DNA of 64,000 nt from Microbacterium sp. MYb62 (GTDB taxonomy: Bacteria; Actinomycetota; Actinomycetes; Actinomycetales; Microbacteriaceae). The position numbers and the translations under genes were made by a program. Positions 1 to 64,000 of this stretch are shown piece after piece. Within the stretch, counting starts at the first letter, position 1. Each line of letters opens with the position of its first letter. Under the pieces are notes generated by a model. The model did no database searches. It had not been told where the DNA came from and saw only the letters and a list, made by a program, of their open reading frames with translations. The DNA is taken from positions 1 to 64,000 of the forward strand of contig NZ_PCOY01000009.1 of the NCBI RefSeq assembly GCF_002979475.1, given 5' to 3'.

Positions 1-99
1 TGTTGAGTTCTCAAGGATCGGATGCTCCCACGACCCAGCCATCACAGCCAGGCCCGCAGGGCAACTTCTCTATCTTACCGATCTCGCTTCCGTTGTCAA
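1..99 (-). promoter_or_regulatory. rRNA operon promoter and leader box (operon off left edge)
   Basis: Read on the minus strand, a TTGACA -35 hexamer (94-99) is followed after 16 bp by a TAAGAT -10 hexamer (72-77). About 60 nt downstream is CCTTGAGAACTCAACA (1-16), the box typical of actinobacterial rRNA leaders upstream of 16S rRNA. Transcription heads off the left edge, so an rRNA operon is inferred just outside the window. No rRNA gene sequence itself is seen. Nothing else is recognised between 100 and 276. Confidence 0.7.
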
Positions 100-276
100 G
101 TCCGAGTTTCTTCGGCCTGACCGTGGGAACGGATCAGCACCTTCATCCTGTTCACTCTGTGAGTGTTTCGGATTCGGGAGGTGTTCGTTACTTGACGGGA
201 GCCGGTCCGAGGACCTCCGCTCAACCGTTTGGGGCGAACAAGTAATAAGTTACGCGGATCCCGGGGATCCGGCAAA

Positions 277-671
277 TCAGGGCTGACCGCCGGGCGTGTC
301 GCCCGTTTTTCCGTGCGGGAGCGTGGCCGACCGGGACGGCGCGGCCTCGTCGCCGGCCTCGGCTGCGGCACGGAACCACTTTCGCGCACTCCCAGGTCTC
401 CCCTCTCCTCCGCTCGAGGCCCCCTCGTGAACAAGGCCTCGGAGAGACCGCCGTTCGCGGAAGCCTCGAGCCAGGAGTCCGCCTCCGCTTCCTCTCCGGC
501 GTTCAATGCCAGGATCCCGAGGTGGGCAGCTCGCTTCGGCATCGCCTCCCCGCTCCCCTGCTCTGCAGCACGTTCCAGACGTGCGTAGGCAGTGTCGGCA
601 TCGCCAGCGCGCAGCGCTTCTCCCTGCGCGATCAGGGTCTGATCGTCGTCGGCGTCGGCGGCTCCGGTCAT
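277..671 (-). pseudogene. Sel1-repeat protein, frameshifted
   Basis: The first part (671 down to about 394) encodes a small helical-repeat protein with Sel1/TPR character (segments such as AYARLERAAEQGSGEAM and EADSWLEASANGGLSEALF). After GDLG the frame drifts into Arg/Pro-rich nonsense, while the neighbouring frame restores a good Sel1 unit (SARKWFRAAAEAGDEAA) and ends at a stop at 277. Inserting one G in the GGG run at 391-393 would join the two parts into an intact protein of about 131 residues. The lesion is either a real one-base deletion or an assembly error in a G run. The gene abuts the rRNA promoter and its function is unknown. The ORF that continues to 96 in the original frame is regarded as spurious. 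Confidence 0.6.
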
Positions 672-760
672 GCCGGACGCCCTACCCGCGCCGTTCGACC
701 GCTTGTCGGCGATGACGCGCAGCCCGGAACGCGGCGAGGAGACGAACGAAGAGGGAAAAG

Positions 761-792
761 AGAAGAGCCCCGGTTCTCACCGGGGCTCTTCT
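761..792. terminator. Intrinsic terminator after tRNA-Ala
   Basis: Perfect 13-bp inverted repeat (AGAAGAGCCCCGG, 6-nt loop, and its complement). It lies directly downstream of the minus-strand tRNA gene. Confidence 0.75.
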
Positions 793-798
793 GTTCTG

Positions 799-871
799 TG
801 GACCTAAGGGGATTCGAACCCCTGACCTCCTCGATGCGAACGAGGCGCGCTACCAACTGCGCCATAGGCCC
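799..871 (-). tRNA. tRNA-Ala (anticodon CGC)
   Basis: The minus strand folds as a 73-nt cloverleaf: acceptor GGGCCTA/TAGGTCC with one G-U pair, anticodon stem CCTCG/CGAGG with loop TTCGCAT giving anticodon CGC (codon GCG), T-arm containing GGTTCGAATCC, discriminator A. CCA is not encoded. A strong terminator follows. Confidence 0.95.
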
Positions 872-923
872 GTGAACGACATCTACGCTATCACGGCGGA
901 AGAGCTGTTCGCGTCGCGGCCGG

Positions 924-1769
924 TCAGCCCGCAGCGCGGCGCGAGAGCAGATCGCGCACGTGCGCCTCGATCTCGGCGTCGTCGACGAATCCCATCCGCG
1001 CGTACGGCGATGAGGCGGCCGGCAGAGCGACCGGGGCTTCGGGGGCCATCTGCTCGGCCCGCTCACGCAGCTCGGCGAGCCTTGCTGCCTTCCGACGCTG
1101 CTCCTGCGCCTCGATCTGGGCCTGCGCAGCCTGCGCACGCGACCCCGACACAGACACCAACGGCTCCGGCAGTGGACGAGGCGTCCACGTCGCCGGCCCC
1201 TGGTCATGCAGCTCGGGGGCGACACGCGGCGTCGACGCACGGGTGACCACGTGGGTGGCACGGGCGACTCTGGTCGCGACGGCCGCCATTCTCTGCAGCG
1301 TGATGCCGGCGATCACGACCATGACTCCGCCGATCCAGAGCAGCAGCGAGCTCCCGACGGCGAGAAGCTGCCACACACCGAAGCCTGCGGCGACGAACCC
1401 GAGCAGCACCGTGGTGGTCGCCGCCACGCGGACCCTTCTGCGCGCTCGTGCACGACGGATCACGGGGTCGGCCCTGGTCGCGGCGAGTTCCTCACGAAGA
1501 CTCTCGAGTTCAGCGGCCTCCCGCTCGGACTGCACCCGTTTCGCCAGCTTCTGCTGCGCGAGGGCGGTGCGCGCGTTCAATTCGAAGCGCACTTCGCCCG
1601 GGGTCTCACTCGTCTCGGCGAGAACGCGCAGGGCCTGGTTCAGACGAACGGCGTTGCGCTCGGAGGCGTTGTACTGAAATCGCCCCCGCCACGACGGAAG
1701 CAGATAGAGCATCCAGAGGAGCACGGCGACGAGCACGATCACTCCCCCGCTCAGCACCGGCCCGTCCAT
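924..1769 (-). CDS. Hypothetical membrane protein with coiled-coil segment
   Basis: 281 residues. An N-terminal membrane helix (about residues 6-24) is followed by a charged alpha-helical segment (about 60-110, rich in E/R/Q/A), then two closely spaced membrane helices (about 117-160) and a long hydrophilic tail with an A/Q/E-rich helix. I recognise it only as a conserved-looking actinobacterial membrane protein; no enzymatic motif is seen. The start at 1769 (ATG, MDGPV) is preferred over upstream GTGs because a TAGCGT -10 hexamer at 1777-1782 lies 7 nt before it, which would make the mRNA leaderless and would overlap the GTG at 1778. Confidence 0.75.
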   Translation of the reverse strand: MDGPVLSGGVIVLVAVLLWMLYLLPSWRGRFQYNASERNAVRLNQALRVLAETSETPGEVRFELNARTALAQQKLAKRVQSEREAAELESLREELAATRADPVIRRARARRRVRVAATTTVLLGFVAAGFGVWQLLAVGSSLLLWIGGVMVVIAGITLQRMAAVATRVARATHVVTRASTPRVAPELHDQGPATWTPRPLPEPLVSVSGSRAQAAQAQIEAQEQRRKAARLAELRERAEQMAPEAPVALPAASSPYARMGFVDDAEIEAHVRDLLSRRAAG

Positions 1770-1861
1770 GTTCACCACGCTAAGGGCTGAGAGGGGACAG
1801 CGCCGTACAGGAGGGCGCGTGTCGCGACGACTCCCTGCGGATACTCACCCGTGGAGGCGCC

Positions 1862-2491
1862 TCAGTGGGCGATTCGGTCGGACGGCGGCACGGTCGCGGC
1901 CTCGGTCGGAACCTGACCGCTGAGCCATCGTGCGAGCACACCCTGGGGGACGTCTTCCCTCGTGAGCGCGAACGCATAGTGATCACGCCAGTCCCCATCG
2001 ATGTGGATGTAGCGACGACGCAGCCCCTCGTAGCGGAAGCCGAGCTTCTGCACGACACGCAGGCTCGCCACGTTCTCCGGGCGGATGCAGATCTCCATCC
2101 GATGGAGCCCGTACTCCGTGAAGCAGGCATCGGTGGCGAGCGCGACCGCCGTCGGGGTGATCCCCCGGCCGGCGAAGCGCTCGCTCACCCAGTATCCGAT
2201 CGTCGCCGAGCACAGCGAGCCCCGAGCGACCCCCCAGACGTTGAGCTGCCCGGCGATCTCGCCGTCGTACTCCATGACGAACGGGTAGCCCGAGCCGTCG
2301 CGGTACTGCTGGAGAAGACGACGGATGCTGAGTCGCATGTCGAACGAGACCGACCCGTACGGGACCGTCGCCTCCCATGGTTGGAGCCAGGACCTGTTCG
2401 CCAGCAGCTCGTGCTGCAGCGGCCGGGCATCCTTCGCACGGACGAGCCGCAGTTCGATGGGTCCGTGTCGCATTCCTGCCGCCAGATCCAT
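1862..2491 (-). CDS. GNAT-family N-acetyltransferase (RimJ-like)
   Basis: 209 residues with the GNAT fold of the RimJ/RimL group: substrate strand GYPFVMEYDGEIAGQLNVWG, the acetyl-CoA loop region GYWVSERFAGRGITPTAV (the R/Q-x-x-G-x-G/A segment), and the C-terminal ENVASLRVVQKLGFRYEG motif typical of ribosomal-protein-type acetyltransferases. It probably acetylates a protein N-terminus or a small amine; the substrate cannot be read from sequence. It lies 25 nt downstream of galU on the same strand and is probably cotranscribed. Starts at 2491 or at 2473 (MRHGPI) are both possible. Confidence 0.85.
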   Translation of the reverse strand: MDLAAGMRHGPIELRLVRAKDARPLQHELLANRSWLQPWEATVPYGSVSFDMRLSIRRLLQQYRDGSGYPFVMEYDGEIAGQLNVWGVARGSLCSATIGYWVSERFAGRGITPTAVALATDACFTEYGLHRMEICIRPENVASLRVVQKLGFRYEGLRRRYIHIDGDWRDHYAFALTREDVPQGVLARWLSGQVPTEAATVPPSDRIAH

Positions 2492-2516
2492 GCCGCACCG
2501 ACGCCCGCGGAGTCGC

Positions 2517-3404
2517 CTAGAGGCGTTCCGCGAACTCCTTGAGCCAGGGGCGCAGCTCGGGACCGAGATCGTCCCGGTCCGACGCGAGCTGCACGATCGC
2601 CTTGATGTAGTCCACGCGATCGCCCGTATCGTAGCGACGGCCGCCGAAGACGACGCCGACGACGCCGGGGCCGTCGGGATCGGTGGCCATCTCCTCGAGC
2701 GCGTCGGTCAGTTGGATCTCGCCGCCCTTGCCGGGCTCGGTGCGCTCGAGGATCTCGAACACCGACGCCGGGAGCACGTAGCGCCCGATGATCGCGAGGT
2801 TCGAGGGCGCATCCTCCTGCGCGGGCTTCTCGACGAGGCCGGTCACCCGGACCGCGTCGGACCCCTCGATCGACTCGACGGCTGCGGCGCCGTACATGTG
2901 GATGTTGGCGGGATCGACCTCCATCAACGCGATCACCGCAGCGCCGGAGCGTTCGTGCTCGGCGATCATCTCGGTCAGGAGCGGATCGCGTTCGTCGATG
3001 AGGTCGTCGCCGAGGAGGACGGCGAACGAGCTGTCTCCCACATGGGTGCGGGCGCGCAGCACCGCGTGCCCGAGCCCCTTCGGCTCGCCCTGACGGACGA
3101 AGTGGATGTCGGCGAGGTCGCTCGACTTCATCACACGCTCGAGCCGCCCCGTGTCGCCCTTCTCCATGAGCTTCACCTCGAGCTCCGGAACGGAGTCGAA
3201 GTGGTTGGAGATGGCGTTCTTGTTGCGGCCGATGATGACGAGGATGTCGTCGATACCGGCATCCGCCGCCTCTTCGACGACGTACTGGATCGCCGGCTTG
3301 TCGACGACAGGCAGCATCTCTTTCGGCATCGCCTTCGTCGCGGGCAGGAAGCGCGTCCCCAGCCCCGCCGCGGGAATGACGGCCTTGATCTTATGGTCAA
3401 CCAT
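2517..3404 (-). CDS. galU: UTP-glucose-1-phosphate uridylyltransferase
   Basis: 295 residues, the usual GalU length. Makes UDP-glucose from UTP and glucose-1-phosphate for cell-wall and exopolysaccharide synthesis; cytoplasmic. The N-terminus has the nucleotide-binding signature AAGLGTRFLPATKAMPKEML followed by DKPAIQYVVEEA, and further GalU motifs include RQGEPKGLGHAV, VLLGDD and GEIQLTDAL. The ATG is 6 nt after a TAGGCT -10 hexamer (minus strand, 3411-3416). The gene diverges from the 5-formyl-THF cyclo-ligase gene, whose promoter shares the 41-bp gap. Confidence 0.95.
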   Translation of the reverse strand: MVDHKIKAVIPAAGLGTRFLPATKAMPKEMLPVVDKPAIQYVVEEAADAGIDDILVIIGRNKNAISNHFDSVPELEVKLMEKGDTGRLERVMKSSDLADIHFVRQGEPKGLGHAVLRARTHVGDSSFAVLLGDDLIDERDPLLTEMIAEHERSGAAVIALMEVDPANIHMYGAAAVESIEGSDAVRVTGLVEKPAQEDAPSNLAIIGRYVLPASVFEILERTEPGKGGEIQLTDALEEMATDPDGPGVVGVVFGGRRYDTGDRVDYIKAIVQLASDRDDLGPELRPWLKEFAERL

Positions 3405-3445
3405 CCTCCCAGCCTAGCGGTGAGCATCGCCGTAGACTCGGAGCC

Positions 3446-4042
3446 ATGGCGAACGACGTCGAACACGCGAAACGCGCACTCCGCGCCGAGCTCCGCGAAC
3501 GACGCCAGCTTCTCTCCGACCCGCAGCGCGAGGCTGCAGCGGCGGCGATCGGCGAGCGTCTCGACGCTCTGGTCGACGAGCTCGATGCGCGCTCGATCTC
3601 GTGCTTCCTCTCCACCACCACCGAGCCGGGCACCCGTGACTTCGTGACGAGGGCCGTGCGTCGGGGCATCCGCGTGCTCCTCCCGGTCACTCGCGCCGAC
3701 GGGCTCCTGGACTGGGCGGTGGCGACCGACGGCGACGAGATCTCGGAAGGACTGTTCGGCCTCCCGGAGCCGACCGGCGAGGTCCTCGGTCCGATCGCCG
3801 TCAACGACGTGGATCTGATGATCGTCCCCGCTGCCGCTGTCGACCGCACCGGGATGCGCATGGGCTGGGGCCGCGGCTACTTCGACAAGACGATCGGCTC
3901 GATGGAGAAGTGCCCGCCTGTCTACGCCGTCATCTATGATTCCGAGGTACTCGACGAACTTCCGCGAGAGGTGCACGACCAGCCGGTGAACGGCGTCGTC
4001 ACCCCGTCGCAGACCCTCACCCTGTCGCCCCCGCGACGCTGA
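3446..4042 (+). CDS. 5-formyltetrahydrofolate cyclo-ligase
   Basis: 198 residues. Converts 5-formyl-THF to 5,10-methenyl-THF using ATP. Family marks: the basic N-terminal helix beginning KRALRAELRERR, the STTTEPGTRDF segment, and the C-terminal nucleotide/folate-binding motif RMGWGRGYFDKT. The ATG lies 7 nt after TAGACT (3433-3438), so a leaderless transcript is likely. First gene of a run with FmdB and mscL. Confidence 0.93.
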   Translation: MANDVEHAKRALRAELRERRQLLSDPQREAAAAAIGERLDALVDELDARSISCFLSTTTEPGTRDFVTRAVRRGIRVLLPVTRADGLLDWAVATDGDEISEGLFGLPEPTGEVLGPIAVNDVDLMIVPAAAVDRTGMRMGWGRGYFDKTIGSMEKCPPVYAVIYDSEVLDELPREVHDQPVNGVVTPSQTLTLSPPRR

Positions 4043-4057
4043 TCTGCAAGGAACCCC

Positions 4058-4330
4058 ATGCCCACCTACGCCTATGCCTGCACGACGTGCGGGCACAAGT
4101 TCGACGCCGTGCAGAGCTTCGCCGACGACGCGCTCACGGTATGCCCGGAGTGCGGTGGCGCATTGCGCAAGCAGTACGGCTCGATCGGCGTCACCTTCAA
4201 CGGCTCCGGCTTCTATCGCACGGACTCGCGCGCCAAATCCGGTGGATCGTCGGATGCTTCGGCATCATCGAAGACGGAATCGACGACGAGCGCCAAACCG
4301 GCGGCTGCGTCGACTCCGGCCTCTTCCTGA
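4058..4330 (+). CDS. FmdB-family zinc-ribbon protein
   Basis: 90 residues. The N-terminal half is the FmdB zinc ribbon: PTYAYACTTCGHKFD with CxxC, then VCPECGGALRK with a second CxxC, and the VTFNGSGFYRTD motif. The C-terminal half is low-complexity Ser/Ala/Thr. Putative metal-binding regulator of unknown target. It starts 15 nt after the cyclo-ligase stop, so operon membership is likely. Confidence 0.9.
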   Translation: MPTYAYACTTCGHKFDAVQSFADDALTVCPECGGALRKQYGSIGVTFNGSGFYRTDSRAKSGGSSDASASSKTESTTSAKPAAASTPASS

Positions 4331-4354
4331 GGCGCTGATCTGTTGGGGGATCCC

Positions 4355-4777
4355 ATGCTCAAAGGTTTCAAGGACTTCCTGCTCCGCGGCAACGTCATCG
4401 ACCTGGCCGTCGCCGTCGTCATCGGCACCGCGTTCACCGCGATCGTGACGGCAGTCGTCAACAGCATCATCAACCCGCTCATCTCGCTCTTCCTCAAAGC
4501 GGATGCCGCCGGAAACTTCGGCATCCCGGTGCAGAGCATCTACGGCGAGACGGTCGTGTTCCCGATCGGCGACCTGATCACGGCGATCATCAGCTTCCTC
4601 GCCGTCGCGGCTGTCGTCTACTTCGTCTTCGTCCTGCCGATGAACACCTTCAAGGCGCACGTCGAAGCACGCAAGGGCACTCCGGCGGAAGAGCCGGAGG
4701 AGGAGCCGGCCGCCGCGAGCGAAGCCGAGCTGCTCGTCGAGATCCGCGACCTGCTCAAGGCTCAGCGCGGCGCCTGA
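4355..4777 (+). CDS. mscL: Large-conductance mechanosensitive channel
   Basis: 140 residues. Homopentameric channel releasing solutes during hypo-osmotic shock. TM1 contains the pore-lining segment [20 protein letters not shown], a periplasmic loop follows, TM2 lies at about residues 67-93, and the acidic C-terminal helix ends [13 protein letters not shown]. The ATG at 4355 (MLKGFKDF) is preferred to a TTG at 4343 because GGGGGA at 4345-4350 serves as its ribosome-binding site. A terminator follows. Confidence 0.95.
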
Positions 4778-4794
4778 CCGCTCGACACGCATTC

Positions 4795-4832
4795 GAGACG
4801 CACGTTCCCTCTTCGGAGGGGGCGTGCGTCTC
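4795..4832. terminator. Terminator between mscL and convergent genes
   Basis: Long hairpin with outer stem GAGACGCACG/CGTGCGTCTC, inner CCCTC/GAGGG and a TTCG tetraloop. It lies between mscL and the convergent minus-strand gene at 4880. Confidence 0.75.
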
Positions 4833-4879
4833 TCGTTCGTGCCTCCCGGTCGGAAGGAGGCCGGCGGGCGGACGGGACC

Positions 4880-5083
4880 TCAATAGTGAGGCGGCACGTC
4901 CTGGATCAGCTGCTCGTCGTTCGGCCCTTTGGCTCCCCGGGGGCGCACGGGCGGAGGCGACGCCTCGACGGGGCCGGACTCCGGCTCCGGATCGCTCCCG
5001 GGAACCGGCGTCAGACGCGCACGCCGAGAGCCGGGCACCCGCACCACCCGCTGGCGCGGCGTCGCGTCGGATCCGTCAGTCAT
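4880..5083 (-). CDS. Small hypothetical protein, Pro/Arg-rich
   Basis: 67 residues, hydrophilic, with a short basic N-terminus, a Pro-rich middle and the C-terminus NDEQLIQDVPPHY, an ending I associate with small actinobacterial proteins of unknown function. Its start overlaps the 3' end of the large upstream gene by 8 nt on the same strand, indicating translational coupling. No functional motif is visible. Confidence 0.65.
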   Translation of the reverse strand: MTDGSDATPRQRVVRVPGSRRARLTPVPGSDPEPESGPVEASPPPVRPRGAKGPNDEQLIQDVPPHY

Positions 5084-8000
5084 TCTGCGTGTCGACGATG
5101 TCTATCGGCTGGGTGTCGTTCTCGGCGCGGGGAGCCGAGTCGGAGATGCCCAGGACCGCGGCGATGCGCGTCGCCGCCGTGGCCGGATCGCTGTACAGAT
5201 CGAACGCATGCACACGTACGTAGTGCCAGCCCAGACGACGCAGCACATGGGGTCGCAGCCGCAGCGTCTCCCGCAGGGACTCGCCCCGGGACTCCGGGTC
5301 GGACTCGATGACGACGGCCTTGCCGCCGTACTGCGCGACGAGGGGAAGCAGACCGCGGTAGTCGACGTCGACGGATGCTCCGAGGCGCCGCAGCTCCCGT
5401 GCGAGAGCGAGGGTCAGCGGATCGGCGAGATCCTCCAGCCGGGCATCCCTGCTGCGAGCGGCGAGTCCGCCGAGGATCGACATCAGGGTCGCGGCTCCGT
5501 GCTCGAGGCGCCCGTCGTCGAAGGACGAGGGGCGGATCGACGAGACGATGACCATCGAACGCCGTGCCCTCGTCATCCCCACGGTGAGCAGACGCTCTCC
5601 GTCGGGCGTGGAGAGATCCCCGAAATCGCTCAGGACGCGACCGTGCTTGGTGAGGCCGAATCCGAGCGAGAAGATGACGCGGTCTCGGCTCTCCGCCACC
5701 GACTCTTCGAGGGTGAGGACGGCGAAGGGCTCCGCCGTGTCGCGACCGACGAAGTCGGCGACGTCGGACCGGCCCGCGAAGGCCGAGGTGACCGCGGCGC
5801 GCACCCTCTCGGCGTGGCGGGCACTGGCCGTCACGACCATGAGCGACTCGGCCGGCCGATGCACGGCATGCTCGACCACGAGGGTGACCACGCGGGCGAC
5901 CTCGGCATCGGGGCTCTCGACGGCGCCGGAGACGGGATCGGGAGTTCCCGTGCCGCCTTCCACGTAGTCGACCGTGAGGCTTCCGCGCCCGAGATACGAG
6001 CCAGCCCACGGCAGCGACACGATCTCGCCGCCGTAGAAGGCGTCGTTGATGAGCTCGGCCAGATCCTCGCCGCCCGCTCGGTAGCTGCGGGTCAGTGTCA
6101 TCACGGGCAGGAGCTCGGACAGACGCTCGAACGCGGAGACATCATCGAAGGGCACTTCCGCCTCCCACGACTCATCCGGGTCGACCGCGATGCGGAAAGG
6201 AGTCGGCCGCTGGGTGACGGGATCGCCGAACGCCACGATCTGGCGCGCTCGACGGATCGCCGGTGCCGCCTCCGCCAGGTTGATCGCCGCGGCATCGACC
6301 AGGAGCACCGTGTCGAACTCCACGGAATCCGGGATCTCCGGCACGAGGTACGGCGACGAGATCCAGACCGGTCCGAGCACGTCGACGAGTGCCGGTGCCG
6401 CACTGACGACCTGCGCGGTCGTCGTCGACGGCTGGGTCAGCGCGCGGCGCAGATGCTGCGACTGCACCGGCTCGTCCACGATGGCGATCCGCCACTGGTT
6501 GGCGAGCTGCCACGCCAGCAGCGGTCCTGCCATGGCGGCGTGGGCCTCGTCGACGAGTCGGAAGTCCCGCTCGAGGCGATCCACGACCGCGGTGTTCGCA
6601 CCGAGAAGCGCGCGGTTGTCCTGCAGGGCGCGTTCGAGGAGCGACTGCCACCAGGCGAACTCCAGCTCCTCCCCCACCTGCGACTCGGACACATGGCGGA
6701 CCGACAGCTCAGCGAGAAGAGGCTCCAGCCCGAGGAGAGCGAGACGGTCACGCAGCTGGGCGCGCTCCACGAGGTTCTCGAAGACATCCGACTTCGCGGC
6801 GAGTCCGGCGAGTGTGCGCACGAGACGCGCGACGGGGAGCGATGCCAGAGGCTCGCGGCGTCCCAGCGCCACATCGAGTTCGGCGAGCTCGGCTTCGACC
6901 CGCTGCCAGGAGACATACACGTCGGCGAGACCGAGCGGGATCTCCGGCGCGACACCGGCCTCGACACAGCGCTGCCACTGGGTGCGCTGCGCCTGGATCC
7001 GGAGCAGGGCCTCATGCATCTCGGTGACGTGGACACCCGGACGGACGTACTCCTTGGCGAGTCGACGCAGCCGCCGCCTGTTCGCCCCGGAGAGACCTGG
7101 GGCATCGCGGCGCGAACCGTGCGCCTGGATGAGTTCCCCCAGGGGACGCTCGAACACCGTCGGGCTGAAGCGATCGAGGGAGTCTCGGATCCCCTGCAGC
7201 AGTCGCAGGTATTCGCCGAGCTCATCGATGGTCGAGAACGGCCGCATGTGCGTCTGGGCGATCAGCTCGTAGCCGCGTTCGAGGAGGGCGGGGACGCTCT
7301 GGGAGTGCAATCGGCCGGCAAGCTCGTGCGCGGCCCTCGCCGCCTCGGTGCTGGCGAAGGTCACGCCGTACCAGGGGGAGTCATCCGGTCCGAAGCGGAA
7401 CTCCCCGAGACGCGCCGCCTGCGCGAGCGCCTCTGCGGCCTCCGTCCGGTCGGCGGCGAGGCGACGCAGCGCATCCGGTCCGAGGCGCGCCGTCGTGGAA
7501 GGCGGGACCTTGAGAGACGCGAGTCTGGTGAGCTGGCGGGTCGCGTCGAGAACCGAGGCGTCCATCCCCGCGACGGGGGCGCTGAGCGCCTGACGGTAGT
7601 CACGGAGCACGGTGCGCAGGCGCACGAGCGCATCGTCGACGTCGCTGACCTTGGGAGCCGTGGCCTTCTCGTTCCGACCGATCGCCCTGACCAGGTCGCG
7701 CCGCACACTCGCCGGGGAGATCGCCAGGCTGTCCAACCCGATTCCGGCAAGCCGGTGGCGCACCCCGTCGAGGGTCGACCGGCGCGCCGACACCACGAGC
7801 ACGCGCTTGCCACCGCGCACCAGCTCTCCGAGCGCATTGATCACGGTTTGCGTTCCGCCGGTTCCCGGGAGCGTCGCCACCGTGAGCGAGTGCCCCGCTG
7901 CGATGCGGGCGAGGACCGCCTCCTGCTCGGCATCCGCGTCGAGGAGGAGGTTGTCCGATGCGGGAGCGCGGTCGTCGGGGCCGATGTGGTGCGGCACGGC

Positions 8001-8795
8001 TCGAGGCGCGGTCACCCGCTCGCGGTCCCCCACATGGCCGGCGAGGGCATTCAGCATCGGATGGTCGAGGCTGCCCGCATCGCGGGACATGACGCCGGAG
8101 ACATCCGCGAACGTCGAGACCACCAGTCGGGGTTCGACGGAGAACGTGTCGATCGACCGCGTCATGGCACGGAGGCTGTCGATCACGGGCTGCGGCTTGA
8201 AGACGCCGCCGTCATAGGCGAGGGCGGCGAGCGCCGCGGCATCGATGGAGAGCCCGAAGTGATCGCGCGCGATGCGGGCGAGCTCCGGGTTCACCTCGAA
8301 CGTTCCCTGGAGCTTGAGCTCGAAATCCGAGTGGTGGCGCCGGATCGCCAGCGGGCGCAGCAGTACCGGTGCGGCGAACTCCGCTCCCCCGATGCGCCAC
8401 CGGGCGACGCCGACGGCGAGATGCACCGCCTCGATCCCGCGCACGGTGCGCAACTCGGTGTTCTTGGCGGTGATGCGCTCCGCGGCCAGTCGCGCGGTGC
8501 GCAGACCCACCTCGTCGCGGAAGAGGTTCGAGAGGAGCGTCGACTTGCCGGTGATGAACTGCGGCAGGCTGCCGGGATGCGCCTTCGAGATGTCGATGCC
8601 CGACTCCTGGCCGTCCCGGAAGCTGACCAGGGGCGACGGGCCTCCGAGATCGGCGGCCTCGGCCCTCAGCCGACTGCGTTCGGCTTCGGCAGCGTGCGCG
8701 ATCTGGATGCCGGTGTCGGTGACGCGCAGATCGCCGATCGACACAGCAGTCTCCACCGCTGTGTCCTCCGCAGACTTGCTTTCACGTCGCCACAC
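5076..8795 (-). CDS. SF1 helicase-like protein with Vsr/MTES_1575-type C-terminus, altered Walker motifs
   Basis: 1239 residues. The layout matches DNA2/NAM7-type superfamily 1 proteins: an N-terminal region with a DUF4011-like feel, an ATPase core from about residue 290, and a C-terminal Vsr-like endonuclease segment (about 1135-1215: RRLGASVDVDYRG, KAVVIESDPES, LRRLGWHYVRVHAFDLYSDP) resembling the REase_MTES_1575 domain. The Walker A-like loop reads LPGTGGTQT, with Gly314 where the catalytic Lys should be. The Walker B-like motif reads VLLVDAAAI, without the Glu of DEA(S/A). Motif VI (GMTRARRSM) and the FGDP motif are kept. ATP hydrolysis is therefore doubtful; a structural or DNA-binding role in repair or defence is inference. 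GTG start lies 6 nt after TAGGGT (8802-8807). Confidence 0.8.
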   Translation of the reverse strand: MWRRESKSAEDTAVETAVSIGDLRVTDTGIQIAHAAEAERSRLRAEAADLGGPSPLVSFRDGQESGIDISKAHPGSLPQFITGKSTLLSNLFRDEVGLRTARLAAERITAKNTELRTVRGIEAVHLAVGVARWRIGGAEFAAPVLLRPLAIRRHHSDFELKLQGTFEVNPELARIARDHFGLSIDAAALAALAYDGGVFKPQPVIDSLRAMTRSIDTFSVEPRLVVSTFADVSGVMSRDAGSLDHPMLNALAGHVGDRERVTAPRAVPHHIGPDDRAPASDNLLLDADAEQEAVLARIAAGHSLTVATLPGTGGTQTVINALGELVRGGKRVLVVSARRSTLDGVRHRLAGIGLDSLAISPASVRRDLVRAIGRNEKATAPKVSDVDDALVRLRTVLRDYRQALSAPVAGMDASVLDATRQLTRLASLKVPPSTTARLGPDALRRLAADRTEAAEALAQAARLGEFRFGPDDSPWYGVTFASTEAARAAHELAGRLHSQSVPALLERGYELIAQTHMRPFSTIDELGEYLRLLQGIRDSLDRFSPTVFERPLGELIQAHGSRRDAPGLSGANRRRLRRLAKEYVRPGVHVTEMHEALLRIQAQRTQWQRCVEAGVAPEIPLGLADVYVSWQRVEAELAELDVALGRREPLASLPVARLVRTLAGLAAKSDVFENLVERAQLRDRLALLGLEPLLAELSVRHVSESQVGEELEFAWWQSLLERALQDNRALLGANTAVVDRLERDFRLVDEAHAAMAGPLLAWQLANQWRIAIVDEPVQSQHLRRALTQPSTTTAQVVSAAPALVDVLGPVWISSPYLVPEIPDSVEFDTVLLVDAAAINLAEAAPAIRRARQIVAFGDPVTQRPTPFRIAVDPDESWEAEVPFDDVSAFERLSELLPVMTLTRSYRAGGEDLAELINDAFYGGEIVSLPWAGSYLGRGSLTVDYVEGGTGTPDPVSGAVESPDAEVARVVTLVVEHAVHRPAESLMVVTASARHAERVRAAVTSAFAGRSDVADFVGRDTAEPFAVLTLEESVAESRDRVIFSLGFGLTKHGRVLSDFGDLSTPDGERLLTVGMTRARRSMVIVSSIRPSSFDDGRLEHGAATLMSILGGLAARSRDARLEDLADPLTLALARELRRLGASVDVDYRGLLPLVAQYGGKAVVIESDPESRGESLRETLRLRPHVLRRLGWHYVRVHAFDLYSDPATAATRIAAVLGISDSAPRAENDTQPIDIVDTQND

Positions 8796-8973
8796 AATGA
8801 CACCCTAGGCGCGCGACCCCCGGAGATGACGTATCCCAGGCGGGTTTCCGCCGAATTCCCGCCGTTTCACGGCCTTCCGCACTCCTCCTCCCCTGTGCTC
8901 GCGCTGCTCGCGTTCTCCACTCTCCTCGGCAGGCACGCGCCGCGTGGTCGGTCACCCCGGTCAGGATAGGGGC

Positions 8974-9486
8974 ATGACCTTCCGCTACGACTTCGCTCCG
9001 ACCCCGTTCGGCGATGCCCTCGCGGTGTTCTCCGACGAGGGCATCGTGCGATTCGACCTCTCCGAGTCCGAAGATCCTCACGTGCCCTGGCTTCTCGAAG
9101 GAATCTCTCGACAGCTTCGGGCCGTACCCGAACCCGACCCGGGGGCCGCAGACGAGCTGGCACATCTCCTCGCCGAGTACTTCGATGGCGAGCCGGTGCG
9201 TTTCGAGGAACATCTCCGACTCGACTGGCGACTCGTCGACGGATTCGCCTTGAACGCCCTGCAGACGATCTGCACGATCGAGTGGGGAGAGACGATGAGC
9301 TACGGGGAGGTCGCGGTCCTCGCCGGGCACCCCGGTGCCGCACGCGCCGTCGGCACAGCGTGCCGGATCACGCCGTTCTCGATCATCGTGCCGGTCCATC
9401 GCGTCGTGCGATCCGACGGCAGCGCGGGGCACTACGGCGCGCACCCCGAGCGCAAGCGGTTCCTCCTCGACCTCGAGGCGGGCTGA
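8974..9486 (+). CDS. Ogt/MGMT-family protein lacking the acceptor cysteine
   Basis: 170 residues, aligning over the full family length with O6-methylguanine-DNA methyltransferases: N-terminal domain (FRYDFAPTPFGDALAVFSDEG) and the DNA-binding C-terminal domain with GETMSYGEVAVLAGHPGAARAVGTA. The active-site motif PCHRV is PVHRV here: codon 141 is GTC (9394-9396), Val instead of the methyl-accepting Cys. It cannot be a classical transferase. Alkyltransferase-like (ATL) proteins also lack the Cys (usually Trp) and flag lesions for nucleotide excision repair, so an ATL-like role is possible. ATG at 8974 (MTFRYD) is chosen over an upstream in-frame start at 8944. Confidence 0.85.
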   Translation: MTFRYDFAPTPFGDALAVFSDEGIVRFDLSESEDPHVPWLLEGISRQLRAVPEPDPGAADELAHLLAEYFDGEPVRFEEHLRLDWRLVDGFALNALQTICTIEWGETMSYGEVAVLAGHPGAARAVGTACRITPFSIIVPVHRVVRSDGSAGHYGAHPERKRFLLDLEAG

Positions 9487-9498
9487 GCCGTCCCGAGC

Positions 9499-9539
9499 GA
9501 TGCGTGGGCCCGGCGAGTAGGCCGCCGGGCCCACGCATC
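9499..9539. terminator. Bidirectional terminator, Ogt-like gene / symporter
   Basis: Perfect 17-bp inverted repeat (GATGCGTGGGCCCGGCG and complement) with a 7-nt loop, placed between convergent genes. Confidence 0.8.
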
Positions 9540-9562
9540 ATGCTCGGTCCGATGACGACACC

Positions 9563-11200
9563 TCAGTGCTCGACGGCCTTCTCGGCACCGAAGCCCGTGA
9601 GCGAGCGCACCTCCATCTCCGCAGCGAGCTGTGGGGACTCCTTCCGAGTGCTGGTGATCGTGCCGAGCCATCCGAGCAGGAAGCCGAGCGGGATCGAGAT
9701 GATGCCGGGGTTGTTGAGCGGCCATATCGCGATGTCGATCCCGGGGATCATCGACGTCGGCGTCCCCGAGAAGACCGGCGAGAGGATGATCAGCAGGATC
9801 GCCGAGCCCAGTCCGCCGTACATGCTCCACACCGCACCACGGGTCGTGAACCGTCGCCAGAACAGCGAATACAGGATGGTGGGGAGGTTCGCCGAGGCGG
9901 CGACCGCGAACGCCAAGGCGACCAGGAAGGCGATGTTCTGCCCCTGCGCTCCGATGCCGCCGAGGATCGCCAGGATGCCGATCACGATGACGGTGCGACG
10001 AGCGACGCGCACTTCCCCGTTCGGGTCGGCTTCGACCGGCTTGCCCTCGACGTCCTTGCGCCCCTTCTGAATCACGTTCGCATAGATGTCATGCGCGAAG
10101 GATGCCGCCGCGGTGATCGTGAGGCCGGCGACCACGGCGAGGATGGTCGCGAAGGCCACCGCCGAGATGAAGCCGAGCAGCACCGGTCCGCCGAGGCGGA
10201 GCGCCAGCAGCGGCGCCGCGGAGTTGACGCCGCCCGGAGCGGCCGCGATGACGTCGGCCCCGACGAGCGCTCCGGCGCCGTAGCCGAGCACCAGCGTGAG
10301 CAGATAGAAGCCGCCGATGAGCCAGATCGCCCAGACGACCGAGCGGCGTGCCTCTTTCGCGGTCGGCACCGTGTAGAAGCGCATGAGCACGTGGGGCAGC
10401 CCCGCGGTGCCCAGCACGAGGGCCATCCCCAGGGACAGGAAGTCCCAGGGGTTCGCCCCGTACTGCAGCCCCGGAGCCAGGATCGCATCCCCCTTGTCGG
10501 AGTTGGCGACGGCCGCCTCGAGAAGCGTGTTGAGACTGAACCCGTTGATCGCGAGCACCCATACCGTCATCCCCAGGGCTCCGCCGATGAGAAGGAACGC
10601 CTTGACGATCTGCACCCAGGTCGTCCCCTTCATCCCTCCGATCAGCACGTACACGATCATGAGCACCCCGACGACGGCGATGACGATCGACTGACCGACC
10701 CGGCCGTCGATGCCGAGCAGCAGCGACACCAGCCCGCCGGCCCCCGCCATCTGCGCCAGCAGATAGAAGAAGCACACCGCCAACGTGGTGATCGCAGCGG
10801 CCATCCGCACCGGACGCTGATTGAGGCGGAACGACAGCACATCCGCCATCGTGAACTTGCCGGTGTTGCGCATCAGCTCCGCGACCAGGAGCAGAGCGAC
10901 CAGCCACGCGACCAGGAATCCGATCGAGTAGAGGAAGCCGTCATACCCGTTGATCGCGATCGCGCCGCAGATGCCGAGAAAAGAGGCGGCGGAGAGGTAG
11001 TCGCCGGCGATCGCGAATCCGTTCTGCGGACCTGTGAAGGATCGTCCGGCCGCGTAGTAGTCGGCCGCGGTCTTGTTGTTGCGGCTGGCCCTGATCACGA
11101 TGAAGAGCGTCACCGCGACGAACGCCAGGAAGATCGAGATGTTGAAGACGGGGTTTATCTCGAGCGCGGCCTGATCCGCAGCCAGGCGAATTCCGTTCAT
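9563..11200 (-). CDS. actP: Sodium/solute symporter, acetate/monocarboxylate type
   Basis: 545 residues and about 13 membrane helices of the SSS family. Family segments include NGFAIAGDYLSAASFLGICG near the N-terminus (ActP/MctC signature region), GGMKGTTWVQIVKAFLL and GVNSAAPLLALRLGG. It imports acetate, pyruvate or propionate with a cation; the exact substrate cannot be fixed. Its ATG overlaps the stop of the DUF485 gene (ATGA at 11197-11200), the standard actP partner arrangement. The divergent LuxR-type gene is a likely regulator. The symbol is given by family; mctC would be the corynebacterial name. Confidence 0.88.
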   Translation of the reverse strand: MNGIRLAADQAALEINPVFNISIFLAFVAVTLFIVIRASRNNKTAADYYAAGRSFTGPQNGFAIAGDYLSAASFLGICGAIAINGYDGFLYSIGFLVAWLVALLLVAELMRNTGKFTMADVLSFRLNQRPVRMAAAITTLAVCFFYLLAQMAGAGGLVSLLLGIDGRVGQSIVIAVVGVLMIVYVLIGGMKGTTWVQIVKAFLLIGGALGMTVWVLAINGFSLNTLLEAAVANSDKGDAILAPGLQYGANPWDFLSLGMALVLGTAGLPHVLMRFYTVPTAKEARRSVVWAIWLIGGFYLLTLVLGYGAGALVGADVIAAAPGGVNSAAPLLALRLGGPVLLGFISAVAFATILAVVAGLTITAAASFAHDIYANVIQKGRKDVEGKPVEADPNGEVRVARRTVIVIGILAILGGIGAQGQNIAFLVALAFAVAASANLPTILYSLFWRRFTTRGAVWSMYGGLGSAILLIILSPVFSGTPTSMIPGIDIAIWPLNNPGIISIPLGFLLGWLGTITSTRKESPQLAAEMEVRSLTGFGAEKAVEH

Positions 11201-11544
11201 GCCGCGCCCTGCGCCTTCTCGAGCTCTTCGCGGATCTCGGTCGCGAGCGGATCCAGTTTTCTATTGGCGAAAGAGACGTACGCCATCGTGATCCCGAATG
11301 TCGTCACGAACTGTCCGAGACCGAGGAGAAGTCCGATGGTGATGTCGCCCCACACTCGCTGGCCCATGAATTCGGGGGCGAAAGCCGCCAGAAGCACATA
11401 GACGAAATACCAGACGAGGAAGAACGCGGCGAGCGGGAAGATGAACGATCGCTGGGTGCGTTTCAAAGTCAGGAATCTCGGCGACTGCTCGACGGCGATG
11501 TAGTCGATCGCGCCGTGGGAATCTGCGTGCGTCTGGTCGCTCAT
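11197..11544 (-). CDS. DUF485 membrane protein (symporter partner)
   Basis: 115 residues, two membrane helices (about residues 38-60 and 73-98). DUF485 proteins are encoded immediately upstream of SSS-type acetate symporters and are thought to be accessory subunits. ATG at 11544 (MSDQTH) is chosen because AGGAGG lies 6-7 nt upstream; the GTG at 11562 would place the ribosome-binding site inside the gene. Confidence 0.9.
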   Translation of the reverse strand: MSDQTHADSHGAIDYIAVEQSPRFLTLKRTQRSFIFPLAAFFLVWYFVYVLLAAFAPEFMGQRVWGDITIGLLLGLGQFVTTFGITMAYVSFANRKLDPLATEIREELEKAQGAA

Positions 11545-11653
11545 GGGGCCTCCTTGCCACATGTCCGGTTACCCGCACGACTCGATCGTGCGAATGGTAG
11601 GGTCGACGCTACGAAACGGGGAACTGCATCGTCACCCCCGGAAGTAGGTAGTC

Positions 11654-12511
11654 GTGAGCTCAGTCACCCCCCGCGAAACCGAGGCAGAACTCGTCGCCAA
11701 TGCCGTGCGCGAGCTCGCCAGGCGCACGCGCTTCCCTGTCGCATTCGGCGGGCTCATCGAAGAGGGCGTCGTGAGCGTGACCAGCATCGTCGGCGCCCGC
11801 ACACGATCGCTCGACGGTCTGCGAGTACGCCCTGAACGCGGACTGGGCGGACGGGCGATGATGGAGCTCCGCCCCCGGATGACGAGCGACTACGGGTCGT
11901 CCCAGCAGATCACGCACGACTACGACGTGTTCGTCCTCGGTGAGGGCCTGCGCACGCTGCTCGCGCTGCCGATCATCGTGCAGGGACGGTCCCGGGGAGT
12001 CCTCTACGCGGGCGGGTGGGACGAGGAGCAGGTCGGCGGAGTCACCACCGCCCCTGCCATGCAGGTGGCACAGTCCGTCGCCGACGAGCTGCGCATCCGA
12101 GACGAGGTTCAGCGACGATTGCAGACGACCCCACTCGGGGGCGATGCCGTCGCTCCTCCGCAGCGCGAAGAGCTGCGCGAGAGCTTCGCGGAGCTGCGTA
12201 GCATCGCGGCCTCGGTCGATGACGCCGACATCCGCGCCCGCATCGCGCAGGTCGAGCGCCGGTTGATGACGCTGGCGGGCGATGCGGCACCGACCACGAC
12301 GGGTTCGGTGCCGACGATCCATCTTTCTCCTCGGGAGACCGATGTGCTCGCCTGCGCCGCACTCGGATCGACCAACGCGGAGATCGCCGCGCAACTCGGC
12401 TTGCGCGAGGGCACGGTCAAGGCCTATCTGGGCACCGCGATGTCGAAGCTGGATGCCTCCACTCGCCATGCCGCCGTCACCCGTGCACGTCGCGCCGGTC
12501 TCCTTCCCTGA
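11654..12511 (+). CDS. GAF-LuxR transcriptional regulator, RamA-like
   Basis: 285 residues, GTG start. An N-terminal GAF-like sensory region (about 15-150, with RGLGGRAMMELRP and LGEGLRTLLALPI) is followed by a linker and a C-terminal LuxR helix-turn-helix (about 225-282: LSPRETDVLACAALGSTNAE, LGLREGTVKAYLGTAMSKL). Size, domain order and location opposite the DUF485/symporter pair fit RamA, the C. glutamicum acetate-metabolism activator that controls mctC. Orthology is inferred, not proven. The 109-bp gap to DUF485 holds both promoters. Confidence 0.8.
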   Translation: MSSVTPRETEAELVANAVRELARRTRFPVAFGGLIEEGVVSVTSIVGARTRSLDGLRVRPERGLGGRAMMELRPRMTSDYGSSQQITHDYDVFVLGEGLRTLLALPIIVQGRSRGVLYAGGWDEEQVGGVTTAPAMQVAQSVADELRIRDEVQRRLQTTPLGGDAVAPPQREELRESFAELRSIAASVDDADIRARIAQVERRLMTLAGDAAPTTTGSVPTIHLSPRETDVLACAALGSTNAEIAAQLGLREGTVKAYLGTAMSKLDASTRHAAVTRARRAGLLP

Positions 12512-12589
12512 CCGGCGCCGAAGTGAATTGTGACGTCACGCCCTCCTGTCGTCTTGTCGCATTTCCTCTCGGAGAGTAAAGTCCCCTTC

Positions 12590-12934
12590 ATGGCGAGAAG
12601 AATTGTGCACCAGCTGGTCGACGACATCGATGGCAGCGTCCTGGAGGTCGGCGAAGGCGAGACCGTTCATTTCTCGCTCAATAGCGCCTCCTACGAGATC
12701 GACCTGAATTCGGCGCACGCGGATGAATTGCGAAAGGCGCTCGAGCCCTATATCTCCGCAGGGCGACGGGCCGGCTCTTCGCAGACTGTTCGTGCGTCTG
12801 CACCCCGCAAGCGTCCGGCGCGCAATCCCGAGGTCGCGGCGATCCGCGCGTGGGCGAACGAGAACGGTTACACCCTTTCGGAGCGCGGTCGCATTCCCGC
12901 TCCGATCGTGGATGCCTACAACGCGGCGCATTGA
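12590..12934 (+). CDS. lsr2: Lsr2-family nucleoid-associated protein
   Basis: 114 residues, typical Lsr2 length. N-terminal dimerisation domain ([30 protein letters not shown]) and C-terminal AT-hook-like DNA-binding domain ([20 protein letters not shown], containing the RGR motif). Lsr2 bridges DNA and silences AT-rich, horizontally acquired genes. ATG at 12590 lies 7 nt after TAAAGT (12577-12582); the longer upstream reading is rejected. Confidence 0.95.
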
Positions 12935-12964
12935 TCTGCGCCTGAACCGCTTTCCCGCAGCGAG

Positions 12965-13615
12965 CTAGCCCGCCGTCTCCTGCAGCCAGGGCTCGTCGCG
13001 CAGAGTGATCTCCTGCGTCATGTCCACGAGGAACCGGATGACCACATCTCTCTCGGCGGGCGACAGCCGGGCAGCGGCGTAGAAGCGCTTGGCCTGCTGA
13101 CGCCCGACGGTCTCCATCGCCGCGAGGCGGGTCTCCGGAGTGATGCTGATGTGGAGCGCCCGACGATCTGTCGGGTGCGGTGCCCGGGTGATGTGACCGC
13201 CCTGTTCCAGGCGGTCGAGGAGCTTCGTGGTGGCCGCGGTCGAGACGCCGAGATGATGGGCGATGCCCCCCGGCGTCGCCACCAGGTTCCGGTTCGCGCA
13301 GACGATGAGGTAGTGCAGCGCGCGCATGTCCGTCTCGTTCAGACGCATGTACCGCCGGGACGCCTGGGAGAGCGTCTGCTCCGCTTCGCGGAGGCCGGCG
13401 AGAGACTCCATGAGCCGGGCGATCTGCTTCAGCTCCTCCGGGGGAACACCCGTCCGATCGATCAACGTGCTTCGTGGATCGCTGGCTTCCACGTCGTAGA
13501 TCGCCGCGTGGGTCAACCCGTCCGGAGTCGCGCCCGACCGGCTCCCCGTCGCCTCGACTGGAGGGAGCGGTGCCTCCGCGCCCGAGCGCGGGGTGGTGCC
13601 GGGCTCCGTGTCCAT
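12965..13615 (-). CDS. MarR-family regulator of the carotenoid locus (CrtR-like)
   Basis: 216 residues. An unstructured N-terminal extension of about 60 residues precedes a MarR winged helix: YLIVCANRNLVATPGGIAHH, VSTAATTKLLDRLEQGGHI and the wing RAPHPTDRRALHISIT. It diverges from idi-crtE across an 88-bp gap, as CrtR does from the crt operon in C. glutamicum, where geranylgeranyl diphosphate relieves repression. The same role here is inference. ATG is 6 nt after TAACAT (13622-13627), so the transcript is probably leaderless. Confidence 0.88.
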   Translation of the reverse strand: MDTEPGTTPRSGAEAPLPPVEATGSRSGATPDGLTHAAIYDVEASDPRSTLIDRTGVPPEELKQIARLMESLAGLREAEQTLSQASRRYMRLNETDMRALHYLIVCANRNLVATPGGIAHHLGVSTAATTKLLDRLEQGGHITRAPHPTDRRALHISITPETRLAAMETVGRQQAKRFYAAARLSPAERDVVIRFLVDMTQEITLRDEPWLQETAG

Positions 13616-13703
13616 GCGATCATGTTACACACCAACAGTTTCATGCTAAGTTGATTACTCACTAAGTTAGCTAAATTTCGAGGGCTGAGGTCAAGGAGAT
13701 GCC
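13616..13703. promoter_or_regulatory. Divergent marR / idi-crt promoter region with repeats
   Basis: AT-rich island in GC-rich surroundings. It holds a direct repeat CTAAGTT at 13646-13652 and 13662-13668 (16 bp start to start) and a perfect 8-bp palindrome TTAGCTAA at 13667-13674. These are candidate operator half-sites for the MarR regulator. TTGATT (13651-13656) and TAAATT (13672-13677) could serve as the crt promoter with short spacing. AAGGAG lies just before the idi ATG. Confidence 0.6.
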
Positions 13704-14225
13704 ATGGATGACGTGACCCTCCTCGCCGAAGACGGGACCGCTGTCGGCACGCTTCCCAAGAGCGAAGTCCACACGAGCGACACCCCGCTGCACCTCGCGT
13801 TCTCGTGCTACGTCCTCGACCCCGCCGGCCGACTCCTCCTCACGCGGCGGGCACTGGTGAAGCGCACCTGGCCCGGCGTCTGGACGAACAGCTTCTGCGG
13901 ACACCCCCGGCCGGATGAGCGGATGCCCGACGCCGTGCGGCGACACGGCCTCGACGAGCTCGGCATCGACGTCTCCGACGTCCGCCTCGCTCTCCCCGCG
14001 TATCGCTACCGGGCTGTCGACGCCAGCGGCATCGTCGAGAACGAGATCTGTCCGGTGCACGTCGCTGTCATCGACGGCCAGCCCACGGCCAACCCCGACG
14101 AGGTCTCCGAGTGGATCTGGGTCGACGTCGACGCTCTGATCGCGGCCGTCACACACACGCCGTTCGCCTTCAGCCCCTGGCTGGTCGAGCAGCTCCCCCT
14201 CCTGCGACAGCTCGGCGAGGTCTGA
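13704..14225 (+). CDS. idi: Isopentenyl-diphosphate delta-isomerase, type 1
   Basis: 173 residues with a Nudix-like fold. Interconverts IPP and DMAPP, supplying the primer for prenyl-chain synthesis. Active-site Cys is in TNSFCGHPRP; the catalytic Glu region is IVENEICPVH; W residues of the substrate pocket are in TWPGVWTN and EWIWVD. It starts the carotenoid operon, and crtE begins 2 nt after its stop, so C5 supply and chain elongation are coupled. Confidence 0.95.
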   Translation: MDDVTLLAEDGTAVGTLPKSEVHTSDTPLHLAFSCYVLDPAGRLLLTRRALVKRTWPGVWTNSFCGHPRPDERMPDAVRRHGLDELGIDVSDVRLALPAYRYRAVDASGIVENEICPVHVAVIDGQPTANPDEVSEWIWVDVDALIAAVTHTPFAFSPWLVEQLPLLRQLGEV

Positions 14226-14227
14226 CC

Positions 14228-15310
14228 GTGGGGGCGACGACGACGGAGGAATCCCTCGGGACACAGATCGAAGAGGCGTTACGACAGCGCTTCGCGGAAC
14301 GACGCGCGGCGGCCGCCCCGTACGGGCGCGAATTCGTCGGGCTGTGGGAGGCGGCGGAGGCACATGCCCTCGGCGGAAAGCTAATACGCCCGCGGCTGCT
14401 CATGGAGCTCGTGCAAGCGCTCGCCCCGGAGCCGCTCTCGACGGAGGAGACACGCTGCGCGGTCGACGTCGCCGCCCACGTCGAGCTCCTCCACTTCTCG
14501 TTCCTCCTCCACGACGATGTGATCGACGGGGATCTGATCCGACGGCGCGGACCGAACCTGATCGGAGCGCTCGCCGCACGACGACCCGGCGAGCCGGTGG
14601 AACCCGCTCTGCACTGGGCCCGTTCGAGCGCGATCCTCCTCGGCGACCTGCTGCTGTCGTCCGCGGTACTGGGATTCGCGCGCGCGGACATCGGCCCCGA
14701 GGCCAGGGAGCGCCTGCTCGCCCTGCTGGAGCAGACGATCTTCGAGACGGTGGCCGGGGAGCACGCCGATGTCGCATTGAGCGACGGGATCATCGCACCC
14801 GATCTCCGCACGATCCTGTCGACGAGCGCCGACAAGACGTCGACCTACTCCTTCGTCCTCCCCCTGCGCGCCGCTGCGGTTCTCGCGGGGTCCTCCCCTG
14901 CCACCGAGGAGCGACTCACGTCCATCGGTCGGCACCTCGGTCTCGCGTATCAGCTGCAGGATGACCTGCTGTCGGTGTTCGGCGACCCGGATGAGCACGG
15001 GAAGGACGCCTTCTCCGATCTCCGAGAAGGCAAAGAGACCGCGATCATCGCGTATGCCCGCATGACGAGCCAGTGGGAGGCCATCGATCTGCACTTCGGC
15101 CGCGCGGATCTGAGCACGACGGAGGGCGCAGAGACCCGCGACAGGCTGCGCGACTGCGGCGCCGAGAGCTTCGTGCGCGGCCTGGTGCAGGAGCATCTCG
15201 ACACCGTGTCGGCCATGCTGGTCGACGCGGAGTCCGACGGCTCCCTGCCGGCAGCGGCCGGGCAGACCATTCGGGCGCTCGCCTGCCGTGTCGAAAGCCG
15301 CGTCCGATGA
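14228..15310 (+). CDS. crtE: Geranylgeranyl diphosphate synthase
   Basis: 360 residues, trans-isoprenyl diphosphate synthase. First aspartate-rich motif is LLHDDVIDGD; the second-motif region is YQLQDDLLSVFGDPDEHGKD; the upstream GGKLIRPRL segment binds IPP. Makes C20 GGPP for phytoene. GTG at 14228 directly follows the idi stop; an upstream in-frame start at 14111 would lie inside idi and is rejected. The stop overlaps the crtB ATG (ATGA). Confidence 0.93.
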   Translation: MGATTTEESLGTQIEEALRQRFAERRAAAAPYGREFVGLWEAAEAHALGGKLIRPRLLMELVQALAPEPLSTEETRCAVDVAAHVELLHFSFLLHDDVIDGDLIRRRGPNLIGALAARRPGEPVEPALHWARSSAILLGDLLLSSAVLGFARADIGPEARERLLALLEQTIFETVAGEHADVALSDGIIAPDLRTILSTSADKTSTYSFVLPLRAAAVLAGSSPATEERLTSIGRHLGLAYQLQDDLLSVFGDPDEHGKDAFSDLREGKETAIIAYARMTSQWEAIDLHFGRADLSTTEGAETRDRLRDCGAESFVRGLVQEHLDTVSAMLVDAESDGSLPAAAGQTIRALACRVESRVR

Positions 15311-16215
15311 CCGCGAACCCCGCTGATCGGTCCGAGGACACAGCGCTGCGCCGGTTCAACCGCACAGCGGAGATCGCCACCACCGACGTCATCCGCACCT
15401 ACTCGACGTCGTTCGGTCTCGCGACGCGCCTTCTCGGTGACCGCCATCGGCAGCATGTGCGGAACATCTACGCGATGGTGCGCATCGCCGACGAGATCGT
15501 CGACGGGGTGGCGGCGGAAGCCGGCCTCGACAGCACTGCCCAGTCCGCGGCCCTCGACTCGTACGTCGCCGAGACCCACCGCTCGATGCGCAGCGGGTAC
15601 AGCAGCGATCTGATCCTGCACGCGTTCGCTCGCACCGCACGGGAATGCGGCATCGACGAGGACCTGACCCAGCCCTTCTTCGACTCGATGCGCGCCGACA
15701 TCGCGGGCAATTCCGGCTTCGCCGCCTACGACGCCGAGGCCCATGCGGCCTACGTCTACGGCTCAGCCGAGGTCGTCGGACTCATGTGTCTGCAGGTGTT
15801 CCTCCGCGGCACGGATCACACCGACGACGACCTCGTGACCCTCCGACGCGGGGCACGCCAGCTCGGTGCCGCGTTCCAGAACGTGAACTTCCTGCGCGAT
15901 CTCGCGGATGACACGGATCGTCTGCACCGCGGGTACCTCGGCGGATCGGATCGCCTGACCGACAGCCAGCGGGATGACTGGGTCGACACGGTTCTCCGGC
16001 AGCTGGCGGATGCTGCCGTGGCGATCCCCCTCCTGCCCAAGGACGCCCGCGCCGCCGTCCGCAGCGCCCACGCCCTCTTCTCCTCGCTCACTCGGCGCGT
16101 GGCGAAGACCCCCGTCGATGAGCTCTACCGCCGACGCGTTCGGGTGCCGGATCCGGTCAAGGCCGCACTCGCCGCTCGCGCGGTCGTCGTCACCGCGATG
16201 GAACGCGACCGATGA
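15307..16215 (+). CDS. crtB: Phytoene synthase
   Basis: 302 residues, squalene/phytoene synthase family. Condenses two GGPP to phytoene. Aspartate-rich motifs are MVRIADEIVDG and NVNFLRDLADD; the N-terminal YSTSFGLATRLL segment is the usual entry motif. The start overlaps crtE and the stop overlaps crtI (ATGA at both), so the genes are translationally coupled. Confidence 0.95.
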   Translation: MTANPADRSEDTALRRFNRTAEIATTDVIRTYSTSFGLATRLLGDRHRQHVRNIYAMVRIADEIVDGVAAEAGLDSTAQSAALDSYVAETHRSMRSGYSSDLILHAFARTARECGIDEDLTQPFFDSMRADIAGNSGFAAYDAEAHAAYVYGSAEVVGLMCLQVFLRGTDHTDDDLVTLRRGARQLGAAFQNVNFLRDLADDTDRLHRGYLGGSDRLTDSQRDDWVDTVLRQLADAAVAIPLLPKDARAAVRSAHALFSSLTRRVAKTPVDELYRRRVRVPDPVKAALAARAVVVTAMERDR

Positions 16216-17813
16216 GCCGGGTGGTGGTGATCGGAGCGGGTGTCGCGGGGCTGGCGACGGCGGGCCTGCTCGCGCGAGATGGGCACGAGGTCATCGTCCT
16301 CGAGAAGAACGACCGTGTCGGTGGGCGAGCCGGAACGATCGAACGCGACGGTTTCCGCTTCGACTCCGGCCCCTCGTGGTACCTGATGCCGGAGGTCTTC
16401 GACCACTTCTTCGCGATGATGGGGACCACGACCGCGGAACAGCTCGAACTCACTCTGCTCGACCCCGGATATCGGGTCTTCGGCTCCCCGAAGTCGTCGG
16501 TTGCGACGCAGGCTCCGGTCACGGTCCCCGCGGGTCGAGACCAGGTCACCCGACTCTTCGAAGGTCTCGAGCCGGACTCCACGGATGCACTCGACGCCTA
16601 TCTCGATTCCGCGCGGCACGCCGGCGTCATGGCGCAGAAGTACTTCCTCTACAACCCGTTCACCAGGATGCGGTCGCTGCTCACTCCCGAGGTGCTGCGT
16701 GCGCTGCCCCGCCTCTCCACGCTGCTCGGCACACGGTTGCAGTCCTTCGCGGCGCGCCGCTTCCGCCACCCGGTCGTCCGCCAGATCCTGGGCTACCCGG
16801 CGGTCTTCCTCGGCACCGACCCGCGGACGGCCCCGGCGATGTATCACCTGATGAGCGCGCTCGACCTCGATCAAGGCGTGAGCTACCCTCAGGGCGGGTT
16901 CTGGCGCGTGATCGAAAGGATCGAAGCGCTCGCCCTCGGCGCCGGGGTTCGCATCGTGACCGGGGCCGACGTCACGGGCATCCGTACACAGGATGGGAAC
17001 GGTCGCACCCACGTGACCGGCGTCGGCTGGCTCGACGCCACGGGTGACACGCACGTCGAGAGCGCCGACATCGTTGTCTCCGCCGCAGATCTACATCACA
17101 CCGAGACCGCGCTGCTTCCGCGATCGCTCCAGTCGTACCCCGAGTCCTGGTGGGCCCGACGTACCAGCGGGCCCGGCGGCGTGCTCGTGATGCTCGGTGT
17201 GCGCGGGGCGCTCCCCGAACTCCCTCACCACTCTCTGTTCTTCACCGACGACTGGGACGCGAACTTCGACGCGATCTTCGGCCCCTCGCCGTCCGTCCCC
17301 GTTCCGGCATCGATCTATGTCTGCCGCCCGAGCGCGACAGATGCCGAGGTCGCGCCGGCCCGCCACGAGAACCTCTTCGTGCTGGTCCCGGTCCCGGCGG
17401 ACGTCGATCTCGGCCACGGAGGCTCGGAGGGTGCCGGATCACCCGAGGTCGAGCGCGCCGCCGACGCCGCGATCGACCAGATCTCGACCTGGGCACGGAT
17501 CCCCGATCTCCGCGAACGCATCGTCCTGCGCGAGACGAAGGGGCCGGCGGACTTTCGCGACGACTATCGCTCCTGGCGGGGAGGGATGCTGGGGCCCGCC
17601 CACATCCTCTCCCAGAGCGCCATGTTCCGCGCACAGAACGCGTCCAAGCGGGTGCGGGGCCTCTTCTACGCCGGCGCCACCACCGCTCCCGGCGTCGGGG
17701 TCCCGATGTGCCTCATCAGCGCGGAGCTCGTCCTCAAGCGCATCCGCGGTGATCACTCTCCCGGCCCGCTCCCGGTGCCTCGGCATTCTGCCGTCGAAAC
17801 GGAGCGGTCCTGA
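16212..17813 (+). CDS. crtI: Phytoene desaturase (lycopene-forming)
   Basis: 533 residues, FAD-dependent CrtI family. N-terminal dinucleotide fold VVIGAGVAGLATAGLLARDG, then EKNDRVGGRAGTI. The C-terminal signature GLFYAGATTAPGVGVPMCLI is the CrtI FAD-binding end. Introduces four double bases' worth of desaturation, phytoene to lycopene, at the membrane. The stop overlaps the crtYe start by one base. Confidence 0.95.
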   Translation: MSRVVVIGAGVAGLATAGLLARDGHEVIVLEKNDRVGGRAGTIERDGFRFDSGPSWYLMPEVFDHFFAMMGTTTAEQLELTLLDPGYRVFGSPKSSVATQAPVTVPAGRDQVTRLFEGLEPDSTDALDAYLDSARHAGVMAQKYFLYNPFTRMRSLLTPEVLRALPRLSTLLGTRLQSFAARRFRHPVVRQILGYPAVFLGTDPRTAPAMYHLMSALDLDQGVSYPQGGFWRVIERIEALALGAGVRIVTGADVTGIRTQDGNGRTHVTGVGWLDATGDTHVESADIVVSAADLHHTETALLPRSLQSYPESWWARRTSGPGGVLVMLGVRGALPELPHHSLFFTDDWDANFDAIFGPSPSVPVPASIYVCRPSATDAEVAPARHENLFVLVPVPADVDLGHGGSEGAGSPEVERAADAAIDQISTWARIPDLRERIVLRETKGPADFRDDYRSWRGGMLGPAHILSQSAMFRAQNASKRVRGLFYAGATTAPGVGVPMCLISAELVLKRIRGDHSPGPLPVPRHSAVETERS

Positions 17814-18160
17814 TGGGCGCCCTGTACCTCACCGCCCTCCTGGTGTCGCTGGGCTGCATGCTGCTTCTGGATCGGCGGTTCCGCCTGTTCTTCTGGCGGG
17901 ATCCGGTGTCGGCCCTGGTCGTGACGGCGATCGGACTCGTGTTCTTCCTCGTGTGGGACGTGGCGGGCATCGCCAACGGCATCTTCCTACGTGGCGATGC
18001 CGCGATCGCGACGGGACTGGTGTTCGCGCCCGAGCTGCCCATCGAAGAGCCGGTGTTCCTGCTCTTCCTCGTGGTGTGCACGATGGTCATCTACACCGGG
18101 ACAGCGCGCATCCTCGGCCGGCTCAGGGAGCGGCGCCGCACGAAGGGCGGTCGGTCATGA
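17813..18160 (+). CDS. crtYe: Lycopene cyclase subunit, CrtYe/CarR-like domain
   Basis: 115 residues, three membrane helices. Heterodimeric C50 carotenoid cyclase domain: motifs FFWRDPVSA, WDVAGIANGIF and PIEEPVFLLFLV. With CrtYf it forms the epsilon rings during C50 carotenoid synthesis. The stop overlaps the crtYf ATG (18157-18160). Confidence 0.92.
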   Translation: MGALYLTALLVSLGCMLLLDRRFRLFFWRDPVSALVVTAIGLVFFLVWDVAGIANGIFLRGDAAIATGLVFAPELPIEEPVFLLFLVVCTMVIYTGTARILGRLRERRRTKGGRS

Positions 18161-18501
18161 CCTACCCGCAGCTCGCCGCGTGCTTCCTCCTCGTGGCGGT
18201 GATCGGAGGCGTCGTCCTGTCCGTCGCCAGCCGTCGACGCGGTCCCATGCCATCCGCCGTACTGCTGACCGTCGTGGTGCTGTTCATCCTCACCGCCGTG
18301 TTCGACACCGCGATGATCGGGAGCGGACTGTTCCACTACGCGCAGGATCCGCTGCTCGGCGTGCACATCGGTCTGGCTCCCATCGAGGACTTCGCGTACC
18401 CGCTCGCGGGCGCGCTGCTCCTCCCGGCCGTGTGGACGGCGCTGCGATCACGACGGCGAGCGCGCGACCCACGGCCCGACGACGACGAGGATTCCCGGTG
18501 A
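18157..18501 (+). CDS. crtYf: Lycopene cyclase subunit, second domain
   Basis: 114 residues, three membrane helices and a charged tail. Motifs DTAMIGSGLFHY, GVHIGLAPIEDFAYPL match the second cyclase half. Partner of CrtYe. Whether the ring type is epsilon (decaprenoxanthin) or gamma (sarcinaxanthin) cannot be read from sequence. GTGA overlap with crtEb. Confidence 0.9.
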   Translation: MTYPQLAACFLLVAVIGGVVLSVASRRRGPMPSAVLLTVVVLFILTAVFDTAMIGSGLFHYAQDPLLGVHIGLAPIEDFAYPLAGALLLPAVWTALRSRRRARDPRPDDDEDSR

Positions 18502-19391
18502 GTGCCGGCTCGGCCCCCTCGCGCTCCTTCGGGGCGGACTTCGCGCAGATCGTGCTGTCGTCGCGACCGATCAGCTGGATCAACACGGCGTTCCCGTTCG
18601 CTGCGGCCTACCTTCTCAGCACACGAGAACTCGACGCCACCTTCGTGATCGGGACCCTGTATTTCCTCATCCCCTACAACCTGGCGATGTACGGCATCAA
18701 CGACGTGTTCGACTACGCGTCGGACCTGGCGAATCCTCGCAAGGGCGGGATCGAGGGCGCGCTCCTCGCCCCTCGCATCCACCGGGCGACGCTGTGGGCG
18801 GCGGCCGCGACGAATCTTCCCTTCCTCGTCTACCTCGTGATCGTCGGAAATCCGACGTCCTGGTTCTGGCTGGCGGTGAGCGTGTTCGCGGTGATCGCGT
18901 ACTCGGCGCCGATCCTCCGTTTCAAAGAGCGCCCTTTCCTCGACTCCGTCACCTCGAGCACCCACTTCGTGAGCCCGGCGATCGTCGGACTCGCCCTGGC
19001 GGAGGCGCCGGTCACCTCCGGCACGGTCCTCACGCTCACCGCGTTCTTCCTCTGGGGCATGGCCGCCCACGCTTTCGGAGCCGTGCAGGACATCGCCCCG
19101 GACCGCGAGGCGGAGATCTCATCGGTCGCGACCGTCATCGGCGCTCGCGCGACGGTACGCCTGTCGCTCTCCCTGTGGGTGATCGCGGGCGCGGCGATGC
19201 TCCTGACGCCGTGGCCGGGGCCGCTCGCTGCGGCGCTCGCGCTTCCGTATGTCGTGAACGCGGCCCCGTGGTGGAACGTCACGGACGAGACCTCTGCCTC
19301 CACCAACCGTGCATGGCGACGGTTCATCGCCCTGAACTACTTCGCCGGTTTCCTCGCGACGATGATCCTCATCCTCGCGTGGGTCGCCTGA
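18498..19391 (+). CDS. crtEb: Lycopene elongase / UbiA prenyltransferase
   Basis: 297 residues, about 8-9 membrane helices. UbiA family: first Asp motif GINDVFDYASD, second region DIAPDREAEISSVATVIGA. Adds two C5 units to lycopene to give the C50 skeleton (flavuxanthin-type). Start GTG at 18498 overlaps the crtYf stop. Last biosynthetic gene; mmpL follows after 31 nt. Confidence 0.93.
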   Translation: MSAGSAPSRSFGADFAQIVLSSRPISWINTAFPFAAAYLLSTRELDATFVIGTLYFLIPYNLAMYGINDVFDYASDLANPRKGGIEGALLAPRIHRATLWAAAATNLPFLVYLVIVGNPTSWFWLAVSVFAVIAYSAPILRFKERPFLDSVTSSTHFVSPAIVGLALAEAPVTSGTVLTLTAFFLWGMAAHAFGAVQDIAPDREAEISSVATVIGARATVRLSLSLWVIAGAAMLLTPWPGPLAAALALPYVVNAAPWWNVTDETSASTNRAWRRFIALNYFAGFLATMILILAWVA

Positions 19392-19422
19392 CCTCCGAAC
19401 CATCTCCGCCGAAAGGAACCCG

Positions 19423-21609
19423 ATGTCCCGCCCCGACCCCACGCCGACTCCGCCGATCAGGGAGCGTTCGCGACGCCACTCGTGGGTGCGCGTCTTCCTC
19501 CCCGTGGCTCTGATCCTCGTGTGGCTGGTGGGCGCCTCCCTCGGCGGGCCGCTCTTCGGCAAGGTCGACGAGGTGTCATCCAACGAGCAGACCACCTACC
19601 TCCCCGAGTCGGCGGACGCGACCCAGGTGCAGCAGCTGCTCGGCGAGTTCAACGACAGCGATTCCATCCCGGCCATCGCCGTGTTCACCTCCGAAGACGA
19701 GCTCACCGACGCAGAGCTCGACGCGATCTCGGATGCCGTCGCGGATGCCCCGAACGTCGAGGGGGTCGGGGACGACGTATCCCCGGCCCTCCCTTCTGAC
19801 GACGGGCGGGCGGTTCAGGCGTTCATCCCGATCGACGGCGATGCCGAGCTCGCCGATGCGACAGCCGCTCTCGGCGATGAGCTGCGTGCCGCCGTTCCCG
19901 ACCACATCTCGGTCTACATCACGGGGCCCGCAGGGTTCAGCGCCGATCTGGTGGCCGGTTTCGCCGGCATCGACGGCCTGCTCCTGGGTGTCGCGCTCCT
20001 CGCCGTGCTGGTCATCCTCGTGCTCGTGTACCGCTCGTTCCTGCTGCCCATCGTCGTGCTCTCGACGAGTCTGTTCGCCCTCTGCGTCGCCCTGCTCGTC
20101 GTGTGGTGGCTCGCGAAATTCGAGGTGCTGCTGCTCAGCGGGCAGACGCAGGGCATCCTCTTCATCCTCGTGATCGGCGCCGCCACCGACTATGCCCTGC
20201 TCTTCGTCGCCCGATTCCGTGAGGAGCTGCGGGTCGCACAGGACAAGGGCACCGCTGTCATCGCCGCCTGGAAGGGCTCCGTCGAACCCATCGTCGCCTC
20301 GGGCGGCACCGTGATCGCCGGTCTCCTGTGCCTGTTGCTGAGCGATCTGAAGTCGAACAGCACGCTGGGGCCGGTGGCGGCGATCGGGATCGTGTTCGCG
20401 ATGCTCTCGGCACTGACGCTGCTGCCTTCGCTGCTGCTGCTTTTCGGCCGCGCGGTGTTCTGGCCGCGCCGTCCGCGTTTCGAACCCGAGGTCGTCGCTG
20501 CGGAGCACGGTATGCGCACGACCGGATTGTGGGCGCGCCTCGCGCGTCTCATCAAGCGGCGTCCGCGTGTGATCTGGATCGTGACGACTCTCGTCCTCCT
20601 CGCCGGAGCCGCCGGGATCACCCAGCTCGATGCGGACGGCGTACCTCAATCCGATCTGGTCCTCGGCGCTTCCGAGGCGCGCGACGGCCAGGTGGCGTTG
20701 GGCGAGCACTTCCCGGGAGGCTCCGGCAGCCCGGCCTACGTGGTGGTCGACGAACAGCATCTGCAGGATGCCGCGAACGTCATGCTCCAGAACGATGGCA
20801 TCGACGCCGTCTCGGTGACGGCCGCCGACTCTCCCAGTGGCGCGGCTCCCGTGACCGAAGACGGGATCACCGCGGTCGGCCCTCCCGGCACGCCAGCGCC
20901 CGACCCCACCACGGTCGACGGCGACGTTCTGCTGCAGGGAACGCTGACGGATGCCGCAGACTCCGAGGCCGCAGCTGCCACGGTGCGAGAGCTCCGTGGC
21001 GACCTCGACGACCTGGACGCCCTCGTCGGCGGCGTGACCGCGACCTCGATCGACACCAACGACGCCTCCATCCACGACCGGAATCTCATCATTCCCGTCA
21101 TCCTCGTCGTGATCATGTTCATCCTGATGCTGCTGCTGCGCTCGATCCTCGCGCCTGTTCTGCTGATCCTGACGACCGTTCTGTCCTTCGGCACAGCCAT
21201 GGGTGTGTCGGCGCTCGTCTTCAACGGGATCTTCGACTTCCCCGGGGCCGATCCGGCCGTTCCGCTGTTCGGATTCGTGTTCCTCGTCGCGCTCGGCATC
21301 GACTACAACATCTTCCTGATGACGCGCGTCCGAGAGGAATCGAAGGCGCACGGCACGAGGGAGGGGATCCTGCGCGGACTGTTGATCACGGGCGGGGTCA
21401 TCACCTCCGCGGGCCTCGTTCTCGCGGCGACGTTCGCCGCGTTGTCGGTCATCCCGATCCTGTTCCTCGTGCAGTTGGCGTTCATCGTCGCTTTCGGGGT
21501 GCTGCTCGACACCTTCGTCGTCCGTTCGCTTCTCGTCCCGGCTCTGACGTACGACATCGGCAAGGCGATCTGGTGGCCGTCGAAACTGTGGCGGCGCGGG
21601 GAGGACTGA
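19423..21609 (+). CDS. MMPL/RND-family membrane transporter
   Basis: 728 residues and about 12 membrane helices in two halves, each with a large extracytoplasmic domain. The TM4 motif GAATDYALLFVARFREE and its second copy ALGIDYNIFLMTRVREE carry the proton-relay Asp-Tyr pair. An MMPL gene (cg0722) is embedded in the C. glutamicum crt operon; here it follows crtEb with its own ribosome-binding site (AAAGGA). Export or placement of carotenoid or lipid is inference. It ends about 40 nt before tRNA-Arg. Confidence 0.9.
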   Translation: MSRPDPTPTPPIRERSRRHSWVRVFLPVALILVWLVGASLGGPLFGKVDEVSSNEQTTYLPESADATQVQQLLGEFNDSDSIPAIAVFTSEDELTDAELDAISDAVADAPNVEGVGDDVSPALPSDDGRAVQAFIPIDGDAELADATAALGDELRAAVPDHISVYITGPAGFSADLVAGFAGIDGLLLGVALLAVLVILVLVYRSFLLPIVVLSTSLFALCVALLVVWWLAKFEVLLLSGQTQGILFILVIGAATDYALLFVARFREELRVAQDKGTAVIAAWKGSVEPIVASGGTVIAGLLCLLLSDLKSNSTLGPVAAIGIVFAMLSALTLLPSLLLLFGRAVFWPRRPRFEPEVVAAEHGMRTTGLWARLARLIKRRPRVIWIVTTLVLLAGAAGITQLDADGVPQSDLVLGASEARDGQVALGEHFPGGSGSPAYVVVDEQHLQDAANVMLQNDGIDAVSVTAADSPSGAAPVTEDGITAVGPPGTPAPDPTTVDGDVLLQGTLTDAADSEAAAATVRELRGDLDDLDALVGGVTATSIDTNDASIHDRNLIIPVILVVIMFILMLLLRSILAPVLLILTTVLSFGTAMGVSALVFNGIFDFPGADPAVPLFGFVFLVALGIDYNIFLMTRVREESKAHGTREGILRGLLITGGVITSAGLVLAATFAALSVIPILFLVQLAFIVAFGVLLDTFVVRSLLVPALTYDIGKAIWWPSKLWRRGED

Positions 21610-21635
21610 AACACGGCGGCGTGCGGCCGGTCGCC

Positions 21636-21641
21636 TAGACT
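21636..21641 (+). promoter_or_regulatory. Probable -10 element of the tRNA-Arg gene
   Basis: TAGACT ending 8 nt before the tRNA 5' end. No convincing -35 hexamer is seen at 16-18 bp. Confidence 0.45.
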
Positions 21642-21649
21642 GGACGCAC

Positions 21650-21722
21650 GCCCTCGTAGCTCAGGGGATAGAGCAGCCCTCTCCTAAAGGGCAGGTCGCA
21701 GGTTCGAATCCTGTCGAGGGCA
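21650..21722 (+). tRNA. tRNA-Arg (anticodon CCT)
   Basis: 73-nt cloverleaf: acceptor GCCCTCG/CGAGGGC, D-arm GCTC...GAGC, anticodon stem GCCCT/AGGGC with loop CTCCTAA giving CCT (codon AGG), T-loop GGTTCGAATCC, discriminator A. CCA is not encoded. A terminator follows directly. Confidence 0.95.
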
Positions 21723-21723
21723 C

Positions 21724-21768
21724 GACGTCGAAGAGGGGCCGCCCGGAGGGTGGCCCCTCTTCGACGTC
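21724..21768. terminator. Terminator after tRNA-Arg
   Basis: 17-bp perfect stem (GACGTCGAAGAGGGGCC and complement) with an 11-nt loop. Confidence 0.8.
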
Positions 21769-21908
21769 TCAGGCCCTGGTCAGCGGGCCCCGTCGGTCGG
21801 AGGCTCCGCGCGCCCCTCCCGGATCGTTCCTCGCCTCCGCCACCTCGCGGCGCGTGGAGGGACCGATGGAGGACGCGAGGGCACGACGTGCTTCCGCGAT
21901 GATGTCCG

Positions 21909-22406
21909 TCACGCGGCCAGTGCCAGATAGGGCTCCCATCGCGGGTCACTGCGCTCGGTTCCACGCACGGTCCACGCCGTGCCGTGCGGGGGGCGTGGGG
22001 TGAAACGCAGCTGCCACCGCATCTCCTGCGGGGTGCGATCGCTCTTGACGTTGTTGCAGCGCAGACAGCAGGCGACGAGGTTCTCCCAGGAATCGGCTCC
22101 CCCGCGCGAACGCGGCAGCACGTGGTCGATCGTCGATGCCGCCTTCCCGCAGTAACCGCAACGGTGGTTGTCGCGGCGGAGGACTCCTCGACGCGTGACC
22201 GGCACACGTCTGCTCGTCGGCACCCGGACGTATCGGGCCAGGATGATGACCGCCGGGCGGTCGTAGACGCCGTGGGTGCCCCAGACGGGGTCTTCCTCCA
22301 CACGTTCGATCACGGTCGCCTTGTCGTTCATGACGAGCACCAGGGCTCGTTTGAACGACACGATCGCGAGCGGCTCGTATCCGGCATTCAGGACCAGTGT
22401 GCGCAT
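21909..22406 (-). CDS. HNH endonuclease family protein
   Basis: 165 residues. Starts MRTLVLNAGYEPLAIVSFKRA, then a classic HNH finger: HRCGYCGKAASTIDHVLPRSRGG with CxxC, the catalytic His in DHV, and ENLVACCLRCNNVKSD with the second CxxC. This compact actinobacterial type occurs widely outside mobile elements; its natural substrate is unknown. Confidence 0.92.
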   Translation of the reverse strand: MRTLVLNAGYEPLAIVSFKRALVLVMNDKATVIERVEEDPVWGTHGVYDRPAVIILARYVRVPTSRRVPVTRRGVLRRDNHRCGYCGKAASTIDHVLPRSRGGADSWENLVACCLRCNNVKSDRTPQEMRWQLRFTPRPPHGTAWTVRGTERSDPRWEPYLALAA

Positions 22407-22493
22407 TCGTCATCCTCTCGATCCGCCGGGACGGCTTCCCGGCACTCTCGACTCACACGAGGTCGTGCAGGAGGCAGAGCGATCGCGGGGATG

Positions 22494-22524
22494 AAAAAAG
22501 GCGCCGTCTAAAGACAGCGCCTTT
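22494..22524 (-). terminator. Rho-independent terminator with U-tract, minus strand
   Basis: Stem AAAGGCGC-GTC / GAC-GCGCCTTT (one G-U pair) with a TTTA loop, followed on the minus strand by a run of six T. It lies 190 nt beyond the M23 peptidase stop. The interval 22407-22715 is otherwise non-coding; a second small hairpin (CACGGC-AAC-GCCGTG, 22529-22543) precedes the terminator. Confidence 0.8.
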
Positions 22525-22715
22525 CGCGCACGGCAACGCCGTGGCATCCCTGCGGGCTATGCAGAAGGACGTGACGACCGAGGGCATCCATGGTTCGGAT
22601 GCTCGGTATTCGCTCCATCAGCCTCTCCCACCTGTACGACAACGGGATCAGGCTAACCCATCTCGCTGAGCGCAGGGCGAAACGGCGGGTGAATGGACGG
22701 AGGCGTGTCCGGGAA

Positions 22716-23537
22716 TCAGCCGGCGTTGACCGAGAGCCAGGACATCGGCTCGACCAGGCCGCCGTTGATCCAGACCTCGAAGTGGAGGTGGTTGGCGGTC
22801 GAGCGGCCCGTGCTGCCGACATAGCCGATCAGCTGTCCGGCGGCGACGGTCTGGCCGACCTGAACCTGGCGGGAGTTGTACAGCATGTGGCCGTACGTGG
22901 TCTGCACGCGCTGTCCACCGACGACACTGTCGAGCATGACGCAGACGCCGTAGCCACCGATGCTCTCGGCAGAGGCGCGCACGACGCCGGCGGCGGCCGC
23001 GTAGATCGGGGTGCCGGCGGGGGCGAGCATGTCAGCGCCGTTGTGAGCGCCGCCGACCGTGCGGCTGACGTTCCAGGAGCCCATGGGAAGCGGGTAACGG
23101 ACCTCACCGGAGCCCGGTGAGGTGAGTGCATACCCCGCGGTGTTGAAACGGGACGACGTCGACGCCGTGGTCGCGGCGGCAGCGGCAGCACGTGCAGCCG
23201 CAGCCTCTTCGGCCTTCTTCTTCGCGATCTCCTCGGGCGTCGTGGCGCTGAACGTGCCCCGGCTCAACGGGGCGGCGGTCGCCTGCGAGGCGACGACCAG
23301 CGACTGCGCATCGACCGCGGCCAGCTGCTGCAGCGTCGTGGGAGCGGCCTCGGACGGCTTCGACGAGGCGAACGCCGGGAGGGCGATGCCTGCGACCAGT
23401 GCACCGACGGCCCCGAAGATGGCGATGGATCGGAGTGGCTTGACGGCCGTTCGAGCATTCACTCGCGCGCCTGTCCGGCGGGCTGGTACTCGGTCTTCAG
23501 ATGTCTTCTTCGCGGGCGGTTCGATGTCTGCGGCCAA
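22716..23537 (-). CDS. Secreted/membrane-anchored M23 metallopeptidase
   Basis: 273 residues. N-terminal cytoplasmic tail, one membrane helix or signal anchor (about residues 37-56, ending LPAFA), an Ala-rich helical stretch (about 108-128) and a LytM/M23 domain with intact zinc ligands: GAHNGADML (H..D) and NHLHFEVW (HxH), plus TYGHML. Cleaves peptidoglycan cross-bridges outside the cell. The TTG start at 23537 is chosen because AGGAGG lies 8 nt upstream; an ATG at 23606 has no such site and would put the leader hairpins inside the gene. Confidence 0.85.
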   Translation of the reverse strand: MAADIEPPAKKTSEDRVPARRTGARVNARTAVKPLRSIAIFGAVGALVAGIALPAFASSKPSEAAPTTLQQLAAVDAQSLVVASQATAAPLSRGTFSATTPEEIAKKKAEEAAAARAAAAAATTASTSSRFNTAGYALTSPGSGEVRYPLPMGSWNVSRTVGGAHNGADMLAPAGTPIYAAAAGVVRASAESIGGYGVCVMLDSVVGGQRVQTTYGHMLYNSRQVQVGQTVAAGQLIGYVGSTGRSTANHLHFEVWINGGLVEPMSWLSVNAG

Positions 23538-23822
23538 AACGTGGTCCTCCTGGGCCCTCGCGCTTTCGGGTAGCGCTGGCTCGTCGGCACTCTGCTCTCG
23601 TGGCACGAATGTAGCTCGGGTACTTTGTGCGTTCTTGCCGTGAAGACGACGAGCCTGGAAGGCGATCTTCGCGGATTCATCTCCAGCGGGCTTCTTCGCT
23701 GGCGACCTGACCGAGGTTACCGGAAGATAACGATCATGTCACCCTGGGAAACTGACAATCGTCGCAGAAGCCTCCGGAAGGGCGTCGACGTGCGCTGATC
23801 GCACGCCGGATCCCGCACCGGA
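23538..23822 (-). promoter_or_regulatory. Long structured 5' leader of the M23 peptidase gene
   Basis: 285 nt without a convincing gene. On the minus strand the segment folds into stems visible by eye: CCAGCG/CGCTGG (23683-23702), a long-range GGCTCGTCG/CGACGAGCC pair (23647-23655 with 23578-23586) and GCGCT/AGCGC (23560-23576) just before AGGAGG. Upstream, GTTATC-TTCC-GGTAAC (near 23720-23735) is a near-palindrome in the presumed promoter. Actinobacterial cell-wall hydrolase genes often carry a c-di-AMP (ydaO) riboswitch; a faint resemblance (GATGAATC, ACCCGAGCTA) exists but the identity is unproven. Confidence 0.4.
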
Positions 23823-24524
23823 TCAGGCGGGTTCGCCCACCAGGAAGATGTGCGACGCCAGCTCGACGGGCAGCTCGAGCCCATCTTCCTTGCCGTCCAT
23901 CTGGATGAGGACATAGCCCTCGCTGAACCGGAAGTCACCGTGCGCGCCCGGAACCACTCCCGCGTCGCGCAGCTGCTCGAGCAGCTCGGGGTCGACCTGA
24001 GCAGGCTCGGCGAGGCGACGGACCGTGCCCTCGACGGGCTCGCCCGCCGCGTTCAAACGCTGGACGAGACCGATGACGCCCTCGTCGAAGGTGCGGGCCG
24101 GCAGATCTCCGAGCTGGTCGAGGCCCGGGATCGGGTTGCCGTACGGCGACTCCGTGGGGTGTCCGAGCAATTCGACCAGACGACGCTCCACCTGCTCGCT
24201 CATCACGTGCTCCCAGCGGCAGGCCTCTTCGTGCACGAACGCCCAGTCGAGACCGATCACGTCGGACAGCAGGCGTTCGGCGAGACGGTGCTTGCGCATC
24301 ACGTCGACGGCCTTGCGACGGCCGGCCTCGGTCAGCTCGAGCGTGCGGTCTTCGGAGACGATGACGAGACCGTCACGCTCCATGCGCCCGACGGTCTGCG
24401 AGACGGTCGGACCGGAGTGGCCGAGACGCTCGGAGATACGCGCGCGCAGCGGCACGATGTTCTCCTCCTCGAGTTCGAGGATGGTGCGGAGATACATCTC
24501 CGTGGTGTCGATCAGATCGGTCAT
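23823..24524 (-). CDS. DtxR/IdeR-family metal-dependent repressor
   Basis: 233 residues. N-terminal winged helix (IDTTEMYLRTILELEEENIV, VSQTVGRMERDGLVIV), metal-binding dimerisation domain (EEACRWEHVMSE, ELLGHPTESPYGNPIPG) and a C-terminal SH3-like domain (about 155-230). Iron- or manganese-responsive repressor. A TAGGC-AA-GCCTA element 22 nt upstream of its start suggests autoregulation. GGAGG precedes the ATG. Confidence 0.93.
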   Translation of the reverse strand: MTDLIDTTEMYLRTILELEEENIVPLRARISERLGHSGPTVSQTVGRMERDGLVIVSEDRTLELTEAGRRKAVDVMRKHRLAERLLSDVIGLDWAFVHEEACRWEHVMSEQVERRLVELLGHPTESPYGNPIPGLDQLGDLPARTFDEGVIGLVQRLNAAGEPVEGTVRRLAEPAQVDPELLEQLRDAGVVPGAHGDFRFSEGYVLIQMDGKEDGLELPVELASHIFLVGEPA

Positions 24525-24544
24525 GTGCAGGCCCTCCGAGGTTC

Positions 24545-24561
24545 TTAGGCAAGCCTACATT
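24545..24561. promoter_or_regulatory. DtxR/IdeR-type iron box
   Basis: TTAGGCAAGCCTACATT contains the inverted repeat TAGGC-AA-GCCTA (24546-24557) and matches the core of the actinobacterial iron box (TTAGGnnAGCCTAnnnTAA-like). It overlaps the presumed dtxR promoter and lies about 50 bp upstream of the serC -10. Confidence 0.7.
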
Positions 24562-24615
24562 CCCGGACGGACATCAGGCCGACGCCGGTCGGACGATATG
24601 CGGAGCGCCCCCTAG

Positions 24616-25737
<1,122 letters not shown>

Positions 25738-25747
25738 GCGCTCGGGG

Positions 25748-26371
25748 TCACTCCTCCTCGTCGACCTCGCCGGCGTCCGCATCCAGGACGTCGGCGTCGT
25801 CGTCTTCCGAGTCGTCGTCTTCCGCGTCCTCGTCGTCCGCGTCCTCGTCGTCCTCGTCGTCCGCGTCGTCGTCGTCCGCGTCGTCGTCGAGCTCGTCGAT
25901 GTCCACGCCGTCGAGGTCGCCGGCGTGCAGGATGTCCGCTTCGCCGTCGTCGAGATCGTCGTCATCGTCGTCATCGTCGTCTAGGAGATCGTCGAGAGCA
26001 TCGGCGTCGCTCGTCGCGCCATCGGCTGCGGCTGCCGCCTCGGTGAGCTCCAGCTGATGCGCCCGGTACTCGGCCAGACGCTCCGCCCACGGCACCCACT
26101 CGGGCGCGAGGAGCGCACCGTCCCCCGGAAGCAGCTCGACTTCGAGCACTGTCGGCTCTTCGTCGTCCACTCGCGCGACCGTCACGGTCCAGTACCACCC
26201 GGGATAGCCGGCGAGCCGGTTCTCGAATCGCAGCGAGACCGAACCGTCCTCTTCCGCGAGGTATCCCGCAGCGGGTCCGACGGTGGACGCCGGAGTGATC
26301 TCGTGCAGTGCGGCGAGCGCGAGATCGTGGGCGTCGAGGAGACGCGCGTCGGCGTCAGGCTTCGAGGTCAT
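25748..26371 (-). CDS. DUF3027 protein with extreme acidic tail
   Basis: 207 residues. The first 110 form a small globular DUF3027-like domain (RFENRLAGYPGWYWTVTVAR, EWVPWAERLAEYRAHQLELT). From about residue 125 to the end it is almost only D/E with a few A/G/L, including one run of nine Asp. Function unknown. ATG at 26371 overlaps the cold-shock gene by 17 nt, so the two are coupled. The tail is encoded by GAC/GAT/GAG repeats (see findings). Confidence 0.85.
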   Translation of the reverse strand: MTSKPDADARLLDAHDLALAALHEITPASTVGPAAGYLAEEDGSVSLRFENRLAGYPGWYWTVTVARVDDEEPTVLEVELLPGDGALLAPEWVPWAERLAEYRAHQLELTEAAAAADGATSDADALDDLLDDDDDDDDDLDDGEADILHAGDLDGVDIDELDDDADDDDADDEDDEDADDEDAEDDDSEDDDADVLDADAGEVDEEE

Positions 26372-26735
26372 CAGCGACCTTGCGCAGGACGGCCGCGATC
26401 TTGCGGCCGTGTCCGGAGGAGGGGTAGCGCCCACGGCGCAGATCCCCGCCGATGCCGTCGAGGAGCTTCACGAGGTCTTCGACGATGATCGCCATGTCGT
26501 CGGCCGGCTTGCGCTTGGCCTTGGAGAGGCTGGGCGGCGCTTCGAGCACGCGCACCGAAAGCGCCTGCAGGCCGCGCTTCCCGTCGGCCACGCCGAACTC
26601 CACGCGCGCACCCGCCTTCACAGCGGCGCCCGCGGGCATCGCAGAGGCGTGCAGGAAGACGTCCTGGCCGTCATCGCTGGCGATGAAGCCGAAACCCTTG
26701 TCTTCGTCGTAGAACCTGACCTTGCCGGTGGGCAT
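26355..26735 (-). CDS. Cold-shock-domain protein with C-terminal extension
   Basis: 126 residues. Residues 1-65 are a CSD: TGKVRFYDEDKGFGFIASDD (RNP1 KGFGFI) and QDVFLHASAM (RNP2 VFLH). A 60-residue helical extension (VEDLVKLLDGIGGDLRRGRY) distinguishes it from CspA. Nucleic-acid binding is expected; the extension's role is unknown. First gene of a pair with DUF3027. Confidence 0.92.
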   Translation of the reverse strand: MPTGKVRFYDEDKGFGFIASDDGQDVFLHASAMPAGAAVKAGARVEFGVADGKRGLQALSVRVLEAPPSLSKAKRKPADDMAIIVEDLVKLLDGIGGDLRRGRYPSSGHGRKIAAVLRKVADDLEA

Positions 26736-26853
26736 GGGAGAACCTCGCTGGGATCGAAATGCAGAACAGTGGACGCGCTCATGCGCGTGTCTCCAGCCTA
26801 CCGGTCGCGGGGCGCGCGGAACCGAAGGTCACGGTGCGAGTAGGCTGAGGCGG

Positions 26854-27129
26854 ATGAGCACGCAGAATTCCGAACCGGAGGTTCCCATCCGCCGGGTGGA
26901 TCGTATCCTGGCGTTCACCGCGCTCGGAATAGCCGCGGCATCCGTGGTCTGCTTCTTCGCCATCATCATCGGCACCGCGCTCGGAATGGGTCAAGCCGCC
27001 TTCGGCGAAGGTGCCTGGCCTGTCATCGCGGCGATCCCGTACTGGGGGCTGCCGGTCGCCTTCCTCATGATCATCGCGCTCCTGACGATGAGTTTCATTC
27101 GAAAGGGCCGCGCGTCTTCGCGTTCCTGA
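26854..27129 (+). CDS. Small two-helix membrane protein
   Basis: 91 residues with two membrane helices (about 20-44 and 55-80) and a basic C-terminus. No motif that reveals function. It precedes the helicase-associated gene by 10 nt. ATG is 7 nt after TAGGCT (26841-26846). Similar small actinobacterial proteins are often mislabelled as ABC transporter parts; nothing supports that here. Confidence 0.75.
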   Translation: MSTQNSEPEVPIRRVDRILAFTALGIAAASVVCFFAIIIGTALGMGQAAFGEGAWPVIAAIPYWGLPVAFLMIIALLTMSFIRKGRASSRS

Positions 27130-27139
27130 GGCATCGGCC

Positions 27140-28849
27140 ATGAGCACTCACGCGCGACCGCTGGCGGATTGGCTGGCGGCGGCGAGCGATGACGACCTCC
27201 GCCTCCTTCTCGGCGCCCGAGGCGTACGAGCGGATGCCCCATGGCAGGACTTCTTCGATGCCGCGGAGGCTCTGCTCGACCCGGCGTCGTTGACTCGAGT
27301 GCTTCCGACGCTGACCGCGTCCGAGGCGATGGCGCTGCTCGCGGCGGCATCCGGCCACGGAGCCGGGCCCGAGGAGGAGCGGTTGACGGCACTCGCTCTC
27401 CTGCGTCCGGACGGAACACCCTATCCGCCGGTGGTGACCGCGCTCGCGGGACGCTCCGCATCCGCCGCTCCCGCGCCGGAGCCGGCGCCCCGGTCTTCGG
27501 AGACCGCATCGGCGCATGCAGCCGAGCGTGCCTTCACGACAGTGGCCGTGCTGGCCGACCTGCTCCTCATCGCCAGGGAGAGCCCGTTCGCGCTGCTCAC
27601 CGGGGGCGGGATCAGCGCCGGCGAGAAGCGCCAGCTCGCCGACGCGGGCGTACCGGTGGACATCGTCGACGCTCTCGCCGCGATCGCTCTCCAGGCCGGC
27701 CTCGCCGTCGCCGCGGACCGCCGATTGCGGTCGAGCCAGACGGCAGAGGACTGGCTGCGCTCCTCCGCCGCCGACCGATGGGCGCTGCTGGCGACAGCCT
27801 TCCGTGACGCCCTCCCTCGCGGTATCCGTTCGGAGACCGGCGGATGGATCCCTCCCGAGGCATGGCCCTCCGCGCACCCCTGGGATCCGGCGTGGGCGGA
27901 GCGCTCCGGCGCCCTGCAGGAGTCCGCTCGCCTGCTCGGACTGATCGCAGAGGACGGGACCGAACCCGACTGGGCCGCAGGTCTGCGCCGGGGAGGCCCC
28001 GCCGATCCCGCTGAGCTGGTTCGACTGCTGCCCGCCGAGGTCGACCGCATCTTCCTGCAGAACGACCTCACGGCGATCGCCCCCGGACCACTGGAGCCCG
28101 CATTGGATGTACGGCTGCGCGCGATCGCTGCCCGCGAATCCGCCGCCCAGGCATCGTCGTACCGTTTCACCTCCGAATCCGTGGCACATGCCTTCGTCGC
28201 GGGCGAGACGGAGCAGTCGATCCTCGACTTCCTGACGACCGTCTCGCTCACGGGCATTCCCCAGCCCCTCGGCTATCTGATCTCGCAGACCGCGCAACGA
28301 CACGGCCTGGTCCGCGTCTCGACCGATGAGGAGACGGGGCGCACACGGATCGAGAGCTCCGACCCCCACATCATCGACGCGATGGCGGTCGACCAATCGC
28401 TGCGCCCCCTCGCCCTCACCAATCACGTCGAGTCGCTCACCACCCGCGTCAGCCGCGAGACGGTGTACTGGGCGCTCACCGACGCACGGTACCCGGCGAC
28501 TCTCGTCGGCGCGGACGGCACCCTCCTCGTGCGAGAGCGCCACCCCGCGCCTCCGGCTCCGATGCCCAGTATCGAGTCCACAGACGTGATGCCGCTGATC
28601 GCGCGCCTCCGTTCTCACCAGGGGCCGGATGCCGACGCCGCATGGCTCGACCGCGAGCTCGAGGCGGCTGTGCGTGCGAAGTCCGTCCTGCAGGTCACCG
28701 TCGGCATGCCGGACGGCTCGAAGAGAGAGCTGCTGCTCGAAGCGACCGGCATCGGCGGTGGCAGACTCCGTGGACGCGACCGCGCGGCCGATGTGGAACG
28801 GACGCTCCCGGTGTCCAGCATCCTCGCCGCGACGATCGTCGCGCCGTAG
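27140..28849 (+). CDS. Helicase-associated protein (Helicase_C_3/PF13625-like)
   Basis: 569 residues without Walker motifs. N-terminal helical region (LADWLAAASDDDLRLLLGARG) and a later segment (about 300-400: LLPAEVDRIFLQNDLTAIAP, YRFTSESVAHAFVAGETEQS) that resembles the XPB N-terminal domain. Conserved partner of the actinobacterial XPB helicase encoded 36 nt downstream. Likely a DNA-repair or transcription-linked accessory factor; activity unknown. Confidence 0.85.
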   Translation: MSTHARPLADWLAAASDDDLRLLLGARGVRADAPWQDFFDAAEALLDPASLTRVLPTLTASEAMALLAAASGHGAGPEEERLTALALLRPDGTPYPPVVTALAGRSASAAPAPEPAPRSSETASAHAAERAFTTVAVLADLLLIARESPFALLTGGGISAGEKRQLADAGVPVDIVDALAAIALQAGLAVAADRRLRSSQTAEDWLRSSAADRWALLATAFRDALPRGIRSETGGWIPPEAWPSAHPWDPAWAERSGALQESARLLGLIAEDGTEPDWAAGLRRGGPADPAELVRLLPAEVDRIFLQNDLTAIAPGPLEPALDVRLRAIAARESAAQASSYRFTSESVAHAFVAGETEQSILDFLTTVSLTGIPQPLGYLISQTAQRHGLVRVSTDEETGRTRIESSDPHIIDAMAVDQSLRPLALTNHVESLTTRVSRETVYWALTDARYPATLVGADGTLLVRERHPAPPAPMPSIESTDVMPLIARLRSHQGPDADAAWLDRELEAAVRAKSVLQVTVGMPDGSKRELLLEATGIGGGRLRGRDRAADVERTLPVSSILAATIVAP

Positions 28850-28885
28850 GCCCGGTGCGCTCCGCGAGCGGTAAACTGGTGAGCT

Positions 28886-30526
28886 ATGTCTGATGGCCCC
28901 CTGATCGTCCAGAGCGATCGCACCGTGCTGCTCGAAGTCGCCCATGCCGACGCCGAGAGCGCCCGCCACGAACTCGCGATCTTCGCCGAGCTGGAGCGTG
29001 CGCCCGAACACATCCACACGTACCGGATCACTCGGCTCGGCCTGTGGAACGCGCGGGCCGCAGGCCACACCGCCGAGGACATGCTCGAGACGCTCGACCG
29101 CTGGTCGCGCTTCCCCGTTCCACCCTCGGTGTCGGTCGATCTGCGCGAGACGGTGAACCGCTACGGGCGTCTGGTCATCGAACGCGATGACGAGGGAACT
29201 CTGATCCTGCGCTCGTCCGACCCTGCCGTGCTGGCGCAGGTCGCGAACAACAAGCGCATCCAGCCGCTGCTCATCGGGCACCCCACTCCGGAGACGTTCG
29301 TCGTCGACGCCTGGGCCCGAGGACAGATCAAACAGGAGCTTCTGAAGATCGGGTGGCCCGCCGAAGACCTCGCCGGGTATACCCCGGGCACTCCGCACGA
29401 GATCGACCTCGCCGAGGACGGCTGGCACATCCGGCCGTACCAGCAGGATGCGGTCGACGCGTTCTCGAAGGACGGCTCGGGCGTCGTGGTGCTTCCCTGT
29501 GGGGCGGGCAAGACGATCGTCGGCGCCGGCGCGATGGCGGCGACCAAGACCACGACACTGATCCTCGTCACGAACACCGTCTCGGCTCGGCAGTGGCGCG
29601 ACGAGCTGCTCAAGCGCACCAGTCTGACCGCCGAGGAGATCGGCGAGTACTCCGGCCAGGCCAAGGAGGTCAAGCCGGTGACGATCGCGACGTATCAGAT
29701 CCTGACCGCGAAGCGTAAGGGCGAGTATGCGCACCTGGCGCTGCTCGACGCGCTCGACTGGGGGCTCATCGTCTACGACGAGGTCCACCTGCTGCCGGCT
29801 CCGGTCTTCAAGCTCACCGCCGACCTGCAGGCCCGCCGCCGGATCGGCCTCACGGCGACCCTCGTGCGCGAGGACGGACGCGAGGGCGACGTCTTCAGCC
29901 TCATCGGCCCCAAGCGCTTCGATGCTCCCTGGAAGCAGATCGAAGCGCAGGGATTCATCTCCCCCGCCGCCTGCTACGAGGTGCGCGTCGATCTTCCGCC
30001 GAGCGACCGGCTCGAGTACGCCGCAGCGACGGACGACGAGCGGTATCGGCTGGCAGCGTCCGCGCCCGCCAAGGTCCAGGCCGTACGCGAGCTCATCGCG
30101 AAGCACGAGGGCGAGCGCATCCTCGTGATCGGACAGTATCTCGATCAACTCGAGTCGCTGTCCGAGGCGCTGAACGCGCCCCAGATCACCGGCGCGACCC
30201 CTGTCGACGAGCGTGAGGAGCTGTACCGCGCGTTCCGAGAAGGCGACATCTCGCTGCTCGTGGTCTCGAAGGTGGCGAACTTCTCGATCGATCTGCCGGA
30301 GGCCTCGGTCGCCATCCAGGTGTCCGGATCCTTCGGTTCGCGCCAAGAGGAGGCGCAGCGCCTGGGCCGTCTTCTCCGCCCGAAGCAGTCGGGACACACC
30401 GCGAGCTTCTACACGCTCGTCGCGCGCGACACGATCGACCAGGACTACGCCCAGAATCGCCAGCGCTTCCTGGCCGAGCAGGGGTACAGCTACACGATCA
30501 TGGACTCCGACGCGATCGCCGCCTGA
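28886..30526 (+). CDS. DNA repair helicase XPB
   Basis: 546 residues, bacterial XPB, SF2 ATPase. N-terminal damage-recognition-like domain (PLIVQSDRTVLLEVAHADAE, TYRITRLGLWNARAAG), motif I LPCGAGKTIVGAG, motif II YDEVHLLP, motif III GLTATLVREDG with the RED element in VREDGREGD, motif VI QRLGRLLRPK. Unwinds DNA in repair; the archaeal and eukaryotic homologues act in NER. ATG is 8 nt after TAAACT (28872-28877), so it has its own leaderless promoter. Confidence 0.95.
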   Translation: MSDGPLIVQSDRTVLLEVAHADAESARHELAIFAELERAPEHIHTYRITRLGLWNARAAGHTAEDMLETLDRWSRFPVPPSVSVDLRETVNRYGRLVIERDDEGTLILRSSDPAVLAQVANNKRIQPLLIGHPTPETFVVDAWARGQIKQELLKIGWPAEDLAGYTPGTPHEIDLAEDGWHIRPYQQDAVDAFSKDGSGVVVLPCGAGKTIVGAGAMAATKTTTLILVTNTVSARQWRDELLKRTSLTAEEIGEYSGQAKEVKPVTIATYQILTAKRKGEYAHLALLDALDWGLIVYDEVHLLPAPVFKLTADLQARRRIGLTATLVREDGREGDVFSLIGPKRFDAPWKQIEAQGFISPAACYEVRVDLPPSDRLEYAAATDDERYRLAASAPAKVQAVRELIAKHEGERILVIGQYLDQLESLSEALNAPQITGATPVDEREELYRAFREGDISLLVVSKVANFSIDLPEASVAIQVSGSFGSRQEEAQRLGRLLRPKQSGHTASFYTLVARDTIDQDYAQNRQRFLAEQGYSYTIMDSDAIAA

Positions 30527-30552
30527 CCGCACGACGATCGACGCCGAGCGGC

Positions 30553-31581
30553 TCAGCCGCGCAGAACGCGATCCAACTGATGGGTTCCGTTCCGGCCGGC
30601 GGTGAAGGATGCCGCGCGAGGCGCGATGCCCGCCGTCCGCGCGATCCCGAGCTTCCCTGCCCAGCGATCGGCCAGCACGGCGTACACGATCATCGCGAGC
30701 CCTGACGCGAGCAGGTCGACGGGAGTTCCCGAGGTGGCGTTGGCGTCGACCAGCGCCACGGAGCCGAGCAGGAAGATGAGCACGTTGTTGACGATGTGCA
30801 GGGAGATGGCCGCCTCGAGCCCGCCGGTCCGCCACGTCAGCCAAGCGGCGACGATCGCGAACATGCCCACGCTGGCCGCTCCCCAGACGTCATACCCGTG
30901 GCCGAGCACGAACAGTGGCACGGGAAGCAGGATCGCGAATGCCGGATGGCGCAGCCATCCGCCGACGAGTTGCATCAGGTACCCGCGGAAGACGTACTCC
31001 TCGGCAGCGGCCTGGAAGGGGATCAGCACCAGCACGAGCAGCACCATGACCCAGATTCCCGGATGCGTGAAGTCCACGACGATCGCGTCACCTGTGAGAG
31101 CCGACCAGCCGAACACGACCGCGTAGTAGACCGCGAACACCGCGGCCCCCAGCAGCAGGCTCTTGCCGAGCCAGGCCATCCGCAGGCGCCCCGTGACGGA
31201 AGACAGCAGTCCCACCCCGGGCCCTTCGATGATGCGCGATGCCAGCAGCAGTGCGGGGATCATCAGGATCAGCGGAAGCACCATCGCGACGAGGAGCCAC
31301 GGCCGATCGAGATCGAAGTACTGCAGCGTCGCGAGGAGGACCTGCATCTCGGCGCCCAGGCCGGGGACGAACATCGACAGGACGATCAGCGGCACGATGA
31401 TCAGCATCAGGATGGCGATGTAGAGCGCGACGCCGACGAGCCCCGTCAGCAGCATCCGCCACCAGCGATACCGCGGCCTCAGCCGCGCCAGGCGGTGGTA
31501 GGCGAGGTGCTCTGCAGGCGGCGAAGGCTCCAGCAAGGAGGCGGATGCGGGGGCGGCGATGTCGTCCTCGTTCGAACTCAT
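30553..31581 (-). CDS. CPBP-family intramembrane protease homologue
   Basis: 342 residues, about eight membrane helices. CPBP/CAAX-protease motifs: EEYVFRGYLM (EExxxR), FVLGHGYD with the third-motif His, and SLHIVNN with the last ligand region. Possible membrane-protein maturation or bacteriocin-immunity role. ATG at 31581 (MSSNEDD) is preceded by GGGGAGG; a much longer in-frame reading to 32652 antisense to the response regulator is rejected. Confidence 0.88.
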   Translation of the reverse strand: MSSNEDDIAAPASASLLEPSPPAEHLAYHRLARLRPRYRWWRMLLTGLVGVALYIAILMLIIVPLIVLSMFVPGLGAEMQVLLATLQYFDLDRPWLLVAMVLPLILMIPALLLASRIIEGPGVGLLSSVTGRLRMAWLGKSLLLGAAVFAVYYAVVFGWSALTGDAIVVDFTHPGIWVMVLLVLVLIPFQAAAEEYVFRGYLMQLVGGWLRHPAFAILLPVPLFVLGHGYDVWGAASVGMFAIVAAWLTWRTGGLEAAISLHIVNNVLIFLLGSVALVDANATSGTPVDLLASGLAMIVYAVLADRWAGKLGIARTAGIAPRAASFTAGRNGTHQLDRVLRG

Positions 31582-31743
31582 GCATCGATCCTCCCCGCTC
31601 GACCTGTGCGGCGCATCCGACCACGGGACGACGTCGATCTCCGGAGCCCACCGAGCCACCGCGACGCGCCGTGAAGGAGGCGTCTCCGCGCCGTTCCGCA
31701 CAATAGTCAGCATCCACATGGCCGGAGTCACCATAATGGGGAC

Positions 31744-32436
31744 ATGACTGCTCCGCGCATCCTGGTCGTCGATGACGAACCCAACATCCGCGACCTGCTC
31801 TCCACGGGTCTCAGCTTCGCCGGATTCCAGGTGAAGACGGTCGCCAACGGCGCCGCCACGATCTCGGCCGTCCTCGAAGAGGAGCCGGACCTCATCATCC
31901 TGGACGTCATGCTCCCGGACATGAACGGGTTCAGCGTGACCAAGCGCCTTCGCGGCGCCGGGTTCACTGCTCCGATCCTGTTCCTGACGGCGAAGGACGG
32001 CACCGAGGACAAGATCGAGGGCCTCAACGCCGGCGGCGACGACTATGTCACGAAGCCGTTCAGCCTCGACGAGATCGTCGCCAGAGCGCAGGCGATCCTC
32101 CGCCGCACGATGCAGGCCGACGAGGAGTCGATCATCCGTGCCGGCGAACTCTCCATGGACCAGGACACGCATGACGTCCACGTGGGCAAGGAGCCGATCG
32201 AGCTGAGTCCGACCGAGTTCAAACTGCTGCGGTACCTGATGCTCAATCCGAACCGCGTGCTGTCGAAGGCACAGATCCTCGACCACGTGTGGGAGTACGA
32301 CTTCAACGGCGATGCGGGCATCGTCGAGAGCTACATCTCCTACCTGCGTCGCAAGATCGACCCGCACACGGAGGAGTCGCTCATCCAGACCAAGCGCGGC
32401 TTCGGCTACATGCTGAAGGTCGGCAAGACGGTCTGA
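31744..32436 (+). CDS. OmpR-family response regulator
   Basis: 230 residues. Receiver domain with DD at 10-11, phosphoacceptor Asp54 (LIILDVMLPD), Lys in DDYVTKPF, and a winged-helix effector (ELSPTEFKLLRYLMLNPNRV, SYISYLRRKIDP). Pairs with the kinase 61 nt downstream. CATAAT (31732-31737) lies 6 nt before the ATG, so a leaderless start is likely. Resembles TrcR/PhoP-type actinobacterial regulators. Confidence 0.94.
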   Translation: MTAPRILVVDDEPNIRDLLSTGLSFAGFQVKTVANGAATISAVLEEEPDLIILDVMLPDMNGFSVTKRLRGAGFTAPILFLTAKDGTEDKIEGLNAGGDDYVTKPFSLDEIVARAQAILRRTMQADEESIIRAGELSMDQDTHDVHVGKEPIELSPTEFKLLRYLMLNPNRVLSKAQILDHVWEYDFNGDAGIVESYISYLRRKIDPHTEESLIQTKRGFGYMLKVGKTV

Positions 32437-32497
32437 CGACCAGCGCATCACCACGCACGCCGCCGCACGGCGTGATCGCCGTATCAGGGAGGACCGC

Positions 32498-34192
32498 ATG
32501 GCGCACAAGCCCGATGCGGTCACCAGCTGGTGGCGTCGCATCAGCCTGCGGGCGAAGGTCACGGGGGTCACCGTGGCCGTGCTGGCTCTCGGCCTTCTCG
32601 TCGCAGGAATCGGCACCGTGCCGATCCTGCGCTCCGCCCTCGTCGAGAACATCGACGCGCAGCTCCCCGCGCTGGTGTCGAGCGACCTCGCCGAGCGCTA
32701 CTTCGACACCGACACCGTCGACGGCGTCACGACGTACACGCCCCGCGAGGAGCAGCCTCGGGACTTCTCCTTCGCGATCTACGATGCCGCGGGCGCGCTC
32801 CGCGCGACCGCACGAGGCACCTCGAGCAAGGCGCCGCTGTTCCCACCCGAGTACTCGCTCGCGGAGGCGAACGCCAGCGCCGACAAGATCCTCGAGCTGC
32901 CGGGCGCGGACGGCGAGGTGTTCCACGCCGCCGTCGCCGTGGTGAACTCGGACGGCGGTATCCTGCGGGTCCAGATGGTCGCGCTGCCCCTGGCTCCGGC
33001 GGATCGCATCATCAGTCAGTACTTCGGGATCTACATCACGATCGCCCTGATCACGATCCTGATCGCCGCTCTGCTGACACGGGGACTCGTCACTCTCACC
33101 TTCCGACGACTCGGGCAGGTCGAAGCCACGGCGATGTCGATCGCAGCCGGCGACTTCCGCCAGCGACTGACCGACCTCGAGCCCACCACGGAGGTCGGCC
33201 GCCTGAACACCGCGATCAACACCATGCTCGATCGTGTCGACCGTTCCCTCGCGCAGCGCGATCGCACCGTGCAGCACATGCGGCGATTCATCGGCGACGC
33301 GAGCCACGAGCTGCGCACGCCGCTGGTGAGCGTTCGCGGTTATGCGGAGCTCTACCGGATGGGCGCGATCAAGGGCGAGGAGGACACGGCGCGGGCGATG
33401 GAGCGCATCGAGAAGGAAGCCATCCGAATGGGCGTCCTGGTGGAAGACCTCCTGGCGCTCGCCCGCCTCGACGAAGAACGCGAGCCCGAGATCATCCCGC
33501 TCGATCTGCGACCGATCGCGCGGGACGCCGCCCTCGATCTGCGGGCCGCAGCCCCTGGACGGACGGTGACTGTCATCGACCGCACCGCATCCAACAAGGC
33601 CACGATCCCCCTGCGAGAGAGCGCTCCGCAGGAGCCGCCGACTCCGCCCGCCCCGCGCGGCCTGTCACGCACGCCCCTCTCGCGGCTTCGTCGACGCCCC
33701 CGGCAGTCGCAGGAGGAGGCTCCGGCCATCGACTTCACCGAAGTGCCCGACCTCCCCGTCCGCACCCCGCCGATCGTGCTCGGTGAGGAGAACAAGGTGC
33801 GACAGGTCGTCACCAACCTTCTGGGCAACGCACGCCGCTTCTCCCCCGAAGACGGGCCGATCGAGATCGTCGTCGATTCGGATCGGGTCAGCGGCACCGG
33901 GAGCATTTCGATCGTCGATCATGGTGAGGGCATCCCCCCGCAGATCCGTGAGCAGATCTTCGAACGCTTCTGGCGCGCCGACACCTCGCGCGCCCGGGAG
34001 ACCGGGGGGTCGGGACTCGGTCTCGCGATCGTCGCATCGATCATGAAGGCCCTGCACGGTGGCGTCGACGTCTCGGAGACACCCGGTGGGGGAGCGACTT
34101 TCACGGTGACCCTCCCGCTGGCGCCTGCGCGCGCCACGCCCGCGCACCTTCTCGAGGACACGCAGCCGCTCGATCGGCTCGAGCTGCCCTGA
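32498..34192 (+). CDS. Sensor histidine kinase with insertion in the ATPase domain
   Basis: 564 residues. TM1 about 26-48, an extracytoplasmic sensor of about 125 residues, TM2 about 175-197, HAMP, then the DHp domain with His270 (GDASHELRTP). ATPase: N box NKVRQVVTNLLGNARRFSPE, G1 VDHGEGIP, G2 GGSGLGLAIV. Between the start of the ATPase domain (VTVIDRTASNKA) and the N box lies an insertion of about 50 residues rich in Pro, Arg and Ser (about 368-417), absent from typical kinases. Cognate regulator is directly upstream. Confidence 0.92.
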   Translation: MAHKPDAVTSWWRRISLRAKVTGVTVAVLALGLLVAGIGTVPILRSALVENIDAQLPALVSSDLAERYFDTDTVDGVTTYTPREEQPRDFSFAIYDAAGALRATARGTSSKAPLFPPEYSLAEANASADKILELPGADGEVFHAAVAVVNSDGGILRVQMVALPLAPADRIISQYFGIYITIALITILIAALLTRGLVTLTFRRLGQVEATAMSIAAGDFRQRLTDLEPTTEVGRLNTAINTMLDRVDRSLAQRDRTVQHMRRFIGDASHELRTPLVSVRGYAELYRMGAIKGEEDTARAMERIEKEAIRMGVLVEDLLALARLDEEREPEIIPLDLRPIARDAALDLRAAAPGRTVTVIDRTASNKATIPLRESAPQEPPTPPAPRGLSRTPLSRLRRRPRQSQEEAPAIDFTEVPDLPVRTPPIVLGEENKVRQVVTNLLGNARRFSPEDGPIEIVVDSDRVSGTGSISIVDHGEGIPPQIREQIFERFWRADTSRARETGGSGLGLAIVASIMKALHGGVDVSETPGGGATFTVTLPLAPARATPAHLLEDTQPLDRLELP

Positions 34193-34313
34193 GCGCCCTG
34201 CACGACTGCTAGGCCTCGCCGGTTCTGCACAGAGACCGGCGGACGGTGAAGAAGAACCGGGTGCCGGGTCGATCGTGAGCCTAGCGTCGAAACTCCACAA
34301 CAGAAGGAGTTCC

Positions 34314-34601
34314 ATGTCTGTCTTCACCGTCGACACCGAAGCCGTTCAGGCGGCCCACGGCGCCACGCGCGCCACCATCGAGCGGCTCCAGAGCGAGTCG
34401 GCGACGCTCATGGCCCAGCTCCGGCAGCTGCAGTCGTCCTGGGTCGGCACCGCGTCCAATGCCTTCCAGAACTGCGCCGAGCAGTGGCAGGGTGCCCAGC
34501 TCCACGTCGAGCAGGTGCTCGACTCGATCGGCACCTCACTCGGCTCGGTCGCCTCCCAGTACGCCGACGCCGATCAGTACTCGGCCAGTCTGTTCCGCTG
34601 A
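34314..34601 (+). CDS. WXG100-family (ESAT-6-like) protein
   Basis: 95 residues, two helices joined by a turn with the WXG-type motif SSWVGTASNAF at about residue 42. Such proteins are substrates of type VII (ESX/WSS) secretion. No EccC or other secretion component is in the window, so it is an orphan locus. AAGGAG lies 4 nt before the ATG. A terminator shared with convergent groEL follows. Confidence 0.9.
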   Translation: MSVFTVDTEAVQAAHGATRATIERLQSESATLMAQLRQLQSSWVGTASNAFQNCAEQWQGAQLHVEQVLDSIGTSLGSVASQYADADQYSASLFR

Positions 34602-34646
34602 GCGGTCCCTGGTCTCCGAGATGTGATCCTCGGCCCGCGGAACGCA

Positions 34647-34676
34647 GAACGCCCCCGGCCGAAGCCGGGGGCGTTC
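34647..34676. terminator. Bidirectional terminator, WXG100 gene / groEL
   Basis: 13-bp perfect stem (GAACGCCCCCGGC and complement) with a 4-nt loop CGAA, followed by TTTC. Confidence 0.85.
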
Positions 34677-34692
34677 TTTCATGAGGGCTGGA

Positions 34693-36348
<1,656 letters not shown>

Positions 36349-36375
36349 TTAGCACTCAGAGTATGAGAGTGCTAA
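36349..36375. promoter_or_regulatory. CIRCE operator (HrcA site)
   Basis: Perfect consensus TTAGCACTC-N9-GAGTGCTAA, 37 nt upstream of groEL. Predicts HrcA repression and heat induction. Confidence 0.96.
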
Positions 36376-36379
36376 CGCC

Positions 36380-36408
36380 ATTCTGGCACTCGACACCTTC
36401 GAGTGCAA
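36380..36408 (-). promoter_or_regulatory. groEL promoter
   Basis: Minus strand: TTGCAC (36403-36408), 17-bp spacer, CAGAAT (36380-36385). CIRCE starts just downstream, so HrcA would block initiation. The spacer holds an extra inverted repeat GCACTCGA-N5-TCGAGTGC (36386-36406). Confidence 0.75.
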
Positions 36409-36436
36409 GCCGCCCGACACGCGGCGCACACCGTCG

Positions 36437-37015
36437 TCAGGAGGCGGGAGCCTCATCCGACGTCTCGGGCGCTGACGCGGTTCGGTCGAGGCCGATCACG
36501 ATCGTCAGCTGCTTGGCTCCGGTGTCGTTGAGCTCGGCGTAGAAGTCGCTCTGGCGCACTTCCGCACCGCCGATCACGCCAGCGAGGCCGATCGCGGCGA
36601 GTTCGTCCTCGGCATCGACGTAGTACACCGTCGTCGTGGCGAAGTCCTCGCTCTCGCTGTCGCTCGCGAAGACGGTGTCAGCGGCCCAGCCGTTGTTGAC
36701 GAGGGTGTCGCTCATCTGGGCGTCGAGGCCCTCCTCGGGCGTCGCATTCAGGATCATGACGGAGTAGTTGGTGTCGACCACCCCGGTCTCCACCGGCGTC
36801 GGCACGACGCTCGGCGCCGTCTCGGGGAAGAGCGAGATGCGCCCCATGACGACGAGCGAGCCGAAGATTCCGGCGATGATGAGCACGAGTGCGGCGACGA
36901 ACGACCACAGGAGCACGACCCAGCCGTTCATTCCCGGGGCTTCGGCGCGGTGCGCTCCGACACGTCCGGAGGAACGGGGAACGTCATCGAAGCGATCACG
37001 GGAGGGCTTGGACAC
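36437..37015 (-). CDS. LytR C-terminal-domain membrane protein
   Basis: 192 residues. Basic cytoplasmic tail, one membrane helix (about 30-55), then an extracytoplasmic LytR_C domain (about 80-175: YSVMILNATPEEGLDAQMSD, TVYYVDAEDELAAIGLAGVI, KQLTIVIGLD). Function unknown, cell-envelope location inferred. GTG start lies 6 nt after TAGCAT (37022-37027). Confidence 0.88.
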   Translation of the reverse strand: MSKPSRDRFDDVPRSSGRVGAHRAEAPGMNGWVVLLWSFVAALVLIIAGIFGSLVVMGRISLFPETAPSVVPTPVETGVVDTNYSVMILNATPEEGLDAQMSDTLVNNGWAADTVFASDSESEDFATTTVYYVDAEDELAAIGLAGVIGGAEVRQSDFYAELNDTGAKQLTIVIGLDRTASAPETSDEAPAS

Positions 37016-37095
37016 CCCTCGATGCTAGCGGCACGTTCCTGTCAATCCGTTCCGCGGCGCGGGCGGAACCACCGCCTCGGCTCGACCCGACGGTC

Positions 37096-37353
37096 TCAGC
37101 CGACGAAACCCGGCGTGCGCGCCGACCGCCTCCGTGCTCGCGTGTCGCGGATCCGGCGCAGCCTGCGCACCAGCATCGGGTCGTACTCCAGCGCGACGTC
37201 CGACTCGATTAGCCGCCCGAGGAGCTGGTAGTAGCGGGCGGCGCTCATGCCGAGCTGGACCCGGATGACCTCTTCCTTCGCCCCGCCGTGGCGCGGCCAT
37301 GCGGCCTCCAGGGCGAGGATCGCGCGATCGCGCTCCGTGAGGTCTCCGAGCAT
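37096..37353 (-). CDS. DUF3263 helix-turn-helix protein (host copy)
   Basis: 85 residues. DUF3263 signature: LTERDRAILALEAAWPRHGG, then an HTH-like VQLGMSAARYYQLLGRLIES and a basic C-terminus. Small actinobacterial putative DNA-binding protein of unknown role. Leaderless: ATG is 6 nt after TAACCT (37360-37365). A prophage homologue occurs at 49719-49955. Confidence 0.9.
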   Translation of the reverse strand: MLGDLTERDRAILALEAAWPRHGGAKEEVIRVQLGMSAARYYQLLGRLIESDVALEYDPMLVRRLRRIRDTRARRRSARTPGFVG

Positions 37354-37362
37354 GGATCCAGG

Positions 37363-38355
37363 TTAGGACGCATCCGGCGGGACGGCCGCGCGCCACTCCC
37401 ACCAGCGCCCGAGCGGATCCGCTGCGGAACGCACACGTCCGTCGATCGCGACGACGAACCCCTCCCCGCCGTTCGCATCAACCGCCGGCTCCCAGACATC
37501 GAGCGCACCCGGCGGATCGATCGTGATCCAACGAGCCTGGAGGCGCATGATCCTCTCGACGAGCGCGCTCCGCTCCGCTCGCGGAATGTGCACCAGAACG
37601 CCGGGAGTCGTGACCACGAGCGTGGCGTCCTGCGGCGCTGCGGCGGCGACGGCCTCGAGGTGCGCGAGGGCGTCGCCCGCCACGAGAAGAGGCGGATCCG
37701 ACGCCGCGATGTCGAGAGCGGCATCGATACGCTCTTCGCGCCCGGTCTCCCCCGGCCACACGAGGCCGCGCAGCCACCGTCGATCCTGTTCGTCCGCGGC
37801 ATCGAGCGGTGCCAGATCGATGCCGGCCCTCCACACGACCTCGGGGATCCGCAGCGGCGGCAGCGGGCCGATCACTCGACTCTCCAGCACGACGGTCGAC
37901 GGGCCGTCCACGGGATCGACCGCGAGGCGAAGGGAGCCGTCCTCGCCCACGAACCGATACGAGTACCGGTCGGGATAGAGGCAGAGCCCGGCAGACGCCC
38001 CGAGCTCGAGCAGCGCGATCGGCCCCTCGATCTCGGACAGCCCCGGAAGCAGCGCAGCGAGTCGGAGCGGCTCGTTCGTCTGCAGGCTCCGGTTCGCGCA
38101 CTCCGCGACCACGGCCTCCGCGTTCCGGATCACGAAGCGACGCCAGACCGGATAGCCGGACGACGTGGCGCCGAGCATGCGCGTCACGGCGAACACGAGG
38201 GGCGGCTGCCTCCGCGTCTCGGGGATCCGCTGCAGGATGTCTCGCACCTCGCCGTCGGCTGCCACCCCGGCCGCCCACTCCGCGTAGAGCGCGCTGCGGC
38301 CTGGCGCCTCGTCACGGGCGAATCGTGCGTAGCGCTCCTGCACAGCATCCGTCAT
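37363..38355 (-). CDS. DUF2332 domain-containing protein
   Basis: 330 residues. Matches the actinobacterial DUF2332 pattern: Y-x-x-FA-x-DE near the N-terminus (ARFARDEAPG), LLELGASAGLCLYPDRY in the middle (a methyltransferase-like glycine loop) and VVTTPGVLVHIPRAER later. Molecular role unknown. Start is 6 nt after CAGAAT (38362-38367). It ends 10 nt before the DUF3263 start, overlapping that gene's -10. Confidence 0.85.
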   Translation of the reverse strand: MTDAVQERYARFARDEAPGRSALYAEWAAGVAADGEVRDILQRIPETRRQPPLVFAVTRMLGATSSGYPVWRRFVIRNAEAVVAECANRSLQTNEPLRLAALLPGLSEIEGPIALLELGASAGLCLYPDRYSYRFVGEDGSLRLAVDPVDGPSTVVLESRVIGPLPPLRIPEVVWRAGIDLAPLDAADEQDRRWLRGLVWPGETGREERIDAALDIAASDPPLLVAGDALAHLEAVAAAAPQDATLVVTTPGVLVHIPRAERSALVERIMRLQARWITIDPPGALDVWEPAVDANGGEGFVVAIDGRVRSAADPLGRWWEWRAAVPPDAS

Positions 38356-38426
38356 CCGTCCATTCTGACCCGGAGCACCCGTGACCTCGTCGCACGAGGG
38401 AGAATGGAGGCGACTCAGGAGGACAC

Positions 38427-38831
38427 ATGTCGTACAGCGTGGACAAGACCGAAGACGAATGGCGCGAGGAGCTCGGTGAGGAGCAGTACGCCGTGCTGCG
38501 TCAGGCCGCGACCGAACGGGCCTGGACCGGTGAACTGCTCGACGAGGAGCGCGCGGGGCTCTACACCTGCGGTGCGTGCGACGCCGAGCTCTTCAAGAGC
38601 GGGACGAAGTTCGATTCCGGATGCGGATGGCCGAGCTTCTACGAGTCGGTCCGCCCCGACGCGGTCGAGCTGATCGAAGACGACAGCCTCGGGATGGTGC
38701 GCACCGAGGTGCGATGCGCCAACTGCGGCTCGCACCTGGGCCATGTCTTCCCCGACGGGTTCGGGACTCCGACCGGGGACCGCTACTGCATGAACTCGAT
38801 CGCGCTGAACTTCACCCCCGACGCCTCGTGA
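38427..38831 (+). CDS. msrB: Peptide-methionine (R)-S-oxide reductase
   Basis: 134 residues. Repairs methionine-R-sulfoxide. Zinc CxxC pairs CGACDAEL and CANCGSHLGH; SGCGWPSFYE substrate region; catalytic Cys in RYCMNSIAL. AGGAGG precedes the ATG. The stop overlaps the next start (GTGA), linking it to a nitroreductase-like gene. Confidence 0.95.
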   Translation: MSYSVDKTEDEWREELGEEQYAVLRQAATERAWTGELLDEERAGLYTCGACDAELFKSGTKFDSGCGWPSFYESVRPDAVELIEDDSLGMVRTEVRCANCGSHLGHVFPDGFGTPTGDRYCMNSIALNFTPDAS

Positions 38832-39388
38832 GTGCCCTCGACGCCGTCCGCTCACGTCAGTCCTGGTCGAAGGTCGGAGACACGGCGCCCACCCGCGATG
38901 AATTGCTCACGCTCGTCGCCGCGGCCGGCCGCGTCGCCGATCACTCGTCGCTGCGCCCGTGGCGGCTGATCGAACTGCGCGGCGCCGATCGCGAGGTGCT
39001 CGGCGCTGCCATCGCCAAGGCGCAGGGCGATTCCTCGCCGTCGTCGAAGCCGCTGCGCGCACCGCTGCTCATCGCCGTCGTCGCCAGCTACCAGAAGAGC
39101 GAGAAGGTACCGCGATGGGAGCAGGAGGCCGTCGCGTCCGGTGTCGCGCACACGCTGAGCCTGCTCCTCGACGAGGCCGGGTGGGGTGTCATCTGGCGCA
39201 CCGGCCATCACACGCGCACCAAGGCCGTCGCGAAGGCCCATGGTCTCGGCAAGAACGAGGAACTCCTCGGCTGGCTCTACGTGGGCGCGAAGCCCGAGGG
39301 GAAGAAGCCGGGCCGTCGCAAAGCCGTGGACGCACGCAAGCTCGTCACCCGCATGCCCAAGGCCGGCGCGAAGAAGGCGAAGAAGTAG
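38828..39388 (+). CDS. Nitroreductase-family protein
   Basis: 186 residues. FMN-dependent nitroreductase fold inferred from SLRPWRLIELRGADR near the N-terminus and the helix ASGVAHTLSLLLDEAGWGVI followed by WRTG. The basic C-terminal tail (KKPGRRKA, KAGAKKAKK) is unusual and might bind nucleic acid or membrane. GTG start overlaps the msrB stop. Confidence 0.85.
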   Translation: MSALDAVRSRQSWSKVGDTAPTRDELLTLVAAAGRVADHSSLRPWRLIELRGADREVLGAAIAKAQGDSSPSSKPLRAPLLIAVVASYQKSEKVPRWEQEAVASGVAHTLSLLLDEAGWGVIWRTGHHTRTKAVAKAHGLGKNEELLGWLYVGAKPEGKKPGRRKAVDARKLVTRMPKAGAKKAKK

Positions 39389-39392
39389 GTCG

Positions 39393-40334
39393 TCAGCGCC
39401 GTCGACGCCACGGCACGGCGACGACGACCGACGCCACCGCGACGACGACCATCGCGAGCACCTGCCAGAGCGCGGGCCCTGCCGCAGGCGGCCACATGAG
39501 GTCGATGACGACCGAGGTCACCAGCTGCCCGAGCACGGATCCCAGCCCCATCAGCAGCACGCCGGTCTGCGCCACGATGAACGCGCCGAGGAGGATGTAG
39601 GCGGCGCCGAGGAAGCCGCCGAAGTAGAGCCAGGGTTCGACGGGCAACGCATCGGGCGCACCGCGGAACGCGACGCTCACGCCTGTCGCCAGCGCGAGGA
39701 CCACGGTGCCGGCGATGAAGCTCATCAGGGTCGCGGCGAGCGGGGATCGCACCCGCTGCGCGAGACGCCCGTTGGTCGCCGCCTGCCACGCGATGCCGAC
39801 ACCGGCCGCGAACGGCAGCAGCAGCATCCACAACGGCGCGGAAGCCAGCACGTCGCCCGAGAGCGAGATGCCGACGGCGGCGAGCGCGAGCAGGCCGCCG
39901 AGGACGCGGCCCGGAGTGACCGCGACGACGCCGGCCGGACCGAACCCGATCCGATCGAGCACCAGGCCGTGCAGGGTCTGCCCGGCCACAACCCCGACGG
40001 TGAAAAGCGAGACGCCGAGCACTCCGGCGGTGATCCCCTGCGTGGACACCGTGAGCGCGCCGCAGGCGCCACCGAGGAGCATCCAGAACGGAATCGTGTG
40101 CTGTCGGATACCGCTCCACAGCCGCGCTGCTCCTCGACGGGCCGACGGGAGGCACGAGATCACGATCGCCAGTGCCACGAGTCCGACGGAGAAGGAGATG
40201 AGTCCGGCGACGATCCCGTCGTCGACGCGCACACCGAGCACGCCGTTGATCCGCGCCTGGACCGCTGTCATGACGCCGATCGCCACAGCTCCGCCCAGGG
40301 CGACGGGGGCAGGAAGACGACGGGGCTCTGGCAC
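39393..40334 (-). CDS. DMT-superfamily transporter (DUF606 type)
   Basis: 313 residues, about ten membrane helices in two related halves; each half starts with a QARINGVLG or QAATNGRLA motif typical of the DMT/DUF606 family. Substrate unknown. GTG start 6 nt after TAGGGT (40341-40346) and divergent from the SRAP gene. Confidence 0.85.
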   Translation of the reverse strand: MPEPRRLPAPVALGGAVAIGVMTAVQARINGVLGVRVDDGIVAGLISFSVGLVALAIVISCLPSARRGAARLWSGIRQHTIPFWMLLGGACGALTVSTQGITAGVLGVSLFTVGVVAGQTLHGLVLDRIGFGPAGVVAVTPGRVLGGLLALAAVGISLSGDVLASAPLWMLLLPFAAGVGIAWQAATNGRLAQRVRSPLAATLMSFIAGTVVLALATGVSVAFRGAPDALPVEPWLYFGGFLGAAYILLGAFIVAQTGVLLMGLGSVLGQLVTSVVIDLMWPPAAGPALWQVLAMVVVAVASVVVAVPWRRRR

Positions 40335-40407
40335 CTGTCGACCCTATCCGAGTGGCTGCGGCCTCCCGCGCGGGACGGATGTCGGCCCCCGGGGCTACGC
40401 TGGCGGC

Positions 40408-41034
40408 ATGTGCGCGAGCTATGGTCTCGATCCCCGGTTCACCGATGCGGAACTCCTCGCCGCGGCCGACGACGCGGTCCTCGAGGGCCTGCGTGCGTGG
40501 GCACAGGAGAACGCGGGCGAGACCGTCCGCCCGACCGGCAAGAACCTGAGAAACCTCAATCCCCTGGTCGTGCAGCCCGATGCCGCACCGACCCTGGAAC
40601 CTGCGTGGTGGGGCTTCCTGGTGAACGGCGAGCCCGCGAAGTTCCCGTCCATCAACACCCGCTCCGAGCGTCTGCAGGAGCGTCCGGGCGGGGCCAAGGC
40701 GCGCGCGATCGTCCCCGCGACGAGCTGGTACGAGATGCAGAAGCCGTCGCGGCAGTGGAACGAGTTCATCATCGACGACGGCACCCTGTTCGGCATGGCG
40801 GCGGTCACGCAACGTGGCCGCACCGCCGACGGTGAGTGGTTCACGTGCTACTCGATCGTGATGCGCCCGGCCCCCGCGCACCTCGTGGATCTGCACGATC
40901 GGATGCCGCTGCTGGTCCCCGCCTCGTTGAGTCACGACTGGCTGACGGCACCGGCGTCGCGAGAGATCATCGACGAGGCCATCCTCGCCTCCGATGAGAT
41001 GGCCTCGCGCGTGCGGGCCCGTCCGCGGGCCTGA
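40408..41034 (+). CDS. SOS response-associated peptidase (SRAP, HMCES/YedK)
   Basis: 208 residues. Forms a thiazolidine cross-link with abasic sites in ssDNA. Cys2 (MCASYG) is the nucleophile after Met removal; NTRSE, ATSWYE (Glu) and LHDRMP (His) are the other active-site motifs. Start is 6 nt after TACGCT (40396-40401). Confidence 0.94.
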   Translation: MCASYGLDPRFTDAELLAAADDAVLEGLRAWAQENAGETVRPTGKNLRNLNPLVVQPDAAPTLEPAWWGFLVNGEPAKFPSINTRSERLQERPGGAKARAIVPATSWYEMQKPSRQWNEFIIDDGTLFGMAAVTQRGRTADGEWFTCYSIVMRPAPAHLVDLHDRMPLLVPASLSHDWLTAPASREIIDEAILASDEMASRVRARPRA

Positions 41035-41128
41035 GCCGCGGATATCCGTCGCCGGTCGGACGTCGTGCTCGCAGATGTGTACCTGAGGAGGACGCGCGAC
41101 GCCGGGGTCGCTCCGTAACGTTGACCCC

Positions 41129-42040
41129 ATGATCACAGCAGAAGGCCTCACGAAGAGGTTCGGAGACAAGACGGCCGTCGATGACGTGTCGTTCACGGTG
41201 AAGCCGGGCAGCGTCACCGGCTTCCTCGGCCCCAACGGTGCCGGGAAGTCGACCACGATGCGGATGATCGTCGGCCTCGACCGCCCGACGTCCGGGCGCG
41301 CCACCATCGCCGGACGCGAGTACCGCAAGCTCCGCGCACCGCTCACCGAGGTCGGCGTGCTTCTCGACGCGAAGGCGGTCCACACCGGCCGCACCGCACG
41401 CAACCACCTCCGCGCGATGGCCGCGACCCACGGAATCCCCTCGTCCCGCGTCGACGAGGTCATCGACCTCGCGGGCATCGGATCCGTGGCCCGCAAGCGC
41501 GCGGGAGGTTTCTCACTCGGCATGGGCCAGCGCCTCGGCATCGCGTCGGCTCTGCTCGGCGACCCGCACACGCTGATCCTCGATGAGCCCGTGAACGGAC
41601 TCGATCCCGAGGGCGTCCGCTGGGTCCGCCAGTTCGTCCGTCACGCGGCGTCCGAGGGACGCACCGTGCTCCTCTCGAGCCATCTGATGAGCGAGATGGC
41701 GCAGACCGCCGATCATGTCATCGTGATGGGCCGAGGCCGAGTGCTCGCGGATGCTCCGCTGGCCGAGCTGGTGCGCTCCTGGACGCGGAACACCGTGCGG
41801 GTGCGCACGCCGCGGCCGACCGACCTGGCTGCCGCCGTCGGCGGTCCGGACGTCGAGATCGTGAGCTCTGCCCCCGATCTGCTCGACATCGTCGGGCTGC
41901 CCGCTGCACGCATCGGCGACCTCGCGGCCGAACGCGGCATCGCGCTGCACGAGCTCACACCGACGACCGGTTCGCTCGAAGACGCCTACCTCGCACTCAC
42001 CGGCGACTCCGTCGAGTACCGCACCAAGGAGATCTCATGA
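41129..42040 (+). CDS. ABC transporter ATP-binding protein
   Basis: 303 residues. Walker A GPNGAGKST, signature FSLGMGQRLGIAS, Walker B LILDEPVNGLDPEG, H-loop SSHLMSE. DRA/ABC-2 exporter type with a C-terminal extension. First of four genes (ATPase, permease, kinase, regulator) with overlaps or short gaps. Leaderless start after TAACGT (41116-41121). Confidence 0.94.
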   Translation: MITAEGLTKRFGDKTAVDDVSFTVKPGSVTGFLGPNGAGKSTTMRMIVGLDRPTSGRATIAGREYRKLRAPLTEVGVLLDAKAVHTGRTARNHLRAMAATHGIPSSRVDEVIDLAGIGSVARKRAGGFSLGMGQRLGIASALLGDPHTLILDEPVNGLDPEGVRWVRQFVRHAASEGRTVLLSSHLMSEMAQTADHVIVMGRGRVLADAPLAELVRSWTRNTVRVRTPRPTDLAAAVGGPDVEIVSSAPDLLDIVGLPAARIGDLAAERGIALHELTPTTGSLEDAYLALTGDSVEYRTKEIS

Positions 42041-42852
42041 CCACGACACAGGCTCCCGCCGCCACGCGTCCGCGCGTCGACACCGGTCGACGGCTGACGT
42101 TCGTGCGCGCGCTGCGCGGCGAGTGGATCAAGCTCGCCACTCTGCGCTCGACATGGTGGTCGATCGGCGTCGCCGCCGCCCTCACCGTCGGGATCGCCGT
42201 GCTCATCGCCTTCGCGGTCGACGTGCCGGACTTCGACCCGATCCAGGCCGTCGTCATGCCGATCCAGTTCACCATGCTTCTCGCCGGCATCATCGGCGCG
42301 ATCTCGGTCACCGGCGAGTACTCGACGGGAATGATCCGCTCGACTCTCACGGCCAACCCGATCCGCGGTTCGGTGCTGGCGGCGAAGTCGATCGTGCTCG
42401 CACTGTTCCTGTTCGTCTCGTCGCTGGTGATCTTCTTCGTCTCCGCGGTCGCCGTCTCGATCATCGTCGCGCCGCGCGATCAGGGAATCGACTGGTCGGA
42501 TCCTACGGCGTCGATCCTGCCGGTCGTGGTGGCGTCCCTGTCCATGGCCGTCTTCGCCCTGATCGGCGTCTCGTTCGGGTTCATCCTGCGCTCCGGGGCC
42601 GGCGCGATCGCCGCGACCATCGGCGTCCTGTTCGTCCTTCCGATCGTGACGAACTTCTTCTCCCTCGGCGGTGAGGCGTGGGCCTGGGTCCTGGAGGCCG
42701 CTGCCTACCTCCCGGATGCAGCCGCGCGCAGCGCGATCATGCCCGGCGCCGGTGCAGCGCTCGACGCTCCCGTGGCATTCCTGACCCTCGCCTGCTGGGT
42801 CGCGGGTGGGGCGCTCGCTGCCTGGGGCGTGCTGCGCACCCGTGACGCGTAA
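42037..42852 (+). CDS. ABC-2 type permease
   Basis: 271 residues, six membrane helices, with the usual short cytoplasmic N-terminus (LRGEWIKLATLRSTWWSI). ATGA overlap with the ATPase gene. Likely a peptide- or drug-efflux permease; substrate not determinable. Confidence 0.92.
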   Translation: MTTTQAPAATRPRVDTGRRLTFVRALRGEWIKLATLRSTWWSIGVAAALTVGIAVLIAFAVDVPDFDPIQAVVMPIQFTMLLAGIIGAISVTGEYSTGMIRSTLTANPIRGSVLAAKSIVLALFLFVSSLVIFFVSAVAVSIIVAPRDQGIDWSDPTASILPVVVASLSMAVFALIGVSFGFILRSGAGAIAATIGVLFVLPIVTNFFSLGGEAWAWVLEAAAYLPDAAARSAIMPGAGAALDAPVAFLTLACWVAGGALAAWGVLRTRDA

Positions 42853-42861
42853 AGTCGCTCT

Positions 42862-44154
42862 GTGAGCAGAACGCGAAGCCGCAGTGACTCGATCCGTGAG
42901 GACGAGGAGCTGCGGCTTCCGCGTGCCCCAGGACTGTTCCGGCGGTTCTGGGCGCGCCATCCGTTCCTCGCCGACGTGCTTCTCACCCTGCTCTGTCTCG
43001 TCCTCTCGCTCTCTCCGGCCTCGGCCATCTCGAATTCGACGATGCCCGAAGCCACGTACATCGCACTCAATGTCGCGAGCCTGACGATGGTCGTCGCCGG
43101 ATGCAGCACGCTCCTGTGGCGCCGACGGGCACCGATGGGCCCCTTCATCGCGTCGGTCGTCCTGGGGACGGTCGGCCTGTTCACCGGCCTGTCTGGTGGC
43201 GTCGTCCTCCTTCTCGTCGCCTGCTACGGCCTGGCGGTGTACAAGTCATCGCGCACGGCGTGGGTGTTCTACGGGATCGGTGCCGCCTGGTTCCTCAGCC
43301 TGACCGGGTTGCTCATGCTCGTCCGCTCATCCACGCTGACCGGTGCGACGGCTCAGCAGATCGGACTCGACACCGCACTCAGCTATGTCGCTCTCGGCCT
43401 GATCGGCACGCTCGTCGGGGTGAACGTCGGCGAACGCAAACGCTACCTCGCTGCCGTCATCGACCGCTCCCGTCAGCTGCTGATCGAGCGCGATCAACAG
43501 GCCCAGCTCGCCGCCGCCTCTGAGCGCGCCCGCATCGCTCGCGAGATGCACGACATCGTCTCGCACTCCCTGACCGTGATCGTCGCTCTGTCCGAGGGGG
43601 CGGCGGCGACCCCCGACCGCGAGCAGGCCCGCAAGGCTGTGACCTCGGTCGCCGACACCGCCAGGTCGGCACTCACCGAGATGCGGTCGATGCTGGGAGT
43701 GCTCCGAGACGACGAGTCGCCGTTGCCACTGGCTCCGCTGCAGCCCGTGCCGCCCCGCGATACGGTCGAAGCCGCACAACGGGCCGGATATCCGGCCCTG
43801 CTGACGGTCGTCGGACAGTCCGATGTCTCCCCCGCTGTCGCCCATGCGATCGGACGCATCGTGCAGGAAGGCGTCACGAACGCCATGCGCCATGCGCCGA
43901 CGGCGAGCACGATCACGGTGCGTCTGGAATACACGCCCCAGACGGTGACGATCGAGATCGTGAACGACGGCATCTCGGGCGAGATCGGATCGGATGGCTT
44001 CGGGGTGCGCGGACTGTCCGAGCGCGCCGCCCACGTGCACGGCACACTGCGCTCCGCGCCGGCCGATGGCGGGCGATGGATACTCCGCGCGGTGCTCCCC
44101 TCGAGGGGAAGCGCCCCCACTCCGTTCGACGCGACCAGGGAGAACAAGCGATGA
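42862..44154 (+). CDS. NarL-type sensor histidine kinase
   Basis: 430 residues. Five to six N-terminal membrane helices, then HisKA_3 with REMHDIVSHSL and a HATPase (VQEGVTNAMRHA, GFGVRGLSERA). GTG start 9 nt after the permease. The stop overlaps the regulator's ATG (ATGA). Confidence 0.92.
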   Translation: MSRTRSRSDSIREDEELRLPRAPGLFRRFWARHPFLADVLLTLLCLVLSLSPASAISNSTMPEATYIALNVASLTMVVAGCSTLLWRRRAPMGPFIASVVLGTVGLFTGLSGGVVLLLVACYGLAVYKSSRTAWVFYGIGAAWFLSLTGLLMLVRSSTLTGATAQQIGLDTALSYVALGLIGTLVGVNVGERKRYLAAVIDRSRQLLIERDQQAQLAAASERARIAREMHDIVSHSLTVIVALSEGAAATPDREQARKAVTSVADTARSALTEMRSMLGVLRDDESPLPLAPLQPVPPRDTVEAAQRAGYPALLTVVGQSDVSPAVAHAIGRIVQEGVTNAMRHAPTASTITVRLEYTPQTVTIEIVNDGISGEIGSDGFGVRGLSERAAHVHGTLRSAPADGGRWILRAVLPSRGSAPTPFDATRENKR

Positions 44155-44825
44155 CACAGGCGATACGAGTGCTCCTGGTCGACGATCAGGAGCTGATCCG
44201 CGTCGGCTTCCGGATGGTGCTCGAGGCCGAGGACGACATCGTCGTGGTCGGAGAGGCCGGTGACGGGAGAGCCGCCATCGCCCAGAGCGCCGTCCTCGCC
44301 CCCGATCTGGTTCTCATGGACATCCGGATGCCGGAGCTGGACGGGATCGCCGCCACCGAAGCGATCATCCGCGATCGTCCCCAGACCAAGGTGCTCGTGC
44401 TGACCACCTTCGATCTCGACGAGTACGCGTTCGGCGCGATCCGTGCGGGTGCGAGCGGTTTCCTTCTGAAGGATGCGCAGCGCCACGAGATGATCTCCGC
44501 GGTGCGCGCCGTGCACCGCGGCGACGCCGCACTCTCTCCGCGGATCACGAGGATGCTGCTGGAGCACGTGAGCCCTCGGCTCGAGAGTCCTTCCTCCGGC
44601 CCGGCCGCGGCGGAGACGGCGGCGCTCGCGTCGCTCACCGACCGGGAGCGCGACGTCTTCGTCGCGATCGGGCGCGGCCTGACCAACGCCGAGATCGCCC
44701 AGACGCTGTACGTGGGAGAGTCCACGGTGAAGACCCATGTCGGTCGGGTCCTGGCGAAACTCGGCGCCCGCGATCGCATCCACGCGGTGATCGTGGCGCA
44801 TCGACTCGGCGTGGTCGGAGACTAG
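44151..44825 (+). CDS. LuxR/NarL-family response regulator
   Basis: 224 residues. Receiver with phosphoacceptor Asp57 (LVLMDIRMPE), Lys in GFLLKDA, and a C-terminal LuxR HTH (LTDRERDVFVAIGRGLTNAE, VGESTVKTHVGRVLAKL). Probably controls the upstream ABC exporter, since such clusters usually sense envelope-active compounds. Confidence 0.94.
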   Translation: MTQAIRVLLVDDQELIRVGFRMVLEAEDDIVVVGEAGDGRAAIAQSAVLAPDLVLMDIRMPELDGIAATEAIIRDRPQTKVLVLTTFDLDEYAFGAIRAGASGFLLKDAQRHEMISAVRAVHRGDAALSPRITRMLLEHVSPRLESPSSGPAAAETAALASLTDRERDVFVAIGRGLTNAEIAQTLYVGESTVKTHVGRVLAKLGARDRIHAVIVAHRLGVVGD

Positions 44826-44835
44826 CTCCGCGGCG

Positions 44836-45789
44836 TCACGCTCGCGCGGGGGTCCATTCCGAGACGCGATCGAGTGTCTGCACCTCATCGGCAGAGAGTT
44901 CGAGACGGGCACCGGCGAGTAGATCGGGGACCTGCTCGATCGTCCGGGCGCTCGCGATCGGCGCGACCACCGTGGGCTGCGCGCGGAGCCAGGCGAGCGA
45001 GGTCGCCGCGACGGAAGCGCCGTGGGCATGACCGATCTCCTCGAGCGCATCGATGATCCGCAGCCCCGCGGGCGTGGCGTACTTCGCAGCCCCCTGGGCT
45101 CGCGGCGAGCTCTGCCCCTCGGCATCCGTGGACCGGTATTTGCCGGTCAGGAATCCGCTCGCCAGCGAGTAGTACGGGATGAGTCCGAGCTCGAACTCCT
45201 CGGCGACGGGGATGATCGTGTCTTCGACGTCGTTCCGATGCACGAGGTTGTAGTGCGGCTGCACCGCCACGGGCAGCGCTGTATCGATGCGATGAGCGAT
45301 CTCGACCCATTCCCGGATGCGCTCGGCAGAATAGTTCGAGATGGCCACGTGCCGCACGAGACCGTCTTCCACGAGCTGACCGAATGCGCCGACCGTCTCC
45401 TCCAGCGGAACGCTCTCGTCATCGAAATGCGCGTAATAGAGGTCGATCTCCTCGACGCCCAGGCGGGCGAGCGAGGCCTCGGCGGCCCTGCGCACGTTCG
45501 ACGCGGCGAGTCCGCGGAACTGCGGGTGCTGGCTCACCTTGGTCGCGACGACGACTCCGGAAGGCTTGCGGGAGGCCAGCCACTCCCCCACGATCGTCTC
45601 GCTCTCCCCGCCCTCGTTGCCGGGCACCCAGGAGCTGTAGGAATCGGCGGTGTCGATGAAGTCGCCGCCCCCGTCCACGAAAGCGTCGAGAACCGCGAAG
45701 GAGGCGTCGCGATCGGCCGTCCAGCCGAACACATTGCCGCCGAGCGCGAGCGGGAGGACATCAAGGTCACTGGTGCCGATACGAGTCAT
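44836..45789 (-). CDS. Aldo/keto reductase
   Basis: 317 residues. NADPH-dependent (alpha/beta)8 barrel with catalytic Asp and Tyr in DFIDTADSY, Lys in VVATKVS, His in YYAHFDD; cofactor end APIASARTIEQV. ATG at 45789 (MTRIGTSD) is the family start; the in-frame extension to 45924 is Arg-rich and rejected. Physiological substrate unknown. Confidence 0.92.
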   Translation of the reverse strand: MTRIGTSDLDVLPLALGGNVFGWTADRDASFAVLDAFVDGGGDFIDTADSYSSWVPGNEGGESETIVGEWLASRKPSGVVVATKVSQHPQFRGLAASNVRRAAEASLARLGVEEIDLYYAHFDDESVPLEETVGAFGQLVEDGLVRHVAISNYSAERIREWVEIAHRIDTALPVAVQPHYNLVHRNDVEDTIIPVAEEFELGLIPYYSLASGFLTGKYRSTDAEGQSSPRAQGAAKYATPAGLRIIDALEEIGHAHGASVAATSLAWLRAQPTVVAPIASARTIEQVPDLLAGARLELSADEVQTLDRVSEWTPARA

Positions 45790-45856
45790 GTCGAACACAA
45801 CCGCGGGTCGCGCCCCCGGCATTCCCGCATGACGTCGCATTTCGACTTCCCGCGCT

Positions 45857-46684
45857 CTAGTTCGGCGTCTCGCCTTCGTCGTAGATCTGCGAAGGGCGAC
45901 CGACGAGCCGCGCGTCCGGAGCATGGGCGATCATCGGGTCCTTGCCCGGATAGTCGAAGCGCGCGAGGACGCATCGCATCGCTTCGAGCCGCGCGCGCTT
46001 CTTGTCGTTCGACTTGATGACGATCCACGGGTGAGCCGGCGTGTCCGTGTGGAAGAACATCGCCTCCTTCGCCGCCGTGTAGTCAGCCCAACGATCGACG
46101 CTCGCGAGGTCGGTGGGGCTGAGCTTCCACTGCTTGACCGGATCCTCGCTGCGACGCGTGAAGCGGCGCCGCTGCTCTGCCTCCCCTACCGAGAACCAGA
46201 GCTTGATGAGCCGGATGCCGGAGCCGACCAGCATCCGCTCGAATTCCGGCGCCGTCTGCATGAACTCGTCGTACTCGACGGACGAGCAGTAGCCCATGAC
46301 CCGTTCGACCCCGGCTCTGTTGTACCAGGATCGGTCCATCAGCACGATCTCGCCACCGGACGGAAGATGCGCGACATACCGCTGGAAGTACCACTGCGTC
46401 CGCTCGGTATCCGTGGGTTTGTCGAGCGCGACGACCCGCGCGCCCCGTGGATTCAGGTGCTCCATGAACCGCTTGATCGCGCCGCCCTTCCCCGCGGCAT
46501 CGCGCCCTTCGAAGAGAATGAGCACGCGCTCCGACGACTGCTTGATGTGGGCTTGGAGCTTGAGGAGCTCGATCTGCAGCAACCGCTTCTCGCGTTCGTA
46601 CGCCGTTCGCGAGAGCTTCGTGGTGTACGGATAGTCGTGCTGCCACGCCGGCGTGGCCATTGCGATGTCGGGCGAGCTGCTCAT
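45857..46684 (-). CDS. ppk2: Polyphosphate kinase 2
   Basis: 275 residues, class I PPK2. Walker A GRDAAGKGGAIKRF, Walker B EIVLMDRSWYNRAGVE, lid RRRFTRRSEDPVKQWKLS. Transfers phosphate between polyphosphate and nucleoside diphosphates. GGAGGAG precedes the ATG. The 236-bp gap to the next gene (46685-46920) holds two divergent promoters and no gene. Confidence 0.94.
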   Translation of the reverse strand: MSSSPDIAMATPAWQHDYPYTTKLSRTAYEREKRLLQIELLKLQAHIKQSSERVLILFEGRDAAGKGGAIKRFMEHLNPRGARVVALDKPTDTERTQWYFQRYVAHLPSGGEIVLMDRSWYNRAGVERVMGYCSSVEYDEFMQTAPEFERMLVGSGIRLIKLWFSVGEAEQRRRFTRRSEDPVKQWKLSPTDLASVDRWADYTAAKEAMFFHTDTPAHPWIVIKSNDKKRARLEAMRCVLARFDYPGKDPMIAHAPDARLVGRPSQIYDEGETPN

Positions 46685-46920
46685 ACTGTGCTCCTCCAGG
46701 GTGCTCCGAGACCCCGCGCGAGGTGGGAAGCGCAGGTGGCCGCTGGCGGGGAGTCGGCCACCTGCGCCGTCTTCGACCTGGTGCGACCCGCCTTGAATCC
46801 ACCAGGAAACCGTATGCCTAGTAACATATCACCGCCTAGCGCGATACATCGGAATGCTCTCGCCGCTCTCGCGCGGTCACCCACCCGTCGGCCACTGCCG
46901 GGTCCGGATAGTGTTCTGAT

Positions 46921-47226
46921 ATGGGAACGATCCAGTACGGCAACGGCGACGAGATCCATATCGAAGACCGTGCACTCGCACACCTGAAGGTCGTCATCGC
47001 CACGAAGCTCCGTCGCAACGAGAGCTTCACACTGTCCTGGCGGCATCCCGAGGGTGAGCGGGCCGGACGTTCCACGATCTGGCTGCACCCCTCGATTCCG
47101 CTCCGCTTCACGTTCGAAGATCCGGAGGCTCCGCAACTGAACCCGAAGTGGATTCAGGACCTGATGCACTCGGCGAGCTCGACGGGCGGCATCAGCCTGA
47201 TCGATGAAGTCCTCGATACGCCGTAG
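46921..47226 (+). CDS. Small DUF7882-like actinobacterial protein
   Basis: 101 residues: MGTIQYGNGDEIHIEDRALA, KLRRNESFTLSWRHP, STIWLHPSIPLRF. This pattern is shared by small proteins common in Microbacteriaceae (sometimes labelled ATP-dependent ligase-like); role unknown. Leaderless: ATG is 6 nt after TAGTGT (46909-46914). Confidence 0.8.
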   Translation: MGTIQYGNGDEIHIEDRALAHLKVVIATKLRRNESFTLSWRHPEGERAGRSTIWLHPSIPLRFTFEDPEAPQLNPKWIQDLMHSASSTGGISLIDEVLDTP

Positions 47227-47385
47227 GTCCCGCCCTCCACGGAACGCGTGCTGATCGTTGCGACATCCGCCGCGAGGCGCGAACCTGGCCTTGCGCGATC
47301 GGACGCTTTCGGAGGAGCCCTTCGCCATCGCTGATGCTTCCGGCACTCACGATTGTTCTGAATCCGCCCGTGGCAGGATGACAGG

Positions 47386-48327
47386 ATGCACACACCGCCG
47401 GAGGGCCCGAGCGCCGACGAGGTGCTTCAGGCGGTCCGGTCGACATGGGCGCCCGATGCCGCGCAGGCGACATACCTTCCGGTCGGCTTCGGTGCCCACC
47501 ACTGGCGCATCGACGGATCGTCCGGCCCGGTGCTGTTCGCCACGCTCGACGTGCCATCGGGGTTTCGCACCGCGCCGCTGATCCGGGCTGCCTATCGAGG
47601 TGTCCTCGAGCTCGCCGAAGGGGGCTTCGGCGGCGCAGTCCTCCCCCGTCTCACCCGCTCAGGAGAGGTCGCGGTGTCTACGGGCAGCGGGCTGCTGAGC
47701 GTGACGCCATGGCTGGAGGGACGGTCACCGGACGAGACGGAAGCGTGCGCTTCGCCTCATGCGCACCGGGTCGCCGCCCTACTAGCGGAACTGCATCGAA
47801 GCCCGGTGCCTCCCAGCGCGCCGAAGTGGTTCCCCCGGGTCGCACCCGGATTCGCCGAACGACTGTCGACCCGACTCGCCGCGCCGTGGACGGCCGGCCC
47901 CCTGTCCAGCGATGCCCACCGAACGATCTCCGGTGCTCGTGCCGACCTCCACGACTGGGAGAAGCGGTATGCCGAGCTGATCGCCCACGCACGCAGCCGA
48001 CGCGACCGCTGGGTGCCCACCCACGGGGAACCCCACCATGCGAACCAGTTCCTCGACGATCACGAGCTGCGTCTCGTCGACTGGGAGACGCTCGCCATCG
48101 CTCCTCCGGAAAGAGACCTTCGCGATCTACCGGAGAGCGTGCGAACGGATTTCACGGTCGATACGGACCTGCTCGAGCTCTTCGACCTGGAGTGGCGGCT
48201 GGTGGAGATCGAGGAGTATGCGCGGTGGTTCATGGCGCCCCATCCAGGATCAGAAGACGACGTGATCGCCCTGGAAGGCCTCCGCGAGGAGATCGAAGCG
48301 GCCACCGTCACCTTCCGAACACGTTGA
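47386..48327 (+). CDS. APH-family phosphotransferase
   Basis: 313 residues. Aminoglycoside phosphotransferase/choline-kinase-like fold: catalytic loop VPTHGEPHHANQFL (HGE..H..N) and metal-binding RLVDWET. The N-terminal ATP lobe is less clear. Substrate unknown; the family name does not imply drug resistance. Confidence 0.85.
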   Translation: MHTPPEGPSADEVLQAVRSTWAPDAAQATYLPVGFGAHHWRIDGSSGPVLFATLDVPSGFRTAPLIRAAYRGVLELAEGGFGGAVLPRLTRSGEVAVSTGSGLLSVTPWLEGRSPDETEACASPHAHRVAALLAELHRSPVPPSAPKWFPRVAPGFAERLSTRLAAPWTAGPLSSDAHRTISGARADLHDWEKRYAELIAHARSRRDRWVPTHGEPHHANQFLDDHELRLVDWETLAIAPPERDLRDLPESVRTDFTVDTDLLELFDLEWRLVEIEEYARWFMAPHPGSEDDVIALEGLREEIEAATVTFRTR

Positions 48328-48339
48328 TAGTGTGAGCGC

Positions 48340-48663
48340 ATGGTCGACCTCCCCTTGAAGCCGCTGGGACCACGACCCCGACTGGGACGTGCCGCGCTCA
48401 TCACGGTCGTCGCGATGTGGGCGCTGGTCCTGTTCTTCACCTTCAGCGGCGGACTGGTCGGCGGTGCGTTCGCCTCCGTCGCCGCCCGAGTGCTCGGCGT
48501 CGGCTCGTACCTCATCGGGGCTGGTCTCGCGATTGCTTCGTTGGTGCGTCGCGAGCGCAAGCGCCCCGCGATCGTCACACTGTGTCTGCTGATCGGCGGC
48601 CCCGTGCTGTTCTTCGCCCTCGGGATGATGGTCTGGTTCACCTACGGCCTGGGAATCAGCTAG
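48340..48663 (+). CDS. Small three-helix membrane protein
   Basis: 107 residues with three membrane helices (about 19-36, 42-64, 76-100) and short basic loops. Unknown function. Leaderless: ATG is 6 nt after TAGTGT (48328-48333). Confidence 0.7.
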   Translation: MVDLPLKPLGPRPRLGRAALITVVAMWALVLFFTFSGGLVGGAFASVAARVLGVGSYLIGAGLAIASLVRRERKRPAIVTLCLLIGGPVLFFALGMMVWFTYGLGIS

Positions 48664-48781
48664 GCCATTCCGGAGACTGCTCGTCGCTTCTCCCCTCGCA
48701 GCGTACGCACGCCGACGACGTGCTCGCGTGCCGACGCGACGCCAATCCGTGGTGTCGGTGAAGCAGGAAGGCGTAGAGGCG

Positions 48782-48988
48782 TCAGACCCTCTCGCGGCGG
48801 CGCAACTGCTCCCAGATGATGGTCCAGATCAAGCCGATCATCAAGCCCGCAGGGCACCCGATCGCGGCACCGAGGCCCGGGTCGCCGGCAGCAGCGCCGA
48901 TCCCCATGCCGAGAAGACTGCCGACAGGAATGCCGAGCAGGAGGGGCAGAGAAACCACCCATCCTCGGGGTTCACGTCGGGGCTGCAC
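48782..48988 (-). CDS. Small Gly-rich membrane protein
   Basis: 68 residues with two membrane segments (about 13-32 and 39-58), Gly-rich. GTG start is 7 nt after TATCGT (48996-49001), which lies inside the esterase remnant upstream. Unknown function. Confidence 0.65.
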   Translation of the reverse strand: MQPRREPRGWVVSLPLLLGIPVGSLLGMGIGAAAGDPGLGAAIGCPAGLMIGLIWTIIWEQLRRRERV

Positions 48989-49373
48989 GGAGCCAACGAT
49001 ACGCCAGCGGTGTGACCGCCCCGTCTACGTCGATCGTCCCAGGGTCCACGAAAACGCTGATCATCGGCGGCACTGAGCCGTCCGCGGCAAGGTTGTCCAG
49101 AGCGATCGCAGCCCGCACCGCTGCCTCTGGATCTAGGTACCACCAGCCGTCGTTGAAGAACATCACAGCACTGGACATGTCTCGCGAGTGGCCAGCGGGG
49201 GAATGTATCCAGATCTTCCGCTGAGTGCCAGGGAACCGTTCGCTGTTCTCGAGCAGTAGTTCCTCTACTACACCAGGAGCGACTCCAGGACGCGGAACCG
49301 AATCGGGTCCGTAGCCATATGAGACGTCAGATTGCGAGAGGGGGAGTGAAGTAAACGGCACCGTCATTGTCAC
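48972..49373 (-). pseudogene. Truncated esterase (enterochelin-esterase-like N-terminus)
   Basis: 133 residues that match only the first third of a PF00756-type esterase: RKIWIHSPAGHS, SAVMFFNDGWWYLDPEAAV, LAADGSVPPMISVFVDPGTI. After VDPG the sequence diverges and stops, before the nucleophile Ser, Asp and His of the family. GTG start is 6 nt after TAGAGT (49380-49385), so the promoter end looks intact. Probably a 3'-deleted remnant next to the tRNA/prophage junction. Confidence 0.7.
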
Positions 49374-49498
49374 ACCGCGACTCTAGGCTCACCGACGTCC
49401 TTCGCAATTCCCCAAGCTCCGTCTCTGCGAACCTCGAGGCCGCAGCCCGGCGCAGAGTGTGGGCAAATCGTGGGCGGCACTCCTCGCCTAGATACGAC

Positions 49499-49539
49499 AA
49501 AGGCCCGCATCCCCAGTGTTTCCAAGGGGTGCAGGCCTT
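49499..49539 (-). terminator. Terminator downstream of the tRNA 3' end
   Basis: Minus-strand hairpin AAGGCC-GCA-CCCC ... GGGG-TGC-GGCCTTT with an 11-nt loop. It is host sequence that originally ended the tRNA transcript. Confidence 0.7.
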
Positions 49540-49546
49540 CGTGTGC

Positions 49547-49588
49547 GGAGCCGACTACGGGACTCGAACCCGTAACCCCCGTTTGAAG
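49547..49588 (-). other. attL: 3' fragment of a tRNA gene (probably tRNA-Thr)
   Basis: The minus strand shows a tRNA 3' half: T-arm ACGGG-TTCGAGT-CCCGT, acceptor strand AGTCGGC, then TCCG. Upstream of the T-arm no anticodon stem or D-arm can be formed, so the gene is incomplete. Discriminator U and the acceptor resemble actinobacterial tRNA-Thr, but the identity is uncertain. Phage genes begin to the right and host genes to the left, as expected for integration into a tRNA 3' end. Confidence 0.75.
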
Positions 49589-49594
49589 GATGCC

Positions 49595-49670
49595 TTGTAC
49601 GTGCCTGTACTTGCATGCACCTTTCGCGTGATTTCCGTCGAAGCGGTACATCCAGGTACAGGTATGTACG
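49595..49670. repeat. Imperfect inverted GTAC-rich repeats beside attL
   Basis: TTGTACGTGCCTGTACTTG (49595-49613) is an imperfect inverted copy of CAGGTACAGGTATGTACG (49653-49670), about 14 of 18 positions. GGTACA also recurs at 49645 and 49655. Position just inside the prophage suggests integrase or excisionase arm-type sites. The interval 49374-49718 holds no gene. Confidence 0.5.
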
Positions 49671-49718
49671 TCTTCAAAACCATGACTAAACCATGGATCC
49701 ACGAGGCGGTTCTGCGGA

Positions 49719-49955
49719 TCAGGCCGCAGTCCTGCGCACCCGCTCGGCAGCGCGCGTCGTCGCCCGATCGCGGACGCGTCGAGCAGTGATCGCGTCCGCC
49801 CTGATCCCGTCGGCCGAGGCAGCAGCGCGCCCGAGCAACACGACGTAGCGCGTCGGGGTGATGCCGAGCTCTCGGCGGATCCGCTCCTCCTTCGAGGGCG
49901 TGTGAACAGGGTGGGCAGCTTCGAAGGCGAGGATGTCAGCAGGCGTCACGGTCAC
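49719..49955 (-). CDS. Prophage DUF3263 helix-turn-helix protein
   Basis: 78 residues. ADILAFEAAHPVHTPSKEER, then ELGITPTRYVVLLGRAAASA and a basic tail, clearly homologous to the host DUF3263 protein at 37096-37353. Starts at GTG 49955; the in-frame extension to 50099 is poor sequence. Last gene before attL. A DNA-binding role in lysogeny, or interference with the host paralogue, is inference. Confidence 0.8.
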   Translation of the reverse strand: MTVTPADILAFEAAHPVHTPSKEERIRRELGITPTRYVVLLGRAAASADGIRADAITARRVRDRATTRAAERVRRTAA

Positions 49956-50000
49956 CGATCCTGCCACCGACCACCGACAGCGATGTCGGATGCCGCGACA

Positions 50001-50006
50001 TAGAAT
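50001..50006 (+). promoter_or_regulatory. -10 element for the 50041 gene
   Basis: TAGAAT; initiation near 50013 would leave a 28-nt leader carrying GGGGGAAGG before the ATG at 50041. Confidence 0.45.
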
Positions 50007-50040
50007 CGAACCTCTCGGCCGGGGGAAGGAACACCCGGCC

Positions 50041-50361
50041 ATGCCCTCACGAGGCCTGCACCCCGACGTCATACTCAGCATCGACATCAGCACCGTCATG
50101 TCAAGGAACCGTTACACCGACGACCCGGACCCGGTGATCGCCGAGCTCTACGCCACAGCCGGAGACCGCCTGGATCTCCTCGCGGCCGAGGCTGGTAGCT
50201 GGATCGGCTACTACGAAGACGAGTACACGAGCACGCTCACGGAGGCGCTCCGCGCCCTCCCTCTCGACATGGCGGATGCGATCGCACTCGGGCAACGCCG
50301 CCGCGTAGCACCCCACCACACGACGCCCGGCGTGCTCCTGCACAGCAGCGCCGCGTCCTAG
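50041..50361 (+). CDS. Hypothetical prophage protein
   Basis: 106 residues, acidic, with a helical core (PVIAELYATAGDRLDLLAAE, WIGYYEDEYTSTLTEALRAL). No recognised domain. Opposite strand to the structural genes. An alternative start at 50098 (MSRNRYTD) gives 87 residues but lacks a ribosome-binding site. Confidence 0.6.
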   Translation: MPSRGLHPDVILSIDISTVMSRNRYTDDPDPVIAELYATAGDRLDLLAAEAGSWIGYYEDEYTSTLTEALRALPLDMADAIALGQRRRVAPHHTTPGVLLHSSAAS

Positions 50362-50370
50362 GCTGGCCTG

Positions 50371-50646
50371 ATGCTCATTGGACTCATCCGCCCCGTCGAG
50401 AAGCACGCCATCACGCTCGAAGGCGAAGACATCGCGGACGTCCGTGCACAGCTCCACGCACAGGCACCTGATGGGTGGGACCTCGTGTCCGCCAAGCCCA
50501 CGATGAAGACCGGTGAGTCCGTGCGCTCCGTCGAGGGGAAGTTCGAACGCCGCGACGGCTTCCGGGAGATCGAAGCCGCCGACATGGCCGCGCTCGAGGC
50601 GCAAGTCCCGGAAGGCTGGCAGATGCTCTACGTCCGAACCGCCTGA
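50371..50646 (+). CDS. Hypothetical prophage protein
   Basis: 91 residues. Contains two repeats of the form DV/AL-x-AQ-x(1-3)-P-x-GW (ADVRAQLHAQAPDGWDLVSA and AALEAQVPEGWQMLYV), suggesting a duplicated small alpha/beta unit. No known family. Nine nt after the preceding gene, and followed by a strong terminator. Confidence 0.7.
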   Translation: MLIGLIRPVEKHAITLEGEDIADVRAQLHAQAPDGWDLVSAKPTMKTGESVRSVEGKFERRDGFREIEAADMAALEAQVPEGWQMLYVRTA

Positions 50647-50650
50647 AACG

Positions 50651-50694
50651 ACGAAGAACCCCCACCCGACCGAAGCCGGGTGGGGGTTCTTCGT
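50651..50694. terminator. Bidirectional prophage terminator
   Basis: 18-bp stem (ACGAAGAACCCCCACCCG and complement) with an 8-nt loop, between the plus-strand pair and the leftward lysis/tail operon. It marks the end of the late operon. Confidence 0.85.
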
Positions 50695-50695
50695 T

Positions 50696-51115
50696 TCAGA
50701 GTCCGATGCGACCGTTGTGGTCAGAGATCGCGTTGCGGAGCTGTGCAGCGTCGTCGGTGCCGGTGTCTGCGCCGTCGAGCATCGCGCGCCACTGTCGACG
50801 GGTGAGGCCGGTGGCGTTTCCGTCAGGGCCGCGGAAGGCGACTGCGCCGGTGGGTGCGGAGCCGGCGCCGAACTTGCGGAGCCACTCGTCGACGGTGGGG
50901 ATCGCCATCACGCGCGCGATCGCGGCGCTGACCGCGGCGAGGGTCGCGATCGCGGCGGTCGCCCAGGCGATGACGGGGCCGGGCACGACGTCGGCGACGG
51001 CGTCGATGATCTGTGGCGCGACGATCACGACCGTCGCGAGCACGGCCGCGCCGCCGACGATCACCTGCACAGCAGTGCGGATGGCCCGCTGCAGCGGGAA
51101 CCAAATCTTGTTCAT
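50696..51115 (-). CDS. Prophage membrane protein, holin candidate
   Basis: 139 residues. Two membrane helices (about 11-34 and 45-67), then a hydrophilic C-terminus (LTRRQWRAMLDGADTGTDD). Fits the general layout of actinophage holins encoded after the lysin. Start overlaps the previous stop (ATGA, 51112-51115). Confidence 0.65.
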   Translation of the reverse strand: MNKIWFPLQRAIRTAVQVIVGGAAVLATVVIVAPQIIDAVADVVPGPVIAWATAAIATLAAVSAAIARVMAIPTVDEWLRKFGAGSAPTGAVAFRGPDGNATGLTRRQWRAMLDGADTGTDDAAQLRNAISDHNGRIGL

Positions 51116-51495
51116 GGGGTGGGTTCTCCTTCGATGGTGGTGCGGGGCCGGCGCAGCCACGTCGGCGGGATGGTGTCTTCGATCAGTGCGATGTCGGACG
51201 GGTCGAGGTCGGGGCCGTGGTCGGTGGGCCACTGGCGGGCGATGGCGCGCAGGATGCGCGCGAACGCGGAGGACTTGAGGCGGTCTTTCTCGGTGAGCGT
51301 CGCCACGTCGGCCTTCAGCGTGGTGATCTCGGTCCATGCGCCTTCGAGCTGCTCGCTCACACGTGCGTCGATGCGTGCGTCGAGGGCCGTCTTCGCGTCG
51401 GTCTTCGTCTTTCCGCGGGTGGCGAGGAAGGTCAGAATGCCGCCGAACACGAGCGCAGCGGCGCCGATGATGGCGATGATCGTCTGCGCATCCAT
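51112..51495 (-). CDS. Prophage membrane-anchored coiled-coil protein
   Basis: 127 residues. One N-terminal membrane helix (IIAIIGAAALVFGGILTFLA), then a coiled coil (about 32-70). Topology resembles spanin- or holin-associated proteins. Function unproven. Confidence 0.65.
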   Translation of the reverse strand: MDAQTIIAIIGAAALVFGGILTFLATRGKTKTDAKTALDARIDARVSEQLEGAWTEITTLKADVATLTEKDRLKSSAFARILRAIARQWPTDHGPDLDPSDIALIEDTIPPTWLRRPRTTIEGEPTP

Positions 51496-51948
51496 TCAGG
51501 CGCCCTCCTCTCGCCGCTCCTTGATCTCCTCACCCAGCAGCGCCAGGCGGAAGATCGGGAGAGGCAGCGCGAGAACGATGATGAAGGCGACGAAGCCTGC
51601 GGACGCGGTGGGGTTCGCGCGGAACAGCACCACCGCCCCCGCGTAGGCCGCGAGGAGCCCGACGAGCAGCGCCTTCCCGCAGATCTCCCACTGCCAGAGC
51701 CGCGGGAACGCGACGCCCAGCAGGCAGACCGTCGACACGACCGCGAGGAGGATCCCCATGGTGTCGATGAGTGGCTCGTCGAAGAGCTCGTGGAGCACGG
51801 GAGATCCGAACAGGGCAGCCCAGATTCCCGCGCCGATCGCGATCAGGTCATACACCGGGAGCCAGATGCGCTTCAGCGAGCGGTACTTCCACTCGTCAGG
51901 CGGGATGGCATCCGGGTGCCAGATCGACGCACGCCACAGTCGACCCAT
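51496..51948 (-). CDS. Prophage four-helix membrane protein
   Basis: 150 residues with four membrane helices (about 29-49, 63-82, 92-111, 117-138). Starts at ATG 51948, overlapping the preceding stop (TGATG). Candidate holin or antiholin. Confidence 0.65.
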   Translation of the reverse strand: MGRLWRASIWHPDAIPPDEWKYRSLKRIWLPVYDLIAIGAGIWAALFGSPVLHELFDEPLIDTMGILLAVVSTVCLLGVAFPRLWQWEICGKALLVGLLAAYAGAVVLFRANPTASAGFVAFIIVLALPLPIFRLALLGEEIKERREEGA

Positions 51949-52076
51949 CAGGCACCCCCGAACAGCGTCAGCTCCCAGACCAGGACCGGGATCAGAAGAG
52001 CAAGGATGATGATCGGCGCGCGCACGCTCCACGGCATCCGCCGCTTCCGCCCGTGCTGGATGTTGCCGCGGCGCAT
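51948..52076 (-). CDS. 42-residue prophage membrane peptide
   Basis: MRRGNIQHGRKRR, then a single hydrophobic helix (APIIILALLIPVLVWELTLF). TGATG overlaps on both sides tie it to the lysin and to the next membrane gene. Size and charge pattern fit a small holin-like or antiholin peptide. Confidence 0.6.
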   Translation of the reverse strand: MRRGNIQHGRKRRMPWSVRAPIIILALLIPVLVWELTLFGGA

Positions 52077-53026
52077 CAGAGCGCCGCCCAGTTCGCGGTG
52101 TCGGCGCGGGTCGCAGCGGCGGCCATGACCGGCCCCCACTGGTCGTTGCCGACGTAGCCCCACTTGGCGCGGAGCCAGGCGGCGAGCGACCCACCGTAGT
52201 TGTGGTTCAGGAACGCCTGCATGCCCGCCCGCGAACTGGCCCCGAACTGGTTGTCGAAGGCGCCCTTGTAGCCGTAGAGCCGGGCGATCTTCTGCAGGCC
52301 GCGGGTGTTCGGCAGGGATGCGATGTCCGCGACGGTCGCCGTGTGGAACTGCGGTGCGGGCGGCGCCTGCGTGGCGCGCACCCACTCGGCGTACGCGTTG
52401 TCGTGCCCGGCCTGCGTGCCTGCACCCCAGTCGCCATCGATCGCGCCGGTGTACCAGCCGCGGCTCTTGAGGTACGTCTGGTAGCGCTTGATCGCGTCGC
52501 GGGTGGCCGCGCCGAACAGCCCGTCGACGACGAGCCGCTCACCCCGCGCCGCGTTGAGATAGTTTTGCCGGTCGGCGACGACCTGGACGAACGATGCGGA
52601 TCCGCCGGCGCCGACGTACCGCTCGAAGTCGAGCGTCCCGTTCGGCCCGAACACGTACCGGTGTGAGGGGAAGAGCGTCTCATGCACGTGAGCGCCGACG
52701 CCCCAGTCGCGCCCGTTCGCCGAGGCACCGGACTTCGCGATCTCCTGGCCGCGCGTGACCTTCTGCCCGGCGCTGACCAGCACCCGGGAAAGGTGCAGTG
52801 CGCGGGCGCGGCGTCCGTCGACGAAGTCGATCGTGACGAATCGGCCGGTTGCCCCACTGCTCGAGGTCTTCACTTCGGCGACGGTGCCGTCGAAGGGGGC
52901 GACGATGCTCGACCCGTAGGCGCACGGGTAGTCCGTGCCCGGCTCCTGCGACGGGGGCCGGCGGTTCTTGTGGCCCTGCCACGAGTCGGAGATCGCGGAC
53001 GTGGCGGACGGACGCTGGTAGCCCAT
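52076..53026 (-). CDS. Prophage endolysin, M23 peptidase plus binding repeats
   Basis: 316 residues. N-terminal M23 domain (about 10-150): EPGTDYPCAYGSSIVAPFDG, RALHLSR, GVGAHVHET with HxH. The first zinc ligand position has Glu (EPGTD) rather than His. Two C-terminal peptidoglycan-binding-like units (VDGLFGAATRDAIKRYQTYL and LQKIARLYGYKGAFDNQFGA) follow. ATG at 53026 is preceded by AAAGGA; an alternative in-frame ATG lies at 53041. Confidence 0.85.
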   Translation of the reverse strand: MGYQRPSATSAISDSWQGHKNRRPPSQEPGTDYPCAYGSSIVAPFDGTVAEVKTSSSGATGRFVTIDFVDGRRARALHLSRVLVSAGQKVTRGQEIAKSGASANGRDWGVGAHVHETLFPSHRYVFGPNGTLDFERYVGAGGSASFVQVVADRQNYLNAARGERLVVDGLFGAATRDAIKRYQTYLKSRGWYTGAIDGDWGAGTQAGHDNAYAEWVRATQAPPAPQFHTATVADIASLPNTRGLQKIARLYGYKGAFDNQFGASSRAGMQAFLNHNYGGSLAAWLRAKWGYVGNDQWGPVMAAAATRADTANWAAL

Positions 53027-53042
53027 GATGGGTCCTTTCATG

Positions 53043-53074
53043 ACGAAACCCCGGCGCTGTGACCGGGGCTTCGT
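53043..53074. terminator. Hairpin upstream of the lysin gene
   Basis: Stem ACGAA-CCCCGG / CCGGGG-TTCGT with one mismatch and an 8-nt loop. On the minus strand it is followed by GTTTCGTCATG and AAAGG, a motif repeated at 62686. Confidence 0.6.
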
Positions 53075-53091
53075 GGGTTGGGGGTCAGGTG

Positions 53092-53119
53092 TTGGGGGGC
53101 ATCTGTGAGCCGATAGAGT
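53092..53119 (+). promoter_or_regulatory. Promoter of the prophage acyltransferase
   Basis: TTGGGG (53092-53097), 16-bp spacer, TAGAGT (53114-53119). Initiation would fall at about 53126, on the GTG start codon itself, so the transcript would be leaderless. Confidence 0.6.
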
Positions 53120-53125
53120 CTCGAT

Positions 53126-54271
53126 GTGCAATCAGACGTCCGTTCGATCCGCGACGGCTTGAACGGAAAGCAGAACTCCTTCGGAGCGCTCCGCCTCGTT
53201 TTCGCCGCAGCCGTGATCGTGTCCCACGCGTTCCCGCTAAGCGGGCGCGGCGGTGACCCCTCTTGGGGTTGGTGGAACGGTCAGGTCCACATCGGGTTGC
53301 TCGCCGTATATGGGTTCCTTGGAATCAGCGGCTACGTGGTCACGAAGTCCGCAGCACGACTCCGCGCCGGCCGCTTCGCCTGGCACCGCGTCCTCCGCCT
53401 GTACCCGGCCTACTGGGTAGCCCTTGTCGTCTCGGCGTTCGTGATCTCGCCGATCGTCTGGGCATCCGCCGGTCGCGATCTCAGCGACTTCTGGACGGGC
53501 GAGAACGGGCCGCTCGGCTACGTGGTGAAGAACGCGACGCTCTGGATTCGTCAATGGGATATCCACGACCTCTTCGCCCCCGTGCCGCTCGGAGTATCCC
53601 CGAGCAACCCGAGCCTCGCCGGGGCTGTCAATGGCTCGCTGTGGTCCCTGTCATACGAGCTGCTCTGCTACGTGATGATCGGCGCACTGGCCGCTTTCGG
53701 CATCCTCAGCGGCGCCCGGTTCATGGTCGCCGTCGTGGCGGGAGTGTTCGGGATCCTGCAGATCGCCACGCTCATCACGTCCGGAGCCGCCGTCTCCGTC
53801 GTGCCGCTGTTCGACGACAAGATGGTCACCCTCGGATGGGTGTTCATGCTCGGAGCGACCGCGGCGGTATACAGCGAGCGCATCCCGCTCCGGCACACGT
53901 ATGGAGTCGGCTCGAGCGTCGTCCTCATCATCACGCTGTGGTTCGGCGGGTTCCATCTCATCGGCATCCCCGCGTTCATCTACGCGACGATCTGGGTCGC
54001 TACCGCGCTCCCTCAGTGGTTCCACCGCGTCGGCGCGAAGAACGACTACTCATATGGTTTGTACCTCTACGGATGGCCCGTGCAGCAGGTGCTCGGCGCG
54101 GCCGGACTGCAGCACAAGCTCGCAATCTACATCGCCCTGTCTCTGGTCGGTGCGGCGATACTCGCGTGGTGCTCCTGGCACGGCGTCGAGAAGTGGGCGA
54201 TGCGGCTGAAGGATCTGCCAGCGAAGCGGACCCGGAAGAAGTCTCCCGAGCCCGCCTCGATCTCCAGCTAG
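53126..54271 (+). CDS. Acyltransferase-3 family membrane protein (prophage accessory gene)
   Basis: 381 residues, about ten membrane helices. OafA/YrhL-type acyltransferase 3: catalytic His in VIVSHAFPLSG, then SGYVVTKSAARL and RVLRLYPAYWVAL (Arg motif), and YGLYLYGWPVQQ near the end. The family O-acetylates cell-surface sugars. It is on the strand opposite the structural genes, has its own promoter, and overlaps the tailspike stop by 4 nt. A role in surface modification and receptor masking during lysogeny is inferred. Confidence 0.9.
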   Translation: MQSDVRSIRDGLNGKQNSFGALRLVFAAAVIVSHAFPLSGRGGDPSWGWWNGQVHIGLLAVYGFLGISGYVVTKSAARLRAGRFAWHRVLRLYPAYWVALVVSAFVISPIVWASAGRDLSDFWTGENGPLGYVVKNATLWIRQWDIHDLFAPVPLGVSPSNPSLAGAVNGSLWSLSYELLCYVMIGALAAFGILSGARFMVAVVAGVFGILQIATLITSGAAVSVVPLFDDKMVTLGWVFMLGATAAVYSERIPLRHTYGVGSSVVLIITLWFGGFHLIGIPAFIYATIWVATALPQWFHRVGAKNDYSYGLYLYGWPVQQVLGAAGLQHKLAIYIALSLVGAAILAWCSWHGVEKWAMRLKDLPAKRTRKKSPEPASISS

Positions 54272-55860
54272 ACAGTCGCTCCGGCAGCGTCCTTCCAGAC
54301 GGTGCCGTTCCAGAAGATCGGCTTCCCGAGCGTGAGGTCGAAGTAGAACGCTCCGAAGTCACCACCCGAGGCCATAGTTGGTCGCGATGCCGTGTTGCCA
54401 CCCTGAGGGATGATCGGTGCCGTCGACTGCACACCGCCCACCTGGATCTGCTTCCGGACTCCGCCACCATCGGCGAACCGAACCGGCATGTTCGATGCGA
54501 TCTGCGCGTAGGTGTTGTCAGCGGAGGCCGTCACCGAGAGCGCAAGCCGTCCCTCGAACCCGCTGTTCGCCGCGAGATCGACGGTGAGTGCGCTCTTGTG
54601 GGAGATGGTCGTGCCCGTCAGGGATGTGAGGACGTTGGCCGCCGCGTTCACCGAATACGCCGTCGATGCCGAGACCGGGTTGTGGAGCACGTGGTTGCCG
54701 GTCGCGGTCGTGTTGACGAAGATCGCGGCGTTGGCTGCAGTCGACCGGATGCGGTTTCCGAGGATCGTATTCCCCTGCGATGCACCGTTGAGGCCGATCC
54801 CGAACGTCGGCTCAGTCGTCTCCACACGGTTCCCGATGATGAGACAGCGAGTGGCATCCGACAGGTGGATGTCGCCCGTCTTGTTGCCCTTGACCGTGTT
54901 GCCGGAGAACACGAGCTGATCGATCGCGTTCTCCGGGGTGACCGCGCCGACGACGCCGAAGTCGATGCCCTTGTTCCAGTTGCGGGTGACGACGCAATTG
55001 GAGACCACGCCACCGAAGTTGCCGCCGCCTCCGTACACGCCGGACTGCCCGTTGTCATCGAGCGTGACACCGTCGATGAGCCACTCGTTGCCGCCGACGA
55101 TCAGGCCGTCGTAGTAGAGCGACGTGGGGTCCCAGATGCCACCCTTGTCGATGAACTCCTGCGTCTTGGACCACTCGGACGAGTAACGTCCGCCGCGGAT
55201 TTTCACCCCGGCGGTGGTCGAGTTGAGGAACCCGCCTACGTAGCAGCGAAGCCCCTGACAGTCCACCAAGGTCACGTCGCGGCTGCTCCCGCTCACACCG
55301 AGTCCGACCCAACGGAAGTCATATGCAACGACCCGCTCGAGGACCGTTCCGACGCTGTTCTCCACGCTGACGCCGTTGTGCTGCTGAGCCTGCGTCAGGC
55401 TCTCCACACGGATGTCGTGCATCCACGCGTCGTCGCACTGGTTCAGGCGGATCGCGACGACGGATCCCTTGATTCCCACCTGCAGAGAGGCGAAGAGATA
55501 CACTCCGCCGGACCACTCCCACCGGTCCTTGCCGGTGAGATTCAGGTTCGTGGTGAACAGGTACCGCCCATCCGCACGACCGAGGATCGTGTCGCCATCT
55601 TGCACAGCAGCGAGGAGCGCCTGCAGGGCGGTGGTGTCGTCGGCGATCCCATCGCCAACAGCGCCGAACTGCTCGGGTGTGAGCACCCGGGCGTACCGCG
55701 CGTCGAGTGCCGTCCGCGTCTCAGAAGTTCCCGCAGTGCCCACGTATCCGGCGACCGCAGCATCGGCAGGGACAGCACCCGCGCCGGGCAGTCCCTGCGG
55801 ACCTTCGGGACCTTCGGGACCTTCGGGACCGCGGATGTTGAGCTTGTCTACCCAGACCAT
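54268..55860 (-). CDS. Tailspike/tail fibre with collagen-like start and beta-helix
   Basis: 530 residues. Residues 7-25 form a collagen-like stretch of GPE/GPQ triplets; about 60-100 carries the pectate-lyase-3 entry motif (FGAVGDGIADDTTALQALL); about 100-400 is a right-handed parallel beta-helix with N/G-rich rungs (VVSNCVVTRNWNKGI, LVFSGNTVKGN, CLIIGNRVETT); the tip ends TLGKPIFWNGTVWKD. Likely binds and perhaps cleaves host surface polysaccharide. Confidence 0.88.
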   Translation of the reverse strand: MVWVDKLNIRGPEGPEGPEGPQGLPGAGAVPADAAVAGYVGTAGTSETRTALDARYARVLTPEQFGAVGDGIADDTTALQALLAAVQDGDTILGRADGRYLFTTNLNLTGKDRWEWSGGVYLFASLQVGIKGSVVAIRLNQCDDAWMHDIRVESLTQAQQHNGVSVENSVGTVLERVVAYDFRWVGLGVSGSSRDVTLVDCQGLRCYVGGFLNSTTAGVKIRGGRYSSEWSKTQEFIDKGGIWDPTSLYYDGLIVGGNEWLIDGVTLDDNGQSGVYGGGGNFGGVVSNCVVTRNWNKGIDFGVVGAVTPENAIDQLVFSGNTVKGNKTGDIHLSDATRCLIIGNRVETTEPTFGIGLNGASQGNTILGNRIRSTAANAAIFVNTTATGNHVLHNPVSASTAYSVNAAANVLTSLTGTTISHKSALTVDLAANSGFEGRLALSVTASADNTYAQIASNMPVRFADGGGVRKQIQVGGVQSTAPIIPQGGNTASRPTMASGGDFGAFYFDLTLGKPIFWNGTVWKDAAGATV

Positions 55861-55863
55861 GTG

Positions 55864-56340
55864 TCACTCCCACTCATGCAGATGCCCGAAGGTCGGAGAC
55901 TCCGGATCGGAATCGAGCCACCACGTACCCGGGATTGTCGGGATCGGTGGTGTCCATTCATTGGGCGGAACGTCGCCGATGTACGCCTGGTACGGATTGG
56001 AGGGCAACGCGAGGAGTTCGTCCAGCGTGCCTCCTGCGGGCGGCACGAAAAGCAGCCAAGGGAGCACGTCCTGGTATGAGAAGTTCCCCGCCGCATCCAG
56101 CCATTCGATGATGAGCCGGTACAAGACGTTCGGCCTCGTCCACGACGACGGAGCAAGGTTCGCACTGCACGATTCGTTGTCCGCAGCGATCACCACCGAG
56201 ATTGACTGCGTCGGAAACAGGTACGAGTTACCCCCGCCGGTGAGCGTCGACACCGTGGTCGGCTGAAACCGCAACCGCGGGAAGTAGCCAGTCATCTTCG
56301 CCATCGCGTAGGTGTTCAGCTTGAACGTGACCAGAGCCAT
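55864..56340 (-). CDS. Prophage minor tail/baseplate protein
   Basis: 158 residues, beta-rich (VTFKLNTYAMAKMTGYFPRL, SISVVIAADNESC), ending in a Trp-rich segment (PNEWTPPIPTIPGTWWLD). No family is recognised; position between the tailspike and other minor tail genes suggests a fibre adaptor. ATG at 56340 preceded by AAGGGG. Confidence 0.7.
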   Translation of the reverse strand: MALVTFKLNTYAMAKMTGYFPRLRFQPTTVSTLTGGGNSYLFPTQSISVVIAADNESCSANLAPSSWTRPNVLYRLIIEWLDAAGNFSYQDVLPWLLFVPPAGGTLDELLALPSNPYQAYIGDVPPNEWTPPIPTIPGTWWLDSDPESPTFGHLHEWE

Positions 56341-56395
56341 TCCGGACCCCTTCCATGCGATCGAATGATCGCGGTAGACTCCGGGCACTAAGAAG

Positions 56396-56425
56396 GCCCC
56401 CATCAGCGGTAACTGATGAGGGCCA
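56396..56425. terminator. Hairpin between tail genes and lipoprotein
   Basis: GGCCC-CATCAG / CTGATG-GGGCC with one mismatch and a 6-nt loop; upstream of the plus-strand lipoprotein gene. Confidence 0.5.
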
Positions 56426-56449
56426 GACGCCGATCATTGGAGGATCGAC

Positions 56450-56875
56450 ATGCCCAAGGTAACAGCCGCCATTCTGGCGGCACTAGTAGCGGTAGCTCTG
56501 ACAGGATGCGCCGGAACGACACCAGGGTCGGGAGACGAGCGCGCAGCACCTGCGGCGACCGAATCTGCCTCGCCGGTGGAAAGCGCCGCGCCGCTCAGCG
56601 CCGAGACTGCGCCCCCTGAGATCAGCGATCCGGACACGGCGTTCCTCGCGTACGTCCGGAAGACCCTACTCCCGGAGACGCAGATCCCGAGGGCCACCGA
56701 TAAGCAGCTGATCGATGCCGGCCACGAAGCCTGCCGTCAACTCGAATCAGGCGTCGCACTGGAAGATGTTCGAGTCGTGGAAGGCGAGACGGCCCACCCA
56801 TCCACCGGCGGCTACTACGACACCAGCGCGATTATGGGCGGGGCGATCCTCTCGTACTGCCCGGCCTTCGCCTAG
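56450..56875 (+). CDS. Prophage lipoprotein, DUF732-like
   Basis: 141 residues. Lipoprotein signal peptide VTAAILAALVAVALTGC with lipobox LTGC (Cys at 20), a Ser/Ala/Glu linker, then a domain of about 80 residues (DPDTAFLAYVRKTLL, LIDAGHEACRQLESG, SAIMGGAILSYCPAFA) that resembles DUF732, with two Cys that could bond. Own ribosome-binding site (TTGGAGGA). It is antisense to the tail operon, convergent with the next gene by 4 nt: a lysogen-expressed accessory gene, possibly for superinfection exclusion. Confidence 0.8.
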   Translation: MPKVTAAILAALVAVALTGCAGTTPGSGDERAAPAATESASPVESAAPLSAETAPPEISDPDTAFLAYVRKTLLPETQIPRATDKQLIDAGHEACRQLESGVALEDVRVVEGETAHPSTGGYYDTSAIMGGAILSYCPAFA

Positions 56876-57528
56876 ATCAACCGCTTCCACTCGCCCGAGT
56901 CGTAGACGATCGCGTTCAGGAAGCCGCCTGGCACAGACGCGACCGACTTCGTCGCCATGCCTGCGCCGTAGATGTGCCCCGACGTCAGCCGCAGCGAGGT
57001 ACCTCCGAGCTGCATCTTCACCTCGGAATCGCTCACCTGAACGACTCCGTTCCCGAGGTACACCTGGATCGTGGAACCGTTCGTGAAGACCTGAGCGCCA
57101 TTGGGGAAGGTGACTGCCCCTCCGGCGATGCTCGGATCGAATGTCATGCCGCCGACCTTGATCCGACCGAGCGAGGAGACGATGAGGTCCGAGAGCAGGT
57201 TGAGGTCACCCGTGATGTCGACGTCGCCCGCGATCGAGCCGTCGCCGTTCAGATGCCAGGGTCCGACCTGCGTCCACTCACCGGTCGAGTGAGTGTCTCC
57301 CGAGATCGTCACGGGACCGATGATGTCAGCCTGCCCCTGTATCTGGAGGAAACCCACGATCTCGACGCGGCCACCGGAGTCTATGCGCAGCAGCCCACCG
57401 ATGAAGCGCATCCGCCCTTCGGTGATCGACATCGACTGTTGAGGCGTCCCAGTTTCCAGCTCCCGCACGCGTTGCCTCAGGCCGCTGAGCTCGGCCTTGA
57501 TGTCGTTGAGGTCATCGATCGCGGTCAT
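56872..57528 (-). CDS. Prophage minor tail protein with coiled-coil and beta-helix repeats
   Basis: 218 residues. N-terminal coiled coil (DLNDIKAELSGLRQRVRELE), then short beta repeats (DIIGPVTISGDT, SIAGDVDITGDLNLL) typical of spike shafts. Probably a trimeric baseplate or fibre component. ATGA overlap with the preceding gene. Confidence 0.78.
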   Translation of the reverse strand: MTAIDDLNDIKAELSGLRQRVRELETGTPQQSMSITEGRMRFIGGLLRIDSGGRVEIVGFLQIQGQADIIGPVTISGDTHSTGEWTQVGPWHLNGDGSIAGDVDITGDLNLLSDLIVSSLGRIKVGGMTFDPSIAGGAVTFPNGAQVFTNGSTIQVYLGNGVVQVSDSEVKMQLGGTSLRLTSGHIYGAGMATKSVASVPGGFLNAIVYDSGEWKRLI

Positions 57529-58595
57529 ATCGCCTGCACTCCGATCGTCTCCCCGACCCCACCCGACAGGCCGATCACTCGGAGAGCGCGGGGTCCGTCG
57601 TCAAGGAACGTGTCACCGGACACCAGCAGCGTCAGCCGCGAGCCGACGCGCAGATTCGGGAACGCCAGTCCCGCGGGGATGTCCCTCACGGACATCTGCA
57701 CTGTGGGTTTCTCCACGGACCGCAGCTCGCCTAGCGCTCGGGCGTCCAGTTGAGTCGCGACGCCGATGGACTTGTACGACCGGGTGGCGTCGAGCCACAC
57801 GGGGAACGTCCCGAGACCGCCAGCGAATCCGAGCTTCATGTCCTGCTCGGATCCTTTGCCGAGCGCGACGATTCCCGTCAGCGTCTTCGTCGCGTCGGTG
57901 CGCTGCGCGACGCCCATCATCGCGGCATCCTCAGCACCGACTACCCACTCGACAGCGGGACCTGTGAGCGTCGGCGACCCGATCTCGGCGACCCATTCGA
58001 GTCGGCCTGTGGTCGGGGACCATCGTGGCCGGAAGTAAATGTCAGGCCCGCCATCGGCCTTCTCGATCTCCGATAGCAGATCCTCGGCGGTGGCGAACTC
58101 GTAGAACGGCCACCGCCGCGACTCGCTGCCCGCCTCGTCAGCCGGGAGCGCCACGGGGAAGTCAAAACCGGCGCCGATCCCCGACGTGTACCGCGCGATC
58201 ACCGCACGAGCGAGCCCTCGCAGCGACTTCCCCGCAACGGCGAATGCTCCCGAAGGCGTGTAGGTCGCACCGGATGTCACGAGTCGGCGCGAGAACACCG
58301 ACCGGAACTCCGCATGGCTAACAATAAGCATCCCGCTGGAGGCGTTGTATTCATGGCCCATGATGATTCCCGCGTGCTGCGGGACGTCATCCCAACAGGA
58401 CACGAGTGTCCGCGACCATGGCGCCATCAGGCTTCGCCACGTCGCGGCGCTCAGCGATCCGTCGCGGGTCTGGAAGGGGTGGCTGCCGGCGCCGATGTTC
58501 CCGTTCAGTCCAGTGGCCCACTGGCCGCCGGAAGGGAACACGGGGAGGATCCGCTCCCCGGTCAGAGTGTTGCAGATCACGTGCGACCAGGCCAC
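57525..58595 (-). CDS. Prophage minor tail protein (tail-tip/baseplate)
   Basis: 356 residues. Begins VAWSHVICNTLTGERILPVF, a recognisable opening of actinophage minor tail proteins, with a long beta-rich body. GTG at 58595 is preceded by GAGGAG; the in-frame reading further upstream is antisense noise. Follows the Dit-like gene, where baseplate hub proteins are encoded. Confidence 0.8.
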   Translation of the reverse strand: MAWSHVICNTLTGERILPVFPSGGQWATGLNGNIGAGSHPFQTRDGSLSAATWRSLMAPWSRTLVSCWDDVPQHAGIIMGHEYNASSGMLIVSHAEFRSVFSRRLVTSGATYTPSGAFAVAGKSLRGLARAVIARYTSGIGAGFDFPVALPADEAGSESRRWPFYEFATAEDLLSEIEKADGGPDIYFRPRWSPTTGRLEWVAEIGSPTLTGPAVEWVVGAEDAAMMGVAQRTDATKTLTGIVALGKGSEQDMKLGFAGGLGTFPVWLDATRSYKSIGVATQLDARALGELRSVEKPTVQMSVRDIPAGLAFPNLRVGSRLTLLVSGDTFLDDGPRALRVIGLSGGVGETIGVQAI

Positions 58596-58606
58596 GGCGT
58601 CTCCTC

Positions 58607-59380
58607 TCAGATGAACGTGTCGATCACCTCGGCGGTAAGGACACCGGTCCCGGATGCGGGGACGAGCGTCTGCGTCACGGGCTGCCCGCCCGGGATGCTC
58701 CACGTGTCGGCACGTGCGACAGCGCCGAGCTGCTGCACGCCGCCGCGCGTCATCCACCCGGTGCGCATGTCGATCTGCGCGGTCGACCCCGCCGGGAGGG
58801 TCTGCGTGACGACGTACTGCTTCCCGCCCGGGCCGAGGATCGTGTACCCGGCCATCGTCGTGGTCGCCCTCACGGTGAGGACGGGGAACGCTGCGACATT
58901 GCCGTAGTGGACGGCCTGTCCACCGGCGGGGATGTAGTTCGTTTCGCCGTACGCGCGCGGGTCCGCGGCCCACACGGACATCGTGAATCGGGCGGTGATC
59001 GCGTCGACCTCAACGATGTCCGGGGAGATCGCCAACCCGACGTCACGGAACGTCGTGCCGTCGTGGTCGACGACGGACATCCGGTGTGCGAGCCCGTCGC
59101 CGAGGATCCCCGACAGCACCTTCATCTCGTGGGCCAGGTCGAACCGGTCGTGGACGATCAGCGACCCCGACACCGGAATGACCTTCTGCGGGAGCTGGCC
59201 GGGCAGGTTGAACGCCCCGAACCCGTTCGGCTTCGCGATCTCCTCGCGCCGCCACGTCCCCCCGCCCAACCACCCCTTGATCCCGTCCGGGTCGAGGAAC
59301 AGACCCTTCTTCACCACGCTGCGCGCGTAGTCACCATGGAAGGTCCGGCCAGCGATCATCGCGCCTCGAATACCGCGCAC
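58607..59380 (-). CDS. Distal-tail (Dit)-like protein
   Basis: 257 residues. Position directly after the tape measure and motifs VSGSLIVHDRFDLAH, RFTMSVWAADPRAYG, FPVLTVRATTTM fit Dit/phage tail family proteins. GTG start 3 nt after the tape-measure stop. Confidence 0.82.
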   Translation of the reverse strand: MRGIRGAMIAGRTFHGDYARSVVKKGLFLDPDGIKGWLGGGTWRREEIAKPNGFGAFNLPGQLPQKVIPVSGSLIVHDRFDLAHEMKVLSGILGDGLAHRMSVVDHDGTTFRDVGLAISPDIVEVDAITARFTMSVWAADPRAYGETNYIPAGGQAVHYGNVAAFPVLTVRATTTMAGYTILGPGGKQYVVTQTLPAGSTAQIDMRTGWMTRGGVQQLGAVARADTWSIPGGQPVTQTLVPASGTGVLTAEVIDTFI

Positions 59381-59383
59381 AGG

Positions 59384-61360
59384 TCACCCCCGAAGCTGCT
59401 TGTTGATCTCTTGCGCGGCGATGAGACCGATCGTGGTCTCATCCATCCGCGGTGCAGGATTCACGACCACCAGCGGCCCCTGAGTCCCGCCACCGGCCCC
59501 ACCAGCGATCCCGTCCTCGAGCGCCCGGTTCAGCAGCCCTGTGTCCACGACAGACTCCGGGCGGCCCGCCTCAGCGAGCACCGCGAGCGTGCCGCCGCGC
59601 CGCGGGAGCACGGTCGCTCCGTCGGCGAGATGCGGGATCTTCCCGACCTCGAAGGAGATCGTTCCGCCGGTCACGTCGGAGACGAAGTTGCCGACCTCGT
59701 TGAGACTGCCGAGGAAGCCGTTGATGAGGTCGATGACGCCGTTCAGCACGCCCATGAAGATGTCGCCGAGGCCGTTCCAGATGCCCTCGAAAATCGAGAG
59801 GATCCCGCCCCATGCCTTCTCCCAGTCGCCGGTGAAGACGCCGGTAAGGAACTCGATGACGCCCGCGAGGACATCGACGAGCATATTCACCACGGGGATG
59901 AGGATGGTGCTCAACATGTTGACGACGCCCTCGAAGATGGGCATCAGTGCGGTGATGACGGCGCCGAGGATCGGGAAGATCGCTTCGATCAGCATCATCA
60001 GCGGTGGCAGCAGTGGGGTGACCGCGAGCAGCACCTGGCCGATGAGATCGGCGAGCATCGTGATGATCGGCAGCAGCGGCGGCAGGATCGTCGCGAGCAG
60101 TTCGGAGAACACGCCCACGACGGTCTGCAGCACGGGCAGCATGGCCGACATCACCGACTGCAGCGCCGGACCGAGTACGCCCATGATCTGCGGGAGCAGC
60201 GGCTGGATCGCCTGGAAGATCACACTCAGCGGTGACAGGTAGCCGAGCAACTCAGCGAAGGCGGAGAAGTCGGCGCCGTCGAGGAGCGAGTTCACCCAAG
60301 ACAGGCCATCGCCGAGCGCACCGAAGATCGCGGAGCCGATGGGCTCGAGCGCTTCGAGTGCCTTGTTCTTCAGCATCTGCCACTGCTCGGCGGCATCCGC
60401 CGTCTCGCCGGCGACGCCGAGGATCGTGTCCCCTGTCGCGCCTACGGCGGCCTGCATGTCTTCGAGGTTCACGACGCCGGACTGCAGCGCTCCGATGAAC
60501 TGGGATGCGCCGCGGGTGCCGAACACCTGCGAGGCGAGGTCGAGCGCGGCGGCCGTGTTGCCCTGATCGACGAACGACTGGATCTCACCGGTGACACGCT
60601 CGAACGCGGCCTGCGGCTCCTCGCCGTCCTTCGCCAGAGTGACGAGCCCCTTCGACAGAGACGCGAGCACCTGCTGGCTGTTCAGACCCGCCTTGTCGAG
60701 CGAGCCCATCAGCGCGACGGAGTCCTCGAACGTGAAGCCGAGGTTCTGCAGCGCGGGCGCCGCGGACTGCACGCCGGAGGCGAGTTCGTTCATGCCGACA
60801 CCGGTGGCCTGCGACACCTGGAACAGAGTGTCCATCGCGCCGGACACTGCGTCGCCCTCGACCTTGAAAGCGTTGAACGCGGCCGTCGTGCCTGCGATGT
60901 CGACGTCCTGCTCGAGGATGCGTCCGGCTTCGAGGTACTGAGCTGCGACCGTCGTGAGGGTTTCGCCGCTCAGACCGAGTCGGGTGTTGAGATCGGCAAC
61001 CGTGCCGCCGATCTGATCGAACGATGCGGGCACGGAGGTGCCAACGTTCTTCGCGACCTGCACGAGCCCGTCGAGAGCCTCGCCCTGCGCACCTGTCCCG
61101 GCGCGGATCGTGTCGGTGACGTCGTCGAAGACGGCGCCGACCTCGTAGAGCCCCTTGAACGCTCCGACGACAGCGGTGCCGATCGCGGCGACGCCGATCG
61201 CGCCCTTGACCTGAGCCGACCAGGCAGATCCCGCCTTCTTGCCGGAGTCCGCACCGGCCTGCTCGGCCGGTGCGAACTCCTTGGTCAGCTGCTCGGTGAT
61301 GCCCTCGACCGTCGGGACCAGACGGACCCATGCGGTTGCGAGCTCGACACCTTCAGGCAT
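59384..61360 (-). CDS. Tail tape measure protein
   Basis: 658 residues. N-terminal amphipathic helices (TEQLTKEFAPAEQAG), a TP901-type middle region (VGTSVPASFDQIGGTVADL, ATGVGMNELASGVQ), a hydrophobic block (about 430-580) and a short C-terminus. Length predicts a tail of roughly 100 nm. ATG at 61360. Confidence 0.93.
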   Translation of the reverse strand: MPEGVELATAWVRLVPTVEGITEQLTKEFAPAEQAGADSGKKAGSAWSAQVKGAIGVAAIGTAVVGAFKGLYEVGAVFDDVTDTIRAGTGAQGEALDGLVQVAKNVGTSVPASFDQIGGTVADLNTRLGLSGETLTTVAAQYLEAGRILEQDVDIAGTTAAFNAFKVEGDAVSGAMDTLFQVSQATGVGMNELASGVQSAAPALQNLGFTFEDSVALMGSLDKAGLNSQQVLASLSKGLVTLAKDGEEPQAAFERVTGEIQSFVDQGNTAAALDLASQVFGTRGASQFIGALQSGVVNLEDMQAAVGATGDTILGVAGETADAAEQWQMLKNKALEALEPIGSAIFGALGDGLSWVNSLLDGADFSAFAELLGYLSPLSVIFQAIQPLLPQIMGVLGPALQSVMSAMLPVLQTVVGVFSELLATILPPLLPIITMLADLIGQVLLAVTPLLPPLMMLIEAIFPILGAVITALMPIFEGVVNMLSTILIPVVNMLVDVLAGVIEFLTGVFTGDWEKAWGGILSIFEGIWNGLGDIFMGVLNGVIDLINGFLGSLNEVGNFVSDVTGGTISFEVGKIPHLADGATVLPRRGGTLAVLAEAGRPESVVDTGLLNRALEDGIAGGAGGGTQGPLVVVNPAPRMDETTIGLIAAQEINKQLRG

Positions 61361-61373
61361 CCGACACCCCCGA

Positions 61374-62002
61374 TCACTTCTTGCTGGCGGACTCCCACCA
61401 GGCGTCGAACTTCGACAGCGGGATCGGCTCGCGACCGAACTTCTGCTGCTTGCGCTTCTCCCACCAGCGCTGAAGGCGCTTCGGTCGGGATCCCTTGCCC
61501 TTGCGGAGGATGAACGCGATGCCGTTGAGCATGTCGACGATGACCGCGAGCACCTGCTCGGACCAGGACGGCACCTCACCACCGTGCATCACGGCAGCGA
61601 ACGCGTTACCGGGTGTCTTCTGCCAGCGGCGCACGAGCACGAACAGATCACGCCAGGAGAGCGCCGCCGTCGACAGCTCGGCGAGACGACGGCCGATGAC
61701 GAGCAGCTCGAACTCGATGGCCTCCTGATGCTCGTCTACGAGGTCGAGGAGGCCGAAGATTCCCCCGGCTCGATCGACGACCCTTCGCGCCACGCACGCA
61801 CGACCACGTTGAACTCGGAGCGGTCGAGCTTGTCGACATGCTCGAGGTCGGCGGGCGACATGATCTCTTCGAGGATCGTGAACACCTGATCTGCCTGGTC
61901 GAGGCGTCGCGCCTTGCGGATCACTCCGACCGGGACGTTCTCGAAGCGCGGGAGCACGAGCTCGTGACCGTCGGGCAACGTGTGGTGAAACTTCTCCATC
62001 AT
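61374..62002 (-). CDS. Tail assembly chaperone GT (made by -1 frameshift)
   Basis: A -1 shift at GGGGGAA (61760-61766) joins the G gene to the downstream frame, which continues GIFGLLDLVDEHQEAIEFEL for about 130 codons to 61374. The T part is helical and basic (KGSRPKRLQRWWEKRKQQKF). This is the conserved siphovirus arrangement needed for tape-measure folding. The T part has no good start of its own. Confidence 0.85.
61736..62002 (-). CDS. Tail assembly chaperone G
   Basis: 88 residues, MMEKFHHTLPDGHELVLPRF, then a helical core and an ending GESSASSTS. Terminates 24 nt after the slippery site. Encoded between the major tail protein and the tape measure. Confidence 0.88.
   Translation of the reverse strand: MMEKFHHTLPDGHELVLPRFENVPVGVIRKARRLDQADQVFTILEEIMSPADLEHVDKLDRSEFNVVVRAWREGSSIEPGESSASSTS
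61760..61766 (-). other. Slippery heptamer GGGGGAA
   Basis: On the minus strand GAG CCG GGG GAA; slipping back one base after GGG gives GGA ATC TTC and opens the long T frame. Confidence 0.8.
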
Positions 62003-62037
62003 GGGAACCTGCTCTCTGGGAACCGAGGGGGTTGGGC

Positions 62038-62078
62038 GGCGCGACCGAATGGGTTCCCGTCACTCGGCCGCGCCGGTA
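62038..62078. terminator. Hairpin downstream of the major tail protein gene
   Basis: Inverted repeat GGCGGCGCGACCGA and TCGGCCGCGCCGG with about 15 nt between. Lies between the major tail protein and the chaperone genes and may reduce read-through after the most abundant product. Confidence 0.55.
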
Positions 62079-62085
62079 TTTCAGC

Positions 62086-62667
62086 TCAGGCCGAGACGAC
62101 GCCGTCGTCGAGGTAGATGTAGATCGACTTGCCCGCGGTGTCCGGGTAGGTCGTCAGGGTCACCGGGAGAGTGATCGCAGCGGACGCGAGCAGAGCGATC
62201 TCGCCGCGCTCGGTGACCTGGCCGTGCGGCACGAAGACCACGGCGCGGCGGTCGCCGTCCTTGATCTTGAAGTACCAGGCCTTCGTCGGGCGGGCCTCGC
62301 CAGCGATGGCTGCACGCGTTAGCGTGCCCTTCGTCGCGGTCGCGGCCGTCACCTCGACGTTGTCGTCGCCCATGTAGTTCTTCAGCGAGAACTCGTCGAG
62401 CGCGAGATGCGCCCACGCGAGGGTCGCGTCGAACTCGGTCAGCACCTTGCGGATGACCTTGAGCGACCAGTCCCGGATCGACTCGGTCGACTCGGTCGGC
62501 GTGATTGTCACGCCGTCCTCGCCGACGTAGCCGGAGTCGTCGAGACCGGTGTAGACGAAGTCGTCGATCGTCTCGGGGATGACGTCGGTCTCGGGGCCGG
62601 TGAGGATTGCACCGGTGACCTGCTGATCTGGGGCGCCGACGAAGACGTCCTTGGAGTTGACTCCCAT
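62086..62667 (-). CDS. Major tail protein
   Basis: 193 residues. Pattern MGVNSKDVFVGAPDQQVTGA, VTITPTESTESIRDWSLKVI, KAWYFKIKDGDRRAVVFVPHG fits tail-tube proteins, and it is encoded directly before the chaperones. ATG at 62667 with AAAGGGG upstream; an in-frame ATG at 62688 is an alternative start. Confidence 0.88.
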   Translation of the reverse strand: MGVNSKDVFVGAPDQQVTGAILTGPETDVIPETIDDFVYTGLDDSGYVGEDGVTITPTESTESIRDWSLKVIRKVLTEFDATLAWAHLALDEFSLKNYMGDDNVEVTAATATKGTLTRAAIAGEARPTKAWYFKIKDGDRRAVVFVPHGQVTERGEIALLASAAITLPVTLTTYPDTAGKSIYIYLDDGVVSA

Positions 62668-62685
62668 TGCTGTGCCCCTTTCAGG

Positions 62686-62713
62686 CATGACGAAACGCCG
62701 CCCGGTCGGGCGG
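62686..62713. repeat. Hairpin plus CATGACGAAAC motif before the major tail gene
   Basis: CATGACGAAAC (62686-62696) abuts hairpin CCGCCC-GGTC-GGGCGG (62698-62713). The same 11-mer plus a different hairpin precedes the lysin gene (53039-53074). Confidence 0.6.
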
Positions 62714-62728
62714 TGCGGGTTGAGGAAC

Positions 62729-63169
62729 CTAGGCCGTCTTCCTGCGGAGGTCGACGGAGATCATGGCGGTGAAACGGAAGTGGCTCGGCACCTGCGGGTG
62801 CGGCAGATTCCCCGGAAGGGAGGTTGCTCGAGCGCGGTAGACGATCTCGGTGCCGAGCATGCCCGAACGGCCTGCGGCTTCGATGATCGCGACCATCAGC
62901 GCGCACAGATCGCGTGCACGCTGCTCCTGCTCCGCATACCCCTCGACCACCAAGGTCGGCGAGTCAGTAACGAGGTCGCGAGGCGGGCCACCGGTGGAGA
63001 ACAGTCGACCGAACTCGGGCGGCTTCGGATTCTTCTTCGGCAGTTTCGTGCCGAGGGTGCCCTTCGCCTTCGTGACGTTCGGGAACCCGTGGTCGGGCAG
63101 GTGCAGGGACACGTGGTCGAGGCTGGCTACCTCGACGTCGGCGGGGATGAGGAGCTCGATGGTGCTCAC
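62729..63169 (-). CDS. Tail terminator-like protein
   Basis: 146 residues. TIELLIPADVEVASLDHVSL at the start, a helix LCALMVAIIEAAG and the ending FRFTAMISVDLRRKTA. Position between the gp10-like gene and the major tail protein fits the tail terminator. Confidence 0.75.
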   Translation of the reverse strand: MSTIELLIPADVEVASLDHVSLHLPDHGFPNVTKAKGTLGTKLPKKNPKPPEFGRLFSTGGPPRDLVTDSPTLVVEGYAEQEQRARDLCALMVAIIEAAGRSGMLGTEIVYRARATSLPGNLPHPQVPSHFRFTAMISVDLRRKTA

Positions 63170-63417
63170 CTCCCGGCGTCGATAGCGCGTGTGAGGGTCC
63201 GGTCTTCGGCCTCGGCGCGCATGGCGTCGAAGGTCTCAGTGCGGACGAACACGACCGTGCGGTCGCGGTTGCGCGTGGTGGTCGCTTCGACGCCCTCGCC
63301 GGCTGCGGCCGCCATGCGCTCGCCTCGCTTCGTGAGGTCGTCGGTGACCACCTGCGAGGTGAGTAATTGCTGCACGCCGGCGCGGTTCAGCTTGATCCGC
63401 ACGCTCTTGATCGGCAT
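63166..63417 (-). CDS. HK97 gp10-like head-tail protein
   Basis: 83 residues, starting MPIKSVRIKLNRAGVQQLLT and continuing with helix TKRGERMAAAAGEGVE. Fits the short gp10-like family. TGATG overlap with the upstream gene; ATGA overlap downstream. Confidence 0.72.
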   Translation of the reverse strand: MPIKSVRIKLNRAGVQQLLTSQVVTDDLTKRGERMAAAAGEGVEATTTRNRDRTVVFVRTETFDAMRAEAEDRTLTRAIDAGR

Positions 63418-63758
63418 CAGCCCTCCCACATCTTCAGCAGCAGGATTGTGTGCGACGTCGTCGCGCTCGGTCCCGGCTGTCGGCGGACAGCGCCGTCGAT
63501 CTGGAACTGATCACCGAACACGGTGATGCGGTCGTGGCGTTCGACGTCGGCGCCGTACGGTCCGCGCGCGGTCCACTGGATGAGTGCGCCGTCGCGGTTC
63601 TGCTCGTCAGCGAGCGTGTTCCCCGCATCGAGCGCCCATCCCGGGAGGTCGACCGGCTCGACGCCGGTGAAGTCCGCTTCGGTGCCGCCGCGGTTGTCGT
63701 CGACCATCGCGGGCCGCTCGCGGGCGATGGTGTGCCGCGCGACTGCGCCGGTGATCAT
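63417..63758 (-). CDS. Head-tail closure-like protein
   Basis: 113 residues, beta-rich (DLPGWALDAGNTLADEQNRD, DRITVFGDQFQIDGAVRR). Order of genes fits a head-closure protein. Start ATG 63758 overlaps the upstream stop. Confidence 0.68.
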   Translation of the reverse strand: MITGAVARHTIARERPAMVDDNRGGTEADFTGVEPVDLPGWALDAGNTLADEQNRDGALIQWTARGPYGADVERHDRITVFGDQFQIDGAVRRQPGPSATTSHTILLLKMWEG

Positions 63759-64000
63759 GCCATCCACCCGATCTTGTATGCGTCGAGCTGCGCCATCTCG
63801 TGCGGGAACAGCACTGATCCCCCGGCGACGTTCGACGTGATCTGTGAGTGCGTGACGCCGACGCCGCCCGCCTGCTCACGGACGAAGCCGAGGGGCGATC
63901 CGAGGGCGCGCGCGGCAATCTGCAGAGTCAGGGACACGATGTCGGCGGGGACGACCTCATAACCGGCGGTGAACTTGATGATGGCTGCCGTGGACCGGAT
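63755..64000 (-). CDS. Head-tail connector-like protein (5' end outside window)
   Basis: The frame stays open to the right edge; 81 visible C-terminal residues include IKFTAGYEVVPADIVSLTLQ and FPHEMAQLDAYKIGWMA, the ending seen in gp6/gp15-type adaptor proteins. A GTG at 63937 is internal. Confidence 0.72.
   Translation of the reverse strand: MRSTAAIIKFTAGYEVVPADIVSLTLQIAARALGSPLGFVREQAGGVGVTHSQITSNVAGGSVLFPHEMAQLDAYKIGWMA

Follow-up and report, generated by a model that had tools for sequence, protein, structure and literature searches.

What can a DNA alkyltransferase still do for the cell that keeps it, once the cysteine that accepts the alkyl group has been lost? The question is raised by a gene of Microbacterium sp. 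MYb62 that lies in the window, by which we mean the whole stretch of 64,000 nucleotides analyzed here, namely the opening 64 kb of contig 51 in the source genome; named relatives with up to 95% identity likewise place the organism in Microbacterium. The gene encodes an Ogt homologue in which the PCHRV motif reads PVHRV (residues 140-144; the translation ends in ...TACRITPFSIIVPVHRVVRSDGSAGHYGAHPERKRFLLDLEAG). The protein matches the NCBIfam model TIGR00589 ogt with 80.1 bits (cut-off 46.4), and a Pfam scan of its 170 amino acids recovered the two Ogt domains only, with no additional regulatory domain; the N-terminal match, to Methyltransf_1N (PF02870), is below the Pfam cut-off of 21 bits (table 1). 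A preliminary description had noticed the valine, had taken the rest of the fold to be complete and had proposed that such Val variants might form a distinct lesion-sensing class.

Table 1. Positions in the window of the Cys-less Ogt gene, its domains and diagnostic residues, and its neighbor
Feature	Position	Strand	Remarks
Helicase-like protein gene, head-to-head with Ogt	5076-8795	-	1239 aa; partner by position only
Divergent intergenic region common to Ogt and helicase-like gene	8796-8973	.	Alignment of 58 upstream regions reveals conserved blocks
Cys-less two-domain Ogt/AGT homologue	8974-9486	+	170 aa; one open frame
N-terminal ribonuclease-like domain, residues 4-82	8983-9219	+	PF02870, 17.5 bits; model alignment with M. 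tuberculosis OGT (MtOGT), residues 3-170
C-terminal DNA-binding/active-site domain, residues 92-169	9247-9480	+	PF01035 DNA_binding_1, E 3e-25
Tyr110, equivalent of the base-flipping Tyr	9301-9303	+	Y in 222/225 Cys-less rows
Arg124, equivalent of the arginine finger	9343-9345	+	R in 225/225 Cys-less rows
Thr133, where the asparagine hinge is expected	9370-9372	+	T 210, S 15 in 225 Cys-less rows
Ser136, at the place of the pocket proline	9379-9381	+	S 217, T 7, A 1 in 225 Cys-less rows
Val141 (codon GTC), at the place of the acceptor Cys	9394-9396	+	Read from the window DNA
His142-Arg143, retained	9397-9402	+	225/225 Cys-less rows, as the P.HR search presupposes
Glu168, equivalent of the triad Glu	9475-9477	+	Nearly invariant in alignment A1 (16 rows), invariant in A2 (34 rows)

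The valine is real. At the acceptor position, the 153 distinct Microbacterium genomes that were read, chosen by score and by hand and not randomly from a set of 366, have valine (127) or alanine (26) and never cysteine; valine is also found throughout L034-L092, a set of 59 named loci that partly come from these genomes. A sequencing error that turned TGC into GTC can thus be ruled out, since valine or alanine is found in 153/153 genomes and the valine itself is variously encoded (GTG 169, GTC 18, GTA 5 and GTT 4 over 224 rows, repeats included, in which alanine is written GCG 17, GCC 6, GCT 3 and GCA 2 times); a single reading error is excluded in any case because the conversion takes two changes. 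All these counts rest on the motif P.HR, so that proteins with an altered Pro, His or Arg escape them, and nine rows lacking it (L060, L089, L113, L114, L115, L135, L232, L234 and L237) are pieces or badly bounded frames; with these nine dropped, each of the 153 genomes still yields Val or Ala from its mapped loci. The 225 Cys-less rows referred to throughout include repeats of the same genome. Across the whole genus set, a protein match at E 0.001 or better occurs in 366/366 genomes and one at E 4e-32 or better in 359; the seven others, all 44-87% complete, gave weak matches only (E 2e-9 or weaker), and hence the presence of the Cys-less gene in the genus is not quite universal.

A gene that has lost its catalytic residue might simply be decaying, and a slowly eroding pseudoenzyme is one explanation of the locus; its counterpart is a transferase that remains active through some other residue, for example Cys130, which is found in 225/225 Cys-less rows. 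Frameshifts do split the gene in three genomes, G225 (L113), G250 (L114) and G071 (L115), although that of G225 may consist of read errors, as the Walker A region of the neighboring gene is odd there too. The values of dN/dS, however, are 0.05-0.13 in 11 pairs compared with the window gene, with similar figures for the two domains; by this measure the Cys-less Ogt is under strong purifying selection, a pseudogene is rejected, and slow decay is opposed also by the presence of the gene in all genomes read. As for Cys130, it aligns to the DNA-recognition region, away from the acceptor site, and it does not vary in the 40 nearest Cys-type rows either, from which we conclude that it was inherited. 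Both versions of this explanation thus appear very improbable.

The acceptor is not the only active-site residue to have changed. The expectation that the rest of the fold is complete was borne out for the fold itself, which is modeled as a two-domain AGT, but it failed for the active site, where the hinge (Thr133) and the pocket (Ser136) are altered as well. To place these changes, the profile of alignment A1, built from 16 Cys-less proteins, was searched against 299 genomes of the family and 347 of the order, some of them Microbacterium, and the best-scoring loci outside the genus were fetched (24 from the family and 14 from the order); all of these are PCHR. Judged by motif and by profile score, it is the Cys-type Ogt of such other genera that comes nearest to the Cys-less protein. 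The group so defined, the nearest Cys group (40 rows, two of them from Microbacterium; 144-184 bits), whose motif is typically GTACATNPLPIVVPCHRV, has PCHR, the Asn hinge and the pocket proline in 40/40 rows, all of which the Cys-less protein lacks, and the helicase-like gene stands alongside in 0/38 of its loci over 3 kb. The hinge residue separates the two types completely: Asn in 62/62 Cys rows and Thr or Ser in every Cys-less row. The change of the pocket proline, by contrast, means little when taken alone, as serine occupies this place in 11/22 of the other Cys rows.

Other residues of the site have been kept. We take Tyr110, Arg124 and Glu168 to be the counterparts of Y114, R128 and E172 of human AGT, just as Thr133 and Ser136 presumably stand at the places of its N137 and P140. 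His142-Arg143, whose constancy in the 225 rows follows from the search motif, is also invariant in the alignments A1 (16 rows) and A2 (34 rows). In a review, the tyrosine is given a base-flipping role (PMC10779285).

The loss of the acceptor appears to have occurred only once. In a tree of 95 rows, from which the three trait positions had been masked, the 33 Cys-less rows form one clade (100/98), requiring one change, in which rows with Val and rows with Ala are intermingled. Among the divergent members of the clade are L133 (G334), L216 (G044) and L217 (G045), which have Thr in place of Ser at the pocket position. The backbone of the tree is weak, with supports of 57/38 and lower around the sister branch of the Cys-less clade; the clade probably descends from the nearest Cys group, to which an ACxxxP stretch common to both points as the likely sister. 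Two Microbacterium genomes, G277 (L238) and G176 (L239), carry, besides the Cys-less gene, a PCHR Ogt that belongs to this group, and a third such copy, in G313 (C4:63250-63732), is likely, being known by its score alone (145.7 bits). In the tree the G277 copy pairs with one from another genus as its sister (99/82), a placement that suggests transfer; L239 was left unplaced.

The structural comparison points to the full-length enzymes. An AlphaFold2 model computed from 34 rows (mean pLDDT 89.2, pTM 0.84) has the two-domain AGT fold, and the best PDB chain among those aligned was 4wx9_A, the DNA-bound OGT of M. tuberculosis (Z 21.0, rmsd 1.7 over 150 residues). The M. tuberculosis enzyme (4bhb, 4wx9) shares this fold at 37% identity (4wx9_A). 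Of the features of an active alkyltransferase, the window protein thus has the two-domain fold and lacks the PCHR acceptor cysteine and the asparagine hinge. Put otherwise, the tyrosine, the arginine finger, the histidine and the glutamate are common to Ogt/AGT and the window protein, whereas the acceptor Cys, Asn hinge and pocket Pro have become Val/Ala, Thr/Ser and Ser.

The obvious precedents for a Cys-less member of this family are the alkyltransferase-like proteins, or ATLs. In the same review, ATLs are described as having neither the acceptor Cys nor the Asn hinge while retaining the HTH, the Arg finger and the Tyr; as lacking the N-terminal domain, with an acceptor position occupied mostly by Trp, in agreement with the preliminary description; and as binding O6-alkylguanine tightly and recruiting nucleotide excision repair (NER) (PMC10779285). 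With the ATLs of S. pombe (Atl1), E. coli and V. parahaemolyticus (2kif), the window protein has in common the loss of the acceptor Cys and of the Asn hinge and the preservation of the base-flipping residues (Tyr in 222/225 rows, Arg finger in 225/225). It differs from them in possessing the N-terminal domain, which they lack, and in having Val or Ala, not Trp, at the acceptor position. The sequence matches to ATLs are also weaker (2kif E 3.5e-7 and 3gva E 5.9e-7, versus E 2.8e-21 for MtOGT), and the ATL structures align with the model over about residues 88-170 only, with Z scores of 7 to 8 (2kif 8.0, 3gx4 7.8). A known ATL is therefore rejected on domain content and acceptor residue, two features of the family in which the protein departs from it, and the retained N-terminal domain makes an origin from a full-length Ogt, rather than from a known ATL, look likely. 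T. thermophilus TTHA1564, which is annotated as an ATL, probably has Ala at the acceptor site and a single domain; a paper that names it gives Trp for ATLs at large. The proposal of a separate Val class consequently holds in so far as the protein is distinct from the Trp-type ATLs, and was incomplete in that alanine also belongs to the class (26 genomes), that the acceptor change is coupled with the loss of the Asn hinge and that the N-terminal domain has been retained. In the literature searched, which excludes most subscription journals, AGT homologues of the Val type were not reported, nor was there anything on Microbacterium together with O6-methylguanine methyltransferase, and the articles containing "PVHR", among the matches listed, were unrelated by title.

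Does the genome have other means of reversing alkylation? In its 4.15 Mb there are three PF01035 matches at E 0.001 or better: the Val-type gene and two others, L002, which adjoins the gene of an AraC-AlkA protein, and L003, which sits elsewhere. Both read PCHRV and have DNA-binding domains confirmed by Pfam, so that the separate Cys-containing Ogt that the preliminary description had asked about is present twice; no Trp-type ATL is among the three. At least two matches were reported in 80/80 chosen Microbacterium genomes, among the matches listed, a figure that may count pieces of one split gene (e.g., in G066, G360 and G365). The seven lower-scoring homologues that were read (L241-L247, from 6 of these 80 genomes) are all PCHR.

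Sequence comparison thus shows a single Cys-less clade, present in all the genomes read and held by strong purifying selection, that has kept the residues of DNA binding and base flipping and lost the acceptor. The explanation that we favor, with a probability of about 0.55, is that a full-length Ogt has been turned into a noncatalytic lesion binder, ATL-like in its action; the Cys-less protein would probably bind damage without repairing it. The acceptor Cys and the Asn hinge would have been lost together, once, within Microbacterium or at its base. A lesion such as O6-alkylguanine, or one related to it, would be flipped into the pocket of the protein; the alkyl group would not be accepted and the protein would remain on the lesion, marking or shielding it on behalf of another system, for which nucleotide excision repair is the simplest candidate. 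Meanwhile the two PCHR paralogs would perform direct reversal, and the product of the head-to-head helicase-like gene could be a partner or a mere neighbor. For the handing over of lesions to nucleotide excision repair, the Trp-type ATLs are the model (PMC10779285). There is also an experimental parallel in the SsOGT C119A mutant, a protein engineered against alkylation and dissociation and crystallized on O6-methylguanine DNA (PMC4605297). Against a lesion binder of this sort it can be said that the base-flipping residues could have been retained for some other binding of DNA, that the protein has the N-terminal domain which ATLs lack, and that the Val or Ala of the Cys-less protein is not bulky as is the Trp of most ATLs.

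Another explanation is a regulator of transcription or chromatin, in which the Ogt fold would be retained to bind DNA without regard to lesions, perhaps as a permanent mimic of an alkylated, and hence switched, Ada-type regulator. Changes at the acceptor can lock such a switch: in Caulobacter Cada2, C267A is noninducing and C267G behaves as if constitutively on (PMC10957082). SsOGT with Leu at the acceptor was made to mimic a bulkier adduct (PMC4605297). The divergent intergenic region (table 1) has conserved blocks, at about 8800-8816, 8830-8855 and 8960-8973, that fit with regulation and are possibly promoter or translation signals. Yet the protein comprises two Ogt domains and no further regulatory domain, it has no known binding site, and a regulator would not need such constancy of the lesion-flipping residues. 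We regard this role as unlikely.

The lesion binder that we prefer might act with its neighbor. The helicase-like protein matches MTES_1575 and AAA_12 with scores under their cut-offs, resembles the anti-phage proteins ProA (275.7 bits; cut-off 1500) and Hhe (144.1 bits; cut-off 2000), both below their cut-offs, and is matched by PADLOC PDC-S37 with 288.9 bits; phmmer found no solved structure for it up to E 0.1. A canonical Walker A motif has a lysine, and a canonical Walker B a glutamate. Here the Walker A is degenerate (GTGGTQT, Lys replaced by Gly), and in the Walker B, VDAAA, the Glu is replaced; across the helicase-like loci Walker B usually reads DAA or DAG, while a few loci have DS or DG. 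No Walker A lysine was seen in the 113 such loci read (59 named, 34 of L093-L127 and 20 of L270-L289; the G225 genome, L089 and L113, is garbled there). The ATPase motifs therefore look dead, and a helicase that is ATPase-dead yet conserved is an oddity by itself. The search for a homologue succeeded in 65/65 Microbacteriaceae genomes, of which 59 are not Microbacterium, so that the change in the helicase-like gene extends beyond the genus.

The arrangement of the two genes suggests that the Ogt could be an accessory of the helicase-like protein, providing DNA binding to a complex that serves in DNA repair or in defense against phages. They stand head-to-head in 135/153 Microbacterium genomes, and 17 of the 18 others had fewer than 545 upstream bases for inspection; the resemblance of the neighbor to anti-phage proteins speaks for the same idea. 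In opposition, the helicase-like gene is present in 59/59 non-Microbacterium genomes, and within about 1.4 kb upstream no Ogt was found in 14 non-Microbacterium loci read (13 genera), as against 6/6 Microbacterium loci with one; without an adjoining Ogt at these loci, the helicase-like gene evidently does not need it. Conversely, the Cys-less gene of G334 (L133) has no helicase-like gene over 1500 upstream bases, and PADLOC gives no match for the Ogt itself. The pairing seems peculiar to Microbacterium, and an accessory role seems to us quite unlikely. On the other side of the Ogt, a solute symporter (PF00474) and DUF485 pair (9563-11562, minus strand) lies downstream, as in many syntenic loci, not all of them; there was no match to the pair in, for example, L034, L036 and L039. 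A bolder extension of the lesion-binding idea, decidedly improbable though it is, would have a genus-wide sensor hand its lesions to the divergent, ATPase-dead helicase-like protein, the ATL principle being reinvented with the N-terminal domain kept and with Val or Ala for Trp. If true, this would be a damage-sensing pair composed of two dead enzymes.

The Cys-less relatives of AGT that the review describes are short and mostly of the Trp type (PMC10779285). A strongly conserved full-length Ogt, lacking the cysteine and with the Asn hinge also lost, looks like an independent arrival at the ATL design. If the protein cannot transfer alkyl groups, the NCBIfam name methylated-DNA--cysteine S-methyltransferase is wrong for the gene. 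The helicase-like gene alongside, with its dead-looking ATPase motifs, is a concrete candidate partner, and the Cys-less Ogt would offer a natural test of which residues make a sensor from a repair enzyme.
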